Below, piece by piece: positions 1 through 64,000 of a stretch of DNA of 64,000 nt (position 1 is the stretch's first letter; every line of letters begins with the position of its first letter). The position numbers were made by a program, and so were the translations under genes. Source of the DNA: Allocoleopsis franciscana PCC 7113 (GTDB lineage: Bacteria > Cyanobacteriota > Cyanobacteriia > Cyanobacteriales > Coleofasciculaceae); NCBI RefSeq assembly GCF_000317515.1, contig NC_019738.1, positions 6,412,001 through 6,476,000 on the forward strand. The letters are read 5' to 3'. The notes below the pieces were generated by a model. It saw only the letters and a list, made by a program, of their open reading frames with translations, made no database searches and had not been told where the DNA came from.

Positions 1-575
1 CTCCATTCACGCATTCAATCCGTCCGATTTAACCCAAACTTGAGATGAGCAAAAACGGACTTAGCTGAGCATGTCAGGGGCTATTCATATAACAGGTGAG
101 AGATTCTTGGTCAGTCAAGGGTGAAAAATCTAATTTTTCTGGCGATTTTTACCTCTTACCTTCTCGTCATGGCTGGGGCTATAGAATTTTTTTGACCTCT
201 TATTCAATTCAACCTATGTTTTTTGACACCGACCTATTGAGCTTAAACAGTCAAACTTCCATCTCTAGATTCTTGGTGATCAGTCAGTGTCAGTTTTGAT
301 GCTACTAGTGCAAGAAGGCAGAAAAAAGAAGGCAGAAGGTAAGAACGCTTGTACACTAAGCTTTTTAACATTTTTGGACTGATGGGTTATTTCTGCCGCG
401 CTGCACTAGTCCCCACACACCCTGAATGCTTACACAAAGCTGTCTTTGGCGGGGAATTGTTCTTGACCCCCCAAAACTATAACATCAGTAATTTCCTTCC
501 CATCCTCACCCAAAAGCTGATATTCCGCTTACCTAGGGGATAGAGATGGGAATTGAGCGAGATTACTAATTTTCT
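1..575. other. Left-edge non-coding stretch
   Basis: I see no convincing gene. Two short open frames here (about 60 codons each) have no ribosome binding site and no recognisable composition. Around 310-345 there is a degenerate run of AAGGCAG-type units, related to the perfect CTTCTGC array near 42.4 kb. Confidence 0.5.
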
Positions 576-1448
576 TTAAACAGACGTTACCAGAGCTTGA
601 CTTTCTTGTGTGAGTGCAGAGGATGACGTCGCTTGGGAGCAGTAGACTTCGCAGGAATTATTCGGGCTTTCAACCAATTTGACTTTATAGAGTTGAGCAC
701 CCAATTCTTGAATCGGCTGTTGTAACAACTGACGGATGTGAATCGCAATATTTTCCGCTGTCGGCACAACTTGGCTGAAGTAAGGAATATCTTTGTTGAG
801 GAACGTATGGTCAAACGGCTCAACCACATAGTCTTCGACAACTTGGTGCAAAGCGCCTAAATCGACAATCATGCCAGTACGGGGGTCAATCTCACCCGTT
901 ACGGTTACTTCTAAGTGGTAGTTATGTCCATGACCGTTGGGACGAGCGCATTTGCCGTAAATTTCGCTGTTTTCTTCGTAACTTAAGTCCGGATGCGCGA
1001 GTCGGTGAGCCGCGCTAAAGTGAGTACTAATCGTTAGATGTGCTTCCATGCCGTTTCCTTGATAGTCAGCCCAAAGTTCTGGATGTTCAAATAGCTGAAT
1101 ACGCACGATTGGCAAGTGAGGAATCAAGCGATGCCAAATAACCCGTGCAATATTTTCGGTTGTCGGTAAGGTTTGTTGAAATTCTGGCCAAGTTTGATTG
1201 AGATAAGCAGAGTCCAGTTGGCTGGTGACTTCCCGTTTAATCACCTTTTTGACTTCTGACAAGTTTTGCACCATGCCATACTCATCTAGCTCACCAACCA
1301 GGGAAACAAAGAGGACGTAGTTATGTCCATGTCCTGGGAACCGGGAACCTAAACCAAATTGCTGACTGTTTTCGGCTTCGCTCAGCTCTGGCAACCAGTA
1401 TCGGTGACTTGCGGAAAACTGAGCGCGACGGTTAATGATGCATTCCAT
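576..1448 (-). CDS. queD: Tandem-domain 6-carboxytetrahydropterin synthase (QueD/PTPS family)
   Basis: A 290-aa protein made of two consecutive PTPS/QueD domains (about 1-135 and 136-270). The family converts 7,8-dihydroneopterin triphosphate to 6-carboxy- or 6-pyruvoyl-tetrahydropterin, an early step of queuosine or pterin synthesis in the cytoplasm. The C-terminal domain has the full active site: zinc ligands H148, H173 and H175, catalytic C167 in the KCARPNGHGH motif, D213-H214, and pterin-anchoring E260. The N-terminal domain keeps the zinc ligands (H15, H40, H42) and E121, but has Gly34 where the catalytic Cys belongs and Ser80 where the catalytic His belongs. It therefore looks structural or regulatory rather than catalytic. 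Usual QueD is about 120-140 aa, so this is a fused duplication. ATG start; no partner gene adjacent. Family call is secure; the exact product (QueD or PTPS) is not. Confidence 0.85.
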   Translation of the reverse strand: MECIINRRAQFSASHRYWLPELSEAENSQQFGLGSRFPGHGHNYVLFVSLVGELDEYGMVQNLSEVKKVIKREVTSQLDSAYLNQTWPEFQQTLPTTENIARVIWHRLIPHLPIVRIQLFEHPELWADYQGNGMEAHLTISTHFSAAHRLAHPDLSYEENSEIYGKCARPNGHGHNYHLEVTVTGEIDPRTGMIVDLGALHQVVEDYVVEPFDHTFLNKDIPYFSQVVPTAENIAIHIRQLLQQPIQELGAQLYKVKLVESPNNSCEVYCSQATSSSALTQESQALVTSV

Positions 1449-1581
1449 TCGATCACTGATGAATCAGAATATGTAAAGTTCCGTAAACGGGTTCTGTTTC
1501 CAGGATAAACGAATTTTGGTGGATAGGAACAATGAAGTCTGAAATACACCTAATAAAGTTTAAATTTTTATCCTTGAGCCT

Positions 1582-2292
1582 TTATACTTTCTGAGCCAAT
1601 TCCCTGAGAGCGTCTTGAGCTTCATAGTGTAAACCTGTCGCAATTCTAAACAGTTCCTGACCCACATGTAGATAGTGGTCATCGTAATTGAGGGTAAAAA
1701 AATTTAACTCTTCGATTCCATCTCCTAACTGATTAAGACAGTAGTAGAGGCTAGCCGCCGCACCTGCCACAGTTGGGGGATTGGGTTGAGAGCGAAAGGT
1801 GAGCTGAGCTTGATTGAGATAGTTACGACACTCTTCCAGATAAGCCTGAAAATTCGCCATCAGTTCGTCATCAAACGGGTCTAGGGCGAGTTCATCCACT
1901 TGGGCATTTAAAGGTCTAACAATGAGGCGAATCAACCGAGTAACAGGTTTATAGACAAGCTGCAACCACTGGCTGAGCTGGAAATCGGCATCTTGTGCGG
2001 TTTGCCGATGACGCTGGTATTTTTGTTGGGCATCTGCTGTCCGTTGTTGCCGATTCCGGTATTGAGTTGTTGACGGTGAGGAGCGAAGTTGTTCGTCGTA
2101 AGAGCGGCGGCGCTTTGGGTCGCTGAGTACTTCGTAAGCGGCATTCACTTCTATGATTTTATCGGAGTCAGCGGTTTCGCTCTTGCTATCTGGGTGGAAG
2201 AGTTTAGCTAGACGCCGATACGCTTGTTTAATCTCTGCGGATGTGGCTTGAGAGCTGATATTGAGAGTGTCGTAGTGGTTGGATGCTGACAT
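1582..2292 (-). CDS. J-domain (DnaJ-type) co-chaperone
   Basis: 236 aa. The N-terminal 70 residues form a J domain: YDTLNISSQATSAEIKQAYR, followed by the HPD signature at 33-35, which in this family stimulates the ATPase of a DnaK/Hsp70 partner. There is no Gly/Phe region, zinc-finger or DnaJ C-terminal substrate domain, so this is a type III J-protein. Residues 75-110 are basic and Gln-rich. The remainder (110-236) is helical, with two apolar stretches that look too weak for transmembrane segments, and matches no domain I know. Such proteins usually target Hsp70 to one client; the client here is unknown. ATG start; the gene stands alone between queD and cysK. Confidence 0.8.
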   Translation of the reverse strand: MSASNHYDTLNISSQATSAEIKQAYRRLAKLFHPDSKSETADSDKIIEVNAAYEVLSDPKRRRSYDEQLRSSPSTTQYRNRQQRTADAQQKYQRHRQTAQDADFQLSQWLQLVYKPVTRLIRLIVRPLNAQVDELALDPFDDELMANFQAYLEECRNYLNQAQLTFRSQPNPPTVAGAAASLYYCLNQLGDGIEELNFFTLNYDDHYLHVGQELFRIATGLHYEAQDALRELAQKV

Positions 2293-2725
2293 GGGTAGGG
2301 TTGAAAAGACAAAGAGTTGGCACTGCCATAGTGGTTAACTTTCAACCTAGCGCAATCTTGTTCTCAACTACAGTCAAACTTGGCTGGGCAATCGATCCAT
2401 CTGTTCGTAGTAGGCACAAAGAGTGCCCATCACAAGAGGACTCCCCTTCCTCACTACTAACTCTCCAGATCTTATATTTGTATTGCTGGACGCCCTATAA
2501 CTTGCACACTTAGGACTGATGCATTACCACTACATCTTGGGTGAAAACAGGGCAACCACAGCCGGCGTTCATACGAGGAGCTTGCTTCTATGAGTGGTGT
2601 TTGTGCGTAAGTCTTGACGCGGATAAAAAATGGAGAAAGGAGAAAAAGTTGATGGTGGACGGCTTTTCCCCTTTCCCCACACCCAAAAGTGCAACTTCTA
2701 GGAACAACAACTCATTACTCTTGCA
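2293..2725. other. Intergenic stretch, no gene seen
   Basis: 433 bp between the start of the J-protein gene and the end of cysteine synthase. The short open frames here have no ribosome binding site and atypical composition. No clear dyads or promoter elements recognised. Confidence 0.4.
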
Positions 2726-3688
2726 CTAACCCAATGCCGCAGGCACTCGCACTTCTGGTTCTTGGAATAGTGGGGTGCTCAGGTAACGTTCCCCAAAACT
2801 GGGCTGAACCACGACGATTAGCCGTCCTTCATTTTCGGGGCGTTTGGCAACTTGAATAGCGGCGTAGAGGGCGGCACCTGTGGAAATGCCGGAGAGGAGT
2901 CCTTCCTCACGAGCGAGACGACGACCATACGCGATCGCATCATCATCTGTAACGACAATTACTTCATCGATCAGCTCAACTTTGAGAACTTCAGGTATAA
3001 AGCCGGCCCCAATCCCCTGAATTTTATGGGGGCCGGGACGCCCTCCGGAAAGTACTGAACTGCTGCTTGGTTCGACGGCGATCGCTTGAAAACTGGGCTT
3101 GCGTTGTTTAATCACTTCTGCAACGCCGGTAATGGTGCCACCCGTACCCACTCCAGCAACAAGGAAGTCTACTTGTCCTTCCGTATCTTCCCAAATTTCT
3201 TCCGCCGTCGTCTCTCGATGAATTTGGGGGTTGGCTGGGTTGTTAAACTGTTGCAGCATGTAGGCATCGGGTGTGTTCGCAACAATCTCCTGTGCCCTTT
3301 GGATACAGCCGCTCATGCCCTGAATGCCTGGAGTTAATTCTAGTTTGGCACCGTAAGCTCGCAGCATTGCCCGCCGTTCTGTACTCATAGTATCGGGCAT
3401 GGTCAAAATGAGCTGGTAACCTTTGGCGGCTGCTACCATCGCTAGAGCAATACCCGTATTTCCAGAAGTTGGTTCCACTAAAACCGTTTTTCCTGGAGTA
3501 ATCAGCCCCTGTTGTTCTGCTGCATTGATCATGCTAGCGCCGATACGGTCTTTAACGGAGGAGGCTGGATTCATCCCCTCTAGTTTCACAACAATGCGAG
3601 CTAAACAGCCTTCTGCTTGAGGGATGCGGTTTAACTGTACCAAAGGTGTCCGACCGACGAGTTCTGTAATATTTTGGGCAATACGCAT
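2726..3688 (-). CDS. cysK: Cysteine synthase A (O-acetylserine sulfhydrylase)
   Basis: 320 aa, the normal length for CysK. It makes L-cysteine from O-acetylserine and sulfide with pyridoxal phosphate. Visible motifs: the PLP lysine K46 in [11 protein letters not shown], the substrate loop TSGNTGIAL (74-82) that binds the acetylserine carboxylate, and the PLP-phosphate loop [10 protein letters not shown]. The late motif SGISTGAAL supplies the serine that contacts the PLP ring nitrogen. CysK and CysM cannot be separated with certainty by eye, but the spacing and ending look CysK-like. An Rrf2-family regulator is encoded 168 bp upstream on the same strand. That arrangement recalls control of cysteine genes by CymR-type Rrf2 proteins in Firmicutes, where CysK itself is the co-sensor. 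ATG start. Confidence 0.93.
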
Positions 3689-3856
3689 GAGTGGTTAGTG
3701 TTAGTAGATAGTTGTTAGGGTTTAGGGTTCTGTAGAGAAGTTGAAAGTAGGGCGAAAAAAGCAAAAATTTTTCAATAAACCTGTCCTCGACCAGAACTTT
3801 CGTGAAGAGGTGAGGTCATTTCATCCTTCAAACTTCAGCTTTTACTTGACCCATGA

Positions 3857-4306
3857 CTAAATGTAATACATGATATCGAGCTGGCGTCGAGCATCGCGCT
3901 TTTCACACAATTCTTGAAGTGTGTATTTTTGCAAGACTTCATCGGCGCGATCGTGAACTTCCTGCCAAATTTCGCCGACGATAGCGCTCTCTATGGTTTT
4001 GGGTGGGGTATCACTTTTAGAGGCTTTAGCGTTTGAGCCTTCCAGGCAGTTAATTACATCTAAAAGGGTAATTTTCCAAGGTTCTCGCCCTAGGACATAG
4101 CCTCCTTTGGCTCCTCGATGGCTACGGACTAGACTGCCACGTCTCAAGGTGGCGAGTAGCTGTTCTAAATATCGGTCAGGGATATTTTGGATAGCCGCAA
4201 TCTGCCGAATTTGGAGCGGCTCCCCTTCGTTGTAACAAGCTGTTAATTCCAACAAGGCCAAAAGTGCATACTCGGTTTTACAGGAAAGTTCCACGGGTTT
4301 GATCAC
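3857..4306 (-). CDS. Rrf2-family winged-helix transcriptional regulator
   Basis: 149 aa. An N-terminal winged helix (SCKTEYALLALLEL... RQIAAIQNIPDRYLEQLLATLRRG... RGAKGGYVLGR) is diagnostic of the Rrf2 family, which includes IscR, NsrR and CymR. The protein has cysteines at 9, 24, 87 and 134 only; it lacks the clustered three-Cys ligand set (around 92-106) that holds the Fe-S cluster of IscR and NsrR. That makes it CymR-like, and its place directly upstream of cysK supports a role in sulfur or cysteine control (inference). The open frame begins at GTG 4306, but a second GTG at 4294 would give the family-typical beginning MELSCK; neither has a clear ribosome binding site. Its upstream region abuts the terminator of the porin gene. 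Confidence 0.85.
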   Translation of the reverse strand: MIKPVELSCKTEYALLALLELTACYNEGEPLQIRQIAAIQNIPDRYLEQLLATLRRGSLVRSHRGAKGGYVLGREPWKITLLDVINCLEGSNAKASKSDTPPKTIESAIVGEIWQEVHDRADEVLQKYTLQELCEKRDARRQLDIMYYI

Positions 4307-4374
4307 GTTTAAAAAGCATCTTTTCCAGTATACTCCGGTTCACCACCGGTGATTGCACTATTGGGGAGCCGATC

Positions 4375-4399
4375 AAAAAAGCCTCGCGGCTGGCGAGGC
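4375..4399 (-). terminator. Rho-independent terminator of the downstream porin gene
   Basis: Read on the minus strand: GCCTCGC, 5-nt loop, GCGAGGC (7-bp perfect stem at 4381-4399), then six T. It lies about 50 nt past the porin stop at 4448. A diverged copy follows the paralogous porin (6572-6600). Confidence 0.85.
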
Positions 4400-4447
4400 T
4401 TGTCTATCAACTTGTCATTCTTCCGCCTGAGCGGTTATGTCCTTCTT

Positions 4448-6484
4448 TTAGAAGGTGAACGTAGTTCTCAGGGTACCGATGATAGCATCTCTGCCATTGT
4501 CGTTTTGAGCAGGAGCGGTGAGCCAGATAACACCTGGAGTCACCGAAATGTTCTCGTTCAGCTTATATTTGTAGAACCCTTCAAAGTGCCATGCATTCTC
4601 GCGGTCAAAGCCTCCGGCAGGACGAATGCCAGGGCTAACGCCTCTGAGAGAGGGTTCTACTCCTGCAAACAGACCTAAAACGCTGCCTGGTTTACCAAAG
4701 TCAGAGAAAGCAAGCCCTGCACCATACGACCAGATGTCAGCTGTTCCCTGACCCAGAAGGATCGCTTTAGTGTAAACACCAAAGCCACTAATGGAAATGT
4801 TTTCAGACAGGCGGAAAGCGGCTTCTAGACCGTATGAGTTGCTGACTACTGGGCCGGAAGCTCGTCCTAGCAATGAATCTTGAACAAACACACTGGGGTT
4901 GTTGGCATAAAAACTACCGACGAAACCCTGAGCACCACCAGGAGCAGCATCACTACCACCATTATCAAAAATGGCAGTGTTAGTATTGTGGTAACCGTGA
5001 ACGTAGGTAGCACCAATGCCGATGCGATCGCCCAAATTGAAATTGAGCTGAGCTAGGGCTGAATAATCTCCATCAAACAGACCTGCTTTCTCGCTAGGAT
5101 CATTAGCTCCAAACGCTCCAGATCCAGCCAGGTAGCCTACCGTCAGGGTACTCGGTCCTAAGATACTCTCTAAAGGACCAACACCCAGACTGATTGCGGC
5201 TCCCGCACCACCACCAATGCGATAGATGGGGCTTGATTGGGCAAAGGTGGACAGCGCACCGTTACCGCCGTCATAGTCCTCAAAGTAAGGGTTGAGGGTC
5301 GGAGCGTAGTCGCTGTGAATCCCACCGGTTGCAGCCAAGTAAACTTTTGAGCTACCAAAGTTGAAGTAGTAGGCCAACCAGTCTAGAACAACGTTGTTAC
5401 CGCTGCTCCCGCCCGTGATGTTAAACGTCTGTACCCCTTCATCTAAGGGGAATCCATCAAATCCAGCCGCGCCGCCAGTCCCGTATTTAAATCGATTGCC
5501 AGTATCAGCATTGCCTGCCGCCAAACGAGTGACTAAACGATCTCTCCCCGTAAAGCTGGTGTTGAACGTCAAACGTACCCGGTCTTGGAATACCGTATTG
5601 TTGGAAATCCCACTCTGATTAAACTCATCCGTGAGAGCGAAGATGGCTTCTCCCGCCAGTTTGGTGGTGGTTGAGAATTGATGGTCTTCTAGGAAACCTA
5701 CACGACCTTCAAGTTGATCAACTCGCGTTCCCAACGTTGCCAGTTCTGTCCGGAACTCATCGACTAAGCGCTGTAAAGTTTCTAAGTCAGCTCTCGTGGC
5801 GAAATCTCCAGTCTGACCGAGCTGACGTTCTATTTGCTGCAAACAGGCGTTTAAACCAGCCGCAAACTCATAGCGAGTCATGGCTCGGTTGCCACGGAAT
5901 GTGCCATCCGGGTATCCCGCAATACAACCGTAGCGCTCTACCAAGCTACGGAGTGCTTCGTAAGCCCAGTCTGTGGGTCTGACATCGCTCAGTTGGGAGA
6001 CGTTCGTTACCTGCTCTTGGGTCGCGTTGTTCCCTTCACGGCTGTAGCGGTTGATTTGATTTAAAACATCTGCGCTATTAGCGTCTCCCGGAGCCGATTG
6101 GGCAATTGCTGGAGGTATTGCTGCTGGCGCTGCCTCTACTCCGGCCTCGTTCACGGGTGTCAGTTGAGTCGGATTCAAAGACACTTGCGAAGGTAAATTC
6201 AGGTCAGCCAGCTTTGGCTGTGCTGGAGCTGGTGTTGCGGAAAATTCTAGTTTTGGCTGAGCCTCTGGCAACGCGAGTTCCGCTGTTGGCGCAATCGCCT
6301 GAGACTGAGCTTCTGGTGTTTGAACCTCTGCGGTTTGAGGTTGAACCTCTGCTGTCGCCGATTGGCTGTCCTTGGCGAGTAAGCTGTCGCCACCTGCTGC
6401 ACGCACTGCACCCGCTGAAACGAGCAGGGTTGCGCCTAACACAGCCGGACTAACTATTAGAGCTCTCCACAGTAATTTAGACAT
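4448..6484 (-). CDS. Cyanobacterial SLH-OprB porin (iron uptake porin family), copy A
   Basis: 678 aa outer-membrane channel. Order: signal peptide 1-29 (ends AVRAA), a low-complexity Ala/Pro/Gln region 40-130, one SLH domain about 163-215 (VSQLSDVRPTDWAYEALRSL... CIAGYPDGTFRGNRAMTRYEF) that anchors to peptidoglycan-linked polymer, a coiled coil 230-268, and a C-terminal OprB-like beta-barrel ending in Phe (RTTFTF). Such proteins (Slr1841/Som type) dominate cyanobacterial outer membranes and carry small solutes; some have been linked to inorganic iron uptake. The substrate cannot be read from sequence. The first 288 residues are identical to the neighbouring paralogue except position 37, while the barrels differ. 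ATG start with a weak AGAG ribosome site; the leader carries a GTGTGAGGA element. Confidence 0.92.
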   Translation of the reverse strand: MSKLLWRALIVSPAVLGATLLVSAGAVRAAGGDSLLAKDSQSATAEVQPQTAEVQTPEAQSQAIAPTAELALPEAQPKLEFSATPAPAQPKLADLNLPSQVSLNPTQLTPVNEAGVEAAPAAIPPAIAQSAPGDANSADVLNQINRYSREGNNATQEQVTNVSQLSDVRPTDWAYEALRSLVERYGCIAGYPDGTFRGNRAMTRYEFAAGLNACLQQIERQLGQTGDFATRADLETLQRLVDEFRTELATLGTRVDQLEGRVGFLEDHQFSTTTKLAGEAIFALTDEFNQSGISNNTVFQDRVRLTFNTSFTGRDRLVTRLAAGNADTGNRFKYGTGGAAGFDGFPLDEGVQTFNITGGSSGNNVVLDWLAYYFNFGSSKVYLAATGGIHSDYAPTLNPYFEDYDGGNGALSTFAQSSPIYRIGGGAGAAISLGVGPLESILGPSTLTVGYLAGSGAFGANDPSEKAGLFDGDYSALAQLNFNLGDRIGIGATYVHGYHNTNTAIFDNGGSDAAPGGAQGFVGSFYANNPSVFVQDSLLGRASGPVVSNSYGLEAAFRLSENISISGFGVYTKAILLGQGTADIWSYGAGLAFSDFGKPGSVLGLFAGVEPSLRGVSPGIRPAGGFDRENAWHFEGFYKYKLNENISVTPGVIWLTAPAQNDNGRDAIIGTLRTTFTF

Positions 6485-6492
6485 CTTCTCTT

Positions 6493-6504
6493 AATCCTCA
6501 CACC
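6493..6504 (-). promoter_or_regulatory. Putative Yfr1 sRNA target in the leader of porin A
   Basis: On the minus strand the leader reads GGTGTGAGGATT, ending 8 nt before the ATG. Nine bases (GTGTGAGGA) are perfectly complementary to the unpaired core of cyanobacterial Yfr1, ACUCCUCACAC. Yfr1 is known to pair with Som porin leaders in Prochlorococcus. The same element occurs in the paralogue. Confidence 0.5.
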
Positions 6505-6571
6505 TTTTTCTCATTCTTCTTGGACTTTTGAGCCGATTCGCACCGGTGATTGCCCTATTAGGGATTAGATC

Positions 6572-6600
6572 AGAAAAAGCCTCGCCGACAGCCAGGCTTT
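6572..6600 (-). terminator. Rho-independent terminator of the second porin gene
   Basis: Minus strand: AGCCT-G-GC, loop TGTCG, GC-G-AGGCT followed by five T. The stem has one G-G mismatch and is clearly a diverged copy of the terminator at 4375-4399. The flanking bases (ACCGGTGATTG on the far side) are also shared, so the duplicated unit included the terminator. Confidence 0.7.
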
Positions 6601-6645
6601 AAACTCAGATAGTCCTTCTTCCGCCTGAGCGGTTATGTCCTTCTT

Positions 6646-8646
6646 TTAGAAGGTGAACGTAGTTCTGAGTGTACCGATGACGGCATCTCTTTCGTCCTCG
6701 TTTTGACCAGGAGCGGTAACCCAGATAACACCTGGAGTCACAGAGATATTATCGTTCAGCTTATATTTGTAGAACCCTTCAAAGTGCCAAACGTTATCAC
6801 GGCTAAAGGGACGAGCATCGAGTCCACGCAGACCAGGGCTAACACCTCTTAAAGTTGGTTCTACACCAGCAAACAAACCTAAAACGCTGCCCGGTTTCCC
6901 GAAGTCAGAGAGGGCAACGCCAGCGCCATAAGTCCAAATATCGCCTCTTCCTCGACCAATCACAGTTGCCTGAGTGTAAGTACCAAAGCCACTAATCGAA
7001 ATGTTTTCACTCAGCCGGAAAGCCAATTCTCCGCCGTAAGAGTTGGTAACAACAGGACGCTCACCACCAATTAAGAGTGAAGATGGACGATTAGCCAAAG
7101 CACTACCTACTACTCGAGCATCAGTTCCACCACCCAAGTCGAAGATATCGGTGCCCGAATTATGGTAGCCGTGGACATAGGTAGCACCAACACCAATCCG
7201 GTCACCCAGGTTGAAGTTTAGCTGAGCTAGAGCAGAATAGTCGCCATCAAAAAGACCGGCCTTCTCGCTAGGATCATTTGCTCCAAAACCACCATTGTTA
7301 GCCCCGGCTAAGTAACCGATGGTCAGTGTACTAGGACCTAAGATACTCTGTAACGGACCGACACCAAGGCTGATTGCACCACCCGCACCACCGCCGATCC
7401 GATAGATCGGGTTTGATTGTGCAAATGTTGAGAGGGCACCATTCCCGCCGTCATAGTCTTCAAAGTAAGGGTTAAGGGTCGGAGCGTAGTCGCTGTGAAT
7501 CCCTCCAGTAGCCGCAAGATAAACTTTCGAGGAACCAAAGTTGAAGTAGTACGCCAGCCAGTCTAAGACAACGTCGTTGTTACCGGTGTTACCGATGTTA
7601 AACGTCTGTTGCCCTTCATCTAGTAATGTTCTGTTGCCCAGCGCGTCTTCACTGAATGCAAATCGTGTTGCATTACCTGCCGCAAGACGAGTGACTAAAC
7701 GATCTCTCCCCGTAAAGCTGGTGTTAAACGTCAAACGCACCCGGTCTTGGAATACCGTATTGTTGGAAACCCCACCTCGACCAAATTCGTCGGTGAGAGC
7801 GAAGATGGCTTCTCCCGCTAGCTTGGTGGTGGTTGAGAATTGATGGTCTTCTAGGAAACCTACACGACCTTCAAGTTGATCAACTCGCGTTCCCAACGTT
7901 GCCAGTTCTGTCCGGAACTCATCGACTAAGCGCTGTAAAGTTTCTAAGTCAGCTCTCGTGGCGAAATCTCCAGTCTGACCGAGCTGACGTTCTATTTGCT
8001 GCAAACAGGCGTTTAAACCAGCCGCAAACTCATAGCGAGTCATGGCTCGGTTGCCACGGAATGTGCCATCCGGGTATCCCGCAATACAGCCGTAGCGCTC
8101 TACCAAGCTACGGAGTGCTTCGTAAGCCCAGTCTGTGGGTCTGACATCGCTCAGTTGGGAGACGTTCGTTACCTGCTCTTGGGTCGCGTTGTTCCCTTCA
8201 CGGCTGTAGCGGTTGATTTGATTTAAAACATCTGCGCTATTAGCGTCTCCCGGAGCCGATTGGGCAATTGCTGGAGGTATTGCTGCTGGCGCTGCCTCTA
8301 CTCCGGCCTCGTTCACGGGTGTCAGTTGAGTCGGATTCAAAGACACTTGCGAAGGTAAATTCAGGTCAGCCAGCTTTGGCTGTGCTGGAGCTGGTGTTGC
8401 GGAAAATTCTAGTTTTGGCTGAGCCTCTGGCAACGCGAGTTCCGCTGTTGGCGCAATCGCCTGAGACTGAGCTTCTGGTGTTTGAACCTCTGCGGTTTGA
8501 GGTTGAACCTCTGCTGTCGCCGATTGGCTGTCCTTGGTGAGTAAGCTGTCGCCACCTGCTGCACGCACTGCACCCGCTGAAACAAGCAGGGTTGCGCCTA
8601 ACACAGCCGGACTAACTATTAGAGCTCTCCACAGTAATTTAGACAT
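6646..8646 (-). CDS. Cyanobacterial SLH-OprB porin (iron uptake porin family), copy B
   Basis: 666 aa paralogue directly upstream of copy A, in the same orientation and with the same architecture: signal peptide, Ala/Pro-rich stretch, SLH domain, coiled coil, OprB-like barrel ending RTTFTF. Residues 1-288 match copy A except Thr instead of Ala at 37, and the DNA of that half is also almost identical, whereas the barrel half differs at many surface-loop positions with short indels. This pattern points to recent gene conversion or a recent duplication with diversifying barrel loops. Both genes have their own leader and terminator, so they are probably separate transcripts. The leader carries the same GTGTGAGGA element and, just upstream of it, a 20-bp direct repeat. 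ATG start. Confidence 0.92.
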   Translation of the reverse strand: MSKLLWRALIVSPAVLGATLLVSAGAVRAAGGDSLLTKDSQSATAEVQPQTAEVQTPEAQSQAIAPTAELALPEAQPKLEFSATPAPAQPKLADLNLPSQVSLNPTQLTPVNEAGVEAAPAAIPPAIAQSAPGDANSADVLNQINRYSREGNNATQEQVTNVSQLSDVRPTDWAYEALRSLVERYGCIAGYPDGTFRGNRAMTRYEFAAGLNACLQQIERQLGQTGDFATRADLETLQRLVDEFRTELATLGTRVDQLEGRVGFLEDHQFSTTTKLAGEAIFALTDEFGRGGVSNNTVFQDRVRLTFNTSFTGRDRLVTRLAAGNATRFAFSEDALGNRTLLDEGQQTFNIGNTGNNDVVLDWLAYYFNFGSSKVYLAATGGIHSDYAPTLNPYFEDYDGGNGALSTFAQSNPIYRIGGGAGGAISLGVGPLQSILGPSTLTIGYLAGANNGGFGANDPSEKAGLFDGDYSALAQLNFNLGDRIGVGATYVHGYHNSGTDIFDLGGGTDARVVGSALANRPSSLLIGGERPVVTNSYGGELAFRLSENISISGFGTYTQATVIGRGRGDIWTYGAGVALSDFGKPGSVLGLFAGVEPTLRGVSPGLRGLDARPFSRDNVWHFEGFYKYKLNDNISVTPGVIWVTAPGQNEDERDAVIGTLRTTFTF

Positions 8647-8653
8647 CTTCTCT

Positions 8654-8666
8654 TAATCCTCACACC
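8654..8666 (-). promoter_or_regulatory. Putative Yfr1 sRNA target in the leader of porin B
   Basis: The complement of positions 8657-8665 is GTGTGAGGA, identical in position relative to the ATG to the element before porin A and complementary to the Yfr1 core. The leaders are identical for about 25 nt upstream of the ATG and then diverge. Confidence 0.5.
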
Positions 8667-8669
8667 TTT

Positions 8670-8710
8670 TTAGAAAGAGTTGTCTCGTCTTTAGAAAGAG
8701 TTGTCTCGTC
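8670..8710. repeat. Direct repeat, two 20-bp copies, period 21
   Basis: TTAGAAAGAG-TTGTCTCGTC occurs at 8670-8689 and again at 8691-8710, upstream of porin B only. It could be a duplicated operator or simple slippage; porin A lacks it. Confidence 0.85.
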
Positions 8711-8902
8711 CTTCCTTGAATATGGTACATCCTCTGTGGTTCTTAGGCTAGACAGACTTTTTCGTGACCTTCACCAATCATGAGTCTGCTTGTACCTTAA
8801 GCGGTAAGGTATCGAAGTCCAATTTATGAGGTTTTCAGTATAAAGTTGTAGGGGTTTTCAGTAGAGTCGTAGTCCTGAGATTTAACTTTATTTTAACCCA
8901 AG

Positions 8903-9181
8903 TTATAAGCGAGAAATCACTTGGGCTAGTTCAAAATCCTTAGAAGTCAACCCGCCTGCATCATGGGTTGTCAAAGTAATCGTTATTTGGTTATAGGAAA
9001 TTTCCAAGTCGGGGTGATGTCCTGCGGCTTCTGCGGGTTCAACGAGCTGATTCACAAATGCGATCGCCTCCACAAAATCCTTAAATTTTCGAGTGAGCCG
9101 CAACGTTTTTCCTTCTACTATCCAGCCTTCTAGCGGCTTAGCACGTTCTTGAATCTCTGTATCCGTGAGTAGCGAAGCCAT
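8903..9181 (-). CDS. Pterin-4a-carbinolamine dehydratase
   Basis: 92 aa from ATG 9181. This start has a good ribosome binding site (AGGAGA, 9-10 nt upstream); a longer frame to 9256 adds 25 residues that look unrelated and run into a terminator stem. The family dehydrates 4a-hydroxytetrahydropterin, recycling the cofactor of aromatic amino-acid hydroxylases; in cyanobacteria it is also discussed in connection with carboxysome-associated paralogues. Diagnostic motif: AAGHHPDLEISYNQITITLTTHDAGGLTSKD (quoted in parts: HHPD, THDAGGLT), with the two catalytic histidines and the closing GGLTxxD. Length is normal. Upstream on the same strand lie a hairpin with a T-run and a small ORF that together could form a leader. 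Confidence 0.9.
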   Translation of the reverse strand: MASLLTDTEIQERAKPLEGWIVEGKTLRLTRKFKDFVEAIAFVNQLVEPAEAAGHHPDLEISYNQITITLTTHDAGGLTSKDFELAQVISRL

Positions 9182-9236
9182 GATGACCTGTCTCCTGATG
9201 CTCATCAGCCCAATAACAACGTCTAGCTCTCCCCCT

Positions 9237-9299
9237 AAAAAACTATCCGCTTTCACGGTAGTGCTTAGGTTTTATCCCTCACACTGGATGTGAAAGCGG
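9237..9299 (-). terminator. Terminator-like hairpin upstream of the carbinolamine dehydratase gene
   Basis: Minus strand: CCGCTTTCAC (9299-9290) pairs perfectly with GTGAAAGCGG (9256-9247), followed closely by TTTTTT (9242-9237). The 33-nt interior can fold further. It ends whatever transcript comes from the sORF region and stands before the dehydratase start, so it is either the end of a small RNA gene or an attenuator. Confidence 0.65.
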
Positions 9300-9399
9300 T
9301 CTAGCGGGTCTTCTGATTGAAACCAGACTGCCGGAAGGAACTCCGATCCAGCTCAGTCTATCAATTAATATGATTCTCCGAAGAGAACCGAGCTGACTG

Positions 9400-9471
9400 T
9401 TAGAGAACAGCCCCGGCGCACAGCCGGCTAACTCCAACCAGATGACCCATGGTTTTACTGCTATCTGTCAT
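9400..9471 (-). CDS. Putative 23-aa small protein or leader peptide
   Basis: A 24-codon frame, ATG 9471 to TAA 9402-9400, starting MTDSSKTMGHLVGV and ending LCAGAVL. It is preceded by a strong Shine-Dalgarno (AGGAGG, about 8 nt before the ATG). It sits between the psbD terminator and the terminator-like hairpin at 9237-9299, with further stem-loops on each side (CCGG-stem within the ORF, a TTCG tetraloop hairpin just after it, AGGTGC/GCACCT before it). There is no run of one amino acid that would mark a classical attenuation leader. I do not recognise the peptide. Coding potential rests on the ribosome site alone. Confidence 0.4.
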   Translation of the reverse strand: MTDSSKTMGHLVGVSRLCAGAVL

Positions 9472-9581
9472 GGGCATCACCTCCTATAATTCCCTATACG
9501 GTTCTATTGCCGTAATTGACTAGGTGCCTTAGCACCTTTCATCAACATAACACAAAGAAATTTTTCTGGACTTGCCGGCAC

Positions 9582-9611
9582 AAAAATACCCCCACCGATA
9601 GGTAGGGGTAT
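9582..9611 (-). terminator. Rho-independent terminator of psbD
   Basis: Minus strand: ATACCCCTACC, loop TATC, GGTGGGGGTAT (11 bp with one G-U pair), then TTTTT. It lies 31 nt past the psbD stop. Confidence 0.9.
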
Positions 9612-9641
9612 AAAGCTAAGGAAAATTAAGTCAGCGATTGC

Positions 9642-10700
9642 TTACAGAGCATTACCGCGAGGAAGAACTTCCTCAGGGAACTCAAAGTGCTCGTGGGGTT
9701 GGTCTTGAGGAGCCATCCAAGCCCGTAGACCTTCGTTCAACAGAATGTTTTTGGTGTAGAACGTTTCAAACTCTGGGTCTTCGGCGGCTCGTAACTCTTG
9801 AGAGACGAAGTCATAAGCCCGCAGGTTCAGCGCTAAGCCAATAATCCCAATCGAGGCCATCCACAATCCCGTCACGGGCACGAACAGCATGAAGAAGTGC
9901 AACCAGCGCTTGTTGGAGAAGGCAATTCCGAAGATTTGGCTCCAGAAGCGGTTAGCGGTGACCATGGAATAGGTCTCTTCCGCTTGGGTGGGGTTGAACG
10001 CCCGGAAGGTGTTGGCTTTGTCCCCGTCTTCAAACAGGGTGTTTTCTACGGTTGCCCCGTGAATGGCGCACAGCAGCGCTCCACCTAATACACCCGCCAC
10101 TCCCATCATGTGGAAGGGGTTGAGGGTGAAGTTGTGGAACCCTTGTACGAACAGGATGAAGCGGAAAATTCCCGCCACTCCAAAGCTGGGAGCAAAGAAC
10201 CAGCTTGACTGTCCCAAGGGGTACATCAAAAACACGCTGACGAATACGGCAATCGGTGCAGAGAACGCAATGGCGTTGTACGGACGAATCCCCACCAACC
10301 GTGAGATTTCAAATTGCCGGAGCATGAAGCCAATCAAGCCGAAGGCTCCGTGCAGGGCGACAAAGGGCCACAACCCGCCGATTTGGCACCAACGAATGAA
10401 GTTGCCTTGGGCTTCGGGTCCCCACAACAGCAGCAGGGAGTGTCCCATGCTGTCGGCAGGCGTTGATACGGCGGCGGTCAGGAAGTTGCAGCCTTCTAGG
10501 TAAGAAGAGGCCAATCCGTGGGTGTACCACGAGGTGACAAAGGTGGTGCCGGTCAGCCAGCCGCCTAGCGCTAGGTAAGCGCAGGGGAACAGCAGCAGGC
10601 CGGACCAGCCGACGAAAACGAAGCGATCGCGCTTTAGCCAGTCGTCGAGGACGTCAAACCATCCTCTCGTACTTGCCGCGCGTCCGACTGCTATTGTCAT
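9642..10700 (-). CDS. psbD: Photosystem II reaction-centre protein D2
   Basis: 352 aa, exactly the usual D2 length, using ATG 10700 (GGAG nine bases upstream); an in-frame ATG five codons earlier gives a non-standard start. D2 binds, with D1, the P680 chlorophylls, pheophytin, plastoquinone QA and the non-heme iron in the thylakoid membrane. Visible landmarks: start [27 protein letters not shown], five transmembrane helices, the helix-D region [28 protein letters not shown] with the H214-type iron/QA ligand, and the C-terminal [12 protein letters not shown]. There is no psbC downstream. In most cyanobacteria one psbD overlaps psbC and a second copy (psbD2) stands alone and is often high-light inducible, so this is probably the stand-alone copy (inference). 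It has its own terminator. Confidence 0.98.
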
Positions 10701-11012
10701 AGCAAGAATCTCCAAGTATTTATAAAGACCAAAGAAAAGCCGCTTTTCCTCTCCTAATAAGCTGCTGAGTTGAATAAGCAGATATTGGTGAGGTTCTCAG
10801 AAAAATTTACTTTTCTTTACTGTATTAAACATATTAGGTGAAACATGCAGAATTTGCCACTCTTAACGTGAACCCTCTCAAAAAACTGGTCTGTGCCACT
10901 TCCCCTCAACCTCGAAAAGCCAGAGTTCTCCTCGATGCTCACCACCGTGCAGTTGGGTGTCTAAGATGGTAAAGAAAGTATATGTACGCAGTGCTTAGCG
11001 CTTGACAAAAGC
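10701..11012. other. Divergent psbD / UPF0367 promoter region
   Basis: 312 bp between the divergent starts. The psbD side is a purine-rich leader with AGGAGAGGAAAAG. No binding site can be named with confidence. Confidence 0.4.
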
Positions 11013-11279
11013 ATGTTCACCATTGATTTGACTTTGAAAACGACCCCTGTCCCCCTGTCTGTGCAACGCAAGTCAGCAGAAGCGGCAGAAACGACTTACC
11101 AGGAAATTACCAAAGCCATGCGTGCCGGCAGCAGTCAGTTATTAGAACTAACCTGTGATCACCAGCCGGAGAAGAAAATTGGCATTCTCAGCGATCAGAT
11201 CAGTGCGGTCATGATTTCGCAGAAATCCGGTGCGGCTGGAGGAGGTCGTGTACCTGGTTTCTTTGCCGTGGCGGAATGA
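11013..11279 (+). CDS. UPF0367 family protein
   Basis: 88 aa. The sequence has the features I associate with the small cyanobacterial/plastid UPF0367 family: a beginning of the type MFTIDLTLKTTPVPLSVQRK, a central LLELTCDHQPEKK and an ending SGAAGGGRVPGFFAVAE. Function unknown; no membrane segment or metal motif. Its stop overlaps the start of the ABC ATPase gene (ATGA at 11276-11279), so the two are co-transcribed and translationally coupled. Whether the small protein works with the transporter is unknown. Confidence 0.75.
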   Translation: MFTIDLTLKTTPVPLSVQRKSAEAAETTYQEITKAMRAGSSQLLELTCDHQPEKKIGILSDQISAVMISQKSGAAGGGRVPGFFAVAE

Positions 11280-11977
11280 AGACAGGGGCAACTGACATAA
11301 AACCTGAATTGGCAATTCGGGTGCAAGACCTTAGCTTCAAGTGGCCCCACGGAACACCTGTTTTACAATCTTGCTCTCTGGATGTGCCGAAGGGTGAATT
11401 CTGGATGCTGTTGGGGACGAATGGAAGTGGAAAATCCACGTTACTTCGATTACTGGTAGGGCTATTGCAACCTCAATCGGGTGAGATGCAAATTAGGCAA
11501 CCCGTGGGATTTGTTTTCCAAAATCCCGACCATCAACTCGTTATGCCTACAGTGGCGGCAGATGTAGCCTTTGGCTTGGTCGAAGAAAAACTTGCTCCTG
11601 ATCAAATCATTGCCAGAGTCAGAGAGGCATTAACCGCCGTGAATCTCCTAGATTTACAGCGACGCCCCATCTATGCTCTGAGTGGCGGTCAAAAACAACG
11701 GATTGCCATTGCAGGTGCTATTGCACGTCGCTGCGAGGTTTTGCTGCTAGATGAACCCACGGCTTTGCTCGATCCAGATACTCAACTCGATTTAGTGGCG
11801 CAAGTCCGAAATCTGGTTAAAAGTCGTGGCCTGACTGCACTCTGGGTCACACACCGATTGGATGAGTTGAATTACTGTGACGGAGCATTTTTATTAGAAC
11901 AAGGTCAGGTGGTTGACCGAGGCGAGCCAGAACGCCTGAAGCAACGACTCATGCAAGCACCGAATATCGCTCTTTAA
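11276..11977 (+). CDS. ABC transporter ATP-binding protein (CbiO/EcfA-like)
   Basis: 233-aa cytoplasmic ATPase subunit. All motifs are intact: Walker A GTNGSGKST (47-55), Q-loop Q82 in VFQNPDHQ, signature LSGGQ (135-139), Walker B VLLLDEP (155-161), and switch His193. The FQNPDHQLVMPTVAADVAFG stretch is typical of the cobalt/nickel/biotin ECF-type ATPases (CbiO/EcfA). No permease or substrate-binding gene is adjacent, so the substrate cannot be stated. The gene starts inside the stop codon of the UPF0367 gene and is followed by a strong terminator. Confidence 0.88.
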   Translation: MKTGATDIKPELAIRVQDLSFKWPHGTPVLQSCSLDVPKGEFWMLLGTNGSGKSTLLRLLVGLLQPQSGEMQIRQPVGFVFQNPDHQLVMPTVAADVAFGLVEEKLAPDQIIARVREALTAVNLLDLQRRPIYALSGGQKQRIAIAGAIARRCEVLLLDEPTALLDPDTQLDLVAQVRNLVKSRGLTALWVTHRLDELNYCDGAFLLEQGQVVDRGEPERLKQRLMQAPNIAL

Positions 11978-11983
11978 ATAATG

Positions 11984-12017
11984 GGGATTGGAAAGCAATA
12001 GCCAGTCCCTTTTTTTT
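11984..12017 (+). terminator. Rho-independent terminator after the ABC ATPase gene
   Basis: GGGATTGG, 10-nt loop, CCAGTCCC (8 bp with one G-U), followed by eight T. It starts seven bases after the stop of the UPF0367/ABC ATPase operon. Confidence 0.92.
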
Positions 12018-12123
12018 GTGAAGCCATTTCTAAAAACGAAGCTTTTTTACCATTTTATGTTAACTATTGTTAATATAATAACTTCTATGAATATTCAAAT
12101 TAACAAAATATTGGCCTTGAATA

Positions 12124-12675
12124 ATGCCCCGTCCCTCACCCCAGGCTATTTTACTGGTTGATGGCTACAACGTCATTGGCTCTTGGTCGAACCTGAAAAC
12201 CACCCGCGATCATGATGGGCTAGAGGCAGCTCGCCATGAATTAGTGGAGGCGTTAGTGAACTACAGCGCCTTTCAGGGCTACGAAACTCAGGTTGTTTTT
12301 GATGCTCATGCTCAAAATACACCGATTTACTGTGAAGTCTTAACCACTTATTTGTCCGTTTACTATACAGATTTTGGACAGACAGCCGACACATACATCG
12401 AAAAATATTGTGCCTCATTTCATCACTATAAACTTTGTCGTCCCTGCAATCGGTTGATTGTCGCGACTTCGGATCGGGCGCAGCAGTTGACGGTGATTGG
12501 GTATGGAGCCGAGTGGATGTCATCTCAGCAGTTGGCTAGCGATGTTGAATTCATTGCTCGACGAGCACGTCGCAAACAGCGCCCTCCCAAGCAATCGACT
12601 AGCCGCTTTTTATTTAATTCCCTGGATGCTCAAGCTCAACAGCGTTTAGCCCAATGGCGTAAAGGTACACGCTGA
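12124..12675 (+). CDS. NYN-domain (YacP/Rae1-like) ribonuclease
   Basis: 183 aa. The N-terminus ILLVDGYNVIGSW and the motifs VVFDAH, TADTYIEKY and VATSDRAQQ form the PIN-like NYN fold with its acidic metal-binding residues (D13, D60, D88-type positions). The family includes Bacillus Rae1/YacP, a ribosome-associated mRNA endonuclease, and cyanobacterial/plastid homologues. The C-terminal 40 residues are basic (RRARRKQRPPK), fitting RNA or ribosome contact. The gene stands alone with an AT-rich upstream region and no obvious ribosome site. The specific cleavage target is unknown. Confidence 0.85.
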   Translation: MPRPSPQAILLVDGYNVIGSWSNLKTTRDHDGLEAARHELVEALVNYSAFQGYETQVVFDAHAQNTPIYCEVLTTYLSVYYTDFGQTADTYIEKYCASFHHYKLCRPCNRLIVATSDRAQQLTVIGYGAEWMSSQQLASDVEFIARRARRKQRPPKQSTSRFLFNSLDAQAQQRLAQWRKGTR

Positions 12676-12790
12676 GTGGAGTCTCAAACAAGGGGCAGGG
12701 ATGGCTTGATCGGAAATTTTGCTCAATTTGCAAAAAAATAGTTGACAGACTCAGGAATATTGATTAAATTAATAAAGGTTCAGAAAACAA

Positions 12791-12863
12791 GCCCCCATCG
12801 TCTAGAGGCCTAGGACACCTCCCTTTCACGGAGGCGACAGGGATTCGAATTCCCTTGGGGGTA
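12791..12863 (+). tRNA. tRNA-Glu (UUC anticodon)
   Basis: 73 nt, full cloverleaf: acceptor GCCCCCA/TGGGGGT (G-U at the first pair), anticodon loop CTTTCAC giving UUC, T-loop TTCGAAT. CCA is not encoded. In cyanobacteria charged tRNA-Glu also feeds tetrapyrrole synthesis through glutamyl-tRNA reductase. Confidence 0.97.
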
Positions 12864-12879
12864 TTAAAAATATAAGTTA

Positions 12880-12923
12880 AAGGCATGAGACATCCAATTA
12901 TTTATGGGGTCTTATGCCTTTTT
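12880..12923 (+). terminator. Terminator after tRNA-Glu
   Basis: AAGGCAT-G-AGAC pairs with GTCT-T-ATGCCTT across a 17-nt loop, followed by TTT. It lies 17 nt past the tRNA. Confidence 0.75.
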
Positions 12924-13055
12924 AGTACTGCAAGGAGCAAAAAAAATGATGGACTCCCCAAATAGTAGAATCCCTAAAATCACAAGTCTCCGTGACGAGG
13001 AGTGGTTCGTTAAATAAACGTTAACTATTGATCCGAGCTGAGATCAGTCAAATCC

Positions 13056-13727
13056 TTACGCAGGCCAACGCCAATTGTAACGATTCCACTGATAAATACC
13101 TGGAATTTCGTACTCACTGCCATTGTCGAAACGAATAGTACAGTTGTAATACGAACCGTCGCTGTCCGATTGCTGAGAAATCCTGATCACCGTGCAAGCA
13201 AACCACTCACGAGTACAAGGGCCATTCTCTTGCACCCACTCCCACAAGCCATTCGAGACTTCGATGCGATCGCCAACTCTCAGCTTTAAGTTATCCGACA
13301 AGATTTCGGCAGCAAAATACTGAGCTAAATGCTTGGGTTTGACGCGGTTGAGCCATTGGGGGCCGTAGTTCTCGCGGATGAACTGCACCGATCCCGACTC
13401 GCGGTTATGCAGCCAATCGTTAAGTAATTTTATCTTCCAAGGGCGATCGCCCTTGGCGCTACCCCTTGGGTAATCGCGTTTTTCTTGTTCTTGTACAAAC
13501 TCCAATAAAGCTTGGCGCTGTTCCTCTGTGAGTTCATCGAGAGGATTAGCTGCATCGTCATCGTCATCGTCATCCCCTCTGGCTGACATCAGCAGTGCTG
13601 CACGGGTTACAGATTCAGTCACGACTTGCAGCAAAATTTGTTTCTGCTGATCACTCAGCGGACACAAACTCGTTTCACACTGAATAAAGGCAGCTTGCAA
13701 GACAGCTTCAATCTCAGTTGGGGTCAT
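13056..13727 (-). CDS. Conserved hypothetical protein with poly-Asp tract
   Basis: 223 aa, cytoplasmic. Residues 50-58 contain seven consecutive Asp encoded by a GAC/GAT trinucleotide run (13556-13577), a likely slippage site. The C-terminal half (about 95-223) is Trp-rich: PWKIKLLNDWLHNRESG, QFIRENYGPQWLNRV, then a small beta-rich domain (GDRIEVSNGLWEWVQENG ... FDNGSEYEIPGIYQWNRYNWRWP) that looks like a Tudor/SH3-like barrel. I do not recognise a named family. ATG start; convergent with the tRNA-Glu terminator. A HIP1 octamer interrupts the middle. Function unknown. Confidence 0.6.
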   Translation of the reverse strand: MTPTEIEAVLQAAFIQCETSLCPLSDQQKQILLQVVTESVTRAALLMSARGDDDDDDDAANPLDELTEEQRQALLEFVQEQEKRDYPRGSAKGDRPWKIKLLNDWLHNRESGSVQFIRENYGPQWLNRVKPKHLAQYFAAEILSDNLKLRVGDRIEVSNGLWEWVQENGPCTREWFACTVIRISQQSDSDGSYYNCTIRFDNGSEYEIPGIYQWNRYNWRWPA

Positions 13728-14122
13728 AGCATGTCAACTCAGCAGACGGGTTAATGGCTCGTCGAAGCATGGCTAATGACGAAAGAACATTTTCTCTCAT
13801 TATTGCAAAGGTTCAACTCCACAACTTACAGAAGTTGGCTGGCTAGTCCAACGTGGCGGAAATAACTATCCAGTTGAAAAAGGTGAAGAAGCTTACTGTA
13901 CAAACTTTCTTGCCTCCTGCCTCCTGCCTACTCCTACGGAGAACGCTACGCGAACTGCCTTTTGCCTTCTTGCACTAGCTTTGCGGTAAGCTGAGGGTTG
14001 GAGTGGTGATTTAGACGCTCAAGGATGTAAAGAGAACGCGCTCAGTGTTTTCATAAGTCATCCGACGTTACACCGCACACACTTCATCCTTTTTGCTCAA
14101 CGTTATCGAAATAGTGGGGTTT
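13728..14122. other. Intergenic stretch with dispersed-repeat remnants
   Basis: 395 bp. From 13915 to 13980 it holds degenerate GCCTCCT/GCCTTCT units and the string ACGGAGAACGCTACGCGAAC, a motif I recognise as dispersed in filamentous cyanobacterial genomes. No gene seen. Confidence 0.45.
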
Positions 14123-14560
14123 ATGCAATTACGAAGTTGGTTGACTACAGTAACTGTTTCTTGCCTTTTCTGGGTCATCAGTTGGGTGTTTGCCCCTGCG
14201 GCTTTGGCGTTAGTTCAAATTCAACTATCCGATATTTCTTATCATGAATGCCCACCTGATGTAGCAGCAGGGACGGTGACACCCGGAGGAAACAGTATTG
14301 CGGCTAACTGTTTTATTGTGACGGGTAAAGCCGAGAACAAGTCTGGAAAAATGGTCGTCAATGCTGACATTTTTGGTCGCATTTACGATGCTGATAACAA
14401 CTCAATTTTACAGAATCGTACTCGGCTCGGCTCGATCGAGGAAGTGCCACCGGGCGTCAGTGATTTTGAACTGAGAATCTCGGTTCCGGCTAATCAACCA
14501 ACACCCTTGCAACTCAAGCAATTCAAAGCTTCCGGTTTTACAGGCCAAGTCCGCCGCTAA
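14123..14560 (+). CDS. Secreted hypothetical protein, beta-rich
   Basis: 145 aa from ATG 14123; the frame extends upstream to a TTG, but the ATG directly begins a signal peptide (MQLRSWLTTVTVSCLFWVIS, apolar to about residue 30, Ala-x-Ala near 27-29). The mature part has two Cys and repeated short beta strands (CFIVTGKAENKSGKMVVNADIFGRIYDADNN ... LGSIEEVPPGVSDFELRISVP), reminiscent of FxLYD/DUF3426-type domains that describe additions to a polar backbone. Assignment to that family is a guess. Exported to the periplasm or thylakoid lumen; function unknown. No operon partner. Confidence 0.6.
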   Translation: MQLRSWLTTVTVSCLFWVISWVFAPAALALVQIQLSDISYHECPPDVAAGTVTPGGNSIAANCFIVTGKAENKSGKMVVNADIFGRIYDADNNSILQNRTRLGSIEEVPPGVSDFELRISVPANQPTPLQLKQFKASGFTGQVRR

Positions 14561-14774
14561 AGTTTAAGGTTATTCGGTCGGCTCTTGACCTGTGAATAAT
14601 TCCTCAAACCTTAACCTGTCACTCATCCGAACTTTTAGGGTAAGTAGATAACCAAATTAAATGTAAGATTTAGGGTGTGTTAGGTTGCCGTAACGAACCA
14701 AAGGTTATGGTTTTAAGATGTTACGCTAGGAAAGCGATTATCTTACAAAAAATTGGCTGGTCTGACTTAAACCT

Positions 14775-15038
14775 CTATATGCTACTGAACATTTGAGCTA
14801 CAACTTGCAATACTAAAATAGCCAGCATGGGAGATAAATCCAAGCCGCCCAGAGGTGGAATGAATGCCCGAAAAATGTTGAGATAAGGATCGGTAATGGG
14901 ACTTAAGAAGGCGGCGACTTGGTTCACCCAATCAACAGTCGAAAACCAAGTCAGCAGAATTCTTATAACGATTAGAACTAGATAAATATTGAGAAAGTTG
15001 CCGAGGGTGCTAGTCACCAGTTCTGTAGCAGGATTCAT
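14775..15038 (-). CDS. YggT family membrane protein
   Basis: 87 aa with two transmembrane helices (about 13-32 and 68-86) linked by the family motif SPITDPYLNIFRAFIPPLGGLDLSPM. YggT proteins, including plastid Ycf19, sit in the plasma or thylakoid membrane; cyanobacterial and plastid members are linked to thylakoid or nucleoid organisation and cell division, but no biochemical role is settled. Length is normal, ATG start, stand-alone gene. Confidence 0.88.
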   Translation of the reverse strand: MNPATELVTSTLGNFLNIYLVLIVIRILLTWFSTVDWVNQVAAFLSPITDPYLNIFRAFIPPLGGLDLSPMLAILVLQVVAQMFSSI

Positions 15039-15175
15039 GGGTTGAAAAGCTTTCTTGCGAGTGGTTATGACGGCTAGAGCCTTGTTGTCAGTTTAACGGA
15101 TCTCCCTGCATTCTGGATTGCCAAGCGGTGTTAACTTTATCCAGTAAGGGTTAAAGGGATTTGGATGGTGTCCGA

Positions 15176-15508
15176 TTAAGATTCGCGCGATCGCTCTATG
15201 TTTACCTGTTCGGTATTTCCATTCACAGTACCCAGTTGCTGCCGAACATCGTCAATCGCCGTATTGAGCTGAGCAATTTTATCCTCTAAGCTACGACGTG
15301 CGACTTCAATACTTTCTTCGGAATTAAGCTGGCGCTTTTTACCCTTGATTGCCTTGGCTTCTAACCGCTTAGCCTTGAGTAGAGACTGTTCCGCCTCGTC
15401 ATCAGTATCCCGTTGAACGGCCACCAGCGCTCCCATAATTCCACCAATTAACCCGCCGACTATGGCTCCAGCCAAAAATCCGCTTGCAAAACCATCGCGC
15501 TGACTCAT
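15176..15508 (-). CDS. YtxH-like small membrane-anchored protein
   Basis: 110 aa. A glycine-zipper transmembrane helix (GFASGFLAGAIVGGLIGGIMGALVAV, quoted in parts: FLAGAIVGG, GGIMGAL) is followed by a charged coiled coil (about 45-95). This is the YtxH-like pattern: short membrane anchor plus helical tail, often stress-related in other bacteria. Glycine zippers promote helix packing, so oligomerisation is likely (inference). ATG start. Neighbours yggT-like and upp are on the same strand but separated by more than 130 bp each. Confidence 0.65.
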   Translation of the reverse strand: MSQRDGFASGFLAGAIVGGLIGGIMGALVAVQRDTDDEAEQSLLKAKRLEAKAIKGKKRQLNSEESIEVARRSLEDKIAQLNTAIDDVRQQLGTVNGNTEQVNIERSRES

Positions 15509-15639
15509 GTTTGTCCTGTGCCCTTGATTCTAATATGCACTTAACTCAAGATTAACGGTTGGCTGTCCCCCCTGCCTACTGCGGGAAGAAGAGGGAAGTA
15601 GAAAGCCAAAAATAGAGTTTTTCTGCTTGTGAACTGGCA

Positions 15640-16290
15640 TTAAGTGCCAAAACTGCGATCGCCTGCATCCCCTAATCCGGGCACGATATACCCCTGATCA
15701 TTGACTATTTCGTCAATCATGGCGGTGTAAATCGTTAAACTCGGATAACTTGAACTCAGCTTTTGTAAGGCGGGTGGGGCTGCCACTACACTAATAATTC
15801 GGGTTAAAGCCGGATCGACTCCGCGTTTAACCAATTCTGCCATAGCCAGCATCATCGACCCGCCCGTTGCCAGCATCGGATCAGTAATCAGGACATGGGT
15901 GTTGGGCTGAAACTGATTCGGCAGTTTATTCAAGTAACAGCTAGGTTCCAGCGTTTCCTCATTCCGCACCAAGCCCAGATGGTAAATTGAGGCCAAAGGC
16001 AGCAACGTCTGGGCACCCTCTAATAACGCTAATCCTGCCCGGAGAATGGGCACAACGACCAACGGTACTTCTGGATTGATCATAGTTGCAGGACAGGCAG
16101 CCAAAGGTGACTGTATCATCATCTCTTCTGTGGGCAACCAGTCTCGAATTGTCTCATAAGTCAACCAGCGCCCCAACTCGGTCATTGCGCTCTTGAATAG
16201 GGGTGAAGGTGTAGACACATCACGGGCAACACCCAACCAATGCTTAATCAGGGGATGGGGTGGAACATAAACGCGCAGTTGGATAGTCAT
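15640..16290 (-). CDS. upp: Uracil phosphoribosyltransferase
   Basis: 216 aa from ATG 16290; a GTG nine codons upstream also lies in frame but the ATG gives the family-typical beginning MTIQLRVYVPPHPLIKHWL. Pyrimidine salvage: uracil + PRPP to UMP + PPi, in the cytoplasm. The PRPP-binding loop VLITDPMLATGGSM and the C-terminal uracil-binding GYIVPGLGDAGDRSFGT are intact. Length close to E. coli Upp (208 aa). Pyrimidine de novo genes (pyrB and a dihydroorotase-like gene) lie about 15-20 kb further on and are not linked. Confidence 0.95.
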   Translation of the reverse strand: MTIQLRVYVPPHPLIKHWLGVARDVSTPSPLFKSAMTELGRWLTYETIRDWLPTEEMMIQSPLAACPATMINPEVPLVVVPILRAGLALLEGAQTLLPLASIYHLGLVRNEETLEPSCYLNKLPNQFQPNTHVLITDPMLATGGSMMLAMAELVKRGVDPALTRIISVVAAPPALQKLSSSYPSLTIYTAMIDEIVNDQGYIVPGLGDAGDRSFGT

Positions 16291-16317
16291 CAGCAGCTTG
16301 AAATGGATGGAGATCAC

Positions 16318-16680
16318 AGCTTAAGTCCTGAATAATCATACCTGAGGAAAGGTTCAGAATCTGGGCACTCTCCCTAGCTCCCCCGCTCCCCAGCTCCCTA
16401 GCTCCTGCGCGAACCTCATAATGCGAATGAAATGCACAACAGCTTAGTTGTCCCTCTCAATTGAGAATATTTTTTATTAGTATTGACATAGATTTTCAAC
16501 AAGGCTATATTAATTTTCAGTGTTCTCCTCTCATAAAGGATCGGCAGGTGGGGCCGGAAAGCGGTAGCGGACTGGTCTCCACTTTATTTGTTTCAAGATT
16601 TCTTTGAGCAGCAGTATCAGCGTCACAGCCAGAAACGTTAAACTCAGATTCGTTACGTAAATTTATAACCTGCGATTTCA
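16318..16680. other. Intergenic, divergent upp/crtH
   Basis: 363 bp. A pyrimidine-rich run of CTCCC/AGCTCC units lies at 16370-16405 (dispersed low-complexity repeat). No gene seen; a minus-strand frame at 16517-16741 overlaps the crtH start and is rejected. Confidence 0.4.
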
Positions 16681-18231
16681 ATGCCTGCTGCTTCCCCAAC
16701 TTCCTTACCCCACAATCAATCTGCTTCCGGTTCAGAGACATCGGTATTTGATGTCATTGTCATTGGTTCTGGCATTGGGGGGCTGGTAACGGCAACTCAA
16801 CTAGCGGCAAAAGGTGCAAAGGTACTGGTACTGGAGCGCTACATCATTCCCGGTGGGAGTTCAGGTTACTTTGAGCGCGAGGGTTACCGCTTTGATGTTG
16901 GGGCATCGATGATTTTTGGCTTTGGGACGAAAGGTACAACCAATCTCTTAACCAGAGCACTTGACGCCGTGAAGGTCAGTCTGGACACAATTCCTGACCC
17001 GGTGCAAATTCATTATCATTTGCCTGGGGGATTAGATGTAAAAGTTCATCAAGACTATGAGAAGTTTTTGCAAGAACTAATCGCCTTCTTTCCCCATGAG
17101 CGGGAAGGCATTCGCAAATTTTACGACGAATGCTGGAAGGTTTTTAACTGCCTCAACGCAATGGAGTTGCTGTCTTTGGAAGAACCGGGCTATCTAACAC
17201 GGGTGTTTTTCCAGCATCCCCTCGCCTGTCTTGGTTTGGTGAAGTACTTACCCCAGAATGCGGGGGATATTGCCCGTCGGTATATCAAAGACCCCCAGTT
17301 ACTACAGTTTATTGATATGGAGTGTTACTGCTGGTCAGTGGTACCTGCGGATAAAACACCCATGATTAATGCGGGGATGGTGTTCTCTGACCGACATTAT
17401 GGGGGAATTAACTACCCGAAAGGTGGAGTGGGGCAAATCGCCATCAAACTGGTGGAAGGATTGGAACAAGCTGGAGGTCAGATTCAGTATAAAGCCAGGG
17501 TCACGAAAATTGTCACAGAAAAGGGAAAAGCGTCCGCAGTTCAACTGGCGGATGGGACAATTTACCAGGCTAAACGAATTGTTTCTAATGCCACCCGTTG
17601 GGATACCTTTGAGACGTTACTACCACCCGAAGAGATGCCAGTGGCAGAGAAGAAATGGCGTCAGCGGTATCAAAAGTCACCCAGTTTTTTGAGTTTGCAC
17701 TTGGGGGTTGAAGCGAACGTCTTGCCACCCGGTACGGAGTGTCATCATATTGTCCTGGAAGATTGGCAGAAAATGGAGGAGGCTGAAGGGACAATTTTTG
17801 TCTCGATTCCTACCCTACTTGACCCGAATTTAGCACCGACAGGCTATCACATTATCCATACATTTACGCCTAGTTGGATGGATGATTGGCAGGGACTTTC
17901 TGCTCAGGAATATGAACAGAAGAAGGAAGAAGCCGCAGGGCGAATGATTGACCGACTCGAAAAGATTTTTCCAGGTTTAGATGCCGGTTTAGACTACATG
18001 GAAGTAGGAACGGCTCGCAGTCATCGACGGTTTTTAGGGCGTGAGGATGGAACCTATGGCCCCATTCCCAAACAGAAGTTAATGGGGTTGTTGGGAATGC
18101 CATTTAATCGCACTTCAATTCCGGGCTTGTACTGTGTAGGGGATAGTACATTTCCAGGACAGGGGTTAAATGCAGTGGCATTTTCGGGGTTTGCTTGTGC
18201 TCATCGGATAGCGGTAGATTTGGGATTGTAG
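16681..18231 (+). CDS. crtH: Carotenoid (prolycopene) isomerase CrtH/CRTISO
   Basis: 516 aa FAD-dependent isomerase that converts poly-cis lycopene to all-trans lycopene in carotenoid synthesis, at the membrane. The dinucleotide-binding motif [14 protein letters not shown] (25-38) is followed by the CRTISO landmarks [26 protein letters not shown] (in parts), [20 protein letters not shown], and the C-terminal FAD motif [20 protein letters not shown]. These separate CrtH from phytoene desaturases of the CrtI type. Length is normal. ATG start after an AT-rich leader, no clear ribosome site. Isolated from other carotenoid genes. Confidence 0.95.
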
Positions 18232-18573
18232 CTAGAGGGACAACAATATGTCTCAATCCGAACGGAATTTCTCTCAATCCCTTTCGGGCAAAGAGCCTTG
18301 GCTGGCTGTTCATTGAGCTATTCTTAATTGACGGCGATTCAGTGCTGTTTTCCAACTCAAAATTCAAAATTGATTCAGCTTAAAAGGCTGTTGAATTTTG
18401 ATTGAATAGAGTTTGGCGGCGACAGAATTTCTACAAATAGATCTGTTGTTTTAGCCCCAACTCTTGTTTGGCGTTGTTGGAAAAGAAAAATTGGAGATGA
18501 AAACGTTTAGTGTAGAAGTAGAGTAGTTCAAGCCTAATAACTGAAGAGAAGCCATCCATTAATTTAATTGGAT
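18232..18573. other. Convergent intergenic stretch
   Basis: 342 bp between the convergent ends of crtH and the 211-aa gene. AT-rich; no T-run hairpin stands out and no gene is seen. Confidence 0.4.
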
Positions 18574-19209
18574 TCAAAGTAATGGCTGTTCTGGTTCGTC
18601 GCTGGAATTTTGCAGTTGTAACAAAGCCGAATGGGCGACGGTTAAACTGAAGCGTGCCTGTTCCATGGGGGATAACTCTGTCCAATCTATAGGTTGAGCT
18701 ACACTAGGCTGAGTTTCAGGGGTTGACTCTGATTTCCCTCGCATGGCGTAAGCCAATGGACGAGCAAAAACCAATAAATCATCCTCTGCCCAGTTGGGTA
18801 ACAAGGGCTTAACACAGAGTACAAGCTGCTCTGCTAATGATAAGTTGGTCGAGAAAATTTGTTGTGCTTTGTGAGCGATCGCTTCTAACCATGCCTCTGG
18901 CATAAAAGCTGCAAACCGTTCGGACAAAGATTGACGCAAATTTTCCTCAACCACCCATTCAGGTGATGACCAGCATTGGTGCAACTGGTTGAATAAAGCT
19001 TGTGACGCTTGAGTAATGTCTTCTACCTCTTGCCATTGCTCAAGTAAGAACCCTCGTTCCAGTTCAGCGAAATAGGCTTCTGCCTCAGGTTCAGCTGGAT
19101 TCCAGGGATAAAAATCTTCCTCTGCCTGCAAGAGTGCCTCTAGTAGTTGTCCTTGTACGCTGTTCAAAGCATCCTCACAATTTTTGTATTGCATGGGTTG
19201 ACCTGACAT
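18574..19209 (-). CDS. Uncharacterised acidic helical protein, last gene of the PP2C/CHAT cluster
   Basis: 211 aa, acidic, Trp- and Glu-rich, predicted all-helical, with no signal peptide or membrane segment. I recognise no domain. A strong ribosome site (AGGAGGG, five bases before ATG) supports the start. Composition: repeated E-W/Q-W pairs (FLLEQWQEVEDITQASQALF, SPEWVVEENLRQSL), a Pro/Glu linker near 160-175, and an acidic tail (SSDEPEQPLL). It follows the CHAT-FHA gene and the 41-aa peptide on the same strand and is plausibly co-transcribed, so it is a candidate partner or substrate of the CHAT protease. That role is inference from position only. Confidence 0.6.
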   Translation of the reverse strand: MSGQPMQYKNCEDALNSVQGQLLEALLQAEEDFYPWNPAEPEAEAYFAELERGFLLEQWQEVEDITQASQALFNQLHQCWSSPEWVVEENLRQSLSERFAAFMPEAWLEAIAHKAQQIFSTNLSLAEQLVLCVKPLLPNWAEDDLLVFARPLAYAMRGKSESTPETQPSVAQPIDWTELSPMEQARFSLTVAHSALLQLQNSSDEPEQPLL

Positions 19210-19310
19210 AATGACCCTCCTGTCTGGGTAGGTAGATGAATCCTGGCATTGGATAGCTACATCAGCGCTCTAGAGAGTTCCGTAACATCTCATAAAATAC
19301 AAGATAGCGC

Positions 19311-19436
19311 TTACATTGTTTGCTGCGAAACAAACAATCTGTCGCTGCAATACCCTTCGCACTCTTCACCATCAGATGAAGTCGATGGCGTTACAGAGCC
19401 AGACTGACTCATATCTAAACGGCTGTCTAGTGCCAT
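19311..19436 (-). CDS. Putative 41-aa peptide downstream of the CHAT-FHA gene
   Basis: From ATG 19436 the frame gives a 41-aa acidic Ser-rich peptide, MALDSRLDMSQSGSVTPSTS followed by SDGEECEGYCSDRLFVSQQTM, with two Cys four apart. A longer in-frame version starts at TTG 19496 and overlaps the CHAT stop. Upstream of the ATG is AGGAGATA-GCT-TATCTCCT (19455-19437), a perfect 8-bp hairpin whose 5-prime arm is the Shine-Dalgarno, so translation could be occluded unless ribosomes arriving from the CHAT gene open it. I recognise no family. It may be a leader, a small substrate or chance; only position and ribosome site support it. Confidence 0.35.
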   Translation of the reverse strand: MALDSRLDMSQSGSVTPSTSSDGEECEGYCSDRLFVSQQTM

Positions 19437-19470
19437 AGGAGATAAGCTATCTCCTGACTGAAGCCCAGCT

Positions 19471-21165
19471 TTATTCCAAAGGATCAGACGCTTCAATCAC
19501 AAATTCCAGGGTTTGACCCTGACTACTGCCAAACTTTAACTGAATACCAGATTGCAATGGCACTTCCTGATGGTGGATTCTTTGCCAACCTCGAACGCCA
19601 TCACGTCCCCCTGAAACCTGATTCACCCCTGGGCTAACCTGATCAGGAGCTAAAATGAATGTGCCGTAGCGAGAGAAATCACGTAAAAAGTAAGTGGGAC
19701 GAGCTTCACTCCCATGAAAATCATCGCGGCAGATAATTTCGGCATGATTTTGGCTGACCCACTGTTCCTGAATGAATAAATCATTCTCTTGGCGGCGTCC
19801 GACTCGCATCAATCCACCCCGAATTCGCCAAACCTGAGCAGTTGAGCCGAGAGAGCGTAAATAAGCCACAGGCGCTGGAGTTCCCACCCAACTGGGTGTC
19901 ATCGGGGGGAGTTCGGTGATGCCTTCTTCAATGGGTTTAATTAATTCACCCTCAAATTGAGGATGCATATAAAGCACCGGTAAACTCCAGGCGGGTTGAT
20001 TGAACTTGTAAATCGTCAACAATTGCTGCCTTGCCACCGCTACAGCCTGGTCAATGGGCATCCGAGTGGCGAGGGCTTGGGCCAGAGTTTGAATAAATGT
20101 TAAGGCTTCTTGGTCAGCGATCGAATCACGCATTCCTAAAACCGCCGGAACGCCGTGATGGATGAGGACTTCCGCTAAGCTACTGCGTGGAATTGTTTGG
20201 GAACCTACTTGGTCGGGTTGGGCACCCCAACAGGCATTGAAGACCGCCAATGTGACCTCGGTGCGAACCAAAACTTGAGCCAGTTCTGTACCGTTGATCA
20301 CAGCATCTGAGCGCAAAAATAGCAAACCCCCATCCGGCCCCGGTTCACCATGACCGGCATAAAACAAAATATTAAAGGCACCCTTTTCCAATGCATCGAT
20401 CAATTCTGCGGGTGTGGGCTGTAACAACGTTTCCACATTACAAGCAACGGGGACAACAAATTTTTCGCTGCTGGGATTGGGTTGTCCGCAGGCTTTGAGA
20501 ACATTCACCAAAGCAGCCGCTTCTTGTTCAAGCTGCAAACCCGTCGTTGAGCGGCTGAGTCTTTGCACATCCTGCCCCAGAACCAGCAAAATATTTAAGG
20601 CTTGGTTGTTGCGGGTAAAGGGCTTGAGCAAGTCAACATCGCTGGTTGTGCGGCTAAATAACAATTGTTGAGACAGAGAAATGGCCTGTTTCCCAGCCAT
20701 CGGTTGCATGATTTCCCACGGTAGGGGGATGAAATCTGGGTCACGAATTTCCAATCGTAAACGCAGGGGTTTGTTTTGCCCAATGGCAATGCCTTGACTT
20801 TGAGCTAGTGTGTTGCGAATCGGCCCTTCAAACAGCCACGCCCACAAGTCAATCCCTAAACGCTGCATCAGACGACTACTGTAGCTGGTGGTTTGTCCAG
20901 CCGCGCCGATGTCGCTATCGGGGGGCAGCGTTCGGGCGGACTGACTAGCATGATGAATCAGAGGGACGTGGGGCAGACCCCGTAAAGAAAACATCTCTTG
21001 CCACGCCAGCCAAGTCTGAGTCATGACTGGAGACCATGTTGTCTGATGAAGCACATAGCCACCAGGATAGGGCGCGTTGAGTACCCAGATGGCAAAGTTT
21101 TCATCTCCAGCCGTTGACAGACGAGCGATCGCTAAACTGAGCAGCGGATTTTCGTTTCCAGACAT
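19471..21165 (-). CDS. CHAT-domain protease fused to an FHA domain
   Basis: 564 aa, soluble. Residues about 130-400 form a CHAT (caspase HetF-associated with TPRs) peptidase with both catalytic residues visible: His272 in NILFYAGHGEPGPDGG and Cys312 in LAVFNACWGAQ; WEIMQP and the ending AVLGMRDSI are also family-typical. Residues about 440-560 form a forkhead-associated domain (LMRVGRRQENDLFI ... WVSQNHAEI ... FLRDFSRYGTFI), a phosphothreonine reader. Residues 1-120 are unassigned. CHAT proteases act in cyanobacterial differentiation (HetF) and in defence (type III-E CRISPR TPR-CHAT, gasdermin systems). Here no CRISPR, TPR or gasdermin gene is adjacent; the neighbour is a PP2C phosphatase 153 bp upstream. 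A phospho-controlled protease is the natural reading (inference). Confidence 0.85.
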   Translation of the reverse strand: MSGNENPLLSLAIARLSTAGDENFAIWVLNAPYPGGYVLHQTTWSPVMTQTWLAWQEMFSLRGLPHVPLIHHASQSARTLPPDSDIGAAGQTTSYSSRLMQRLGIDLWAWLFEGPIRNTLAQSQGIAIGQNKPLRLRLEIRDPDFIPLPWEIMQPMAGKQAISLSQQLLFSRTTSDVDLLKPFTRNNQALNILLVLGQDVQRLSRSTTGLQLEQEAAALVNVLKACGQPNPSSEKFVVPVACNVETLLQPTPAELIDALEKGAFNILFYAGHGEPGPDGGLLFLRSDAVINGTELAQVLVRTEVTLAVFNACWGAQPDQVGSQTIPRSSLAEVLIHHGVPAVLGMRDSIADQEALTFIQTLAQALATRMPIDQAVAVARQQLLTIYKFNQPAWSLPVLYMHPQFEGELIKPIEEGITELPPMTPSWVGTPAPVAYLRSLGSTAQVWRIRGGLMRVGRRQENDLFIQEQWVSQNHAEIICRDDFHGSEARPTYFLRDFSRYGTFILAPDQVSPGVNQVSGGRDGVRGWQRIHHQEVPLQSGIQLKFGSSQGQTLEFVIEASDPLE

Positions 21166-21317
21166 TAAAAGGCCACACGAACAGCGGCTGTATAGGTTTT
21201 TCTTTCAGTCTACCGAGTTCTTTGGCTCTGTTTACCCTAATAGTATTTTTCGGGGATGAAGAGTTGAAAGTTGAACTCATAAAATTGCCTCCCTGTCAAC
21301 TTTCGACTTGCGCGGTT

Positions 21318-23759
21318 TTAGGGAGATGGAATCGCTCTGGGTACTGGGGTCGAGGTGGGGGGAGAGGCAGAGGGAGACACACATTCACTGGTTAAGGTGA
21401 AATTTGGGTTAATCTGGGGCAGAACCTCCGCTTCTTTCAACCAACCTCGGTCTCCCGACTTGACAAGAGGATAAGGCAAGGTCGTTGGCTGAGGGTTGAC
21501 GGCTCCAGGAGTTTGACCTGCTGGGCTTTGAGGAGGTTCAGCCGCAGGCTGAGCTGGCTTTAGAGGTTGAGATTCAGCGTTACGGGTGCCCGGTGAGCAA
21601 ACCCTCAACTCTACCCAGCTATTTTGTTGTGGATCGGGTGATTTGTTAATAATTTGCAAAATGCTACCTGTGGGGACAACACCAAAGGGGGTTTGGTTTT
21701 GGGGTGGCAAGCCGCGTCGCAGCAACAAGGGAACATTCTGCGGCTGGGAGTTCGTTGCGCTAGAATTCATGACTTGAATCACCGCTCCTGGCTCTAACGA
21801 TAAAATCTCTGCGGGTGAAGCCGTTGGATCGTCTGCACTGGTAGTGGCGGGCGATGGGTTAGTCGCAGTCGATGCGTCAGGGGGACTGGTATTAGACGCC
21901 ATTTGCTTCATTAGGGGGTCAACGGATTCACTCACGCCTGGAATTAAAAAGTAAGAGAGTACACTCCCCAGCCCCAGTAGGCAAATAATACCAAGCAACA
22001 GTCCCCAAGGACGCCGAGCTGTACCTTTGGTCGCCAGGGGTTGCGTTTTCATCTGGGAAGGAGCGCTTGTCGCCAGCAGGGTTCCTCCGACGGGTGAAGA
22101 GGCAGGAACCTTCATCTGTGACGCAGAAAGTTGTGCCGGGGGTGTCTCCTTTGAGGGATTCACTGTGCAGTAGAGCAAAGCAATGGTGGCATTATCATGT
22201 CCATTTTGGCTATTGGCAATCTCAATCAGTCGTGTTCCCGCCGTGGGCAAATCAATTCGACCGTCGAGAATGGGTAGAATTTCGGTTTGCCAGTATTGCT
22301 CCACTCGGTCATAGTCACTCAGTCCATCCGAACACAGCAGAAACACACAATCCTCATCCAAGACAAAGCGCTGTACCGTTGGATGCAGGGTGGCGGAGGG
22401 AGCCATGCCCAAGGCTTGAACCAGAGAGCCTGCCGTTGGTTGCTGTACAGCATTCCGATACAGTGCGTAGCCAAGTCGCACTTCTCTGGATGCCAAATCG
22501 TCATCCAAAGTCACTTGGTGGCAGTTATGGCGAGTTACCCAGTAGACTCGGCTATCCCCAACATGGGTGATGTACATTTCATGAGCAGAAGTGCGAGCCA
22601 TGACTAATGTTGTCCCCATCCGTTGCCGATCAGAGCGGCGTTCGCTGTCGTTTTGTTGGCTAATGATGTCATTAGCGGCACAGGTGGCTTGTTCTAATTC
22701 CAGCGTCAGGGTTGAGGGGTTCCAATTATCGGGGTCGTTAGGGAGTTGTTCAACTTGTTCCCGAAGTGTATCGATGGCTAAATTTGAGGCAACTTCACCG
22801 CCTTCATGCCCGCCAATGCCATCACAAACGATTGCCAAAGCACTGGCACCGTTGGCGGGTTTGATCAACTGCCCATTGGGCGGATAGCAGGCATCTTCGT
22901 TATGGGAACGACTGGGGCCGGAATCTGTGCGAGTGAAGATTTGATAGGTGCGAGTCTGCGATCGCCCACAATTTTTCAGCCCCTGATCGAGCAGCGCCAC
23001 GAGTTGCTCCGAGGTGCGAATCTGTCCATCCCGTAGTTGAGTACATAGCTGTTTTAAAAACTCTGCAATCGTCGGTGCTGCGCCTGCAATCCATTGTGAC
23101 CACAACTGACCTAACTGTTGCAGCGTCGGTGCTGACTTCGGATCAAGTTGCAACTCTAACAATCGGACGACAGACCCTTCTACCCGCAGCAGCGTTGGCG
23201 AGAGCAGCGTCGAAGCCACCCCTTCACTATTCAAAGGTTGCCAGAGCATGGCTAACTGCCAAAGCCAGTTTAACTGACGCATCGCGGGAGCCTTTTCCCA
23301 CACACTAGTTAGTTCGGGTAAGAGTTGCCCTTCAACTGGAGGTGCTGCCTTTTCCTTGCGACTGCTCTGTCCAGAGACATAGCTGTAGATAGGGGCATCT
23401 TCCAGGAGCCATATTTCTGAGCGAGTACGCCCTTCCAAGGGTATCAAACGCCCATAAAGTTGGGGAACATGTAAGCTATAGGGTGCCAGCCTCAAATAGG
23501 GTGTTAGGTTCCCAGGAATATCCAAGGGAGTCTCTGGAGGTCTTCCCGGTTGAGTGTCTAAAAGAACGCGTGCGTGTATTAGTAAATAGCGACCTGCGAT
23601 TGTATCTCCAGGTTGAAAACCCTCGATTCCCTGACCGATTGCCCACAAGTAACGTCTCAACAGCGGCGTGCGACATTGCTGGCAGAACTTATTACTCTGA
23701 GGGTTGGGAGCCTGACAGCGAATGTTAGAACAGTGGATCGTTGCCGCCGGATTTTCCAT
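21318..23759 (-). CDS. Zinc-ribbon / pseudokinase-like / PP2C phosphatase membrane protein
   Basis: 813 aa. Order: a zinc ribbon (C10, C15, C26, C29); residues about 45-265 resembling a degraded Ser/Thr kinase (GDTIAGRYLL start, helical C-lobe, but no VAIK, HRD or DFG); a complete PP2C phosphatase about 275-535 with metal-binding Asp residues D289 (SHNEDA), D313 (CDGIGGHEGGEVAS), D478 (CSDGLSDY) and D522 (GHDNAT); a transmembrane helix 585-607; then a Pro/Ser/Thr-rich outer part with SH3-like segments. PP2C enzymes remove phosphate from Ser/Thr; the topology puts the phosphatase in the cytoplasm and the tail outside. Together with the FHA-CHAT gene this suggests a phospho-signalling pair. No kinase gene lies nearby. 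ATG start. Confidence 0.85.
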   Translation of the reverse strand: MENPAATIHCSNIRCQAPNPQSNKFCQQCRTPLLRRYLWAIGQGIEGFQPGDTIAGRYLLIHARVLLDTQPGRPPETPLDIPGNLTPYLRLAPYSLHVPQLYGRLIPLEGRTRSEIWLLEDAPIYSYVSGQSSRKEKAAPPVEGQLLPELTSVWEKAPAMRQLNWLWQLAMLWQPLNSEGVASTLLSPTLLRVEGSVVRLLELQLDPKSAPTLQQLGQLWSQWIAGAAPTIAEFLKQLCTQLRDGQIRTSEQLVALLDQGLKNCGRSQTRTYQIFTRTDSGPSRSHNEDACYPPNGQLIKPANGASALAIVCDGIGGHEGGEVASNLAIDTLREQVEQLPNDPDNWNPSTLTLELEQATCAANDIISQQNDSERRSDRQRMGTTLVMARTSAHEMYITHVGDSRVYWVTRHNCHQVTLDDDLASREVRLGYALYRNAVQQPTAGSLVQALGMAPSATLHPTVQRFVLDEDCVFLLCSDGLSDYDRVEQYWQTEILPILDGRIDLPTAGTRLIEIANSQNGHDNATIALLYCTVNPSKETPPAQLSASQMKVPASSPVGGTLLATSAPSQMKTQPLATKGTARRPWGLLLGIICLLGLGSVLSYFLIPGVSESVDPLMKQMASNTSPPDASTATNPSPATTSADDPTASPAEILSLEPGAVIQVMNSSATNSQPQNVPLLLRRGLPPQNQTPFGVVPTGSILQIINKSPDPQQNSWVELRVCSPGTRNAESQPLKPAQPAAEPPQSPAGQTPGAVNPQPTTLPYPLVKSGDRGWLKEAEVLPQINPNFTLTSECVSPSASPPTSTPVPRAIPSP

Positions 23760-23956
23760 GAAAATTCTTCGCTACGTTCAGCCGATGATGATTTGGCTAC
23801 AAGCCTTACTTCTCAAAGCCGGAAGTATGCCTCCGCCTGTAGGAAGTGTCTTGTGCAAGCGTATTGTATTGATTACCGATTGTAGCGTCTGGCTCTAGCG
23901 TGAGTTTATAGGCTTGCGCTCGATTCTTCCCTAGGGCATACAATCTGGCATTGATG

Positions 23957-24187
23957 CTAATAATTGTCCAGGCTACCACTGTCCCTCATCAGGTGAGGCC
24001 AGATCAGCAAAAAAAATGTCCACCAAAGTAAAATTGGCAGGGCAACGAGGATGGTGACCCAAACCGTTTTTACCAAAGCCCAACTACTAGCGATGATCAT
24101 TGTTCCGGTCAGCAGAATTGACCAAGGCTGACACCACCAGGGTTTATAACTCCAAGGGTCTGAAGGCTTTTGCTTTTGTTTAGACAA
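23957..24187 (-). CDS. Small membrane protein (DUF6737-like)
   Basis: 76 aa, two transmembrane helices (about 23-43 and 44-66) after a hydrophilic start containing the motif WSYKPWWCQPWSILLTG. Similar small proteins occur in most cyanobacteria (I recall them as DUF6737, from memory). The frame starts at TTG; no ATG precedes the first helix. It is on the same strand as the PP2C gene, 197 bp upstream, and could be the first gene of that transcript, but the spacing is loose. Function unknown. Confidence 0.6.
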   Translation of the reverse strand: MSKQKQKPSDPWSYKPWWCQPWSILLTGTMIIASSWALVKTVWVTILVALPILLWWTFFLLIWPHLMRDSGSLDNY

Positions 24188-24424
24188 GATTGGACAACCC
24201 GTTGCCGTTTGACATAGTACAGCCGCTCATTCTAACAATGATAGCGGTTGAAGGTAAAGGCACTAGCAGCTAGGGGTTGACTTAGTTTTAGGAACTGTTG
24301 CTGAGGTTTGGAGATTAGATACAGTTTATTGCTTAATACTCTGGATGTTGTTTTGGGGTGTTACCGACTGAATCTTTGGGTTCACCCAATTTAATCCGTT
24401 AACTTTTTCCCATCACCCATTACC

Positions 24425-24739
24425 ATGCCCGAACCTGAGTCCCAACCTGCTCCTGATCCATCCCATGAGCCAACCTTTGCTGATCTCAACACGCCAGCTA
24501 CCGTAGAGATCAAAGACTTGATTGCCAAACTTCAACAATCTCACGACTTGCAGTACAAACTGATCAATATGGAAACTTGGGCATTGGCGGCAACGATGGA
24601 TAATTTTTTGCCCGGTTTTTGGAGTCGCTTCTTAGCCAATCGTCGCAAGGCACTTCAGCAGTTTTTGCAACGGAAGCGAACGGATAACTCCAAAAAAATA
24701 GAGGTGCCTGAATCATCTTCCTCTGGTGAACCCAAATGA
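24425..24739 (+). CDS. Hypothetical small soluble protein
   Basis: 104 aa. A Pro-rich acidic N-terminus (MPEPESQPAPDPSHEPTFAD) precedes a helical core (VEIKDLIAKLQQSHDLQYKL ... METWALAATMDNFLPGFWSRFLANRRKALQQFLQRKR) and a charged tail. The pattern of short helices with a basic patch could bind membrane or nucleic acid, but I do not recognise the family. ATG start without a clear ribosome site. Stand-alone. Confidence 0.5.
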   Translation: MPEPESQPAPDPSHEPTFADLNTPATVEIKDLIAKLQQSHDLQYKLINMETWALAATMDNFLPGFWSRFLANRRKALQQFLQRKRTDNSKKIEVPESSSSGEPK

Positions 24740-25016
24740 CAGACAGGAAGAGCGTACAGGCTAGATGGAGTCAGGTTTTGAGGTAATGGCAAAAAAATCA
24801 GACATTAACTTCAATCCCTAATTAATTTATGACCTCCCTACTCCTGGTTTATAGAAACGCAGAAAGTTGGCGTCGAATCTATAAAAAAAGCGATCGCGTG
24901 TAGATACAGCGTTTCATCTCATCTTGTCAATCCCTTATTAGTCAGAATCACTTCATCAATAAGACCGCCCTATTGGATTAAATAAACGCCAATTACCACC
25001 CTAGAAAGAGGAGTTC

Positions 25017-25088
25017 ATGAGCTTTTCTTTCTTAACATTAATTTGGAATTATCAATCGTTAAAAACTTTAGGAGTTTTTTATGAATAA
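25017..25088 (+). CDS. Putative 23-aa upstream ORF coupled to the next gene
   Basis: ATG 25017 with GAGGAG five bases before it; the 23 codons begin MSFSFLTLIWNYQSLK and end at TAA 25086-25088, five bases beyond the ATG (25081) of the 116-aa gene. The ribosome site of that gene (AGGAG) lies inside this uORF. The overlap suggests translational coupling or start-site competition. The peptide is hydrophobic and unrecognised; it could be chance. Confidence 0.3.
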   Translation: MSFSFLTLIWNYQSLKTLGVFYE

Positions 25089-25431
25089 GCAAGAAAAAAT
25101 CAAAATCAATACTCCTGACGAGCGGACGGCTCAAGTTACTCAAGATATAGGACTTTCTCCCGATAAGCCAGAAAGACCTGACAGCAATGATGCGGTCAAT
25201 CCTGGCGATAAAATAGACCCATCCGCTCAAACGATTGAAGAAAAAGCAGAGCAAGTCGCCGTTGATGCCCCTGACATCACTGGCGACCATATTAAGGTTC
25301 CGACCTACTTTGTGGTTGATGAACCTGAAGGGGAGCAAAAGGCGCTACACCACGTTAAGGATGCGGAAGAGATTTCTGATGTGATTCGCCAAGCCCGCAC
25401 CGACGAAGAAGGGAATCGTAATTGGCGATAA
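25081..25431 (+). CDS. Hypothetical hydrophilic protein
   Basis: 116 aa, strongly hydrophilic and acidic, no signal or membrane segment. The first 60 residues are Asp/Pro/Lys-rich and probably disordered; the second half has one more ordered stretch (DHIKVPTYFVVDEPEGEQKALHHVKDAEEISDVIRQA). Ribosome site AGGAG seven bases before ATG 25081. The stop at 25431 is only nine bases from the stop of ndhM on the other strand. I recognise no family; composition resembles stress-type hydrophilic proteins, which is weak evidence. Confidence 0.55.
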   Translation: MNKQEKIKINTPDERTAQVTQDIGLSPDKPERPDSNDAVNPGDKIDPSAQTIEEKAEQVAVDAPDITGDHIKVPTYFVVDEPEGEQKALHHVKDAEEISDVIRQARTDEEGNRNWR

Positions 25432-25440
25432 CTAGCTCAA

Positions 25441-25782
25441 TTAACCCACCTGAGGCTCAACTTGCGGCAGCCCCATGCTGTAGTTGACGACACGACTTTC
25501 CAAGTTATAGCTGATTTCACCGCTCTGTAAAAGCGATCGCATCAAATGCTCCAAATCCGAACCAATGCGACGTAGGTTGTATTCGGTTAAATCTGCCCCA
25601 TCGTAAGATTCCACCAATTCATCAAATTTGCGATACACCTTTTGCAGAGCGTCTTCATTCCAATTTAATTCGTTGTCGGGGTCAACATCTAAGGTTAAAA
25701 CGTTTGGACTTTCGACCAGTTCATTACCATCAACTTCCGCCGTATAGATGCGAATGTGACGTGTTGTGGACTTCAGTAGCAT
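25441..25782 (-). CDS. ndhM: NAD(P)H-quinone oxidoreductase subunit M
   Basis: 113 aa, the normal length for cyanobacterial NdhM. It is a peripheral subunit of the photosynthetic NDH-1 complex, on the cytoplasmic arm, needed for respiratory and cyclic electron flow. The sequence carries the family pattern MLLKSTTRHIRIYTAEVDGNELV (in parts), VLTLDVDPDNELNWNEDALQKVYRKF, LTEYNLRRIGSDLEHLMRSLLQSGEISYNL and VVNYSMGLPQV. ATG with AGGAG (GGAGAGTC) just upstream. Convergent with the 116-aa gene. A second NDH candidate, the NdhP-like small protein, lies at 39.8 kb. Confidence 0.93.
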   Translation of the reverse strand: MLLKSTTRHIRIYTAEVDGNELVESPNVLTLDVDPDNELNWNEDALQKVYRKFDELVESYDGADLTEYNLRRIGSDLEHLMRSLLQSGEISYNLESRVVNYSMGLPQVEPQVG

Positions 25783-26172
25783 AGAGACTCTCCTACAGGC
25801 ACTGATATTATTTTTAACTAATTGTAAACATACATAAACACATCCGCGTTCTGTAAGTCAAAACAGGCTGGTGTGGTTAGCGAGGTTTATTGGCTCCTGC
25901 CCTGCGCTCCTGTGTGTTCATCAATTCTTCGACACTGAATCACGGGTTACCCTGGTTTGAGCAAAAAAATTCACCGATTGGCGTACAACGTCACAAAAAA
26001 ATAGACGGCTAAAATTGTGCTGTTGGGCTTTGAACACCCGCAAAACTCAACCTCATGGGCACAAGTGGTTAGGATGACGCACAGCCAAAATCTTCTCCAG
26101 TAATGATAAGTTAAAAATTTCCAGAGTATAGACCTAAGGTACAATACGCCGATTGAGGCTGATACTCTATAT
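25783..26172. other. Divergent intergenic region
   Basis: 390 bp between ndhM and the 304-aa gene. A minus-strand frame at 25971-26237 overlaps the next gene and is rejected. No regulatory motif recognised. Confidence 0.4.
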
Positions 26173-27087
26173 ATGAAAGTCAGGCAGAGCAACCAATCCA
26201 TGGTTCTAAAAAACATGCGCGATCCAATGGATGACATCGCTCAACAAGCTCGCCAGGGTAGTGTTGCGGCGATCATTCAAACGCTGAATGAACAGCTAAT
26301 AGATGTGGGCATCAGAACCCGCGCCGTTTTGGCCGACGGCATCCTGCAACTTTTGTGTGAGGCGGCAATACCTGAGCAACTCGAACAGTCTGTAACGGTA
26401 GCAAAAATAAAGCAGATTCTGGAAGAGATTGCACCGCGTAACATTCGTCGTGTCAAAATCAACAGCCGAATCGTGCGAGAGCAACAATTGCTGTGGTTGG
26501 AAGAAATTAACCGTGACCCAGACAATCAGTTACTTTGGTCTGAAGAAATTATTCTGACCAAGCCAACTTTATTCAAGCAACTGGTGGAGAATCGCCAAAA
26601 TCACCAAACAGCTTCTAGAAAGAAGCTCAGTTTACCCAAAACTTCCTCGCCTTATCTCAGAGAAAAAAATCCTTACTGGCGGGGCATTTTAAGTGGTGTG
26701 GGCTTGAGCTTACTTCTTTTGTTCCTGGGCTGGCTCCTTCATGAGTGGTTAGCTCCAAAACTGCATCCTCAAACAACGTCTCAAGCCGTCAACAGCAAAA
26801 CTAACTCCTCACAAACGTCAGGGATTGCCCAACGACAGCTCTCATCACCCACCTCCGATCCATTTGCACAGGCTGTGCGGCTCGCTGAGCAAGCCTCTAC
26901 GGCGGGTAAAACGATTCAAACATCAGCTCAGTGGTTAGATGTGGCAGCTAAGTGGGAGCGAGCCTCCGATTTAATGAAGGCCGTCAAGCCTGATGACCAC
27001 CGCTATAAGACCGCTCAAGACCGCATGAAGCTTTATCGAAAAAATAGCGAGGCTGCTCAAAAGCAAGCTACTCAGAGGCGCTCTTAA
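26173..27087 (+). CDS. Single-pass membrane protein with cyanobacterial C-terminal helical repeat
   Basis: 304 aa. The N-terminal half is soluble and helical (MDDIAQQARQGSVAAIIQTL ... VAKIKQILEEIAPRNIRRVKINSRIV ... WLEEINRDP). One transmembrane helix lies at about 175-192 (ILSGVGLSLLLLFLGWLLHEW, in parts), followed by a Ser/Thr linker and a C-terminal segment of the type SAQWLDVAAKWERASDLMKAVKPDDHRYKTAQDRM, a motif common in cyanobacterial membrane and caspase-like proteins. Several starts are possible; M19 (MDDIAQQAR) fits the family as well as M1. Located between ndhM and a histidine kinase; function unknown. Confidence 0.6.
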   Translation: MKVRQSNQSMVLKNMRDPMDDIAQQARQGSVAAIIQTLNEQLIDVGIRTRAVLADGILQLLCEAAIPEQLEQSVTVAKIKQILEEIAPRNIRRVKINSRIVREQQLLWLEEINRDPDNQLLWSEEIILTKPTLFKQLVENRQNHQTASRKKLSLPKTSSPYLREKNPYWRGILSGVGLSLLLLFLGWLLHEWLAPKLHPQTTSQAVNSKTNSSQTSGIAQRQLSSPTSDPFAQAVRLAEQASTAGKTIQTSAQWLDVAAKWERASDLMKAVKPDDHRYKTAQDRMKLYRKNSEAAQKQATQRRS

Positions 27088-27236
27088 AGGCTGCTCTCCA
27101 AAGAAGTCTGAGGTTTTGGTAAAAAACCGATCAAACTGGGAACACTAAATCTTAGCAAGATCGCTTTTTTAAGAGTGGGTCTGGTCAAGGTCTGTAATGT
27201 CAGAACTTTAGAAATAAGATTTGTGCAACAAGCCTC

Positions 27237-29390
27237 ATGGATACAGAACCCGTCATGTCCTCGCTGAAACAAGAGTTTCAGAGCCGCTTTGCTAGTACGC
27301 CCCACGACCCCAATAGGAACAAAAACTCAGTCCCCCTAGGAAACGATTCGCTCTCCTGTCTGTCCACTCCCGTTGAGCCAGTTTTCACCCCAGAGCAAAA
27401 GGGTTCACTGATGCAGTACACGGCCCAGTCCGCTCAAATCGGGCAACACATTACCCAGATTATTCTCACCACTCCAGAGCCACAAACCTTACTCACCAAA
27501 GTGGCTAAAGTTTTAGGAGAAATTTTTCAGGTCGATACGTGCTTGGTTATGGCCTTAGCCCAGCCGGGTGAGCCGTTGATCGCTAATCCGATTACAACAC
27601 CTCAAATGGCTTTATGGTGTGCCAATGACTTTCCCGGTTTACCAATTGATGATTATTCCTCACTCTGGGAACACCCAGTACTCCAAGTGGACTGGGGAAG
27701 TCATCAACCTCTAGCGATTTCCGACCTACAAACATCGGAGGCTTGGTCTAACGCTGACGGTTGCCCGGAAGGACTGAGTGTTAGGGCGGTTTTGAAAATC
27801 CCCACTTGGTTTCAGTCTGCGATAAACGGGATGATCGTTTTAGGGCGATCGCAGCCTCACGAATGGACGACACCAGAACAAGACCTATTAACCCTAGTGG
27901 CGGAATCCGTCGCACTCGCCCTGTCTCATGTCCAGCTCACCCGGCAAGTTCTGGGCTTCGCCCACTCGCGAACCTTGCTCACTCAGTTGAGTCTGGCTAT
28001 GCACAGCACGGATAATCTCCAGGAAATTCTCCAGATGGCGATCGCTTCTACGGCTCAATCCCTTCAGGTCGGTCGCGGTCTACTCCTGTTGTTAACCTAC
28101 ACCCATCCTCTGGGTAACAGCCGACCTTCGGTTCACCTGCCGCAAATCAAGGTAACAGTAGCGGGGGAGTGGTTAGAGGACACGGCAGGGCCATCGCCAA
28201 TCTCCAACGAAAGTCCTTCTTCCCTGTTAAACCAATCCTTTTGGCTTTCCGAGTCTTGCTTATGCCAACAAGCGTTTAGAGATGCCCCAGCACCCATGAT
28301 TATTTCAGACTGTCAAGAGTCTGGTGCGATTGATCGGCGAGGAGAGAGCCTCTCCATTTTTGAGCGAGAAATGATGCCAGCGTTACTAATTGTGCCTCTG
28401 ATTGGCTCACCCAGTAACGCACCTGCCGCCTCAACAGTGTTGGGATTTTTAGTGTTGCAACATTGTCAACCTCGCCCCTGGCACACAGATGAATTAGAGT
28501 TAGTCGAGGGAGTCGCGGCTCAGGTCAGTGCCGCCATCATTCAGAATCAAACACTGCGGCAAGTACAATCTCTTGTTGAAGATCGTACCGCGCAGTTACA
28601 GCACAGTTTAGAAATTCAGGCTCAGTTATATGAAAAAACGCGGCAGCAGATTGACCAGCTACAGCAATTAAATCAGCTCAAGGAAGAATTCATGAGTAGT
28701 ATGAGTCATGAGCTGCGGACGCCTCTAACCACGATGAGTCTGGCGATTCGGATGTTACGTCAACCCACACTCCCGCCAGAACGACGTCAGAAGTACCTAG
28801 AAATCCTGGAGCAGGAGTGCAATAAAGAAATTGAATTAATTAATGACTTACTGAGTTTGCAGCAGCTAGAAGCCGATCAAGCCTCGATTCAACTGCAAAA
28901 AATTGACCTAATCCGGCTACTCGACCCATTAGCTCAATCTTTTGAGCAGAAATGGGCTGATAAAAGGTTAACCTTAAAAGTAATAAGTCCTGCACATCCG
29001 CTGATTCTTAGCACCGACCCTGATAGCCTGAACCGTATCCTGTTGGAACTCTTGACCAATGCGGGCAAGTATTCTGACTCAGACACAACGGTTCATCTCC
29101 AGGTGACTCGCCAAACTCAACCATCGGTGAATCAAGTGGTTCTGACCTTGAGCAATACAGGTTCAGGCATCTCACCCGCAGACTTAGACCATATTTTTGA
29201 TAAATTTCGTCGCGGTCGAGGTGTAACTCAAAATGCGGTTCAAGGTACGGGACTGGGGCTAGCTTTGGTCAAGTGCTTAGTGCAGCATCTCAACGGTACG
29301 ATTGAGGTTTCTAGCTGCCCTTTGGAAAACTCTGAGAGTTCTCTGACCTCTTTTACTTTGACCTTGCCTCAGTTACGACAGTTACCCTAA
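27237..29390 (+). CDS. GAF-domain sensor histidine kinase
   Basis: 717 aa, soluble. Two GAF domains (about 80-235 and 260-437), a coiled coil 437-480, a HisKA dimerisation domain with phospho-acceptor His491 (MSSMSHELRTPLTTMSLA), and a HATPase domain about 595-712 with N box LLTNAGKYSDSD, G1 SNTGSGISPADLDHIFDKF and G2 GTGLGLALVKCLV. All catalytic boxes are intact. The GAF domains lack the Cys-Leu-His contexts typical of chromophore attachment as far as I can see, so a light-sensing role is not supported. No cognate response regulator is adjacent; the next gene encodes an ABC1 kinase. Signal unknown. Confidence 0.9.
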   Translation: MDTEPVMSSLKQEFQSRFASTPHDPNRNKNSVPLGNDSLSCLSTPVEPVFTPEQKGSLMQYTAQSAQIGQHITQIILTTPEPQTLLTKVAKVLGEIFQVDTCLVMALAQPGEPLIANPITTPQMALWCANDFPGLPIDDYSSLWEHPVLQVDWGSHQPLAISDLQTSEAWSNADGCPEGLSVRAVLKIPTWFQSAINGMIVLGRSQPHEWTTPEQDLLTLVAESVALALSHVQLTRQVLGFAHSRTLLTQLSLAMHSTDNLQEILQMAIASTAQSLQVGRGLLLLLTYTHPLGNSRPSVHLPQIKVTVAGEWLEDTAGPSPISNESPSSLLNQSFWLSESCLCQQAFRDAPAPMIISDCQESGAIDRRGESLSIFEREMMPALLIVPLIGSPSNAPAASTVLGFLVLQHCQPRPWHTDELELVEGVAAQVSAAIIQNQTLRQVQSLVEDRTAQLQHSLEIQAQLYEKTRQQIDQLQQLNQLKEEFMSSMSHELRTPLTTMSLAIRMLRQPTLPPERRQKYLEILEQECNKEIELINDLLSLQQLEADQASIQLQKIDLIRLLDPLAQSFEQKWADKRLTLKVISPAHPLILSTDPDSLNRILLELLTNAGKYSDSDTTVHLQVTRQTQPSVNQVVLTLSNTGSGISPADLDHIFDKFRRGRGVTQNAVQGTGLGLALVKCLVQHLNGTIEVSSCPLENSESSLTSFTLTLPQLRQLP

Positions 29391-29557
29391 ACTTTACCAA
29401 ACTTTACTTGTTGATTGATTCATTGATACCTTTAAATAAGGAGCCAGTCACTGCTAACACGTTCTGAGATACCAATTCCCTTCTTACTAACAAACCACCA
29501 GTTAACAGACTATCCGTTGGCATACTGGCGGGGCACCGACTGAAAATTTCCAACAGT

Positions 29558-31237
29558 ATGCTTACCCCCACTGTACCTAAGCCACTCCGCTGGCAACGAG
29601 CAAGATATTCGCCGCTGGCACGCCAAATCGATATTTTTGCATCTGCCTTGAACTTGATGTTCTACTTATGGTGGGACAAGGTGGTTGCCAGAAACTCCCC
29701 TCATCACCGCAATCGTCGTGCACAGTGGTTAGTCGGAACTTTGTTAGATTTAGGCCCAACATTTATCAAAATTGGACAAGCCTTATCCACCCGTGCTGAT
29801 TTGCTACCTAGAGAGTACGTGCAGGCGTTGGGGCAATTACAGGATCGAGTGCCACCCTTTGGTAGTGCCGAAGCGATCGCATTGATTGAATCTGAACTGG
29901 GCAACTCGATTCATACGCTGTATCGAGACTTTGATCCTTACCCTCTCGCTTCTGCCAGTTTAGGACAAGTTCATAAGGCCAGACTGCACACAGGTGAAGA
30001 CGTTGTTGTTAAAGTCCAACGTCCCGGTTTAGAAAGACTCTTCAACCTAGATTTTGAAGTTTTACATCGACTAGTGCGTTTTTTGGAGCGGTTGGCTCCC
30101 TCATTCCGAAAGTATGATTTAGAGGCTATTTATCACGAATTTTTTGAGCTTCTTTATAAAGAAATTGACTATATTCACGAAGGTAAAAATGCTGATGGTT
30201 TTCGGGTAAATTTTACGGATTATCCTCGCATTATTGTACCCAAAATTTACTGGCGATACACCACAAAGAAAGTTTTAACATTGGAATACCTTCCAGGTAT
30301 CAAAATTGATGACCGCCAGACGATGGAAGCTTGCGGTATTAATACGAAAGAAATCATCCAGTTAGGTATTTGTTGTTATCTCAAGCAATTGTTACAGGAT
30401 GGTTTTTTTCAGTCTGACCCCCATCCGGGGAATATGGCAGTCAGTCAGGACGGTCACTTGATTTTCTATGATTTTGGTACCATGACTGAGGTGAAGCCCA
30501 TTGCTAAAGACCAGATGATCAAAACCTTTTTTGCTGTCTTGAGAAAGGACACGGATGAGGTGATTGATACCTTAACGTACATGGGTTTAATTGAACCTGT
30601 GCCAGACATGACGCCTGTCAGGCGGTTAATTGCTTTTACGTTAGAGAAGTTTCGGGAGAAACCGGTAGAACTTCAGGCGTTCGATCAAATGCGTAGCGAA
30701 ATTTACGCCATGTTCGAGCAGCAACCCTTCCGCTTACCGGCACAGATGACGTTTATTTTAAAGTCCATAACGACGCTGGATGGTATAGCGCGGACTCTCG
30801 ATCCGGAATATAACCTCTTATCAGCTAGTAAACCTTTTATTAAAAGTCTCACCGTCTCGAAACAAGGGCGGGGGAATGTGGTGGGAGAACTCGCAAGGCA
30901 AGCGAAAGACTTTATTCAATATAAATTGCGCCAACCTAATGCCACCGAAATTCTATTGAGGCGATTAGAAGAACGGCTGGAACAGGGTGAAATCCAATTC
31001 AATGTTCGGGCGATTGAAAGTGAACGCGCCCTGAAACGGATCAATCTTGCCATCAAGTGCTTGATGTATGCCTGTTTGGCTGGCTTTACCTTATTATCGG
31101 GTACGGTGCTATTAGGGACTTATTCTAACTGGGCGATCGCCGCTTTTGCCTTTTCCGGATTCTGGTTCTTAATTCTACTACGCTCTTTAATCAAATTAGC
31201 GGTTCGGGAAAGACTGGACAATCTTTCTGAACGGTAG
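29558..31237 (+). CDS. ABC1/AarF/UbiB-family atypical kinase
   Basis: 559 aa, normal for cyanobacterial ABC1K proteins, which bind the thylakoid or inner membrane and affect quinone and tocopherol metabolism. Motifs: KIGQ (71-74, KxGQ), the Ala-rich nucleotide loop ASASLGQVH (131-139), VVVKVQRPG (149-157), SDPHPGN (286-292) in place of HRD, and FYDFGTM (303-309). Two C-terminal transmembrane helices (about 500-545) anchor it. Members act more as ATPases or small-molecule kinases than protein kinases. Start ATG 29558. The gene follows the histidine kinase in the same direction with a 167-bp gap and probably has its own promoter. Confidence 0.9.
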   Translation: MLTPTVPKPLRWQRARYSPLARQIDIFASALNLMFYLWWDKVVARNSPHHRNRRAQWLVGTLLDLGPTFIKIGQALSTRADLLPREYVQALGQLQDRVPPFGSAEAIALIESELGNSIHTLYRDFDPYPLASASLGQVHKARLHTGEDVVVKVQRPGLERLFNLDFEVLHRLVRFLERLAPSFRKYDLEAIYHEFFELLYKEIDYIHEGKNADGFRVNFTDYPRIIVPKIYWRYTTKKVLTLEYLPGIKIDDRQTMEACGINTKEIIQLGICCYLKQLLQDGFFQSDPHPGNMAVSQDGHLIFYDFGTMTEVKPIAKDQMIKTFFAVLRKDTDEVIDTLTYMGLIEPVPDMTPVRRLIAFTLEKFREKPVELQAFDQMRSEIYAMFEQQPFRLPAQMTFILKSITTLDGIARTLDPEYNLLSASKPFIKSLTVSKQGRGNVVGELARQAKDFIQYKLRQPNATEILLRRLEERLEQGEIQFNVRAIESERALKRINLAIKCLMYACLAGFTLLSGTVLLGTYSNWAIAAFAFSGFWFLILLRSLIKLAVRERLDNLSER

Positions 31238-31401
31238 GCGGTAGCCTAACATCTGTTCGTGTCTCAATGGACAATCTTCTCCTCAATGATACAGATACTG
31301 ATATTGTGATTGGGGATTAAAATTCTCTCTTTCCCCTCTACTTTGAGCAGGGGGGTACCTTGGATGGGGAAGTGGGAATGTAGGGTATATGTTCAAGTTC
31401 T

Positions 31402-32721
31402 ATGAATAGTGAACTACTTCAACAAGTTCGAGTTTTAGACCCGGTTTCTGGAACTGACCAACGGGCTGATGTTCTGATTGTAGACGGCTGGATTAAGGCG
31501 GTGGAAACGTCTATTTCTGAGATTCCTGGCGATACCGTGGTGCGAAATTGTCAGGGATTGGTTTTAGGGCCAGGACTGGTAGACCTTTATAGCCATTCTG
31601 GGGAACCGGGCTTTGAGGAACGGGAAACCTGGTTATCACTGATGGAATCGGCAGCCGCAGGCGGATTCACACGCTTGGCAATTTTACCGGATACCGTCCC
31701 TGCATTGGATAACCCCTCTGGGTTAGCTGCATTGAATCAGAAGATACAAGCACTCCAAAAAGCAAGAACAAAAGGAAGTTCTCCCCCTGCCTCTCTTCCT
31801 CATCTTTATTGCTGGGGTGCTCTCACTCTGGGTGTCGAAGGGCAGCAAATGACGGAACTGGCTGAATTAGCCGCCGCTGGGGTGGTGGGTTTTGCCGATG
31901 GGCGTCCGATCGCGAATCTGGGATTACTGCGACGGGCGTTAGAATACCTGCAACCTTTAGGTAAACCCGTAGCACTTGTCCCTTGTGACCTCAAGTTGGC
32001 GGGGAATGGGGTGATGCGAGAGGGGGTGCAATCCTTACGCTTTGGCTTGCCGGGAAATCCTGCGATCTCAGAATCCACTGCCCTCGCTGCCATCTTGGAA
32101 GTGGTTGCCGCCATTGGCACTCCTGTACACCTGATGCGTATTTCTACCTGTCGTAGTGTGGAACTCATTGAGGATGCCAAAACACGAGGATTACCTGTAA
32201 CGGCGAGTACCACTTGGATGCATCTACTGCTCAATACCGAAGCTTTGGGCTGTTATGACCCTAACTTACACTTAGAACCTCCTTTGGGCAATCCCGTTGA
32301 CCAAGCCGCACTGTTGCGAGGTGTGCGGGAGGGAATTATCGATGCGATCGCCATTGACCACACGCCCTATACTTATGAAGAAAAAACCGTTGCTTTTGCC
32401 GAAGCGCCACCGGGTGCGATCGGTTTAGAACTCGCTTTACCCTTACTTTGGCATACCTTGGTCGAGATAGGCGATTGGTCAGCGTTAGAACTATGGCAGC
32501 GTATTAGCATAAAACCAGCTATTTGTCTACAACAAACTCCAAATGCGATCGCGCCAGAGCAACCGGCTGAACTGGTTCTGTTCAATCCCCAACAGAAATG
32601 GAAAATCGAGAAATATATCCTCAGATCTCACTCTAGCAACACCCCCTGGTTAGAACAACAGCTAACGGGTCGTGTTGTGCAAACCTGGTGCCCCATTCAG
32701 GGATTGGAGAGTGGAGATTAA
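31402..32721 (+). CDS. Dihydroorotase-like protein with degenerate metal site
   Basis: 439 aa, amidohydrolase (class I DHOase) fold. Active dihydroorotases close the carbamoyl-aspartate ring in pyrimidine synthesis using zinc bound by an HxH motif. Here the corresponding DxHxHxREPG motif reads DLYSHSGEPG (61-70): the first His is Tyr and the substrate Arg is Gly. The later zinc-ligand segments are also altered (VHLMRISTCRS, PVTASTTWMHLL), while the catalytic-Asp region IDHTPY is kept. It therefore resembles the inactive PyrC-prime partners that support aspartate carbamoyltransferase in some bacteria. pyrB lies 2 kb away on the other strand. Start ATG 31402. Fold is secure, activity doubtful. 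Confidence 0.8.
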   Translation: MNSELLQQVRVLDPVSGTDQRADVLIVDGWIKAVETSISEIPGDTVVRNCQGLVLGPGLVDLYSHSGEPGFEERETWLSLMESAAAGGFTRLAILPDTVPALDNPSGLAALNQKIQALQKARTKGSSPPASLPHLYCWGALTLGVEGQQMTELAELAAAGVVGFADGRPIANLGLLRRALEYLQPLGKPVALVPCDLKLAGNGVMREGVQSLRFGLPGNPAISESTALAAILEVVAAIGTPVHLMRISTCRSVELIEDAKTRGLPVTASTTWMHLLLNTEALGCYDPNLHLEPPLGNPVDQAALLRGVREGIIDAIAIDHTPYTYEEKTVAFAEAPPGAIGLELALPLLWHTLVEIGDWSALELWQRISIKPAICLQQTPNAIAPEQPAELVLFNPQQKWKIEKYILRSHSSNTPWLEQQLTGRVVQTWCPIQGLESGD

Positions 32722-32762
32722 AAATTAGGTGGACAGCAAAAAGGATAGGCAGTCTCTACAGG

Positions 32763-32785
32763 TAAGGTGGGCATTGCCCACCTTA
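32763..32785. terminator. Bidirectional hairpin between convergent genes
   Basis: TAAGGTGGGC, ATT, GCCCACCTTA: a perfect 10-bp stem 41 nt after the dihydroorotase-like gene and 10 nt from the lepB stop on the other strand. It lacks a T-run, so terminator function is possible but not shown. Confidence 0.45.
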
Positions 32786-32795
32786 AATCCCAGAA

Positions 32796-33428
32796 TCATT
32801 GCTGACTTGACTTAGCTGGATAAATCGGCCCCTCACCCAATTCACCCACACGATTGAGAGGCCAAAATCGGACTATGGCTTTGCCAATAATGTTGTCACG
32901 AGGGACAGCTCCCCAATAGTGACTATCACAGCTATTATTGCGATTATCACCTAGTACAAGGTAAGAGCTTTTAGGCACCCTAAAAGGACCAAATTCATAG
33001 CCAGGAGGAGCTTCGATATACTTCTCCTGTATCAGTTTTCCGTTAATATAAACCTGTTTTTCTCTAACTTCCACTTTTTCTCCAGGTAAGCCAACAATGC
33101 GTTTGATAAATGCATCACGAGGAGCTTCTGGATTCTTGGTCAGAGGATTAGTACAATGACCCGCCTCTTTAGGAGCCATAAACACTACAATATCTCCTCG
33201 TTGAGGTTCTTGGAAGCGATACCTGACTTTATCAATAATCAAGCGGTCATTAATCTGGAGCGTTGGTAGCATCGAACCCGAAGGAATATAGCGGGCTTCT
33301 GCCACGAAGCTGCGAATCCCGAAGGCAAGAATACCACTTAAGGCGATTGTTTTTACGGCTTCAACCCAAGCATTCTCACCTTTTTGTACAGGTTGTTTAT
33401 CAGGCTCTTGGTTTTGTGTAGGAGTCAT
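32796..33428 (-). CDS. lepB: Signal peptidase I, copy 1
   Basis: 210 aa. Removes signal peptides from exported proteins at the plasma or thylakoid membrane. One N-terminal transmembrane helix (about 23-42, TIALSGILAFGIRSFVAEA) precedes the periplasmic catalytic domain with nucleophile Ser52 (YIPSGSMLPTL) and general base Lys109 (AFIKRIVGLPGEKVEV); the box LGDNRNNSCDSHYWG is intact. This copy has two Cys absent from its neighbour (C92 and C167), which could form a disulfide outside. It lies 33 bp downstream of copy 2 on the same strand, a tandem duplication and probably one transcript. ATG start. Confidence 0.93.
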   Translation of the reverse strand: MTPTQNQEPDKQPVQKGENAWVEAVKTIALSGILAFGIRSFVAEARYIPSGSMLPTLQINDRLIIDKVRYRFQEPQRGDIVVFMAPKEAGHCTNPLTKNPEAPRDAFIKRIVGLPGEKVEVREKQVYINGKLIQEKYIEAPPGYEFGPFRVPKSSYLVLGDNRNNSCDSHYWGAVPRDNIIGKAIVRFWPLNRVGELGEGPIYPAKSSQQ

Positions 33429-33461
33429 TGCTGTTTAATAACGATAATTCAATCTCACGGC

Positions 33462-34091
33462 TTACTTAGGAGTTGCAGGAACAGGACCTTCACCCAGCTC
33501 GCCCACCCGATTCGGAGGCCAGAATCGGATCACCGCCCGACCAATAATTTTGCTGCGGGGGACATAACCCCAATAGTGAGAATCGTAACTATCGTTGCGG
33601 TTATCTCCCAGAACGAGGTATTGGTTAGAGGGTACCGTTCCACCTTTAATCTTGAGCCGACTGTTAAATTCCTTAGTACTAAAATTGTAATTCGGCTTTT
33701 CTTCAATATACTTTTCCCGTAGGGGTTGATGATTGACATAAACTCGTCCCTCTTTCACCTCAACCTTATCCCCAGGGAGACCAATCACCCGCTTGATAAA
33801 AGGGTATTGGTAATTTTGCTGCTTGAGAACTTCAGGGGGAGAAAATACAACAATGTCTCCCCGTGCTGGGTCTCGAAAGTCGTAACTGATCTTATCAATG
33901 ATCAGGCGGTCATTAATCTGTAGCGTTGGCAGCATCGATTCTGAAGGAATGTAGCGGGCTTCCGCCACAAAGCTGCGAATCCCAAAAGCGAGAATACCAC
34001 TCAAGGCAATCGTCTTGATGGCTTCTACCCAAGGATTTTCAGCGTCTTGTAGAGACTGTTTCTTAGGCTCTTGATCCTGCAAACGAGTCAT
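33462..34091 (-). CDS. lepB: Signal peptidase I, copy 2
   Basis: 209 aa, tandem paralogue of the next gene with the same plan: helix about 23-42, nucleophile Ser52 (YIPSESMLPTL), general base Lys100 (PFIKRVIGLPGDKVEV), box LGDNRNDSYDSHYWG. The first 70 residues of the two copies are nearly identical, while the region 85-105 and 140-155 differ, with the Cys pair of copy 1 replaced. Cyanobacteria commonly hold two signal peptidases with different roles (plasma membrane versus thylakoid lumen precursors); which is which cannot be told from sequence. ATG start. Confidence 0.93.
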   Translation of the reverse strand: MTRLQDQEPKKQSLQDAENPWVEAIKTIALSGILAFGIRSFVAEARYIPSESMLPTLQINDRLIIDKISYDFRDPARGDIVVFSPPEVLKQQNYQYPFIKRVIGLPGDKVEVKEGRVYVNHQPLREKYIEEKPNYNFSTKEFNSRLKIKGGTVPSNQYLVLGDNRNDSYDSHYWGYVPRSKIIGRAVIRFWPPNRVGELGEGPVPATPK

Positions 34092-34244
34092 AACTGTTCA
34101 ATCACCATGGAGTTACGAGTTTCAGTGACGGGGAAAAGCCGATGAGTCGCTAAGACCATCCCATCTAAATAAATGGGTTCTTACATATAACTGTACAAAT
34201 TTAAATGCGACTATAGAATCACCGTCGAATTTTAGCATCCTCTT

Positions 34245-34547
34245 ATGTCTTCTGACTTCTGTCTGCTCATCCGCAACGCTCGTATACTTTTGCCAACGGG
34301 TGAGTTTTTAATGGGAGATATCCAGACTCGTGGTCGAGAAATCGTTCAGGTTGCACCAGAAATCACGACTTCTGCCACCGAGGCGGATAAAGTGATAGAC
34401 GCAAACGGGCTGACTTTGTTGCCAGGGGTCATCGATCCTCAAGTACATTTTAGAGAGCCAGGGTTAGAACATAAGGAAGATTTATTTACAGCAAGCTGTG
34501 CTTGTGCTAAAGGTGGAGTCACGTTGTTTATGACAAGGGCAAGTTGA
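34245..34547 (+). pseudogene. pyrC: Truncated dihydroorotase (N-terminal fragment)
   Basis: 100 codons match only the N-terminal quarter of a class I dihydroorotase: start MSSDFCLLIRNARILLPTGE, metal motif GVIDPQVHFREPGLEHKED (62-80), then ACAKGGVT. After GGVT the expected continuation (SFLEMPNT-type) is replaced by an unrelated LFMTRAS and a stop. No later part of the gene is found in the next 220 bp, which instead hold a palindromic repeat. The metal motif here (QVHFREPG) is better conserved than in the full-length paralogue 1.5 kb upstream. Either a functional pyrC lies elsewhere or the fragment is a duplication remnant. pyrB is encoded convergently next door. Confidence 0.75.
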
Positions 34548-34764
34548 ACACCGATGTGAGAGGAACAGCGTTGAGTTTCGATGTTAGTCATTAATTTCTG
34601 AGTAAGCGGTGCGTTAACGAGGTGTAACGCACCATCTGATGTTAATGAACAACGGTTAGGCATGATGAGGTGTGATAGACCCTTTTAGGTCGCATAGATG
34701 GCAACCCATTGCATATCATCTTGCGGGTGTAGAATATGAACGCCACGAATTGACCAACAACATC
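34548..34764. repeat. Breakpoint region with palindromic repeat
   Basis: GGTGCGTTA (34608-34616) and TAACGCACC (34625-34633) form a 9-bp stem with an 8-nt loop, a common miniature repeat type in cyanobacteria. It lies in the sequence that replaced the rest of the truncated dihydroorotase gene. Confidence 0.6.
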
Positions 34765-35760
34765 CTAATTTTTGCCGCTACCCATCAAGTACAGTAATGC
34801 CATCCGCACCGCAACACCACTCGTTACTTGCTGAGAAATCAGACTAAACTCTGGATCGTCCATCAAGTCAGAGCTAACTTCTACCCCTCGGTTGACCGGG
34901 CCTGGGTGGAGAATTTTAACATCGGGTTTGCACAGTTTTAAGCGATCGCGTGTAATTCCAAAATGTTGATGGTATTCTCGTAAACTTGGCAACAAATGTG
35001 AGGTCATGCGCTCTTTTTGTAGCCGTAAAGTCATCACAAAATCGGCATCTTTCAATGCGGGTTCGAGTTCCCAGTGGAGAAAAATATTCCGATTGGGTAG
35101 GGAAGAATCTCCAATTTGAGCCAACAACTTAGGGAGTAGTGTTGGTGGGCCTGCCAGATGCACTTCGGCCTTGCTAGATGTCAAACTCCAGATATTAGAA
35201 CGGGCAACCCGTGAGTGCAAAATGTCCCCCACAATCGCAATCTTTTTCCCCGCTAAAAGCCCTAATCGAGGATATTCAAAATCAATTAGAGATGTAATCG
35301 TAAACAGGTCAAGCAAACCTTGGGAGGGATGTTCGTGCTGTCCATCGCCCGCATTGAGGATGCTGACTCGGACACCAAGTTGATTCATTTCAGCCGCGAT
35401 CGCATGGGGTACCCCAGCTTCCCGATGGCGAATCACCATCATATCCGCTCCCATTGCCAGATAGGTCTTCGCCGTATCCAGAATGGTTTCCCCTTTGGTT
35501 AGGGAAGAGGTACCCGCAGCAAAATTGAGCGTATCGGCAGACAGACGCCTTGCCGCCAACTCAAAACTACTGCGAGTTCTCGTCGAGGGTTCAAAGAACA
35601 GATTGGCAACCACTTGCCCCTGCAACGCGGGTACCTTTTTCGTTCGCGTTGAGAGTACCTCCCGAAAGCTAGCAGCCGTTTGCAAGACTGTATCGAATTC
35701 TGCGGGTGTGAAATCAGCCAACCCAAGAACGTGGCGGCGTGTCCAAACGGTAGTAGCCAT
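34765..35760 (-). CDS. pyrB: Aspartate carbamoyltransferase catalytic subunit
   Basis: 331 aa, cytoplasmic. Committed step of pyrimidine synthesis: carbamoyl phosphate + L-aspartate to carbamoyl aspartate. The carbamoyl-phosphate loop [11 protein letters not shown] (59-69), [11 protein letters not shown] (144-154) and the late [10 protein letters not shown] motif are all present. Length is slightly above the E. coli catalytic chain (311 aa) and near other cyanobacterial enzymes. No regulatory pyrI gene follows. The degenerate dihydroorotase and the truncated pyrC nearby make a scattered pyrimidine locus; PyrB may complex with the inactive dihydroorotase-like protein (inference). ATG start. 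Confidence 0.96.
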
Positions 35761-35927
35761 AGAGATGGGTTAAAACTAACTATTAGCCAACATACCGCGA
35801 TCGAGGGAGTTTCAGCGCGGTTCATCTTTAGGATTTAACCAAACCGTTATGGCGTAAGCTAATCAGCATTTAAATCGCATCATCTCTTTTGCCCAGCACC
35901 TCTGCACCTGTGCACCCCCGCTCCCGA

Positions 35928-37283
35928 TTAGGGGTTCAAATGCATAACCTTTAAGGAAAACGAAATCAGCGAGAGGAAAATTATAAACCCAACAGCATCT
36001 AGCATGGTGGTGAGTAGGGGGCCGCTAATCAGTGCGGGATCGAGTTTGAGTCGTTTCATCGCCATGGGTAACAATGTTCCTAGGGTCACAGCCACAAAGA
36101 CATTCATCGCCATAACTGTCCCTGCTACTAAGGCCACCCAACGTTCTTGGGGTGCGGCCCAAATTAAGGAGAGGGCAATCATGGTGAGACCTAAGCATAG
36201 GGCAGTACCCAAACCGGCCAGAATTTCTTTGCGTAGAATCTTCAGGGTATCTTTGGGGGTGACCTCGCCCACACCGAGTCCTCGGATGGTTACCGTTAAC
36301 GCTTGAATGCCCACGGTGCCCCCTGTGTTGGAAAAAATAGGCATGATTACGGCTAACACAGGTACCAGGGAAATCACTTTTTGAAAGGGTGCGATCGCAC
36401 TCGCCGCTCCGATGTACAATCCCATCACACCCACAAGCCAGGGTAGGCGCTTGCGAATGGTGATCCAGGGAGGAGACAATGCCGCTTCATCTCCACCACT
36501 TACCCCTGCCAATTTCTGAATATCTTCTGTCGCTTCTTCCTCCAAAATGTCCACGACATCATCAATTGTGACAATCCCCACCAAACGGTCTTCGCGGTCA
36601 ACCACAGGCAAAGCCAGCAAGTCATAGCGCTTCATAAGTTGGGCGACTTCTTCCTGAGGCATGTCGGTGCGGGTTTTAATCAGGCGATCGCTGGCAATAT
36701 CGTGGATCAGGGCATTAGGCAGCGAAAATAACAGTTGCCGTAGGGATACAACCTGAACGAGTTTGTGGTTGTCATCGGTGACGTAGGCGTAGTAAATTGT
36801 TTCCTTATCTTGGTCAGTCAGGCGGATCTTATTGAGGGCTTCTTCAACCGTTAAGCCTCCCCGTAACTGCACGAATTCCGTCGTCATCACACGTCCGGCA
36901 GTGCCTTCGGCATAGCCTAAAATCATCGCCGTCGCTTGACGTTCAGCGGCACTGAGTCGTTGCAAAAGCCGCTTGACTACCCCAGCCGGTAATTCATCAA
37001 ATAATTCTGCCCGGTCATCGGGACTCATTGCCTCGACAATCTGAAAAACCTGGGTATCGTGTAGGGCACCAATCAGTTCTTCTTGAATCTCCGGTGGTAA
37101 ATATTCAAACACACCGATCGCTTGATCTTTCTGGAGAATGCGAAAAGCGATCGCTCTGCGTTCCGGAGATAAATCGGAAATAAATTCGCCTACATCTACC
37201 TCTGGCAAGCGATTCAGGGCAGTTTTGAGCTGGTTTAAATCGGCAACATCAAAGAGTGTATTGCGAACATCTTGAGTAAGCAT
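35928..37283 (-). CDS. mgtE: MgtE-type magnesium channel
   Basis: 451 aa from ATG 37283, which has a strong AGGAGG five to six bases upstream; a GTG 16 codons earlier is in frame but lacks support. Order: cytoplasmic MgtE N domain of short helical repeats (about 20-130), a CBS pair (about 135-255, TTEFVQLRGGLTVEEAL ... GIVTIDDVVDILEEE) that closes the pore when Mg2+ is plentiful, a plug helix, then five transmembrane helices (about 285-450) with the pore motif PIFSNTGGTVGIQALT. Full length and intact. No M-box-like riboswitch could be recognised upstream. Confidence 0.95.
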   Translation of the reverse strand: MLTQDVRNTLFDVADLNQLKTALNRLPEVDVGEFISDLSPERRAIAFRILQKDQAIGVFEYLPPEIQEELIGALHDTQVFQIVEAMSPDDRAELFDELPAGVVKRLLQRLSAAERQATAMILGYAEGTAGRVMTTEFVQLRGGLTVEEALNKIRLTDQDKETIYYAYVTDDNHKLVQVVSLRQLLFSLPNALIHDIASDRLIKTRTDMPQEEVAQLMKRYDLLALPVVDREDRLVGIVTIDDVVDILEEEATEDIQKLAGVSGGDEAALSPPWITIRKRLPWLVGVMGLYIGAASAIAPFQKVISLVPVLAVIMPIFSNTGGTVGIQALTVTIRGLGVGEVTPKDTLKILRKEILAGLGTALCLGLTMIALSLIWAAPQERWVALVAGTVMAMNVFVAVTLGTLLPMAMKRLKLDPALISGPLLTTMLDAVGFIIFLSLISFSLKVMHLNP

Positions 37284-38557
37284 AAAACCTCCTAATTCTC
37301 CCTCATGCAGGAGAGAAGGCTCATCCAGCACTCAGGCAGTTACTACTGTTCAAAAATGGACTTCGATCCATAGAATCGATAACAATTAAGGCTGGCAATT
37401 GCCATCATTACCAGTAGGCAGCTCGTCCAGATAACGTTCGCAATGGCAGGATTGGGTAGTCAATCATTGGGTACATTTGTCGTTACTTTAGGCTAGTGAT
37501 TGATGTTTTTTTTGAGTCAAGCGATATAGAAGTCACCCGATTTAAAAAATGGCAAATATTACCAGTTCCAGAGGTACCAGCAGTATCTGACAAGAGGAGA
37601 GGAATTTTACCGGTTTCAGATCTTTGTGAAATCGTGCTGCTTCAAATCAATCGGCAGGCATCAACGGTTTTACAGTGAACAGATTAAATAGTACATACCA
37701 GATGGTTTCTAACATCATCAGGACGCTAGAAGGAATTGGTAATCATTCTTCAATCTGAGTCAGATCGAGAAGCAATACAGGAAACAAATTTCCTCCTTAA
37801 TTTGACATAATCCGATGTCAGAGAGTGAACCGTTTGTTGTCTGAATCACTTTCGGTGGACAATCATTAAAGTTTTGATTGACCTAATCCTCGCTCAGCGA
37901 ATGAAAGAGCGATGCCCCATTCGTTCACTTCATAGATAGTGTCAGGTGGAAAGATGGGGGGACAGGGAAATAGCCAGAATAAAATACTGCACCCTTCAAT
38001 AGAGGCGGCGGTGCGCGGTGCACGATGCATCCTGAGGAACTCTATTCGGCTCTTTTAAAAGCGCCAGCGCTTTTCACCTAACTTCTAGGGTAGTGCCGCA
38101 ACACTATTTTCCCCACCTAAAGCGAATAAGCCCAGAAATTCCGTAGCTGTTACTGAATTTCAAGGATTTCAGCCACTTTAGCGCCCCCATCCTCCCACTC
38201 AAGGAGGGTTAGGGGGATATGGGTATAAGCCCCGTTCCCACTTGAACTGAAAAGAATCAGCCAAGTGCGACAGTATAAAACAACTGTCCTGAGTCAACAT
38301 AAAACCCCCTTCAGCTCCCTCGCGCTGGGAGCCTTGGCTCTCTATGCGCTCAGGAGCTTGCTACTACCGCTACTACCAATGGATGGACTTCGGTCCATAA
38401 AAACCACAGAAATCTTCACTGATATCGCGTCAAGACATCAGTAAGTCAATATTAGCCTCTAAGAGTTACATTTCTCAATCCGGGATTGGAAATTTTGACG
38501 TTGGTTTTCGGTTCCAGTCCCTGCCTACAAAACCTTTCTTATACAAATTGTTTAGCG
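37284..38557. other. 1.27-kb gene-poor stretch with hairpin repeats
   Basis: No supported gene; a 60-codon frame at 37496-37678 has no ribosome site. Two copies of a small hairpin are present: ATGGA-CTTCGA-TCCAT at 37356-37371 and ATGGAC-TTCG-GTCCAT at 38383-38398. A second GC-rich dyad (CCCCC...CCTCC...GGAGG...GGGGG) lies at 38184-38216 and resembles dispersed cyanobacterial repeats. The stretch separates mgtE and the lipoprotein gene. Confidence 0.5.
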
Positions 38558-39157
38558 ATGAACCCTCTCAGAAAATACCTAGCCCCCCTCATAACTGGAC
38601 TAATCGTTCTGAGTCTCAGTAGTTGTACCTCTTCTCCCACCAATCGCCAAAGTGACAAGGCAAACTCACCAACCCAAGAGATGGGTAATGTGCCTTCTAC
38701 AACATTGTCTGCCAGATCCGCTACAACACCAGCTCAACCCCAGGTGCAAACGCCTGTCACCCGTCAACCCTCAAACACGACTGGCTCGATTGCCCAAGCG
38801 AAGGATACAGTTACCCTCACCATCTATCAAGCTGATAATCAGTGTCAGACTCTGGTTCCTGAAAAAGTAGCGGTTCCAGCCACTCGTGTTGTCGATACGG
38901 CTGTGGGAGAAGTTTTAAAGCAAGCTGACTCCGGCGATTTTGATCTAGCAGGATATCGTGTCCAAGTTAACTCCAATAGTGGTGTTGCTACCGTCGATTT
39001 CCGCTTGTCACCCAATTCTCGGCGACAGTTTGTTTCTCTCTCTAGCTGCGAACAGTTTGCCCTTTTTGGCAGCCTTCGTAAAACCTTAACTACTAATTCT
39101 CAACTCAAGATTAAGAATGTTCGCTTCACACAGCAAGGGCAAGAAATTGTGATTTAA
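38558..39157 (+). CDS. GerMN-like lipoprotein
   Basis: 199 aa from ATG 38558; the frame continues upstream but only this ATG begins a lipoprotein signal (MNPLRKYLAPLITGLIVLSL followed by the lipobox SSC). A Ser/Thr/Pro/Gln-rich linker (25-80) leads to a globular domain: VTLTIYQADNQCQTLVPEKVAVPA ... DTAVGEVLKQADSGDFDLAGYRVQVNSNSGVATVDFRLSPNSR ... GSLRKTLTTNSQLKIKNVRF, fitting the GerMN fold found in spore-germination GerM and many lipoproteins of non-sporulating bacteria. Anchored by lipid on the outer face of the plasma membrane or in the outer membrane. Function in cyanobacteria unknown. Confidence 0.7.
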   Translation: MNPLRKYLAPLITGLIVLSLSSCTSSPTNRQSDKANSPTQEMGNVPSTTLSARSATTPAQPQVQTPVTRQPSNTTGSIAQAKDTVTLTIYQADNQCQTLVPEKVAVPATRVVDTAVGEVLKQADSGDFDLAGYRVQVNSNSGVATVDFRLSPNSRRQFVSLSSCEQFALFGSLRKTLTTNSQLKIKNVRFTQQGQEIVI

Positions 39158-39176
39158 CAATGGGTGTGGTGGCTAT

Positions 39177-39779
39177 TCACACTTTAGAAACGGCTGAACA
39201 ATCTTTTAAATACCATCGCCAAGGCAAATCCGCTCCTTTTGACAACCCAATTCGGGTGGTCTGAATCAAGTTAGGGATAAATTGCGGTGGACGGTGCTCT
39301 AACCACAGGGGTTGACCGGGTTGTAAAACTTGATCATTTAACGTCAAGTTAATTTGCAAGACCTTGCAGAGCTTACCAGGTCCCGCCGCGACGCGATGCT
39401 GTTTTGCTCCTTCGTGCGGTTCTACCCAACTGGGTATGGACTGTAACTGCAAAGCGCGAATCAAGACCGCACTGCCAATGTCTTCTTGGTCTGTAACAAT
39501 ATTCAGGCAATAGTAGACTCCGTAAATTAAATAAACATAAGTGCGACCCGCAGGCCCAAACATCGCCCCGTTGCGTTGTGTGCGACGCCGATAAGCATGA
39601 CAGGCTGGGTCGTTAGGACCATAGGCTTCAGTTTCCACAATCATTCCCCGGAGGAGGGTGCCATCACTAAACTGGCGCACCAATATACAACCCACTAAAT
39701 CGGGGGCCACTTCAGGAGATAGACGGGCGAGCCAATTCGGTTCTACAATTTGAGCTGATGGTAAGTGAAAATTCATCAT
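39177..39779 (-). CDS. mpg: 3-methyladenine DNA glycosylase (AAG/Mpg family)
   Basis: 200 aa, monofunctional base-excision enzyme that removes alkylated purines. The family signature GMIVETEAYGPNDPACHAYRRRTQRN (in parts: VETEAY, DPACHA) holds the catalytic Glu, followed by FGPAGRTYVYLIYGVYYCLN, where the Tyr intercalates into DNA, and VAAGPGKLCKVLQI. Length is normal. Two consecutive ATG codons open the frame (39779 or 39776). Convergent with the lipoprotein gene, 19 bp between stops. Confidence 0.92.
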   Translation of the reverse strand: MMNFHLPSAQIVEPNWLARLSPEVAPDLVGCILVRQFSDGTLLRGMIVETEAYGPNDPACHAYRRRTQRNGAMFGPAGRTYVYLIYGVYYCLNIVTDQEDIGSAVLIRALQLQSIPSWVEPHEGAKQHRVAAGPGKLCKVLQINLTLNDQVLQPGQPLWLEHRPPQFIPNLIQTTRIGLSKGADLPWRWYLKDCSAVSKV

Positions 39780-39833
39780 TAAAAAGCCCTGAAGTCCCTC
39801 GATGGGATCAATAGAGAGGAGGTTATTAAATCC

Positions 39834-39956
39834 ATGGATGTCAAATTGATTTTAGTGATACTGACCATTGTTTTTACGGTGTCATCCCTAATTTTCGGCA
39901 CAAAAAACGGATTCTACGATTCCGACAATTATCACGGTAACGGTTCTGCCCACTAA
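39834..39956 (+). CDS. Small single-pass membrane protein, NdhP-like
   Basis: 40 aa: one N-terminal transmembrane helix (MDVKLILVILTIVFTVSSLI), then GTKNGFYDSDNYHGNGSAH. A clear AGGAGG ribosome site lies 11 bases before the ATG. The length, the single helix and the polar YDSDNYHGNG tail agree with my recollection of the cyanobacterial NDH-1 subunit NdhP (sml0013 type), which stabilises the large NDH-1 complex for cyclic electron flow. That match is from memory and not verified; NdhQ or another small thylakoid protein is the alternative. The gene is divergent from the glycosylase gene. Confidence 0.6.
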   Translation: MDVKLILVILTIVFTVSSLIFGTKNGFYDSDNYHGNGSAH

Positions 39957-40139
39957 GATTTTGAGCTAACAGGCTGGAGTCTTAGCTGCATCCCAACTCT
40001 CACCGCGCTGGGATAGATGCTTACTGAACACAAGAGACTCATGACCTTTGTTCCGGTTCGATTTCTCTGCCCTAGAAAACGTGAGCAATGCCAAATCTTT
40101 ATCCTATAACTACAAAAAAATCTGGTAAAATGGATACTG

Positions 40140-40461
40140 AATAGCTAGTCGCTGGCCTGCGAGGCAGGTAGAAACCCAACCGAGGTTTAACTCCTCTCAG
40201 CAGCTCCTATAGAGATGCTAGGAGTAAGAGCAGACAAGGGCGAGAGTTCAGGAAGGGGAATAAGAGAACAAGTCTTCCCAGAACAACAACCGATTAGATA
40301 TAGCCGATAGCGTTAGCAATAGCCTAGTGGTAGTAACAGCAGCAGACATTGGCGTGTCGCTAGCGTTTACCCCTGGTGCGTCGAGATATGGGGTGGTTGT
40401 CAAAATCCCTAGGAATATCACCTTGTTGGGTCATAATGCTTTGGGTTATGCGTCAACAAGA
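40140..40461 (+). ncRNA. Candidate HEARO RNA (IscB omega RNA), ORF-less
   Basis: A structured, stop-rich stretch. Successive hairpins: CCTGC-GAG-GCAGG (about 40156-40168), CTCCTA/TAGGAG around 40205-40225, a GCGTTAGC/GCTAGCG pair, and finally GGAATATCACC (40412-40422) leading straight into CTTGTTG...CAACAAG (40422-40460) with inner CATAA/TTATG. That ending resembles the 3-prime part of known IscB omega RNAs as I remember them (a GGAACAATCACC-type string followed by a hairpin). HEARO RNAs occur in cyanobacteria without their nuclease gene. No iscB ORF follows; only a possible decayed start (CTGGACACCGAGAAA, Leu-Asp-Thr-Glu-Lys) lies at 40599-40613 behind a GGAGGAG. Boundaries are approximate. 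Confidence 0.45.
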
Positions 40462-40677
40462 ATGTAGCTGAGCGGAGCGCTAGCGTGTTTGGGTCAGGTA
40501 GAGCCTGTCTGTAGAACACCAACGTGTTATATGATGCGTCAGTCAACAGCTCTGGAGGAGGAGAGAATAAGTCATCTGTAGTCAGTTGTTCCAACTCACT
40601 GGACACCGAGAAAGGGAATGATTAACCCAATAGCAATTGCAAATAGCTGATTATTGAGTGCGACTCTCTGACCGTTC

Positions 40678-42315
40678 ATGAGCCATCAACATCCAATGGC
40701 ATCCTATGTTGAAGATGATCAATTAGTTTGTTTCCCCTATGCAGTAGGTCATGGTGCTGAGGGCGTTTGTTTATTGGTGCAGATGGGGCCACACCGCATT
40801 CTTCTCGACTGCGGATTAGAGAACATTTCACCCCTACAATCTAGCTCCAAGCCTCCCGCCGATTTAGTCTTGTGCAGCCACGCCCACTCCGATCATGCTC
40901 AGGGATTGCTGGCTCTTCACCAAGCCTTTCCCCAGTTACCCATCTACGCCAGCGAGGTAACCACTCAACTTTTGCCCCTCAATTGGTCGGAGTTGCCGCC
41001 CCAGAAAATTCCCCATTTCTGCCAAGCATTACCTTGGCGATCGCCGGTGGAATTTTGCGACGGATTGAGTGCAGAATTATTTCCGGCGGGACACCTGCCT
41101 GGAGCCGCTGCTTTCTTGCTCACTTATACTACACCCAAAAAAACCTACCGACTGTTTTATACCGGTGACTTTTTCCTATCCAACTCGCGGCTGGTAGAAG
41201 GATTATCGATTGAGTCCTTACGGGGAATGCAGCCTGATGTACTGATTGTGGAAGGGACTTACGGCTCAGCTCGGCATCCGCACCGACGACAACAGGAAAA
41301 TCAGTTAGTAGAGCGTATCGATCAGGCGATCGCTCAAAAATACTCGGTCTTGCTACCTGTACCCACCTTGGGGTTAGGTCAAGAAATCTTAATGCTTCTA
41401 CGCAGTCATCACCACTTTACAGGACGTAACCTCGATATTTGGGTTGAGGGAACCGTCGTGGATGGTTGTAATGCCTACTTGGAACTATTGCCTCATTTCC
41501 CCACATCCGTACAAAACTTTGCCCGCCATCAACCCCTGTTTTGGGATGAGCGAGTACGTCCTCGTGTCCGACTGTTGGATGAGCGGCAACTCGCTTCGAT
41601 CGGTCAGTCTCCCTGTATTGTGATCACCGATGAAACGGCTGATGTCAGCGATTACTGGCACCCAGAAGCCAGCCCTCCCGTCATCCTGCGACCGGATCAT
41701 CCTAGATATCCGACGAGAGACAACATTGAGCTAGCGGATGTTGAAACTTATCTACTGGCTCAACATGGCGATCGCTTGGGAACGACTCAGTTGATTCATA
41801 ATCTCCGTCCCCAGCACGTCATTTTTATTCACGGTTCTCCGACTTACCTCGCCGATCTAACTGGCTTAGAGGAGTTACAAAATCGATACCACCTCCATTC
41901 TCCATCTGCCGGAACTTTAGTAGAATTACCGATTGGTGAAACATTTATCCAACCGGCAGCACCCGCCGAAGCCAACTACGAAGGTGAGCTAACCGAGTTA
42001 GGAACGGTGGTCACAGTCACGCTCCCAGAAGCGATCGCGGCTGACCCTCGCTGGCAAGATTTTGCCGATACGGGTTTGGTCGAAGCCCGCTGGCAGGGAC
42101 CAGAACTGGTATTGAGGGGATTGTCCCAACGAGAACTCCTCACTCAAGCGAGCAATACCAGAGTGCCGATGAACATCGATTGCTGTGGGAATTGCCGTCA
42201 CCAACGAGGGCAGCGCTGCTGGAATCCCGCTTCTCCTCTCTACGGTTTTAAGGTGACACCGGAGGGGTATTGTCCAGTGTTTGAAGCGGCAGAACCCCCC
42301 TCGTCAGCCTCTTAG
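40678..42315 (+). CDS. MBL-fold metallo-hydrolase, beta-CASP-like, with C-terminal Cys cluster
   Basis: 545 aa. The N-terminal metallo-beta-lactamase domain has the two-metal motif CSHAHSDHAQG (H68, H70, D72, H73), AGHLPGAAAF and YTGDF. A middle region (about 215-400) resembles the beta-CASP insert of RNA-processing nucleases (VEGTYG, LLPVPTLGLGQEILMLL) and a late IHGSPTYL supplies the last metal His. After it comes a 60-residue linker and a Cys-rich end (DCCGNCRHQRGQRCWNP ... GYCPVFE), a likely zinc or Fe-S site not usual for RNase J. It is a cyanobacterial member of the RNA/DNA-processing MBL group; substrate unknown. ATG 40678, with a second ATG six codons in. Confidence 0.82.
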   Translation: MSHQHPMASYVEDDQLVCFPYAVGHGAEGVCLLVQMGPHRILLDCGLENISPLQSSSKPPADLVLCSHAHSDHAQGLLALHQAFPQLPIYASEVTTQLLPLNWSELPPQKIPHFCQALPWRSPVEFCDGLSAELFPAGHLPGAAAFLLTYTTPKKTYRLFYTGDFFLSNSRLVEGLSIESLRGMQPDVLIVEGTYGSARHPHRRQQENQLVERIDQAIAQKYSVLLPVPTLGLGQEILMLLRSHHHFTGRNLDIWVEGTVVDGCNAYLELLPHFPTSVQNFARHQPLFWDERVRPRVRLLDERQLASIGQSPCIVITDETADVSDYWHPEASPPVILRPDHPRYPTRDNIELADVETYLLAQHGDRLGTTQLIHNLRPQHVIFIHGSPTYLADLTGLEELQNRYHLHSPSAGTLVELPIGETFIQPAAPAEANYEGELTELGTVVTVTLPEAIAADPRWQDFADTGLVEARWQGPELVLRGLSQRELLTQASNTRVPMNIDCCGNCRHQRGQRCWNPASPLYGFKVTPEGYCPVFEAAEPPSSAS

Positions 42316-42363
42316 TGCGGCTTTTGTCCGAGTTAAACTTTGTTTAGCTTAAGTCTTTTTTTT

Positions 42364-42461
42364 CTTCTGCCTTCTGCCTTCTGCCTTCTGCCTTCTGCCT
42401 TCTGCCTTCTGCCTTCTGCCTTCTGCCTTCTGCCTTCTGCCTTCTGCCTTCTGCCTTCTGC
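42364..42461. repeat. Heptanucleotide tandem array, 14 perfect copies of CTTCTGC
   Basis: Fourteen uninterrupted 7-bp units, the STRR type known in filamentous cyanobacteria. It starts 49 bp after the MBL gene. On the opposite strand it opens a spurious frame repeating RRQKAEG. Degenerate relatives occur near 310, 13,920, 46,690 and 55,790. Confidence 0.97.
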
Positions 42462-42755
42462 CTTATCGCCACTAAAAAAGGGGTAGTTAACCCGGATTTG
42501 GTATGAAGCCTGAGAGATCGACCCTGACTCAAACGCCTAACCCAATATTTAACCCAGTGTAGAAGGTTCCACACTGGGTTCAAGGCAGGATTACACGAGT
42601 TCTTAGGGTTTCTTGAACCTAGAATGGCTCTAACCCTTGCTATTGGGTAAGAAAGTCCACTGCGGATTCAGGCAATCCTGTATGTAGGTTTTTAGAGTCT
42701 TCAAAAACGCTTGATTTGAAATTTTGGGCAACCAACAAGCGACTCGTTTTTTAAT

Positions 42756-43067
42756 CTAGTCTAGATTCGAGTCTTGGGAACGCGGGTGAATTTGTTCAGC
42801 TTCCGGGCAATCGTCAGAAACCAAGGGTTCAAAGTTTCCTCTTGGCACAGAAGCTAGTTTCTGTGTTACAGAACCAATACTTTCCAGGCGAACCATTTCT
42901 TCCCAGGAACTGATTTCGTCTTCTTCCTCCGTTTCGTAACGAATGGTAACTAAATCGCCTTCTATATCAACAATTCGAGCGCGTTCAATCCAACGTTGCT
43001 GGTCCCGCAAGAAAACACAGATTTCACGACCATCGCAACAAAGTTGATAAATCTTGCGGTGTAGCAT
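42756..43067 (-). CDS. Conserved cyanobacterial protein (DUF6679-like)
   Basis: 103 aa from ATG 43067 (MLHRKIYQLCCDGREICVFL), with AGGAG nine bases upstream. A longer frame adds 61 residues with poor coding character, so I take the shorter start. The core (DQQRWIERARIVDIEGDLVTIRYETEEEDEISSWEEMVRLESIGSV) looks like a small SH3/Tudor-like beta barrel with an acidic loop. I recall this family as DUF6679, present across cyanobacteria (from memory). The tail (SDDCPEAEQIHPRSQDSNLD) is disordered. Function unknown; no operon partner. Confidence 0.7.
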   Translation of the reverse strand: MLHRKIYQLCCDGREICVFLRDQQRWIERARIVDIEGDLVTIRYETEEEDEISSWEEMVRLESIGSVTQKLASVPRGNFEPLVSDDCPEAEQIHPRSQDSNLD

Positions 43068-43779
43068 ATTTGGCTTCTCCTGAGCAAATAACTCTTCCAA
43101 TATGTATGTGAAGAAGCAAGCCGTTCCAGTTATAGGGGATACAGCTTCCTTGTGAGCTTGACGGGGGTCTAACCCAGTGGGTTTCTCACCGCCAAAGGTA
43201 AGATGCCTTAACGCTCTTTCCCCATAAGTGCTTAAAAGTTTGGCTTGCATTCAACAGCAATCTTGAGAGTGACTTTAGTACCTTCAACGATGGAAAGCAA
43301 CTAGGGGCATCCTTATTCAAGTGTACGAGCAGTTAGTAAAACTCTTGGCAAGGCAATGATGGAGAGCAATTTGCCCTGTGATCCGATAGGAATTTTTAAC
43401 AGATGGGTATCGGCAGGGAGCCGGGATTGTTTTAAGGCACAAATGAATTCCGCCATTGCGACAAGCGCACTCTTCCCAGGTGAAAAACCCTGGTCTACTA
43501 GGGGTACATAGATATCTGATGTATTCAGACATAGCTATTGTGACATACTCCTCATGCTATCTGCTGGACATGAGGAAAAGGTTTCTGATATTTTTCCTCA
43601 AAGCCAACTCCCACAGGGCAATCGCCACGCTGATTTTGACGCATAATCATCTTCAGGAGCGTTTTTTGTAACAACTCCAGCAGACAGCTCCGTTGAAAAC
43701 CCTACATGATGAACACTCTGGTGATGTCTGAGGTCATGAACCGTTACTCAAGCAAAAGCTATTGAACAGCTTTCCCGCC
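43068..43779. other. Intergenic stretch, no gene supported
   Basis: 712 bp. Two overlapping opposite-strand frames of 71 codons (43317-43532 minus, 43456-43671 plus) have no ribosome site and odd composition; I do not accept them. Nothing else recognised. Confidence 0.4.
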
Positions 43780-43989
43780 TTAGCGGTGGCTAGGCATCAA
43801 TGTCATGACGCTGTTCCCACTAGCCTCTCGCTGAATTCGACCAGAATCCACGGCCTCGTAGAGAGCTCTCAGCGCTTCCAAATCTGATGCTTCGTAACCT
43901 TTCATTTCCATTACCTGACGGATTAAACCTTCAGAAGCCACACTGAGACAACCCGTTTGAAAAGCTGATTGGACAAGCGTGCGAATCAT
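43780..43989 (-). CDS. Small conserved hypothetical protein
   Basis: 69 aa, soluble, helical: MIRTLVQSAFQTGCLSVASE, GLIRQVMEMKGYEASDLEAL, RALYEAVDSGRIQREASGNS. The regular helical periodicity and normal codon use support a real gene; I believe similar short proteins occur in other cyanobacteria but cannot name a family. ATG start with a weak GGGA upstream. Its upstream region, shared with the divergent epimerase gene, carries a CRP-type palindrome about 107 nt from the start. Confidence 0.6.
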   Translation of the reverse strand: MIRTLVQSAFQTGCLSVASEGLIRQVMEMKGYEASDLEALRALYEAVDSGRIQREASGNSVMTLMPSHR

Positions 43990-44095
43990 GTTCCCAGAGC
44001 ACTACTGTAGGGGATTATTAACACTATCGTGTTTTTTCGGCCTCTGGGCATTGATTCATGTCAGTCCATAACTGTGATTTTCCACACATTTTTGT

Positions 44096-44111
44096 TGTGA
44101 TACAGGTCACA
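44096..44111. promoter_or_regulatory. CRP-type (SYCRP1) palindrome TGTGA-N6-TCACA
   Basis: TGTGATACAGGTCACA matches the consensus for cAMP receptor proteins exactly in both half-sites. It lies between the divergent 69-aa gene (107 nt from its start) and the epimerase gene (227 nt). Cyanobacterial SYCRP1 uses this consensus. A second half-site-like TGTGATTTTCC-ACACA lies at about 44073-44087. Confidence 0.5.
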
Positions 44112-44337
44112 GGAATGGAACGATGGGCGACTCTAGCAAAAATTGGGTTATTGTCGGAGTGATTATAAATACTAGCGGAGCCAGACTTTAATGGCGGATC
44201 ATCAGCTCATCCCTATAACCTAAAAAATATCTTGTAAAAAAGGGGTAAAGCTAACGGTCGTTTTCTGATAAGAGTTTATTAAAGTTCTGGTGTAGCTAGC
44301 CAACCAACAGCTAGTTTTTTTGGGAGCAAGGACGCCT

Positions 44338-45213
44338 GTGTGTGCGATCGCCATAGAACAAAAACAATACAAAACCTACATTCTCACGAACCCTCAATCT
44401 CAGTCTCGACTGGAAGTCGTACCGGAACGAGGTGCGATCATTACTCAATGGAGTCTGCAACAACAGGATATCCTCTACCTAGACCGCAATCGCTTTGCTG
44501 ACCCGAACTTGAGCGTGCGGGGTGGCATCCCCATCCTCTTTCCCATTTGCGGGAATTTACCCAATAATACCTACACGCACAAAGGTCAATCGTATCAACT
44601 CAAACAACATGGCTTTGCCCGTGATTTGCCTTGGCAAGTCATACAATCCTCTGAGGCTAACAATAACTTAGAAAGCCTTACCCTGGTTCTCAACAGTGAC
44701 GACCAGACTCGCGCTGTTTATCCCTTCGACTTTCAACTCGCCTTTACCTACAAACTCATTGGCAATGCGTTGGAGATTCATCAGCGCTACACGAATCATT
44801 CCGATCAACCGATGCCTTTTTCCACCGGTCTACATCCCTACTTCGTTACCTCAGATAAGACCCAACTAGAGTTTGAAATTTCAGCCTCCGAGTATCAAGA
44901 TCAGATTACCAAAGAAGTTCATTCCTTCTTGGGCACCTTCGATTTGAGTCGTGATGAACTGGATTTGGCTTTTGGACAGGTGGCTGAGCCTTGTGCCAGT
45001 ATTACTGATCAGGGTCGCGACCTCAAGATTTCTCTGAGTTACAGCGACCTCTACTCTACCCTGGTTTTTTGGACGGTTAAAGGCAAAGACTTTTATTGCC
45101 TAGAGCCTTGGAGTGCCCCCCGCAATGCCCTGAACACGGGCGAACATCTCACCGAACTCCCTCCAGGAGAGAGTTTGGAGACATCTGTCACACTAGAAGT
45201 CACTTTTTTGTGA
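44338..45213 (+). CDS. Aldose 1-epimerase family protein
   Basis: 291 aa from GTG 44338 (AAGGA five bases upstream); the frame extends six codons to a TTG. Galactose-mutarotase fold. Visible motifs: RGGIPILFPICGNLP near the N-terminus, LKQHGFARDLPW with a catalytic-type His, TGLHPYF with the second His, and CLEPWSAPRNALN with the catalytic-region Glu. The pattern (GGIPILFP, HGFARD, GLHPYF) fits the YeaD/hexose-6-phosphate-epimerase-like branch as well as GalM, so substrate is open. Cytoplasmic. tRNA-Lys follows 74 bp downstream. A CRP-type palindrome lies upstream. Confidence 0.85.
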   Translation: MCAIAIEQKQYKTYILTNPQSQSRLEVVPERGAIITQWSLQQQDILYLDRNRFADPNLSVRGGIPILFPICGNLPNNTYTHKGQSYQLKQHGFARDLPWQVIQSSEANNNLESLTLVLNSDDQTRAVYPFDFQLAFTYKLIGNALEIHQRYTNHSDQPMPFSTGLHPYFVTSDKTQLEFEISASEYQDQITKEVHSFLGTFDLSRDELDLAFGQVAEPCASITDQGRDLKISLSYSDLYSTLVFWTVKGKDFYCLEPWSAPRNALNTGEHLTELPPGESLETSVTLEVTFL

Positions 45214-45287
45214 TTTTTTAGTTTCCTTTTTTCAATTGTTGTGCTATTGTTAGAAATCGTGTGCTCCACACAGAACACACAGATTGC

Positions 45288-45359
45288 GGGTCGCTAGCTC
45301 AGCGGTAGAGCATTCGGCTTTTAACCGATTGGTCTCGGGTTCGAATCCCGGGCGACCCA
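45288..45359 (+). tRNA. tRNA-Lys (UUU anticodon)
   Basis: 72 nt, full cloverleaf: acceptor GGGTCGC/GCGACCC with discriminator A, anticodon loop CTTTTAA giving UUU, T-loop TTCGAAT with stem CGGG/CCCG. CCA not encoded. Confidence 0.97.
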
Positions 45360-45529
45360 TTTAAAAGGATACAAAGCTATTATCGTGTTTATAAGGAAAG
45401 CTTATTTAAGAATCTCTAGAGATAATTGCCTATAAACTGATAAATTATCTTAAGATTGTCATAAGAATTAAGCTTGTTACTAAGACAACACGACTAGCTG
45501 ACAACGAACTAAAAGATAGGAGGACTACT

Positions 45530-46609
45530 ATGGCGCTCGTACCAATGCGACTGCTACTCGATCATGCGGCTGAAAATGGTTACGGCATCCCGGCGTTCAA
45601 CGTCAACAACATGGAGCAGATCCAAGCAATCATGCAAGCTGCCCATGCAACCGATAGCCCTGTGATTCTCCAGGCTTCTCGTGGCGCTCGCAAGTACGCT
45701 GGCGAAAACTTCCTCCGTCACCTGATTCTGGCTGCGGTGGAAACCTATCCCCACATTCCCATCGTCATGCACCAAGACCATGGTAACGAGCCTGCTACTT
45801 GCTACTCTGCCATCAAGAACGGTTTTACCAGCGTGATGATGGATGGTTCTCTGGAAGCTGATGCGAAGACCCCAGCCAGCTACGAGTACAACGTCGATGT
45901 GACTCGTGAAGTGGTAAAAGTGGCTCATGCCATCGGTGCTAGCGTTGAAGGTGAACTCGGCTGTTTGGGTTCTCTGGAGACCGGTATGGGTGAAGCCGAA
46001 GATGGTCACGGCTTCGAGGGCAAGCTTGACCACTCTCAACTGCTGACCGACCCGGATCAAGCGGTTGACTTCGTTGAGCAAACTCAAGTTGATGCCCTAG
46101 CTGTTGCGATCGGAACCAGCCACGGTGCTTACAAGTTCACCCGCAAGCCAACTGGTGAAATTTTAGCGATCAGCCGGATTGAAGAAATTCACCGCCGCCT
46201 GCCTAACACCCACTTGGTCATGCATGGTTCTTCTTCAGTTCCTGAAGACCTACTGGCGATGATTAACGAATTCGGTGGTGCCATTCCTGAGACTTATGGT
46301 GTACCCGTCGAAGAAATTCAAAAAGGCATCAAGAGCGGTGTTCGGAAAGTGAACATTGACACTGATAATCGTCTGGCTATCACCGCTGCTGTACGCGAAG
46401 CTCTGGCTGGAAATCCCAAGGAGTTTGACCCCCGTCACTTCTTGAAGCCTTCTATCACCTACATGCAAAAAGTTTGTGCTGAGCGCTATCAGCAGTTTGG
46501 CACTGCTGGCAATGCAAGCAAGATCAAACAAGTCAGCCTGGAAGAGTATGCAGCTAAGTATGCCAAAGGTGAACTAACGGCAACTATCAAGAAAGCTGCG
46601 ATCGCTTAA
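45530..46609 (+). CDS. fbaA: Fructose-bisphosphate aldolase, class II
   Basis: 359 aa, zinc-dependent. Catalyses fructose-1,6-bisphosphate to dihydroxyacetone phosphate plus glyceraldehyde-3-phosphate, and the sedoheptulose-bisphosphate reaction of the Calvin cycle, in the cytoplasm. Motifs: start [20 protein letters not shown], zinc-ligand region VMHQDHG (catalytic Asp83, His84), [21 protein letters not shown] (in parts), [20 protein letters not shown] and the phosphate loop NIDTDNRLA. Length and motifs match the cyanobacterial CbbA/FbaA subgroup (type B). Strong ribosome site AGGAGG nine bases before ATG. Codon use is smoother than in the neighbours, as expected for an abundant enzyme. Confidence 0.97.
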
Positions 46610-46657
46610 TTGACTTTCGTTAATCAGGCAAACTGACAGGTTTGCCTCAAAAATTAT

Positions 46658-46689
46658 CCTGGGTGGCTTTGCAGCTATCCAGGTTTTTT
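46658..46689 (+). terminator. Terminator of fbaA
   Basis: CCTGG-G-TGGCT, loop TTGC, AGCTA-T-CCAGG, then TTTTTT: an 11-bp stem with G-U pairs. A second hairpin without T-run (AGGCAAAC/GTTTGCCT, 46626-46647) precedes it. Confidence 0.8.
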
Positions 46690-47098
46690 ATCACAAAAGG
46701 CAGGAGGCGGGAGGCAAAAGGCAGACGGCTTTTGATACCAAGTTGCAGTCAAAGACAGTAGATAGGGAGACAAGGAAGACAAGGAAGACAGGGGGGACAA
46801 GGGGAAGAGAAAATACTACGTTTGAACGCAACTCGGTATGACAAATACTTCTAACCTCTAATAACTCTCAGTCGTATCCCTGTATACCTCCTTGTCCGAT
46901 CCCAAGAATCCTGCCTTGGGATAGACTCTCATCTTGATCTAGGGTGATAACGTTTTCTTAGGCAAGTCCAAAGTAATGAGGGCAGTGCTAACGATAGGAC
47001 AACAAGCTCCTAGTTTATGCGCTCTAGGAGCTTTTCATTGCTTTGTGAACTACCCCGCCCTCCAACACCAAAAGACGGGGAATTTTGTCGATGTATTC
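46690..47098. other. Intergenic stretch with low-complexity repeats
   Basis: GGAGGC/AAGGC-type units at 46686-46730 and a purine run of GACAAGGAA units at 46760-46815, both of the dispersed cyanobacterial type. A hairpin AGCTCCTAG/CTAGGAGCT followed by TTTT (47005-47035, plus strand) looks like an extra terminator. No gene seen. Confidence 0.5.
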
Positions 47099-48886
47099 TT
47101 AAGTCTTGGGCTTGTAAGTAGAAGCCACCTGTAATTCCTTCAACTGCTTGGCATCCACCCCAGCCGGCGCATCCGTAAGCAGACAGCTAGCCTGCTGTGT
47201 TTTCGGAAAGGCAATCACATCCCGAATTGACTCTTCTTTCGCCATCAGCATCACCAAACGGTCTAAGCCGTAGGCAATCCCACCATGAGGGGGTGCGCCA
47301 TATTCAAACGCCTCCAGCAGAAACCCAAACTTATTGAGAGCTTCCTCTGGTGATAAACCGATGGCTTCAAACACCTGCTGCTGAATGTCCTGCTGGTAAA
47401 TCCGCAGACTGCCGCCGCCCACTTCAAAACCGTTATAAACCAAGTCATAGGCTTGTGCCCTGGCGGTTTTCAAGTCCCCCAAATCATCGGGGTGGGGAGC
47501 GGTGAATGGGTGATGTAATGCCTCTAAGCGCTTCTCACCCTCATTCCACTCAAACATGGGGAAGTCTGTCACCCACAACAAGTTAATCTTGTCCGGGTCA
47601 ATTAACCCCAGTTCACGACCAATTGCGCCCCGCAGTCGGTCTAAGGTTTTGTTGACGATGTCGGCTGAGCCTGCTCCAAATAGCAAGAGATGACCGGGTT
47701 TAGCTCCTGTGCGTTCCAGTAATTCTTGCTTTTGGGCTTCTGTGAGGTTGTCTTTAATCGCCCCGATGGTGTCGATTTCCCCATCATCACGCACTCGGAT
47801 ATAGGCAACACCCTTGGCACCGGCTTCGATTGCTTCTTTGAATAAGTCGCCGCCGGTTTTAATCCGCACATTAGAAATCAGTTCATTCCCGCCAGGAATG
47901 GGTAATACTTTGACGATACCCCCAGCCGCCACAGCACCCGAAAAGACTTTGAATCCTGAATCTTTGAGTAAATCAGAAACGTCAACAAGCTCTAAACCAA
48001 AGCGTGTATCGGGTTTATCACTACCATAGCGCCCCATAGCTTCGGCATAAGTGAGGCGAGGGAAAGGTCGCGGTAACTCGATGCCTTGAACCGTTTTGAA
48101 GATATAACAGACTAACTCTTCATTGAGCTGGAGCAGCTCTTCTTGGGACATGAAGCTCATTTCCATGTCCAACTGAGTAAATTCTGGTTGTCGGTCAGCT
48201 CTGAGGTCTTCATCCCGGAAGCAACGGGCAATTTGATAGTATCGGTCAAAGCCGGATACCATCAGCAACTGCTTAAAAAGTTGGGGGGACTGGGGCAAGG
48301 CGTACCACTCTCCTGGGTTGACACGAGAGGGCACCAGATAGTCTCTGGCACCTTCAGGGGTGGAACGGGTGAGGACTGGAGTTTCAACCTCGATGAAGCC
48401 TTGCTCGTCTTCTAGGTAGCGGCGAATGGCTTTGACGACTTGGTGACGCAGTTGGAGATTACGACTCATGCGATCGCGTCTTAAGTCCAAATATCGATAC
48501 TTCAGCCGCAACTCTTCTCGAATCTCTGAAGTATCGGACGTGGAAACCTGAAAGGGTAGCTGCTTGCTTAGGCTATTGAGCAGTTCGATCTGGTCGGCGT
48601 AGACTTCGACCTCACCCGTTGGCAGTTTAGGGTTGAGAGAATCCTCTGGACGTGCTGTAACTCGACCTGTAATTTTAACAACGTATTCATTCCGCAGAGC
48701 TTCTGCATCTTGATAAGAATCTGGGGTACGCTGGGGGTCGCTGACGATTTGGACAATGCCAGAGCGATCGCGCAAATCTAAAAAAATCACACCTCCGTGG
48801 TCGCGGCGACGGTCTACCCATCCACACAGGGTAACGGTCTCACCAATATGTTCCTTTTTAACTTCGCCGCAATAATAAGTTCGCAT
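47099..48886 (-). CDS. aspS: Aspartyl-tRNA synthetase
   Basis: 595 aa from ATG 48886 ([20 protein letters not shown]), the usual bacterial start; an in-frame upstream ATG adds 17 unlikely residues. Class II synthetase charging tRNA-Asp. Order: OB-fold anticodon domain ([28 protein letters not shown], in parts), motif 1 region, motif 2 ([23 protein letters not shown], in parts), the bacterial GAD insertion (about 290-420), and motif 3 [14 protein letters not shown]. The GAD insert marks it as bacterial type. Whether it is discriminating or also charges tRNA-Asn cannot be decided by eye. Stand-alone. Confidence 0.97.
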
Positions 48887-49262
48887 AGTTGCTTGTCGGT
48901 AACTTTGGCTTGAGGATAGGAAAGTACACGAGGTCAAGCCTGAAGTCTATAATAAGCGCCATCTGGCTCACTCCGCAGCACAGAATTATGCCAAATCCTT
49001 AAACCCAACGCGCCATTCTCGAATTAGGGGGACGCGGATTGAGGCCAACCCGCCCAAAAAATAACGCTCAACCCAAGAGCTGGTTGAGCGTTCATTTGCC
49101 TTATTCATTGTTAGCGTAGTGCTTCTGGCGAGAGTTCACTAATATCCTGAAAGTGGGAATTCTTAAGCCAGAACAGCTCTCTTTCAAGCCATCATCAAAG
49201 CCCTAGCATCTGTCACAAGTCGTATCTTAGAACAAGACTAAATTTTTTCTCTTAACGAGTAA
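48887..49262. other. Intergenic stretch, no gene seen
   Basis: 376 bp between aspS and the 82-aa gene. An imperfect dyad built on CTCAACC...GGTTGAG lies near 49070-49095. No gene or repeat otherwise recognised. Confidence 0.4.
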
Positions 49263-49511
49263 CTAGGCATTTGCTGAGGGATTTACGTCCTTTGCCATCT
49301 GCCGAAATTCATTAGGAGTATTAGCCCCAGCGGCTCCGGTGCCCGCTTCGTTTTTATCGATGTCACTGACGCTGTATTCTTTTGAAGCTTCGTAGTCGCT
49401 ATCAACATCAATTTCTGGTGTTTTCTCGGTTCCTTCTGCCATATTCTCGGCGGCTAATTCAGCGTCTTGCCCTACAGCTTGTTTCGCATCTACCTTCAGT
49501 TCTTCAGCCAT
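49263..49511 (-). CDS. Small acidic hypothetical protein
   Basis: 82 aa, very acidic, Ala/Glu/Asp-rich, no Cys, Trp or membrane segment; likely disordered. AGGAG lies six bases before ATG 49511, supporting translation. Sequence: MAEELKVDAKQAVGQDAELA, then an ESD-rich middle, ending FRQMAKDVNPSANA. I recognise no family. It is divergent from the helical carotenoid protein gene 225 bp away, which may only be coincidence. Confidence 0.55.
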   Translation of the reverse strand: MAEELKVDAKQAVGQDAELAAENMAEGTEKTPEIDVDSDYEASKEYSVSDIDKNEAGTGAAGANTPNEFRQMAKDVNPSANA

Positions 49512-49736
49512 TGTAAACTCCTGCTTGTTTTGCTTTTTTAAATGCTCTAGGTCATCCTAACAAAGGCGATCCCCGTAGCTTTAGACTCTTGAGAGATATC
49601 TTTTATCTCTATATAAAGGAAGATTTATTCAGCGTTTTTCTCTTGCACAAACTCTTTCTCTTGGAGGGCGATTTGCCTGAGGAAAATTTTGATAATTCTA
49701 AAGTTTGAACCCATTCATTGATTTCAAAGATTAATT

Positions 49737-50270
49737 ATGTCTTCAGCTCAAGAAACGACTCGTTCCTCAGCCCGTTCCGAAGACACTCGAAAAGTAGTGC
49801 AAGCGTTTGAGGCTTTAGGCACCGATGATAAACTGGCGCTGCTCTACTATGTCTATGAAAAAATGGGAGATTCCATCACGCCAGCAGCTCCCACTGCCGC
49901 TAATCCAGAAATGGCTCCTCGGCTATTAGGAGCAGAATTTTATGACAGCTCTGATCAGGATCAGCTAGCGGTGATGCGAGCCATTGTTAATCGTGAAGAC
50001 ACAGAACTATCTCGTGCTTACGGAGCGCTGACAGAGAACAATCAGTTAGTCGTCTGGTATGCTTGGGCTGTGGCAATGGGTGATACGGTAGTCGATATGC
50101 CCAATGACTATCAATCCACGGAAGCAATCAATAATACATTGTCCCAAATTGAAGGACTTGACTTTGAAGGACAAATCTCGTTGTTGCGTGAAATAGTTGG
50201 GAAAATGGGCTATAGCGATGTCAAGCCAATTCCGACCCAAGCAGAAACTGGCAAGACGCCCAGCCTGTAG
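49737..50270 (+). CDS. hcp: Helical carotenoid protein (OCP N-terminal domain homologue)
   Basis: 177 aa. This is the all-helical carotenoid-binding domain of the orange carotenoid protein without the C-terminal NTF2-like sensor domain. Features: two four-helix repeats, LALLYYVYEKMG with Tyr residues at 37-40 in the OCP Tyr44 region, and NNQLVVWYAWAVAMGD with Trp107 and Trp110, the latter matching OCP Trp110 in the carotenoid tunnel. Such HCPs bind canthaxanthin or echinenone, and depending on clade act as singlet-oxygen quenchers or phycobilisome quenchers; the clade cannot be assigned by eye. No C-terminal domain homologue (CTDH) is encoded nearby. ATG start. Confidence 0.9.
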   Translation: MSSAQETTRSSARSEDTRKVVQAFEALGTDDKLALLYYVYEKMGDSITPAAPTAANPEMAPRLLGAEFYDSSDQDQLAVMRAIVNREDTELSRAYGALTENNQLVVWYAWAVAMGDTVVDMPNDYQSTEAINNTLSQIEGLDFEGQISLLREIVGKMGYSDVKPIPTQAETGKTPSL

Positions 50271-50680
50271 GTTCAGGAATTTTCCCCACAGGGCATTAAA
50301 TAGAGGTTGCTGTTTAACAATCTCGGAGAATAATTCTAGATAAGGTGTGATACTGAGTTCTTATTAGAGCCTGGTTGAACACTCTTTTTTTTTCTATCCG
50401 GCTACCGATAAAGCGTCTCGAATTTTTATGTCACTTGACTTGCGTATTTATGAACTCTACTCGAACCCCGTTGACAGGGTCGCTCTTCCCCCGGCTGAAA
50501 CTCCTAGAGCAGCTCCTCTCCTTCTAGATGCCTCCAAATTGGGTTTCTTGAGAAGTAGTTTCCAGAAAAGTCAGGGCTTTTTGACAGCCTATACTTTCTT
50601 AAAGCTGTGATGATGGACAGGAAAAATGTCCTCCATTAGCGGACAACAGCATTTAAACCAATAAATGAGGAGTGAGAGAA
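50271..50680. other. Intergenic stretch, no gene supported
   Basis: 410 bp. A 60-codon ATG frame (50428-50610) lacks a ribosome site; I leave it out. No hairpin with T-run seen. Confidence 0.4.
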
Positions 50681-51052
50681 ATGACAATTAATACAGCCAA
50701 ACTTGAGAGCATTCTCCAAAATTTTGTCACAGGCGCAAGTGATGTCCAGGGAGCTGCTCTTGTTTCACCTGACGGACTTCCTTTAGCATCCAGCTTACCG
50801 GGCGAAATGGATGAAGAACGAGTATCGGCGATGTCAGCTGCCATGCTGTCTTTGGGTGAGCGCATTGGCAGTGAATTAGCCAGAGGCTTTTTAGACCGTA
50901 TCTTTGTGGAAGGCGATCAAGGCTATGGCATACTCACGAATTGCGGCGAGTATGCCGTTTTACTCGTCTTAGCTAGTAAGGCGGCTAAACAAGGAGTACT
51001 GATGCTAGAAATTAAGCGCGTTATTCCAGAGCTGAAGGCGGCTTTAAACTGA
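50681..51052 (+). CDS. Roadblock/LC7-domain protein (MglB-like)
   Basis: 123 aa from ATG 50681 (AGGAG eight bases upstream). A single roadblock domain: LESILQNFVTGASDVQGAALVSPDGLPLASSLP, EERVSAMSAAMLSLGERIGSELARG and GYGILTNCGEYAVLLVLASKAAKQGVLML (each quoted in the order found; shortened). In other bacteria such proteins (MglB, CvnB) act as GAP or partner for small Ras-like GTPases (MglA, CvnD) controlling polarity and motility. A matching GTPase gene lies 1.5 kb downstream on the same strand, with a PATAN-domain gene between. Cytoplasmic; part of the same module by context. Confidence 0.88.
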   Translation: MTINTAKLESILQNFVTGASDVQGAALVSPDGLPLASSLPGEMDEERVSAMSAAMLSLGERIGSELARGFLDRIFVEGDQGYGILTNCGEYAVLLVLASKAAKQGVLMLEIKRVIPELKAALN

Positions 51053-51704
51053 GGCAAACGCTTTATCTTCAGCCTTCAGCCTGTATTTCGATGGCACTCA
51101 CGCTGTCACCTCAGAGTGCAGATGAGCCAGCCGTACATCGCTGTGCTGGCTCAGAAGCTAGGTTAGGCTAATGACTAAACCCTTACATGTAGCTAAAAGG
51201 TAATAGCGAAACCCAAAGTCAAAAAAAGTTAGAACCTCAATGCTTTAGACAACAGAACATCAATAACCCTGCTGAACACCAGCACTTCCCCCCATTTAAA
51301 TAATTTTTTAACTTTGATCACTCACAAAAGCAGGTCAATCACTATTTTCGATCAGTGAGGGCGGCTACCCGTCAGCTCTCGGTGTGCCATCAATGGCATG
51401 ATAAAAAGATTACTGGGAAAATGCTGAGTTATGTCAGGGTTGGGGGAACACTAGTGTTAAGGCGTTTTGGCGATGATTATTGCCGAGACTTGAAGCTTTA
51501 GCTCACTCAACGCCCATAGCTTTGTTTTCAACTGAAAAAATCAGCGTTGAGGCTGAATTTAAATTGAAAATCTAGGTGGTTATCATAAGCTTAGATGCTG
51601 ATCGGGAATAAACGTAACAAAAAGTTGATATTTCTTCACATTAATTTAAGAATAAGAAAAGATAAGCCTATTTTTGACCCATCCTTAGAAATAAGTGAAA
51701 AGCA
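51053..51704. other. Intergenic stretch within the roadblock/GTPase module
   Basis: 652 bp, AT-rich. An upstream extension of the PATAN frame (51595-51843) is in another frame and rejected. No repeat or clear promoter recognised. Confidence 0.4.
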
Positions 51705-52562
51705 ATGGCAATTACGAGTAGTTTGTCAGAATTTTCCCTACCGGAACTCTTTCAATTCCTCGATCAAGGAAGTAAAACCGGATTGCTCACTCTTCGATTT
51801 CAGCTTGACCCCAATCAAGAGGCAAGAATCCGTCATGCCCTGATTCACCAGGGTCGTATCGTCGCTGTGACTAAGCGACTGGATCAGCAATGCTTACTAG
51901 CGATGATTTGTCAACGGGGCTGGATTAGCCCTGAGGTGATACGCGAACAAGTTAATCGCTGTCCTGCTAATATACCTATTGGTCTTTACTTAAAGACACA
52001 GGGATTTCTCCAACCAGAGCAGCTGAGGTTACTATTCCATGCCCAGGTACTTCAGCAAGTTTGTGCGTTATTTCGGCTCAAAGATGCTCGGTTTAAATTT
52101 GACTCAAAAGCCACTTTACCAACAACAGAAATGACGGGCTTAAGCCTTAGTGCGACGGAGGCAACACTGATGGGTTTACGAGTGTTGCGAGATTGGAGAT
52201 CGTTAGTAGACAAGCTACCTGAGCCAACTTCAGCTCTCTCTAGGGTAGTGATTGGCAAGCGCCACTTACGGCTAGATTCACTAGAAGGACGACTTTGGCA
52301 GTTGGCGAATGGGTCGGTTCCGCTCAATACGATCGCCAGCCAGTTTAAACAACCCATAGAAATTATTCAACAGACCGCTTTCCGCTTAATTAGCGTGGGT
52401 TTAGTGGCAGAAGTACCGATGATTGCTCCCTCTCGGACTAGATCTTCGGGAGAAGACATGTTAGAAGTTGCAGCGACGACAGAGGGTAGCAAAGATAACC
52501 AGGGTCAAGTGATCAGCAATTCTTTCATGCAAAACTTGCTAGGTTTCCTGAGGAGCAAGTAA
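51705..52562 (+). CDS. PATAN (DUF4388) domain protein, copy 1
   Basis: 285 aa. The N-terminal 100 residues are a PATAN/DUF4388 domain: MAITSSLSEFSLPELFQFLD, QGSKTGLLTLRF, HQGRIVAVTKRLDQQCL. PATAN domains occur in cyanobacterial response regulators of the PatA/PixG type that control pili and cell patterning, and in Myxococcus-type GTPase modules. The rest (110-285) is helical, with a possible winged-helix segment (LNTIASQFKQPIEIIQQTAFRLISVGLV). It ends two bases before the start of the GTPase gene, so the two are coupled. A paralogue lies 1.4 kb further on. Confidence 0.82.
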   Translation: MAITSSLSEFSLPELFQFLDQGSKTGLLTLRFQLDPNQEARIRHALIHQGRIVAVTKRLDQQCLLAMICQRGWISPEVIREQVNRCPANIPIGLYLKTQGFLQPEQLRLLFHAQVLQQVCALFRLKDARFKFDSKATLPTTEMTGLSLSATEATLMGLRVLRDWRSLVDKLPEPTSALSRVVIGKRHLRLDSLEGRLWQLANGSVPLNTIASQFKQPIEIIQQTAFRLISVGLVAEVPMIAPSRTRSSGEDMLEVAATTEGSKDNQGQVISNSFMQNLLGFLRSK

Positions 52563-52564
52563 GC

Positions 52565-53104
52565 GTGGAAATCATGCGCCTAGTTGTGACCGGTACGGTG
52601 GGTGCCGGGAAATCTACGTTTATTCGTTCAGTCAGTGAGATTGCCGTAGTTGATACTGATCGCGTCGCCACAGGGCCTGCTGCCGAAATTAAGACAAGGA
52701 CAACGGTAGCGATGGACTTTGGACGCCTACAATTTGCTCCAGGAATGGCACTGCACCTTTATGGCACTCCAGGACAGTCTCGTTTCGATTTCATGTGGGA
52801 TATTCTGATTCGTAGGGCGCACGCTTATATCCTGTTAGTTGCAGCTCATCGCCCCAGCGATTTTCGCTTAGCCCGTCGCATTCTCGCGTTTATGAATCAA
52901 CGAGCGCAGATCCCTGTACTGATTGGTCTAACTCATGTGGATTGTGAGGGAGCTTGGTCTGTGGAGAATGTAGCGATCGCGTTGGGCTTTCTCGATGAAA
53001 AAAATCGACCTCCCTTTGTGACCCTAAACGCTAATCAAAAAGAATCGGTGGTGAATGCCTTAATTGTACTCATAGAACATTTCATGCAAAATTCTGTGAT
53101 GTAA
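52565..53104 (+). CDS. Ras-like small GTPase (MglA/CvnD-type)
   Basis: 179 aa. P-loop GTVGAGKST (10-18), switch I TRTTVAMDFG (45-53), switch II LYGTPGQSRFDFMW (65-78) and THVD (123-126) at the NKxD position. The DxxG Asp of classical GTPases is Gly here (YGTPGQ), as in the bacterial COG2229/CvnD-like branch. Such proteins act as polarity or signalling switches with roadblock partners. Start is GTG 52565 or ATG 52574; either gives the P-loop intact. The gene follows PATAN copy 1 with two bases between. Substrate GTP rather than ATP is assumed from the family. Confidence 0.87.
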   Translation: MEIMRLVVTGTVGAGKSTFIRSVSEIAVVDTDRVATGPAAEIKTRTTVAMDFGRLQFAPGMALHLYGTPGQSRFDFMWDILIRRAHAYILLVAAHRPSDFRLARRILAFMNQRAQIPVLIGLTHVDCEGAWSVENVAIALGFLDEKNRPPFVTLNANQKESVVNALIVLIEHFMQNSVM

Positions 53105-53953
53105 TTTTTATGAGAAAAACCAAGTTTCTTAATGTTGTTTTTCAAAACTATTAAACGTCTTTAACCATTAACAAACTTAGATGCCGTTCTTGAATGGCCT
53201 AACACCTAATTAGCTGAACTGAATAATAAACGGGATTTTGTATACTAAATCACTTTAAACAAAGCTAAAAATAAAAGAAAGTATCAGCACTTAACAAAAT
53301 TAAACTTCTTAACTATTCCGTAATTATTATTACCTGTAACTCAGTTAAGATAACAAAAACTAAGGTTGAGTAAGCGAGTCGTAGATTTATCACACTCAGG
53401 GCGCGAAATCCCTCAACTTTCCCCAGACTATCGCTCCATCTCAGCCAATTCTTCAAATCAAGGCGGGCCATCTAGTGAGGAGGAGGAAAAGTGTTAGCCA
53501 GTCTCTCACACAGCATTATTTCGGATCTGTCAATCCGAATAAATACTTATGCTCGCCGGAGCAATCAACTCCAGGATAGAGGAATTTCTATAACCTGTGA
53601 GCGACAATGTCACAAGCCCAAACCTCTATGGAGTAAGGCTTTCTCTCCAGTAACTCTGTTTCCGGTTAGGCACGCCAGAGTTCGTTTAAAAATAACTTTG
53701 CCATTTCAACCATTCTTGTACCTAAAATGGCTCACTTTTTTTGTACAAGTCCTAAGAGGCAAGAGGATAGGTCTTATTCAAGAGATTGCTCTACTGTAAT
53801 GATTTTCTACTCTCTATCGATAGATTGATTCAGGAAATAGTAGGTTCTATATTAGTATTGCGTAATATTAAGTAAATTATTGAACGACCTATGCCATCGT
53901 TGATTTCCAACTACACTCTCTGTCTTTTAACCTTCAATTACAATTAAACAGCC
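53105..53953. other. 849-bp AT-rich stretch between GTPase and PATAN copy 2
   Basis: Contains one open frame (53491-53799, listed separately). Otherwise AT-rich with no named motif. Confidence 0.4.
53491..53799 (+). CDS. Doubtful 102-aa GTG-initiated ORF
   Basis: GTG 53491 is preceded by GAGGAGGAGG, an unusually strong ribosome site four to seven bases away. The product is basic, begins MLASLSHSIISDLSIRINTY and contains a hydrophobic stretch late (PFQPFLYLKWLTFFVQVL). No family recognised and codon use is not clearly coding. It may be chance. Confidence 0.22.
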   Translation: MLASLSHSIISDLSIRINTYARRSNQLQDRGISITCERQCHKPKPLWSKAFSPVTLFPVRHARVRLKITLPFQPFLYLKWLTFFVQVLRGKRIGLIQEIALL

Positions 53954-54829
53954 ATGTCCATTACAGGTCATCTATCAGACTTTTCCTTACCCGAAATTTT
54001 TCAGTTGCTGGAAAAAGGGCATAAAACCGGCCTCCTAACACTTCGGACTGAACCCGTCGTTCATGATAAGCCCCAATTTCATTACATCTGGGTGTATCAG
54101 GGTCGAATTGTCGCAGCCGCCAATCGACTCGATCATCAGGGATTAGTTTCGCTAATTGATCAACGCCAGTGGGTTAGCGATCGCGTCTTTGATAAATTAG
54201 TTCACTGGTGCTGTCCAATCAATGAACCCCTAGGATTATACCTGAAAAATCAAGGCGTTTTACAAGCCAAACAACTGAAACGATTATTCCAATTTCAGGT
54301 ATTAAGTGGCGTGTGTGCTTTATTTCAATTCAAAGATGCTGAGTTTCGATTTGAGCCAAACGTGCAAATCCCGACGCGAGAAATGACCGGTTTAAGTGTA
54401 CTAGCCACTGAAGCGGTACTCGTCGGGTTAAGGGTACTGCGAAACTGGGATGCGTTAGCCGATAAACTGCCCGATCCAAACGGGGGTTTGGTTAGTATCC
54501 TTGCAGGTCAACCCCAATATCGTTTAGATACTCTAGAGTGGCAAGTTTGGGAATACACCAAAGGCACAATGTCTCTAAGCGCGATCGCACGACAATTAAG
54601 ACTCCCTGTAGAAAAAGTGCAGCAGGTGGCTTTCCGACTGATCACCATCGGTTTAGCAGAAGAAGTGCCTTTGTTAGTGGGCACCCTACCGACTCAGGAA
54701 GTAGAAGCCCTACCCGCACAACTCCTTGAAGACGCGGAAAAACAGAACATCAGCCCCTCCTTTATGCAAAGCTTAGTGGGTTTTTTGCGTAGCAAAGTCA
54801 CCACCCAACCTAGCCTCAGTAATTGTTAG
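53954..54829 (+). CDS. PATAN (DUF4388) domain protein, copy 2
   Basis: 291 aa, paralogue of copy 1 along the whole length: MSITGHLSDFSLPEIFQLLE, KGHKTGLLTLRTEP, VYQGRIVAAANRLDHQGLVS, EFRFEPNVQIPTREMTGLSV, and the shared ending SFMQSLVGFLRSK. Conservation of the C-terminal half as well as of PATAN shows that both parts are functional. The two copies flank the GTPase gene, so they may be alternative effectors or scaffold subunits. ATG start; no clear ribosome site. A short TAATGGG repeat follows the stop. Confidence 0.82.
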   Translation: MSITGHLSDFSLPEIFQLLEKGHKTGLLTLRTEPVVHDKPQFHYIWVYQGRIVAAANRLDHQGLVSLIDQRQWVSDRVFDKLVHWCCPINEPLGLYLKNQGVLQAKQLKRLFQFQVLSGVCALFQFKDAEFRFEPNVQIPTREMTGLSVLATEAVLVGLRVLRNWDALADKLPDPNGGLVSILAGQPQYRLDTLEWQVWEYTKGTMSLSAIARQLRLPVEKVQQVAFRLITIGLAEEVPLLVGTLPTQEVEALPAQLLEDAEKQNISPSFMQSLVGFLRSKVTTQPSLSNC

Positions 54830-54833
54830 TTGG

Positions 54834-54858
54834 TAATGGGTAATGGGTAATGGGTAAT
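54834..54858. repeat. Heptanucleotide repeat TAATGGG, three copies plus partial
   Basis: Three perfect TAATGGG units followed by TAAT, six bases after the PATAN copy 2 stop; STRR-type like the CTTCTGC array. Confidence 0.85.
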
Positions 54859-54945
54859 AGTAAGAACTTTCTTCAATTACCGAAACCTCAAGAGCATCGC
54901 TACCGCTTCGTGATTTTCAGGATTAATTAGCCCTAAAAGTAGCCA

Positions 54946-55707
54946 CTAAGAAACAGCTACCTGAGTAATTTCCTCAGGAGTCAGATGAGAATGTATCACC
55001 TCACCGTCACGAAACCAAACAATGCGCTTGGTCAAACGTGCCACCTCTGGCTCATGAGTCACCATCACCACAGTAATACCACTGGCATTGAGTTCGGTGA
55101 AGATATCCATAACTTCCTGAGTCGTTCGAGAATCTAACGCTCCTGTCGGTTCATCGGCTAAGAGTAAGACAGGTTTATTCACAATTGCACGGGCGATCGC
55201 TACCCGTTGTTGTTGACCTCCAGAGAGCTGATTGGGTTTATTATTTAGACGATTTTCTAATCCTACTCGCGTCAAAGCCGCCGTTGCACGCTCTCGCCGT
55301 TCGGCATTTGGTATACCTGCATAAACCATTGGCAGCATGACATTTTCCAGCGCTGTCAATTGAGCCAACAAGTGGAATTGCTGGAAAACAAAACCAATTT
55401 TAAGATTCCGAATTTTCGCTAAATCAGAATCAGCGAGTCCAGAGACATCCACCCCATCTAAATAATAGTGTCCCGAAGTCGGTCGATCGAGACAGCCAAT
55501 AATATTCATCGCTGTCGATTTACCCGAACCCGATGCTCCCATAATCGAGCAATATTCTCCTTGCTCCACAATTAGGTTGACACCGTTGAGAGCACGCACT
55601 TCTGTATTGCCGATGCCATAGACTTTAAAGATATCCTCAAGGCGAATAACAACAGGTTTTCTGGGAGAATCGGAAACCTCTGATAGAAAATTAAGGGAGT
55701 TTTTCAT
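54946..55707 (-). CDS. ABC transporter ATP-binding protein (MacB/LolD-type)
   Basis: 253 aa. Motifs intact: Walker A GASGSGKST, Q-loop VFQQFHLLAQLT, signature LSGGQQQRVAIARAI, Walker B LLADEPTGALDS, switch His in VMVTHEPEV. The FQQFHLL and LLADEPTGALDS strings are typical of the MacB/LolD/FtsE family that works with FtsX-like permeases. The permease gene lies 97 bp upstream on the same strand, and an adaptor gene before that, so this is the ATPase of a MacAB-like tripartite exporter; in heterocystous cyanobacteria the comparable DevBCA exports envelope glycolipids. Substrate here unknown. Confidence 0.92.
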   Translation of the reverse strand: MKNSLNFLSEVSDSPRKPVVIRLEDIFKVYGIGNTEVRALNGVNLIVEQGEYCSIMGASGSGKSTAMNIIGCLDRPTSGHYYLDGVDVSGLADSDLAKIRNLKIGFVFQQFHLLAQLTALENVMLPMVYAGIPNAERRERATAALTRVGLENRLNNKPNQLSGGQQQRVAIARAIVNKPVLLLADEPTGALDSRTTQEVMDIFTELNASGITVVMVTHEPEVARLTKRIVWFRDGEVIHSHLTPEEITQVAVS

Positions 55708-55804
55708 AATACCTAATACTAATTTTTATACCTGGAATTGGTACTCAGGAATCTATCAAAATTCTGACTCACCTAAGTTGAATGGCTCTTGCCTTCTGCC
55801 TTTC

Positions 55805-57022
55805 TTAAGCACTTCTGAGAGCAACAATCGGGTCAAGTTTCGCCGCCCGCCGTGCTGGTACGACGCCAAAGAATAAGCCAATTCCACCGGAGATACTAAC
55901 CGATACTAGAATCGCCACTGGAGAAATTCCCGCTTTCAAAGGACTCACCATCGCGACAATTTGAATAACGCTAATTCCTAGCGCCGTGCCAATGATGCCA
56001 CCTGCCGCCGAGAGAATAACCGCCTCAATCAGGAACTGAATCAAGATGTCTCGTTCTTGAGCACCGAGCGCTTTTCGTAATCCGATTTCCTGGGTACGTT
56101 CCGTGACTGAGACTAGCATAATGTTCATCACACCAATACCCCCGACGAGCAGAGAAATTGCCGCAATTGCCGCCAAAAGAACGGTGAGTCCGCCCGTGAT
56201 TGTGCCAACAATCTTGAGAACATCCTTCTGAGTTCTCACGGTAAAATCATCCTCATCGGTGATTTTGTGCCGCAACCGCAGCAAGTTCTCAATTTGAAAC
56301 TGAGCCGCCCCGATGCTATCTTGACTTTTTGCAGTCGCGGAAATAAACGTTAGTTCTAACCCATAGGGAGACGTTCGTCCCACGAGGCGATTCGCCATTG
56401 TCGTAAGGGGAATGAAGGCGGTATCATCCTGATTGTCTCCCAAGAAAGCCCCTTTTGGCTCCATCACCCCAATCACCTGAAAGGAGGCATTTTTGATGCG
56501 GATTGTCTGCCCAATGGGGTCACTATTTCCAAATAGTTTCTCCGCCACGTCAGCGCCCAAAGCTACAACTTGATTATTCCGCTCTAAGTCTAAATTCGTG
56601 ATAAACCGACCCCTAGCAACATCAAAGTTCCTGACGACGAGAAATTCAGGTGTTGTGCCAGTAATCGCCGTGTTGGTGTTTCGGTTGCGGTAGGTAACTA
56701 ACAGCCTGGAATTAATCTGAGGAGCAACTTCTTTAATAGAAGGGACTTGAGTGGCGATCGCTTTAGCATCTGCAAGCACCAGCGTCTTCGGCAGGTTCAA
56801 TGTCGTACTCCGAGTTTGTTGAGAACCCGGAACAATAAACAAGAGGTTAGGCCCAAGGGTTTCAAATTGCTCAGAAGCTAACCTTTGAGCACCTTGTCCA
56901 ATTCCCACCATTGCAATCACCGAAGCATTACCAATAATAATGCCCAACATCGTTAAGCTACTACGCAGCTTGTTAGCCACTAGCGTAGTTCCTGCCATTT
57001 TTAGACTTTCTAATAAATCCAT
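55805..57022 (-). CDS. MacB/FtsX-type ABC permease
   Basis: 405 aa. Transmembrane helix near the N-terminus (LRSSLTMLGIIIGNASVIAM), a large periplasmic domain (about 45-270) of the MacB type, then three C-terminal helices (TGGLTVLLAAIAAISLLVGG, GIGVMNIMLVSVTERTQEIG with the conserved ERTREIG-like coupling motif, RKALGAQERDILIQFLIEAV and AGGIIGTALGISVIQIV). The mechanism in this family transmits ATP-driven movement to the periplasm rather than moving substrate through the membrane. It sits between the adaptor and ATPase genes; the three are one operon. ATG start. Confidence 0.92.
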   Translation of the reverse strand: MDLLESLKMAGTTLVANKLRSSLTMLGIIIGNASVIAMVGIGQGAQRLASEQFETLGPNLLFIVPGSQQTRSTTLNLPKTLVLADAKAIATQVPSIKEVAPQINSRLLVTYRNRNTNTAITGTTPEFLVVRNFDVARGRFITNLDLERNNQVVALGADVAEKLFGNSDPIGQTIRIKNASFQVIGVMEPKGAFLGDNQDDTAFIPLTTMANRLVGRTSPYGLELTFISATAKSQDSIGAAQFQIENLLRLRHKITDEDDFTVRTQKDVLKIVGTITGGLTVLLAAIAAISLLVGGIGVMNIMLVSVTERTQEIGLRKALGAQERDILIQFLIEAVILSAAGGIIGTALGISVIQIVAMVSPLKAGISPVAILVSVSISGGIGLFFGVVPARRAAKLDPIVALRSA

Positions 57023-57068
57023 ATATTCATGAATTGATAATTAAAATAAAGTCAATTTTTAAAAAAGT

Positions 57069-58532
57069 TTATTTATTTTCTTGATTTTTTTTCTGCTTAA
57101 AATCTTCAGGTAAATCAATAAACACCCGTTGACCCGGACTTAACCCCTCCAGAATCTGAGTTTGGTTTTGAATACTCGTCCCAATTGTCACAGGTTTAAA
57201 TTGGGGCTTATTCTGTGCATCTGGCAACAAAACCCCCGTTTTACCTTCCTGTGTCACAATCGCGACGGTCGGAATAACTAGGGCATTATTAACTTTTTCA
57301 CCTAAAAAGGTAAGCTTAACATTCATGCCCGAACGTAGCTCATCTTGACCCGTTAATAGCGCCACCCGCACCTCAAAAGACGTGACATTTTGCTCAACCA
57401 CGGCTTCCGGTGCCACCCGTTGGACGCGACCTTGAAAAACTTTTTCAGGAAAGGCATCTGCGACAACCTCCACCGACTGTCCGGGTTTCATTTTGCCGAC
57501 ATCAACCTCTGGAACTTTAGCCAGAATTTCCAGCCCTTTAGCCAGTGCCACAATCGAAGTTGAGGTGGCTGAAGCCGTACTTGACGCTGACGTGGTTGGG
57601 GTAACGAATGCTCCTTCGGTGGCATATTTTTGCGTCACAATTCCTGAAAAGGGCGCACGAATAATTGTGTCTTGCAGTTGAACTTGCACAGACATCACCT
57701 CCGCTTTCGCTGCATCCACTGCCGCTTTGAGTTGGGCAATTTCCTGGGGACGCCTACCGTTTTGCAACTGCTCTAAATTAAAGCGCGATTCGGCTACAGC
57801 CGCCTCTAGTTGGTCAATTTCTGGCTTTTTGGTGTTTTGTTGCTGCTCTAAACGCCGTTGTGCTTCTTGTAGGTTGGCTTGAGCGTTGCGTTCTTCGGTT
57901 AAGGCTTCATCCCGTCTGTCTAGGGACACAGCGCCTTGTGAGGCTAAATTTCGATAGCGATCGGCTCTCAGTTTAGCCAGGGCTAATCGTGATTGGGCGG
58001 CTTCGATTTGCGATCGGACTTGCTCAATTTCTTGGGGATTACCACCACGCGCCGCCTCTAAACGCGCTTGAGCTTGCAACAAGCGGGCTTTAGCTTGGTT
58101 GATTTCTTCTGGGCGACTCCCTGCCTGTGCCTCGGCTAACGTGGCTTGTGCTTTATTCAGGTTCGCTTGAGCTTGAGCTAATCGCGCCTGCAAATCCGCA
58201 TTTTCCATCAGTGCGATTTGTTGTCCTTCCTGGATGCGATCGCCCTGTTCCACAAACAACTTAGCCAAACGACCTGAGGTTTTGGGGCTAAGGTTGACAT
58301 TTTGAATCGGCACCACAGTACCCGTGATGTCGGTAATCCGCAGCGTCAGAGTCTCCGCTTGCACAGGTACGGTTAGTTGATTGAGGTCGATTTTAGGTTT
58401 CCTCGCCTCAAGAGCCAAGTGAGTTGCACCACCCACTCCCACAATGCCTGCGGCTACTAACCCGATGATCCAAGGGGAAGGTTGTTTGACTTTACCGATT
58501 AGTGGAAGTTCCATGTAATGATGTTTTCCCAT
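57069..58532 (-). CDS. Efflux periplasmic adaptor (HlyD/MacA family)
   Basis: 487 aa. One N-terminal transmembrane anchor (about 20-38), a barrel-sandwich (lipoyl) half-domain, a long Ala/Gln/Glu-rich coiled-coil hairpin (about 105-270, repeated QARLEAA, QLEAAVAES motifs), the second lipoyl half (IIRAPFSGIVTQKYATEGAFV), then beta-barrel and membrane-proximal domains. It links the inner-membrane permease to an outer-membrane TolC-like channel. First gene of the three-gene operon; stop is 46 bp from the permease start. Start could be M1 or M7; a poorly marked ribosome site leaves this open. No TolC gene is adjacent. Confidence 0.9.
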   Translation of the reverse strand: MGKHHYMELPLIGKVKQPSPWIIGLVAAGIVGVGGATHLALEARKPKIDLNQLTVPVQAETLTLRITDITGTVVPIQNVNLSPKTSGRLAKLFVEQGDRIQEGQQIALMENADLQARLAQAQANLNKAQATLAEAQAGSRPEEINQAKARLLQAQARLEAARGGNPQEIEQVRSQIEAAQSRLALAKLRADRYRNLASQGAVSLDRRDEALTEERNAQANLQEAQRRLEQQQNTKKPEIDQLEAAVAESRFNLEQLQNGRRPQEIAQLKAAVDAAKAEVMSVQVQLQDTIIRAPFSGIVTQKYATEGAFVTPTTSASSTASATSTSIVALAKGLEILAKVPEVDVGKMKPGQSVEVVADAFPEKVFQGRVQRVAPEAVVEQNVTSFEVRVALLTGQDELRSGMNVKLTFLGEKVNNALVIPTVAIVTQEGKTGVLLPDAQNKPQFKPVTIGTSIQNQTQILEGLSPGQRVFIDLPEDFKQKKNQENK

Positions 58533-59278
58533 CCGGCTGTAAAGATAACCAGGTTGTGAGAAGGTTGTGCGTCTCCTTGGCTTGGCTCTACTCCCTAGAG
58601 TCTCCTTGAATCAAGAGAGAGTACTCCCTTCTGAGTTAGACGTTCACCCTATCCGACTTGCCACCCAACTTTACCTTTCTTTATACTATCGGTCTGGCTT
58701 GAACCTTTGGGCTACTCTGATTACTCCTGGTAGTACGGAATTCCGAAGCAACAAGCTCTGATCGAGTTCACGCCTGAAACTTCACAATACTTTGCAATTG
58801 GGAGAAGGGTTATTGAGCCACGAAAAAGGTTATGATAATAAGTTTTAGTGTTGCTTATGATAATATCTTGACGGCTTCAACTGGGTTGGCGCTTCCTCCA
58901 ACTGGCTCATTCCATTGGGTGAAGTAGTATCACTGAACCAAAATCTGCCGGAATAGAGGAAAGTTGAGTCATTCACTCAGATCGTCATGATTAAATGCTC
59001 TCTCCCCCACTCTCCCATGCTCACGCTTAGCTCAGGTTCGATGGGAACATGTCAGGGAGAGCAAGTGGATGCCCGCACTGCGTGCCGCTACGCTAACATC
59101 CCCCAGCCCCTTCTCCTTTAGGGTGAGGGCTTCCCATTGGTGACATGCTCCCATGTCCCCTACTCCCTATATAGATAGGGTCAGACCAATTTTTGGTTAA
59201 GATTTCAGCAACAATCCCATCGATTATGCGCTAATTTAGCTCTTAGATTCCTTCCTTGTTGTCTTTAGAGGCTGCACC
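58533..59278. other. Divergent intergenic stretch with repeat remnants
   Basis: 746 bp between the divergent adaptor and TPR genes. It contains CTCTCCC-type runs at 58990-59020, GCACTGCGTGCCGCTACGC (59080-59098) and a CCCCAGCCCC stretch, all dispersed-repeat material. A 64-codon frame (58567-58761) is rejected. Confidence 0.45.
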
Positions 59279-60163
59279 GTGCCCAAGTATCTTCCTTTAA
59301 TTTCTATTTTTGTTCTCCTGGGTTTTTTGAGTGCACAAGCGCCAGTTGCTGGACAGGCACTCGTGCCCTATACCCTTCAGCTGGATTCAAAGCAACTAGA
59401 GCAGCAGGGCTTGAACCTCGCTCAGGATGCGGTTCAGTTGGTACGTTTCCAGCAATATGAACTGGCTTTGCCGAGAGCAGAGTTAGCGACTCAACTGGCT
59501 CCCAAAGCGTTCCAAACCTGGTTTATTTTGGGAAGTTTGTATGTTCAGACGAAAGAGTTAGATCAGGGGATTACGGCTTTAGAACGGGCTAAATCTCTAG
59601 ACCCTAAAGAATCAGGAATTTACTTTACTCTGGGTTCTGCGCGTTTTCAAAAAGCCGAATATTCCAAAGCGGTTGCTGAGTTGGAAGCTGGGTTGAAAAT
59701 TAAACCCAATGTTCCAGAAGCCCTGTTTGACTTAGGGAATGCTTACTATATGCTCAAAGCTTATCCTAAGGCGATCGCTCAGTATGAAAAAGCCGTTGCT
59801 CAAGAAAAGAAATTTTGGCCTGCCATCAACAACATTGGTCTAGTGAAGTACGAACAGGGTGATATTCGGGGTGCTCTGGACAAATGGCAAGCGGCAATCG
59901 CCATTGACGATGAAGCCGCAGAACCTCAACTAGCCGCTGCGGTTGCGATGTATGCTCAGGGAGAGCAGGAAAAGGCCATTGCACTGGGAGAAGCGGCACT
60001 TCGCATCGATAGTCGCTATGCTGACTTAGATTTTCTTAAAGAAAATCTTTGGGGTGAGCGTCTGCTCACTGAAACACAGAAGTTTTTGGCAAACCCCAAA
60101 ATACAAGCCAGTATTGCTCAAAGCCAAGCATCGCCGACACAAGTAGAAAGTGCCCCTCGGTAG
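59279..60163 (+). CDS. Exported TPR-repeat protein
   Basis: 294 aa from GTG 59279. A signal peptide (MPKYLPLISIFVLLGFLSAQ, cleavage near APVAGQA) is followed by about five to six tetratricopeptide repeats (QTWFILGSLYVQTKELDQGI, SGIYFTLGSARFQKAEYSKA, PEALFDLGNAYYMLKAYPKA, WPAINNIGLVKYEQGDIRGA). TPR arrays bind partner proteins; this one acts in the periplasm or thylakoid lumen. A proline/serine tail ends it. Partners cannot be inferred from the neighbours (efflux operon on one side, response regulator on the other). Confidence 0.85.
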   Translation: MPKYLPLISIFVLLGFLSAQAPVAGQALVPYTLQLDSKQLEQQGLNLAQDAVQLVRFQQYELALPRAELATQLAPKAFQTWFILGSLYVQTKELDQGITALERAKSLDPKESGIYFTLGSARFQKAEYSKAVAELEAGLKIKPNVPEALFDLGNAYYMLKAYPKAIAQYEKAVAQEKKFWPAINNIGLVKYEQGDIRGALDKWQAAIAIDDEAAEPQLAAAVAMYAQGEQEKAIALGEAALRIDSRYADLDFLKENLWGERLLTETQKFLANPKIQASIAQSQASPTQVESAPR

Positions 60164-60447
60164 AGTCGCCATTGGTCAGCTCGCTTTTGGGAGCTTTGCC
60201 GATAGAATCCGCTCAGAACCTCTAGCTCTCGATTCAGAGGCTCTGGGTGAGGTCTAGACCTTTTCTTTCCAGAAGGGTTAGCCTCCCCAAGCAATGACTG
60301 GCCTGATGGGGAACACCTCTTGCCAAAAGGGTCATTAGATAGTACTTATGTACTTAATTGGTATCCCACTCAGCCGTAACTTAAGTAAAAATCGAGAGGA
60401 GGAAGACAAGTCAAACCGATTAAAGTAAGCGTAAAGAGACAACGGTA

Positions 60448-60849
60448 TTAAGTCTCTTTGGGGAGCAGAGCCATAATCTGATCCACAAACTGTTGATGGT
60501 CAACAACCGGCTTGGAGATGTAGCCATCAGCACCACTTTGCTTGAGGAAGTTTTCGCGATCGCCCTCCATAGCGTGAGCCGTAACCAAAATAATCGGTAA
60601 ATTGGAGGTTTGAGCATCAGCTTTGAGCATCTGGGTAATCTTAATCCCGTCTACAGCCTTACCCCGGTAAACACTGTGGGATAGGGAAACATCCATCAAG
60701 ATAATGTCAGCGGCTCCACTTTGTGCAATTTGCATCACCTCTTCCACATCTTCGGTATGCTTTACATCTAAGCCGCCCCGCTTGCTGAGAATCTTAGAAA
60801 AAACACGAGCATTAATGGGATCGTCTTCTACAATCAGAACGGTTTTCAT
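60448..60849 (-). CDS. Single-domain response regulator (CheY/DivK-like)
   Basis: 133 aa from ATG 60849 (MKTVLIVEDDPINARVFSKI); a longer frame adds 25 residues without support. Receiver domain with acidic pocket D9-D10, phospho-acceptor Asp53 (IILMDVSLS), the switch Thr (ILVTAHAMEG) and Lys (GYISKPV). The VEDDPINARVF start is typical of DivK/hybrid-kinase receivers. No output domain, so it signals by protein-protein contact. Divergent from the gyrA-like gene, 137 bp away. No histidine kinase adjacent; the GAF kinase at 27-29 kb is a distant possibility only. Confidence 0.9.
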   Translation of the reverse strand: MKTVLIVEDDPINARVFSKILSKRGGLDVKHTEDVEEVMQIAQSGAADIILMDVSLSHSVYRGKAVDGIKITQMLKADAQTSNLPIILVTAHAMEGDRENFLKQSGADGYISKPVVDHQQFVDQIMALLPKET

Positions 60850-60986
60850 GGGCGTTGCCTTGCTGAAAGTCGTCGTTTTTTTGAATGTGCGATTTGATAA
60901 TAAGTCTGACAGGGACTTTGTCATGTTGCCATCCTGGCAGGCACTCCGTCATCACTTAGTGGTCAGAAATTAGGGAACTTTAACTC

Positions 60987-63593
60987 ATGGCAAAACAGCT
61001 CAATTTACTTGCGACCGGTCAGGTCATCCCCACAGCTTTACATGCGGAGATGCAACGGTCTTATCTTGAATATGCCATGAGTGTGATTGTTGGACGGGCA
61101 CTTCCCGACGTGCGCGACGGTCTCAAACCCGTTCATCGGCGTATTTTATATGCGATGCACGAATTAGGTTTAACACCAGATCGACCGTATCGCAAGTGTG
61201 CCCGTGTAGTGGGAGACGTTTTAGGCAAATATCACCCTCACGGTGACCAAGCCGTTTACGACGCGCTGGTTCGTCTCGTACAAGACTTTTCTTCACGCTA
61301 TCCACTACTGGCAGGTCATGGCAACTTTGGTTCCGTGGACAATGATCCACCTGCCGCCATGCGTTATACCGAAACACGGTTATCTTCGGTAGGGAATGAA
61401 GCACTCCTGTCCGAGATTGGTGAGGCAACCGTTGATTTTAGCTCCAACTTCGATAGCTCTCAGCAAGAGCCAGTGGTACTCCCGGCTCAGTTGCCGGTAT
61501 TACTACTCAATGGTTGCTCTGGTATCGCCGTGGGCATGGCAACGAATATCCCTCCTCACAACTTGGGAGAGGTGGTGGATGGTTTGATTGCCTTAATTGA
61601 CCATCCCAATTTATCTGACGAAAAATTATGGGAATTGATTCCAGGGCCAGATTTTCCCACCGGAGGGGAAATTGTCGATGTCGGGGGCATTCGGGAGGCT
61701 TACAGTATCGGTCGGGGTAGCATTCCCGTGCGGGGGATCGCTCAACTCGAAGAAATTGCAGCAGGGCGAGGACGGCGTCAACACAGGCGAACCGCGATTG
61801 TTGTGACTGAACTCCCTTATCAGGTGAATAAGGCCGGTTGGATTGAGAAAGTGGCTGAACTGGTCAACCAAGGGCGCTTGGAAGGTATTGCGGACTTGCG
61901 GGATGAAAGCGATCGCTCCGGGATGCGCGTGGTGATTGAACTCAAACGAGACACCAATGCTCACCACGTCCTCAAACAGTTGTACCAGCAAACCGCACTG
62001 CAAACGACCTTTGGCGCAATTATGCTGGCTTTAGTGGATAGACAACCGCGTCAGCTCAATTTACGCCAGTTATTAGAAGAATTCTTACAATTTAGAGAGC
62101 AGACGCTGACCCGGCAATATACCTATGAGCTGGAACAACATGAAGGACGCCTTCACCTCGTTGATGGGTTAATTATTTGTCTGGAAGCCCTAGACAGGGT
62201 CATTGATATTCTCAGAAGCGCCCCAGATGGGACAACGGCAAAGACTTCTCTACAAAATCAGTTAAACATTAGTGAGGCTCAGGCTGATGCTATTTTATCC
62301 ATGCCCATGCGACGCCTCACGGGTTTAGAGCGGCAAAAATTACAGACGGAATTTGCAGAACTCACAGCCCGAATTGAGCAGTTGCGGCGATTACTTAGCG
62401 ATCGCAACGAGTTGCTCAAAACCTTGAAGAAAGATTTGCGATCGCTCAAACGCAAGTATGCTGATCCCCGCCGAACTAAAATTATCACCAAAGACCTGAA
62501 AGCCAAGGAGCAAGAGGTCAGCCGTCAAGCGTCATCAGCCAAGAGTAAAAAGTCAAAAGTTAAGAATCAAACCTCACCCGACAAAAGTTCCACCTCAGAA
62601 CCCGGAAATCAGGAGAAGGGAAACCGCAGGAAGAAGAAAGACTCCAATCCACCCACACTTCCCCTTCCTGAGCTTGTGGTTGAAGAAGAAGAAACCGTGT
62701 TGGAATTTACCCATCACGGGTGTGTACTGCGGCAGCGTCCCACAACAACCTCAAAATCCACCCAGTCCATGAAAAAAGGGAATGACTTTGTAGTTGAGAC
62801 TCTAACCACCATCACGCAGGCAGAATTAGTCGTGATCACAAGTGCTGGGAAAGCCTACCCCGTCAAAGTTCGAGATATTCCACCCGCCGCTGGACTCCAG
62901 GCAGGAACTCCTTTGGTGAAATTATTACCTGAGGTGGTGCAATCTGAAACGGTAGTGGCTTACTATATCCTGCCGGAACAGCCCGATACCCTCTCCTTGA
63001 TTCTGCTCACTCAGCAGGGGCGAATTAAGCGCCTACCCGCTTCTGAGTTGACGAACCTCACGGCACGGGGGACAACACCGATCAAGCTCAAGGATGATGA
63101 TCAATTGCAATATGTGTGTCTGGCTCAACCGGGTGAGCAACTCGCCTTGGCAACGAGCAATGGACGGATTTTGCGTTTTGAGATTAATGATGCTCAGTTA
63201 CCACTGATGGGGCGCAGTGCTCAAGGAAATCAAGCCTTGCGGTTACAACGTCGAGAGCGGTTGGTCGGTTGTGTGACACTGTCTGCCAAGGAAAACCTGT
63301 TACTGGTTTCTGAGCAAGGTTATGGAAAGCGCGTGCCTGTGGGTTTGTTTCGGTTGGTCAATCGGGGGGAGCTGGGGACTCAGGCTCTACAATTTAAGAC
63401 GGCGACAGATAGTTTAGTGGCAATGACCAAAGCTTTACCCAAGTCAGAAGTCATGCTGGTGACAAGTGCTGAGCGGACGGTGTCTTTACAGATGGAGTCC
63501 GTCAAAATATGGGGTAAAGATGGAACAGGCGATCGCATTGCTAAACTCAAGGCGGAAGAAAAAATTCTTTCGGTCAGTGTTTTAAGCTCATGA
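60987..63593 (+). CDS. Type II topoisomerase A subunit (GyrA/ParC paralogue)
   Basis: 868 aa. DNA breakage-reunion subunit: catalytic Tyr127 ([11 protein letters not shown]), winged helix [16 protein letters not shown] (81-96) and the C-terminal beta-pinwheel (about 560-868). Where E. coli GyrA has Ser83, this protein has Gln88; Asp92 is kept. A charged, low-complexity insert (about 505-560, [16 protein letters not shown] ... [11 protein letters not shown]) separates the two domains. The GyrA box (QRRGGKG) is not recognisable; the comparable loop reads [10 protein letters not shown]. That fits a ParC-like or second GyrA-like protein rather than the canonical GyrA. Cyanobacteria usually have two such A subunits. 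ATG start, no B subunit adjacent. Confidence 0.85.
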
Positions 63594-63646
63594 GCGGACT
63601 GAAAGCCAGCCACTGCAAGTTTCGGCAAGCCAATCTGGAGGACTGA

Positions 63647-63949
63647 ATGAACCCCACCCCTGAAACTGATTTCCCCAATCGCCTCCTACCTCAAACTGTG
63701 GCTCTTGTGGAAAAGGCGATGGGTGGAACGAGCGAACCCAGAGTAGTGGAAGCACTAATGGCTGCCTTTGTCTTACTGGAAGAGAGTATCAAGACGGACT
63801 CCCCCATCGTTGCCCTGGAACAGGATGTCCGTACAGATACGGGAACGTACCATTTGTTTATCCGACGGCTCAGTATGAGTGTTCCTGCGGGGAAGTTCCA
63901 GATTTTAATTACCCGTGAACTGGCATCTGGCTTAATTGACCCCAATTGA
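63647..63949 (+). CDS. Small hypothetical protein downstream of the topoisomerase gene
   Basis: 100 aa, soluble. GGAGG eight bases before ATG 63647 supports the start. It lies 54 bp after the gyrA-like stop and is probably co-transcribed. Sequence: an N-terminal helical half (NRLLPQTVALVEKAMGGTSE, VVEALMAAFVLLEESIKTDS) and a beta-rich C-terminal half (VRTDTGTYHLFIRRLSMSVP, GKFQILITRELASG). I recognise no family. The remaining 51 bases of the window hold nothing visible. Confidence 0.55.
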   Translation: MNPTPETDFPNRLLPQTVALVEKAMGGTSEPRVVEALMAAFVLLEESIKTDSPIVALEQDVRTDTGTYHLFIRRLSMSVPAGKFQILITRELASGLIDPN

Positions 63950-64000
63950 AAATAGAGAGAATGAGGGGAGATAAATTTTCCGCCTAGTAGTCAAGCTGAC

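Follow-up and report, generated by a model that had tools for sequence, protein, structure and literature searches.

The locus under study comprises three genes, all on the minus strand between positions 18574 and 23759 of the window (the whole 64,000-nucleotide stretch that was analyzed). The most upstream encodes a PrpJ-like PP2C phosphatase of 813 amino acids (21318–23759), the next encodes a protease of 564 amino acids that we call CHAT-FHA (19471–21165), and the last encodes an acidic protein of 211 amino acids that is all-helical in its structural model and that we call U (18574–19209). These three open reading frames had been proposed in a sequence-only reading of the DNA, and they were borne out. 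The same reading proposed a gene for a 41-amino-acid peptide (19311–19436, minus strand), but this open reading frame is unconserved, with a counterpart at none of 80 orthologous loci, and we did not count it as a gene. The strong ribosome site that had been noted for U is, by inspection, AGGAGG. A promoter-like element (TTACGGAAC-N15-TGTAGCTA) lies ahead of U at 19254–19285 on the minus strand, and an Rfam scan of 18400–24300 found no known RNA elements. Genes for NdhM and for a DUF6737 protein are further conserved upstream neighbors. At 24 of the 80 loci, a gene for an FHA-PrsW protease adjoins.

The proteins of the locus

CHAT-FHA was described from the sequence as a CHAT protease with intact catalytic residues fused to an FHA domain, and this description holds. 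The CHAT domain (PF12770, 68.9 bits against a cutoff of 24) spans residues 102–387 (20005–20862, minus strand), and the FHA domain (PF00498, 36.3 bits against a cutoff of 20.7) spans residues 454–546 (19528–19806, minus strand). The catalytic residues His272 (20350–20352) and Cys312 (20230–20232), both encoded on the minus strand, are identical in all 81 aligned orthologs. There is no Pfam match to TPR repeats in CHAT-FHA, and its C-terminus is the FHA domain. In structure searches, the CHAT fold matched Csx29, SAVED-CHAT, and separase, with Craspase and SAVED-CHAT ranked first, and the FHA domain, whose fold is clear, matched those of Mek1 and Dun1. The canonical phosphothreonine residues of the FHA domain are partly kept: Ser471 is present in 99% of orthologs and the histidine is also retained, while Arg457 (the arginine of "GR") is kept in 83% and lost in about 17%, and the asparagine of "NGT" is replaced by tyrosine, phenylalanine, or tryptophan in about 88%.

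The phosphatase had been read as a pseudokinase-like PP2C with a zinc ribbon. The PP2C domain is well supported (PP2C_2, 49.3 bits against a cutoff of 24), the zinc ribbon scores below threshold, and no kinase match was found in Pfam at E values up to 0.1. The protein has a single hydrophobic segment (around 21935–22010, minus strand).

U, which the first reading did not recognize, has no Pfam match; it is a new protein family, previously unnamed and absent from both Pfam and NCBIfam. A short motif, YPWNP (residues 34–38; 19096–19110, minus strand), is 93–99% conserved and falls where the model shows little structure. The model also contains a low-confidence loop at residues 158–177 (18679–18738, minus strand), which sits between two conserved helices, right after the invariant Arg157. 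The ortholog alignment contains no invariant threonine. Fold searches with U gave a best E value of 0.4 (Foldseek) and a best Z score of 5.5 (VIA-align), the latter to unrelated chains and uninformative for a helical protein. We also considered whether U is CyDiv (all2320) and ruled this out, since a membrane segment is predicted in CyDiv, whose gene neighbors glnB (PMC4748335).

Conservation of the gene pair

Across 195 genomes of the class, 91 have both CHAT-FHA and U, one has the protease only, two have U only, and 101 have neither (assessed by a Fisher test that ignores phylogeny). By the criterion of the sequence-only reading, random neighbors of CHAT-FHA homologs in most genomes would have meant a fortuitous cluster; the survey showed instead that CHAT-FHA and U are near-obligate companions. 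It also held that the usual partners of CHAT proteases are absent here, which overlooked the 211-amino-acid gene, itself the dedicated partner. U is directly downstream of CHAT-FHA in 73 of the 91 genomes that have both, and it was found at 68 of 80 named loci. The clustering is not accidental, and its conservation is far beyond chance.

If these genes merely sat in a conserved core of the genome and had no common function, their proximity would be inherited. Since NdhM and DUF6737 are also conserved upstream, some of the linkage at the locus is simply inherited. As a full explanation, however, we find inherited linkage very unlikely, because the two genes are both retained in the 18 genomes (of 91) in which they are unlinked, and because in Laspinema, U is upstream of CHAT-FHA instead, so that the order flips but the adjacency stays. 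Furthermore, the pairwise distances of U and CHAT-FHA are correlated (0.80) beyond what they share with PP2C (0.69 controlling for PP2C; the corresponding partial values of the remaining pairs are 0.40 and 0.10).

There are a few exceptions to the pairing. In the sole genome with the protease only (G174), the position of U would be beyond the end of the contig. In G036, CHAT-FHA is a decayed remnant with seven stop codons, between an intact PP2C gene and an intact U. Because U outlives the protease in this genome, the two are not strictly interdependent. Among 18 additional genomes with U, nine (G261, G263, G271, G276, G280, G282, G287, G295, and G303) have no CHAT-FHA within the approximately 5 kb around U that were covered. 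Weak matches to single U sequences (a histidine kinase in G158 and a protein in G078) were judged to be due to chance.

PP2C is a frequent neighbor, and a looser one than U: it is just upstream of CHAT-FHA in 69 of 92 genomes, and its relatives are widespread, also in genomes that lack CHAT-FHA. This bears on the phosphorylation switch proposed in the sequence-only reading, whereby the FHA domain would read a phosphothreonine on U or on another protein and PP2C would erase it, thereby gating proteolysis. The position of PP2C, the clear FHA fold with its serine and histidine, and the FHA-PrsW neighbor at 24 of 80 loci are consistent with such a switch. But the FHA asparagine is replaced in most orthologs and the arginine lost in some, U has no invariant threonine, and relatives of PP2C are common where the CHAT-FHA/U pair is missing. 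We therefore consider a phospho-switch to be improbable, although it is compatible with the proteolytic switch that we propose below.

CHAT proteases take part in several defense systems, and Craspase and SAVED-CHAT head the fold matches, so the locus could conceivably be an anti-phage or regulated-death module in which U is a toxic effector switched on by CHAT-FHA. We give this hardly any credence. When the three proteins were compared with the PADLOC models, the best E value was only 0.0066 and there were no CRISPR matches, although the lack of a model match is not decisive by itself. U has no similarity to toxins. Neither U nor PatU (discussed below) was found on the plasmids and viral contigs searched. 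CHAT-FHA is single-copy and conserved over the whole class, and the CHAT-FHA/U module is spread over many filamentous and related cyanobacteria, which is unlike the patchy distribution of mobile defense islands.

Similarity to HetF and PatU

The closest paralog of CHAT-FHA in its own genome is HetF (167 bits, 36% identity over 337 amino acids; other CHAT proteins score about 60 bits or less). The hint at HetF in the sequence-only reading pointed in the right direction. CHAT-FHA also matches the CellDiv_HetF family NF045509 (169 bits, residues 95–412), short of the full-length cutoff of 1200, and a separate HetF-like gene (G000:C1:4150055-4152529) scores 915 bits. Few caspase-type proteases of bacteria have, to our knowledge, a developmental substrate that is known; HetF is one of them. 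In Anabaena sp. PCC 7120, where HetF, PatU3, and HetZ act in cell division and heterocyst development, HetF cleaves PatU3 (PMC12288457) and PatU3 binds HetZ (PMC7377430). The HetF protein has membrane and TPR parts where CHAT-FHA has its FHA domain.

Judging from sequence profiles, U is probably distantly related to PatU. The U profile aligned to the open reading frame that follows HetZ (PatU) with an hhalign score of 37.8 (E about 7e-5) and to a second PatU with a score of 28.3 (E = 1.8e-3), as compared to 18.7 for the best of 100 shuffles and 23.0 for the best of 200 unrelated proteins. The alignment is remote (27% over 93 residues), with an hhalign probability of 46–64% for the first PatU or the pair and 15% for the second alone. 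PatU was the sole match to the U profile among 1,079 open reading frames in 400 kb. At the same relative place as YPWNP, PatU has FPWE, so that [YF]PW is common to both, and U has a PatU-like C-terminal helical region. In contrast to patU, which is immediately after hetZ, the gene for U is shorter, adjoins the protease gene, and has its own promoter element. No relative of HetZ lies in the window, but the genome does encode a HetZ-related protein (NF037964, 670 bits against a cutoff of 612).

We put the chances at about even that the locus is a duplicated proteolytic switch of the HetF/PatU type, in which CHAT-FHA cuts U. CHAT-FHA would be a HetF-like, caspase-fold protease with an FHA domain in place of the membrane and TPR part, and U would be its dedicated, PatU-related partner and most likely its substrate, expressed from its own alternative-type promoter. 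Once active, CHAT-FHA would cut U. The probable site is the flexible loop that follows Arg157, and cleavage would release whatever U holds. By analogy to PatU and HetZ, the released factor may be a HetZ-related DNA-binding protein encoded elsewhere in the genome. The FHA domain might localize or gate the protease, and the membrane-bound PP2C might set the phosphorylation state. A second, paralogous protease with a dedicated partner would provide a directly testable candidate substrate for an uncharacterized enzyme.

Alternatively, U might not be a substrate but rather an adaptor, a chaperone, or a securin-like inhibitor that binds CHAT-FHA via YPWNP. Near-obligate pairing and correlated divergence would suit any tight partner, and YPWNP is short, conserved, and set in a region with little predicted structure. 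In addition, the structure search matched CHAT-FHA to separase, which has securin as its inhibitor. On the other hand, the persistence of U without an adjacent protease in G036, and perhaps in other genomes, better suits an effector with its own function, and PatU3, the probable relative of U, is cleaved by HetF (PMC12288457). We view this alternative as a minority possibility, though one that deserves weight.

The promoter-like element and related systems

Upstream of U genes, the consensus is TTRCGGAA-N16-TGTAG. The element accompanies U even where U is unlinked from CHAT-FHA, and the exact element is almost confined to U genes. G174 has one match elsewhere, ahead of an unrelated gene. In a k-mer scan for promoter motifs, the reversed-sequence control was uninformative, so we took forward counts as hints only. 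Promoters with the HetZ-dependent DIF1 motif have TCCGGA at -35, and in the U element an RCGGA core occupies the -35-like position, together with an unusual -10-like block, but the consensus of the U element (TTRCGGAA, TGTAG) differs and the exact element is nearly unique to U. The SigJ J-Box (GGGaAtacT) was ruled out because its sequence differs. SigG was considered as a candidate reader of the element: the upstream region of sigG contains GGAAC, but with a different spacing and -10.

A broader reading, which we consider unlikely, is that cyanobacteria have two parallel modules (HetF-PatU-HetZ and CHAT-FHA-U-HetZ-related), that HetZ-type proteins are sigma-like and read -35 elements of the CGGA type, including that of U, and that HetF and Craspase share a logic. 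The C-terminus of HetZ-type proteins weakly resembles region 4 of sigma-70. In Craspase (Cas7-11, Csx29, Csx30, and CASP-sigma), the protease substrate restrains a sigma factor (PMC10028731). Craspase is the top structural match of CHAT-FHA and likewise pairs a CHAT protease with a flexible-loop protein; it differs in that we recognized no CRISPR parts and saw no similarity to Csx30 at this locus, where a sigma-like target is hypothetical. A second HetF-type protease with its partner would also lend itself to comparison with the CHAT-inhibitor-sigma logic of Craspase. If the two-module reading were true, a CHAT protease would destroy the inhibitor of a sigma-like factor in both the HetF and the Craspase pathways.

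The locus may also have a link, via HetZ-related proteins and the phosphatase PrpJ, to cell differentiation. PrpJ (all1731) of Anabaena is, like the phosphatase here, a plasma-membrane PP2C, with the correspondence based on locus-tag order only. A role for PrpJ in heterocyst maturation was reported by Jang et al. 2007, as cited in PMC6161253. By the same ordering, all1731-all1730-all1729 may be the PP2C/CHAT-FHA/U locus of Anabaena, and all1729 is listed as a "hypothetical" gene of the filament core (PMC2821919).

Conserved pairing of a CHAT-FHA protease with protein U

Three of the minus-strand genes proposed by the sequence-only reading of the window (G000:C1:6412001-6476000, in an 8 Mb genome of the cyanobacterial class) are real: a PP2C phosphatase (21318-23759), a caspase-type protease with an FHA domain (CHAT-FHA; 19471-21165), and a 211-amino-acid acidic protein that we call U (18574-19209). 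The 41-amino-acid open reading frame proposed between CHAT-FHA and U was discounted as a gene because orthologous loci have no counterpart. Its apparent ribosome site comes from a palindrome, AGGAGATAGCTTATCTCCT (19437-19455, minus strand), which lies shortly 3' of the CHAT-FHA stop codon and is not followed by a T run. About 45 bases 5' of the CHAT-FHA start codon is a -10-like block, TAGACT (about 21207-21213, minus strand), which is found in 30 of 81 orthologues.

Across 195 sampled genomes of the cyanobacterial class, we found a CHAT-FHA orthologue in 92 (nearly always as a single copy) and U in 93. The earlier reading had proposed to test co-occurrence with CHAT-FHA, and the two genes almost always go together: 91 genomes have both, 101 have neither, and just three have one of them (CHAT-FHA in one and U in two; Fisher p = 2e-52, uncorrected for phylogeny). 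In the protease-only genome (G174), a contig end falls at the expected position of U. In one U-only genome (G036), a decayed remnant of CHAT-FHA with seven stops (G036:C16:56147-56350, locus L148) lies exactly between intact PP2C and U; in the other (G078), the match to U is weak. Where both are present, U is usually directly downstream of CHAT-FHA on the same strand (73 of 91 genomes), and the other 18 genomes retain both genes unlinked (with contig breaks in some). In Laspinema (L111, L128, and L137), U is upstream of CHAT-FHA, not downstream. In a genome scan, 68 of 80 named CHAT-FHA loci were accompanied by U, with hosts that include Moorena, Symploca, Microcoleus, Leptolyngbya, Oscillatoria, and Phormidesmis. 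One locus has a second strong CHAT-FHA-like reading frame on the same contig stretch (L093:11938-13617, minus strand), which is possibly a duplicate. The divergence of U is correlated with that of CHAT-FHA beyond its correlation with PP2C (partial r = 0.69 for 31 taxa, whose pairs are not independent). The main weakness of the pairing is that, among 18 further U-bearing genomes, only nine have CHAT-FHA within about 5 kb of U.

PP2C, which had been placed in the same cluster, is directly upstream of CHAT-FHA in 69 of 92 genomes, but its relatives (matches at E = 1e-40) are present in 163 of the 195 genomes, widely including those that lack the pair. The core is therefore CHAT-FHA and U, with PP2C as a frequent neighbour. 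The window's PP2C is PrpJ-like; prpJ is all1731 and is reported to influence heterocyst maturation (PMC6161253). By locus-tag order alone, all1731-all1730-all1729 fits PP2C, CHAT-FHA, and U. all1729 was formerly in a list of filament-core hypothetical genes, from which its authors later withdrew it (PMC2821919). Our literature search, which reached few subscription papers, found no paper on CHAT-FHA or U. Upstream of PP2C are genes for a DUF6737 membrane protein (23957-24187, minus strand) and NdhM (25441-25782, minus strand), which are conserved neighbours elsewhere too.

Relationship of CHAT-FHA to HetF and probable relationship of U to PatU

The catalytic residues His272 and Cys312, described as intact from the sequence, are invariant in all 81 CHAT-FHA orthologues. 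Structure prediction gave a model (mean pLDDT 73) with matches to Craspase Csx29 (E = 2e-9), to SAVED-CHAT and separase, and to FHA domains. The nearest CHAT relative in its own genome is HetF (167 bits, versus about 60 or less for others). CHAT-FHA is not HetF itself: its score is 169 bits where the cut-off is 1200, and it has an FHA domain where HetF has membrane and TPR parts. In that domain, the Ser and His are kept, the NGT motif mostly has an aromatic residue in place of its Asn, and the Arg is missing in about 17%, so it is uncertain if the domain reads phosphothreonine.

No member of the U family matched Pfam or NCBIfam. The predicted model is all-helical (mean pLDDT 80); Foldseek against the PDB gave nothing significant, and VIA-align gave only rows of the chance-level kind for helical models. 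The family conserves a YPWNP motif (residues 34-38), an LSxxEQxRxSL helix, and an ARPxAYxMR segment that ends at the invariant Arg157 and is followed by a poorly ordered loop in the model (residues 158-177).

When we searched 146 genomes with a profile of U, the single match outside the orthologues was a 332-amino-acid reading frame in G246 (E = 1.4e-4). NCBIfam identifies the reading frame that overlaps it upstream as HetZ (656 bits, cut-off 550); patU has been described as lying downstream of hetZ (PMC7377430). Profile comparison of U with this PatU gave E = 7e-5 across 93 residues. At a second hetZ-patU locus, in G135, PatU had a lower score than the first (28.3) that still exceeded the maxima of 18.7 for 100 shuffles and 23.0 for 200 unrelated proteins, and was the only match to the U profile among 1079 reading frames in 400 kb. 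Both PatU proteins have FPWE ahead of the helical region, where U has YPWNP. These similarities are good but not conclusive evidence that U and PatU are homologous.

A possible protease-substrate pair and a promoter-like element of U

In Anabaena, PatU3 is cleavable by HetF (PMC12288457) and binds HetZ (PMC7377430). With CHAT-FHA a paralogue of HetF and U probably a paralogue of PatU, the economical reading is that they would form a second protease-substrate pair, parallel to HetF-PatU. The CHAT protease of Craspase cleaves a flexible loop of Csx30, a sigma factor inhibitor (PMC10028731), and U likewise has such a loop.

The element TT[AG]CGGAA-N16-TGTAG occurs upstream of U, usually 70-180 bases 5' of the start codon. 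Its spacing is constant and its interior is variable. By eye and allowing small variants, it is present at 66 of 69 loci in one set and 19 of 19 genes in another (the window's own U gene is counted in both). The exact element has 43 matches in the 195 genomes. Of these, 34 immediately precede U, and just two come from genomes scored as lacking U; in the window's own genome it is unique at zero mismatches. Unlinked U genes still carry the element, and in more diverged U genes it is degenerate or absent. ECF-sigma promoters have the layout GGAAC-N16-GTA, which the element resembles. It also shares a CGGA core with DIF1 promoters, which have TCCGGA at -35 and need HetZ for expression (PMC7377430).

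The window's own genome encodes a HetZ-related protein (NF037964, 670 bits, cut-off 612) away from any PatU (L201:454-1689; G000:C1, about 5188096-5189331), and its C-terminus has weak similarity to ECF sigma region 4. We hypothesize that this protein is the target of U or the reader of its promoter. HetZ itself (L215:3517-4704, minus strand) has a sub-threshold match to sigma-70 region 4 (PF08281, E = 1.3e-4), which suggests possible contact between HetZ and -35 elements like that of DIF1.

In 24 of 80 loci (for example, L090:8518-9825, minus strand), a convergent gene just 3' of U encodes a fusion of FHA and a PrsW intramembrane metalloprotease, which adds another FHA-protease to the locus.
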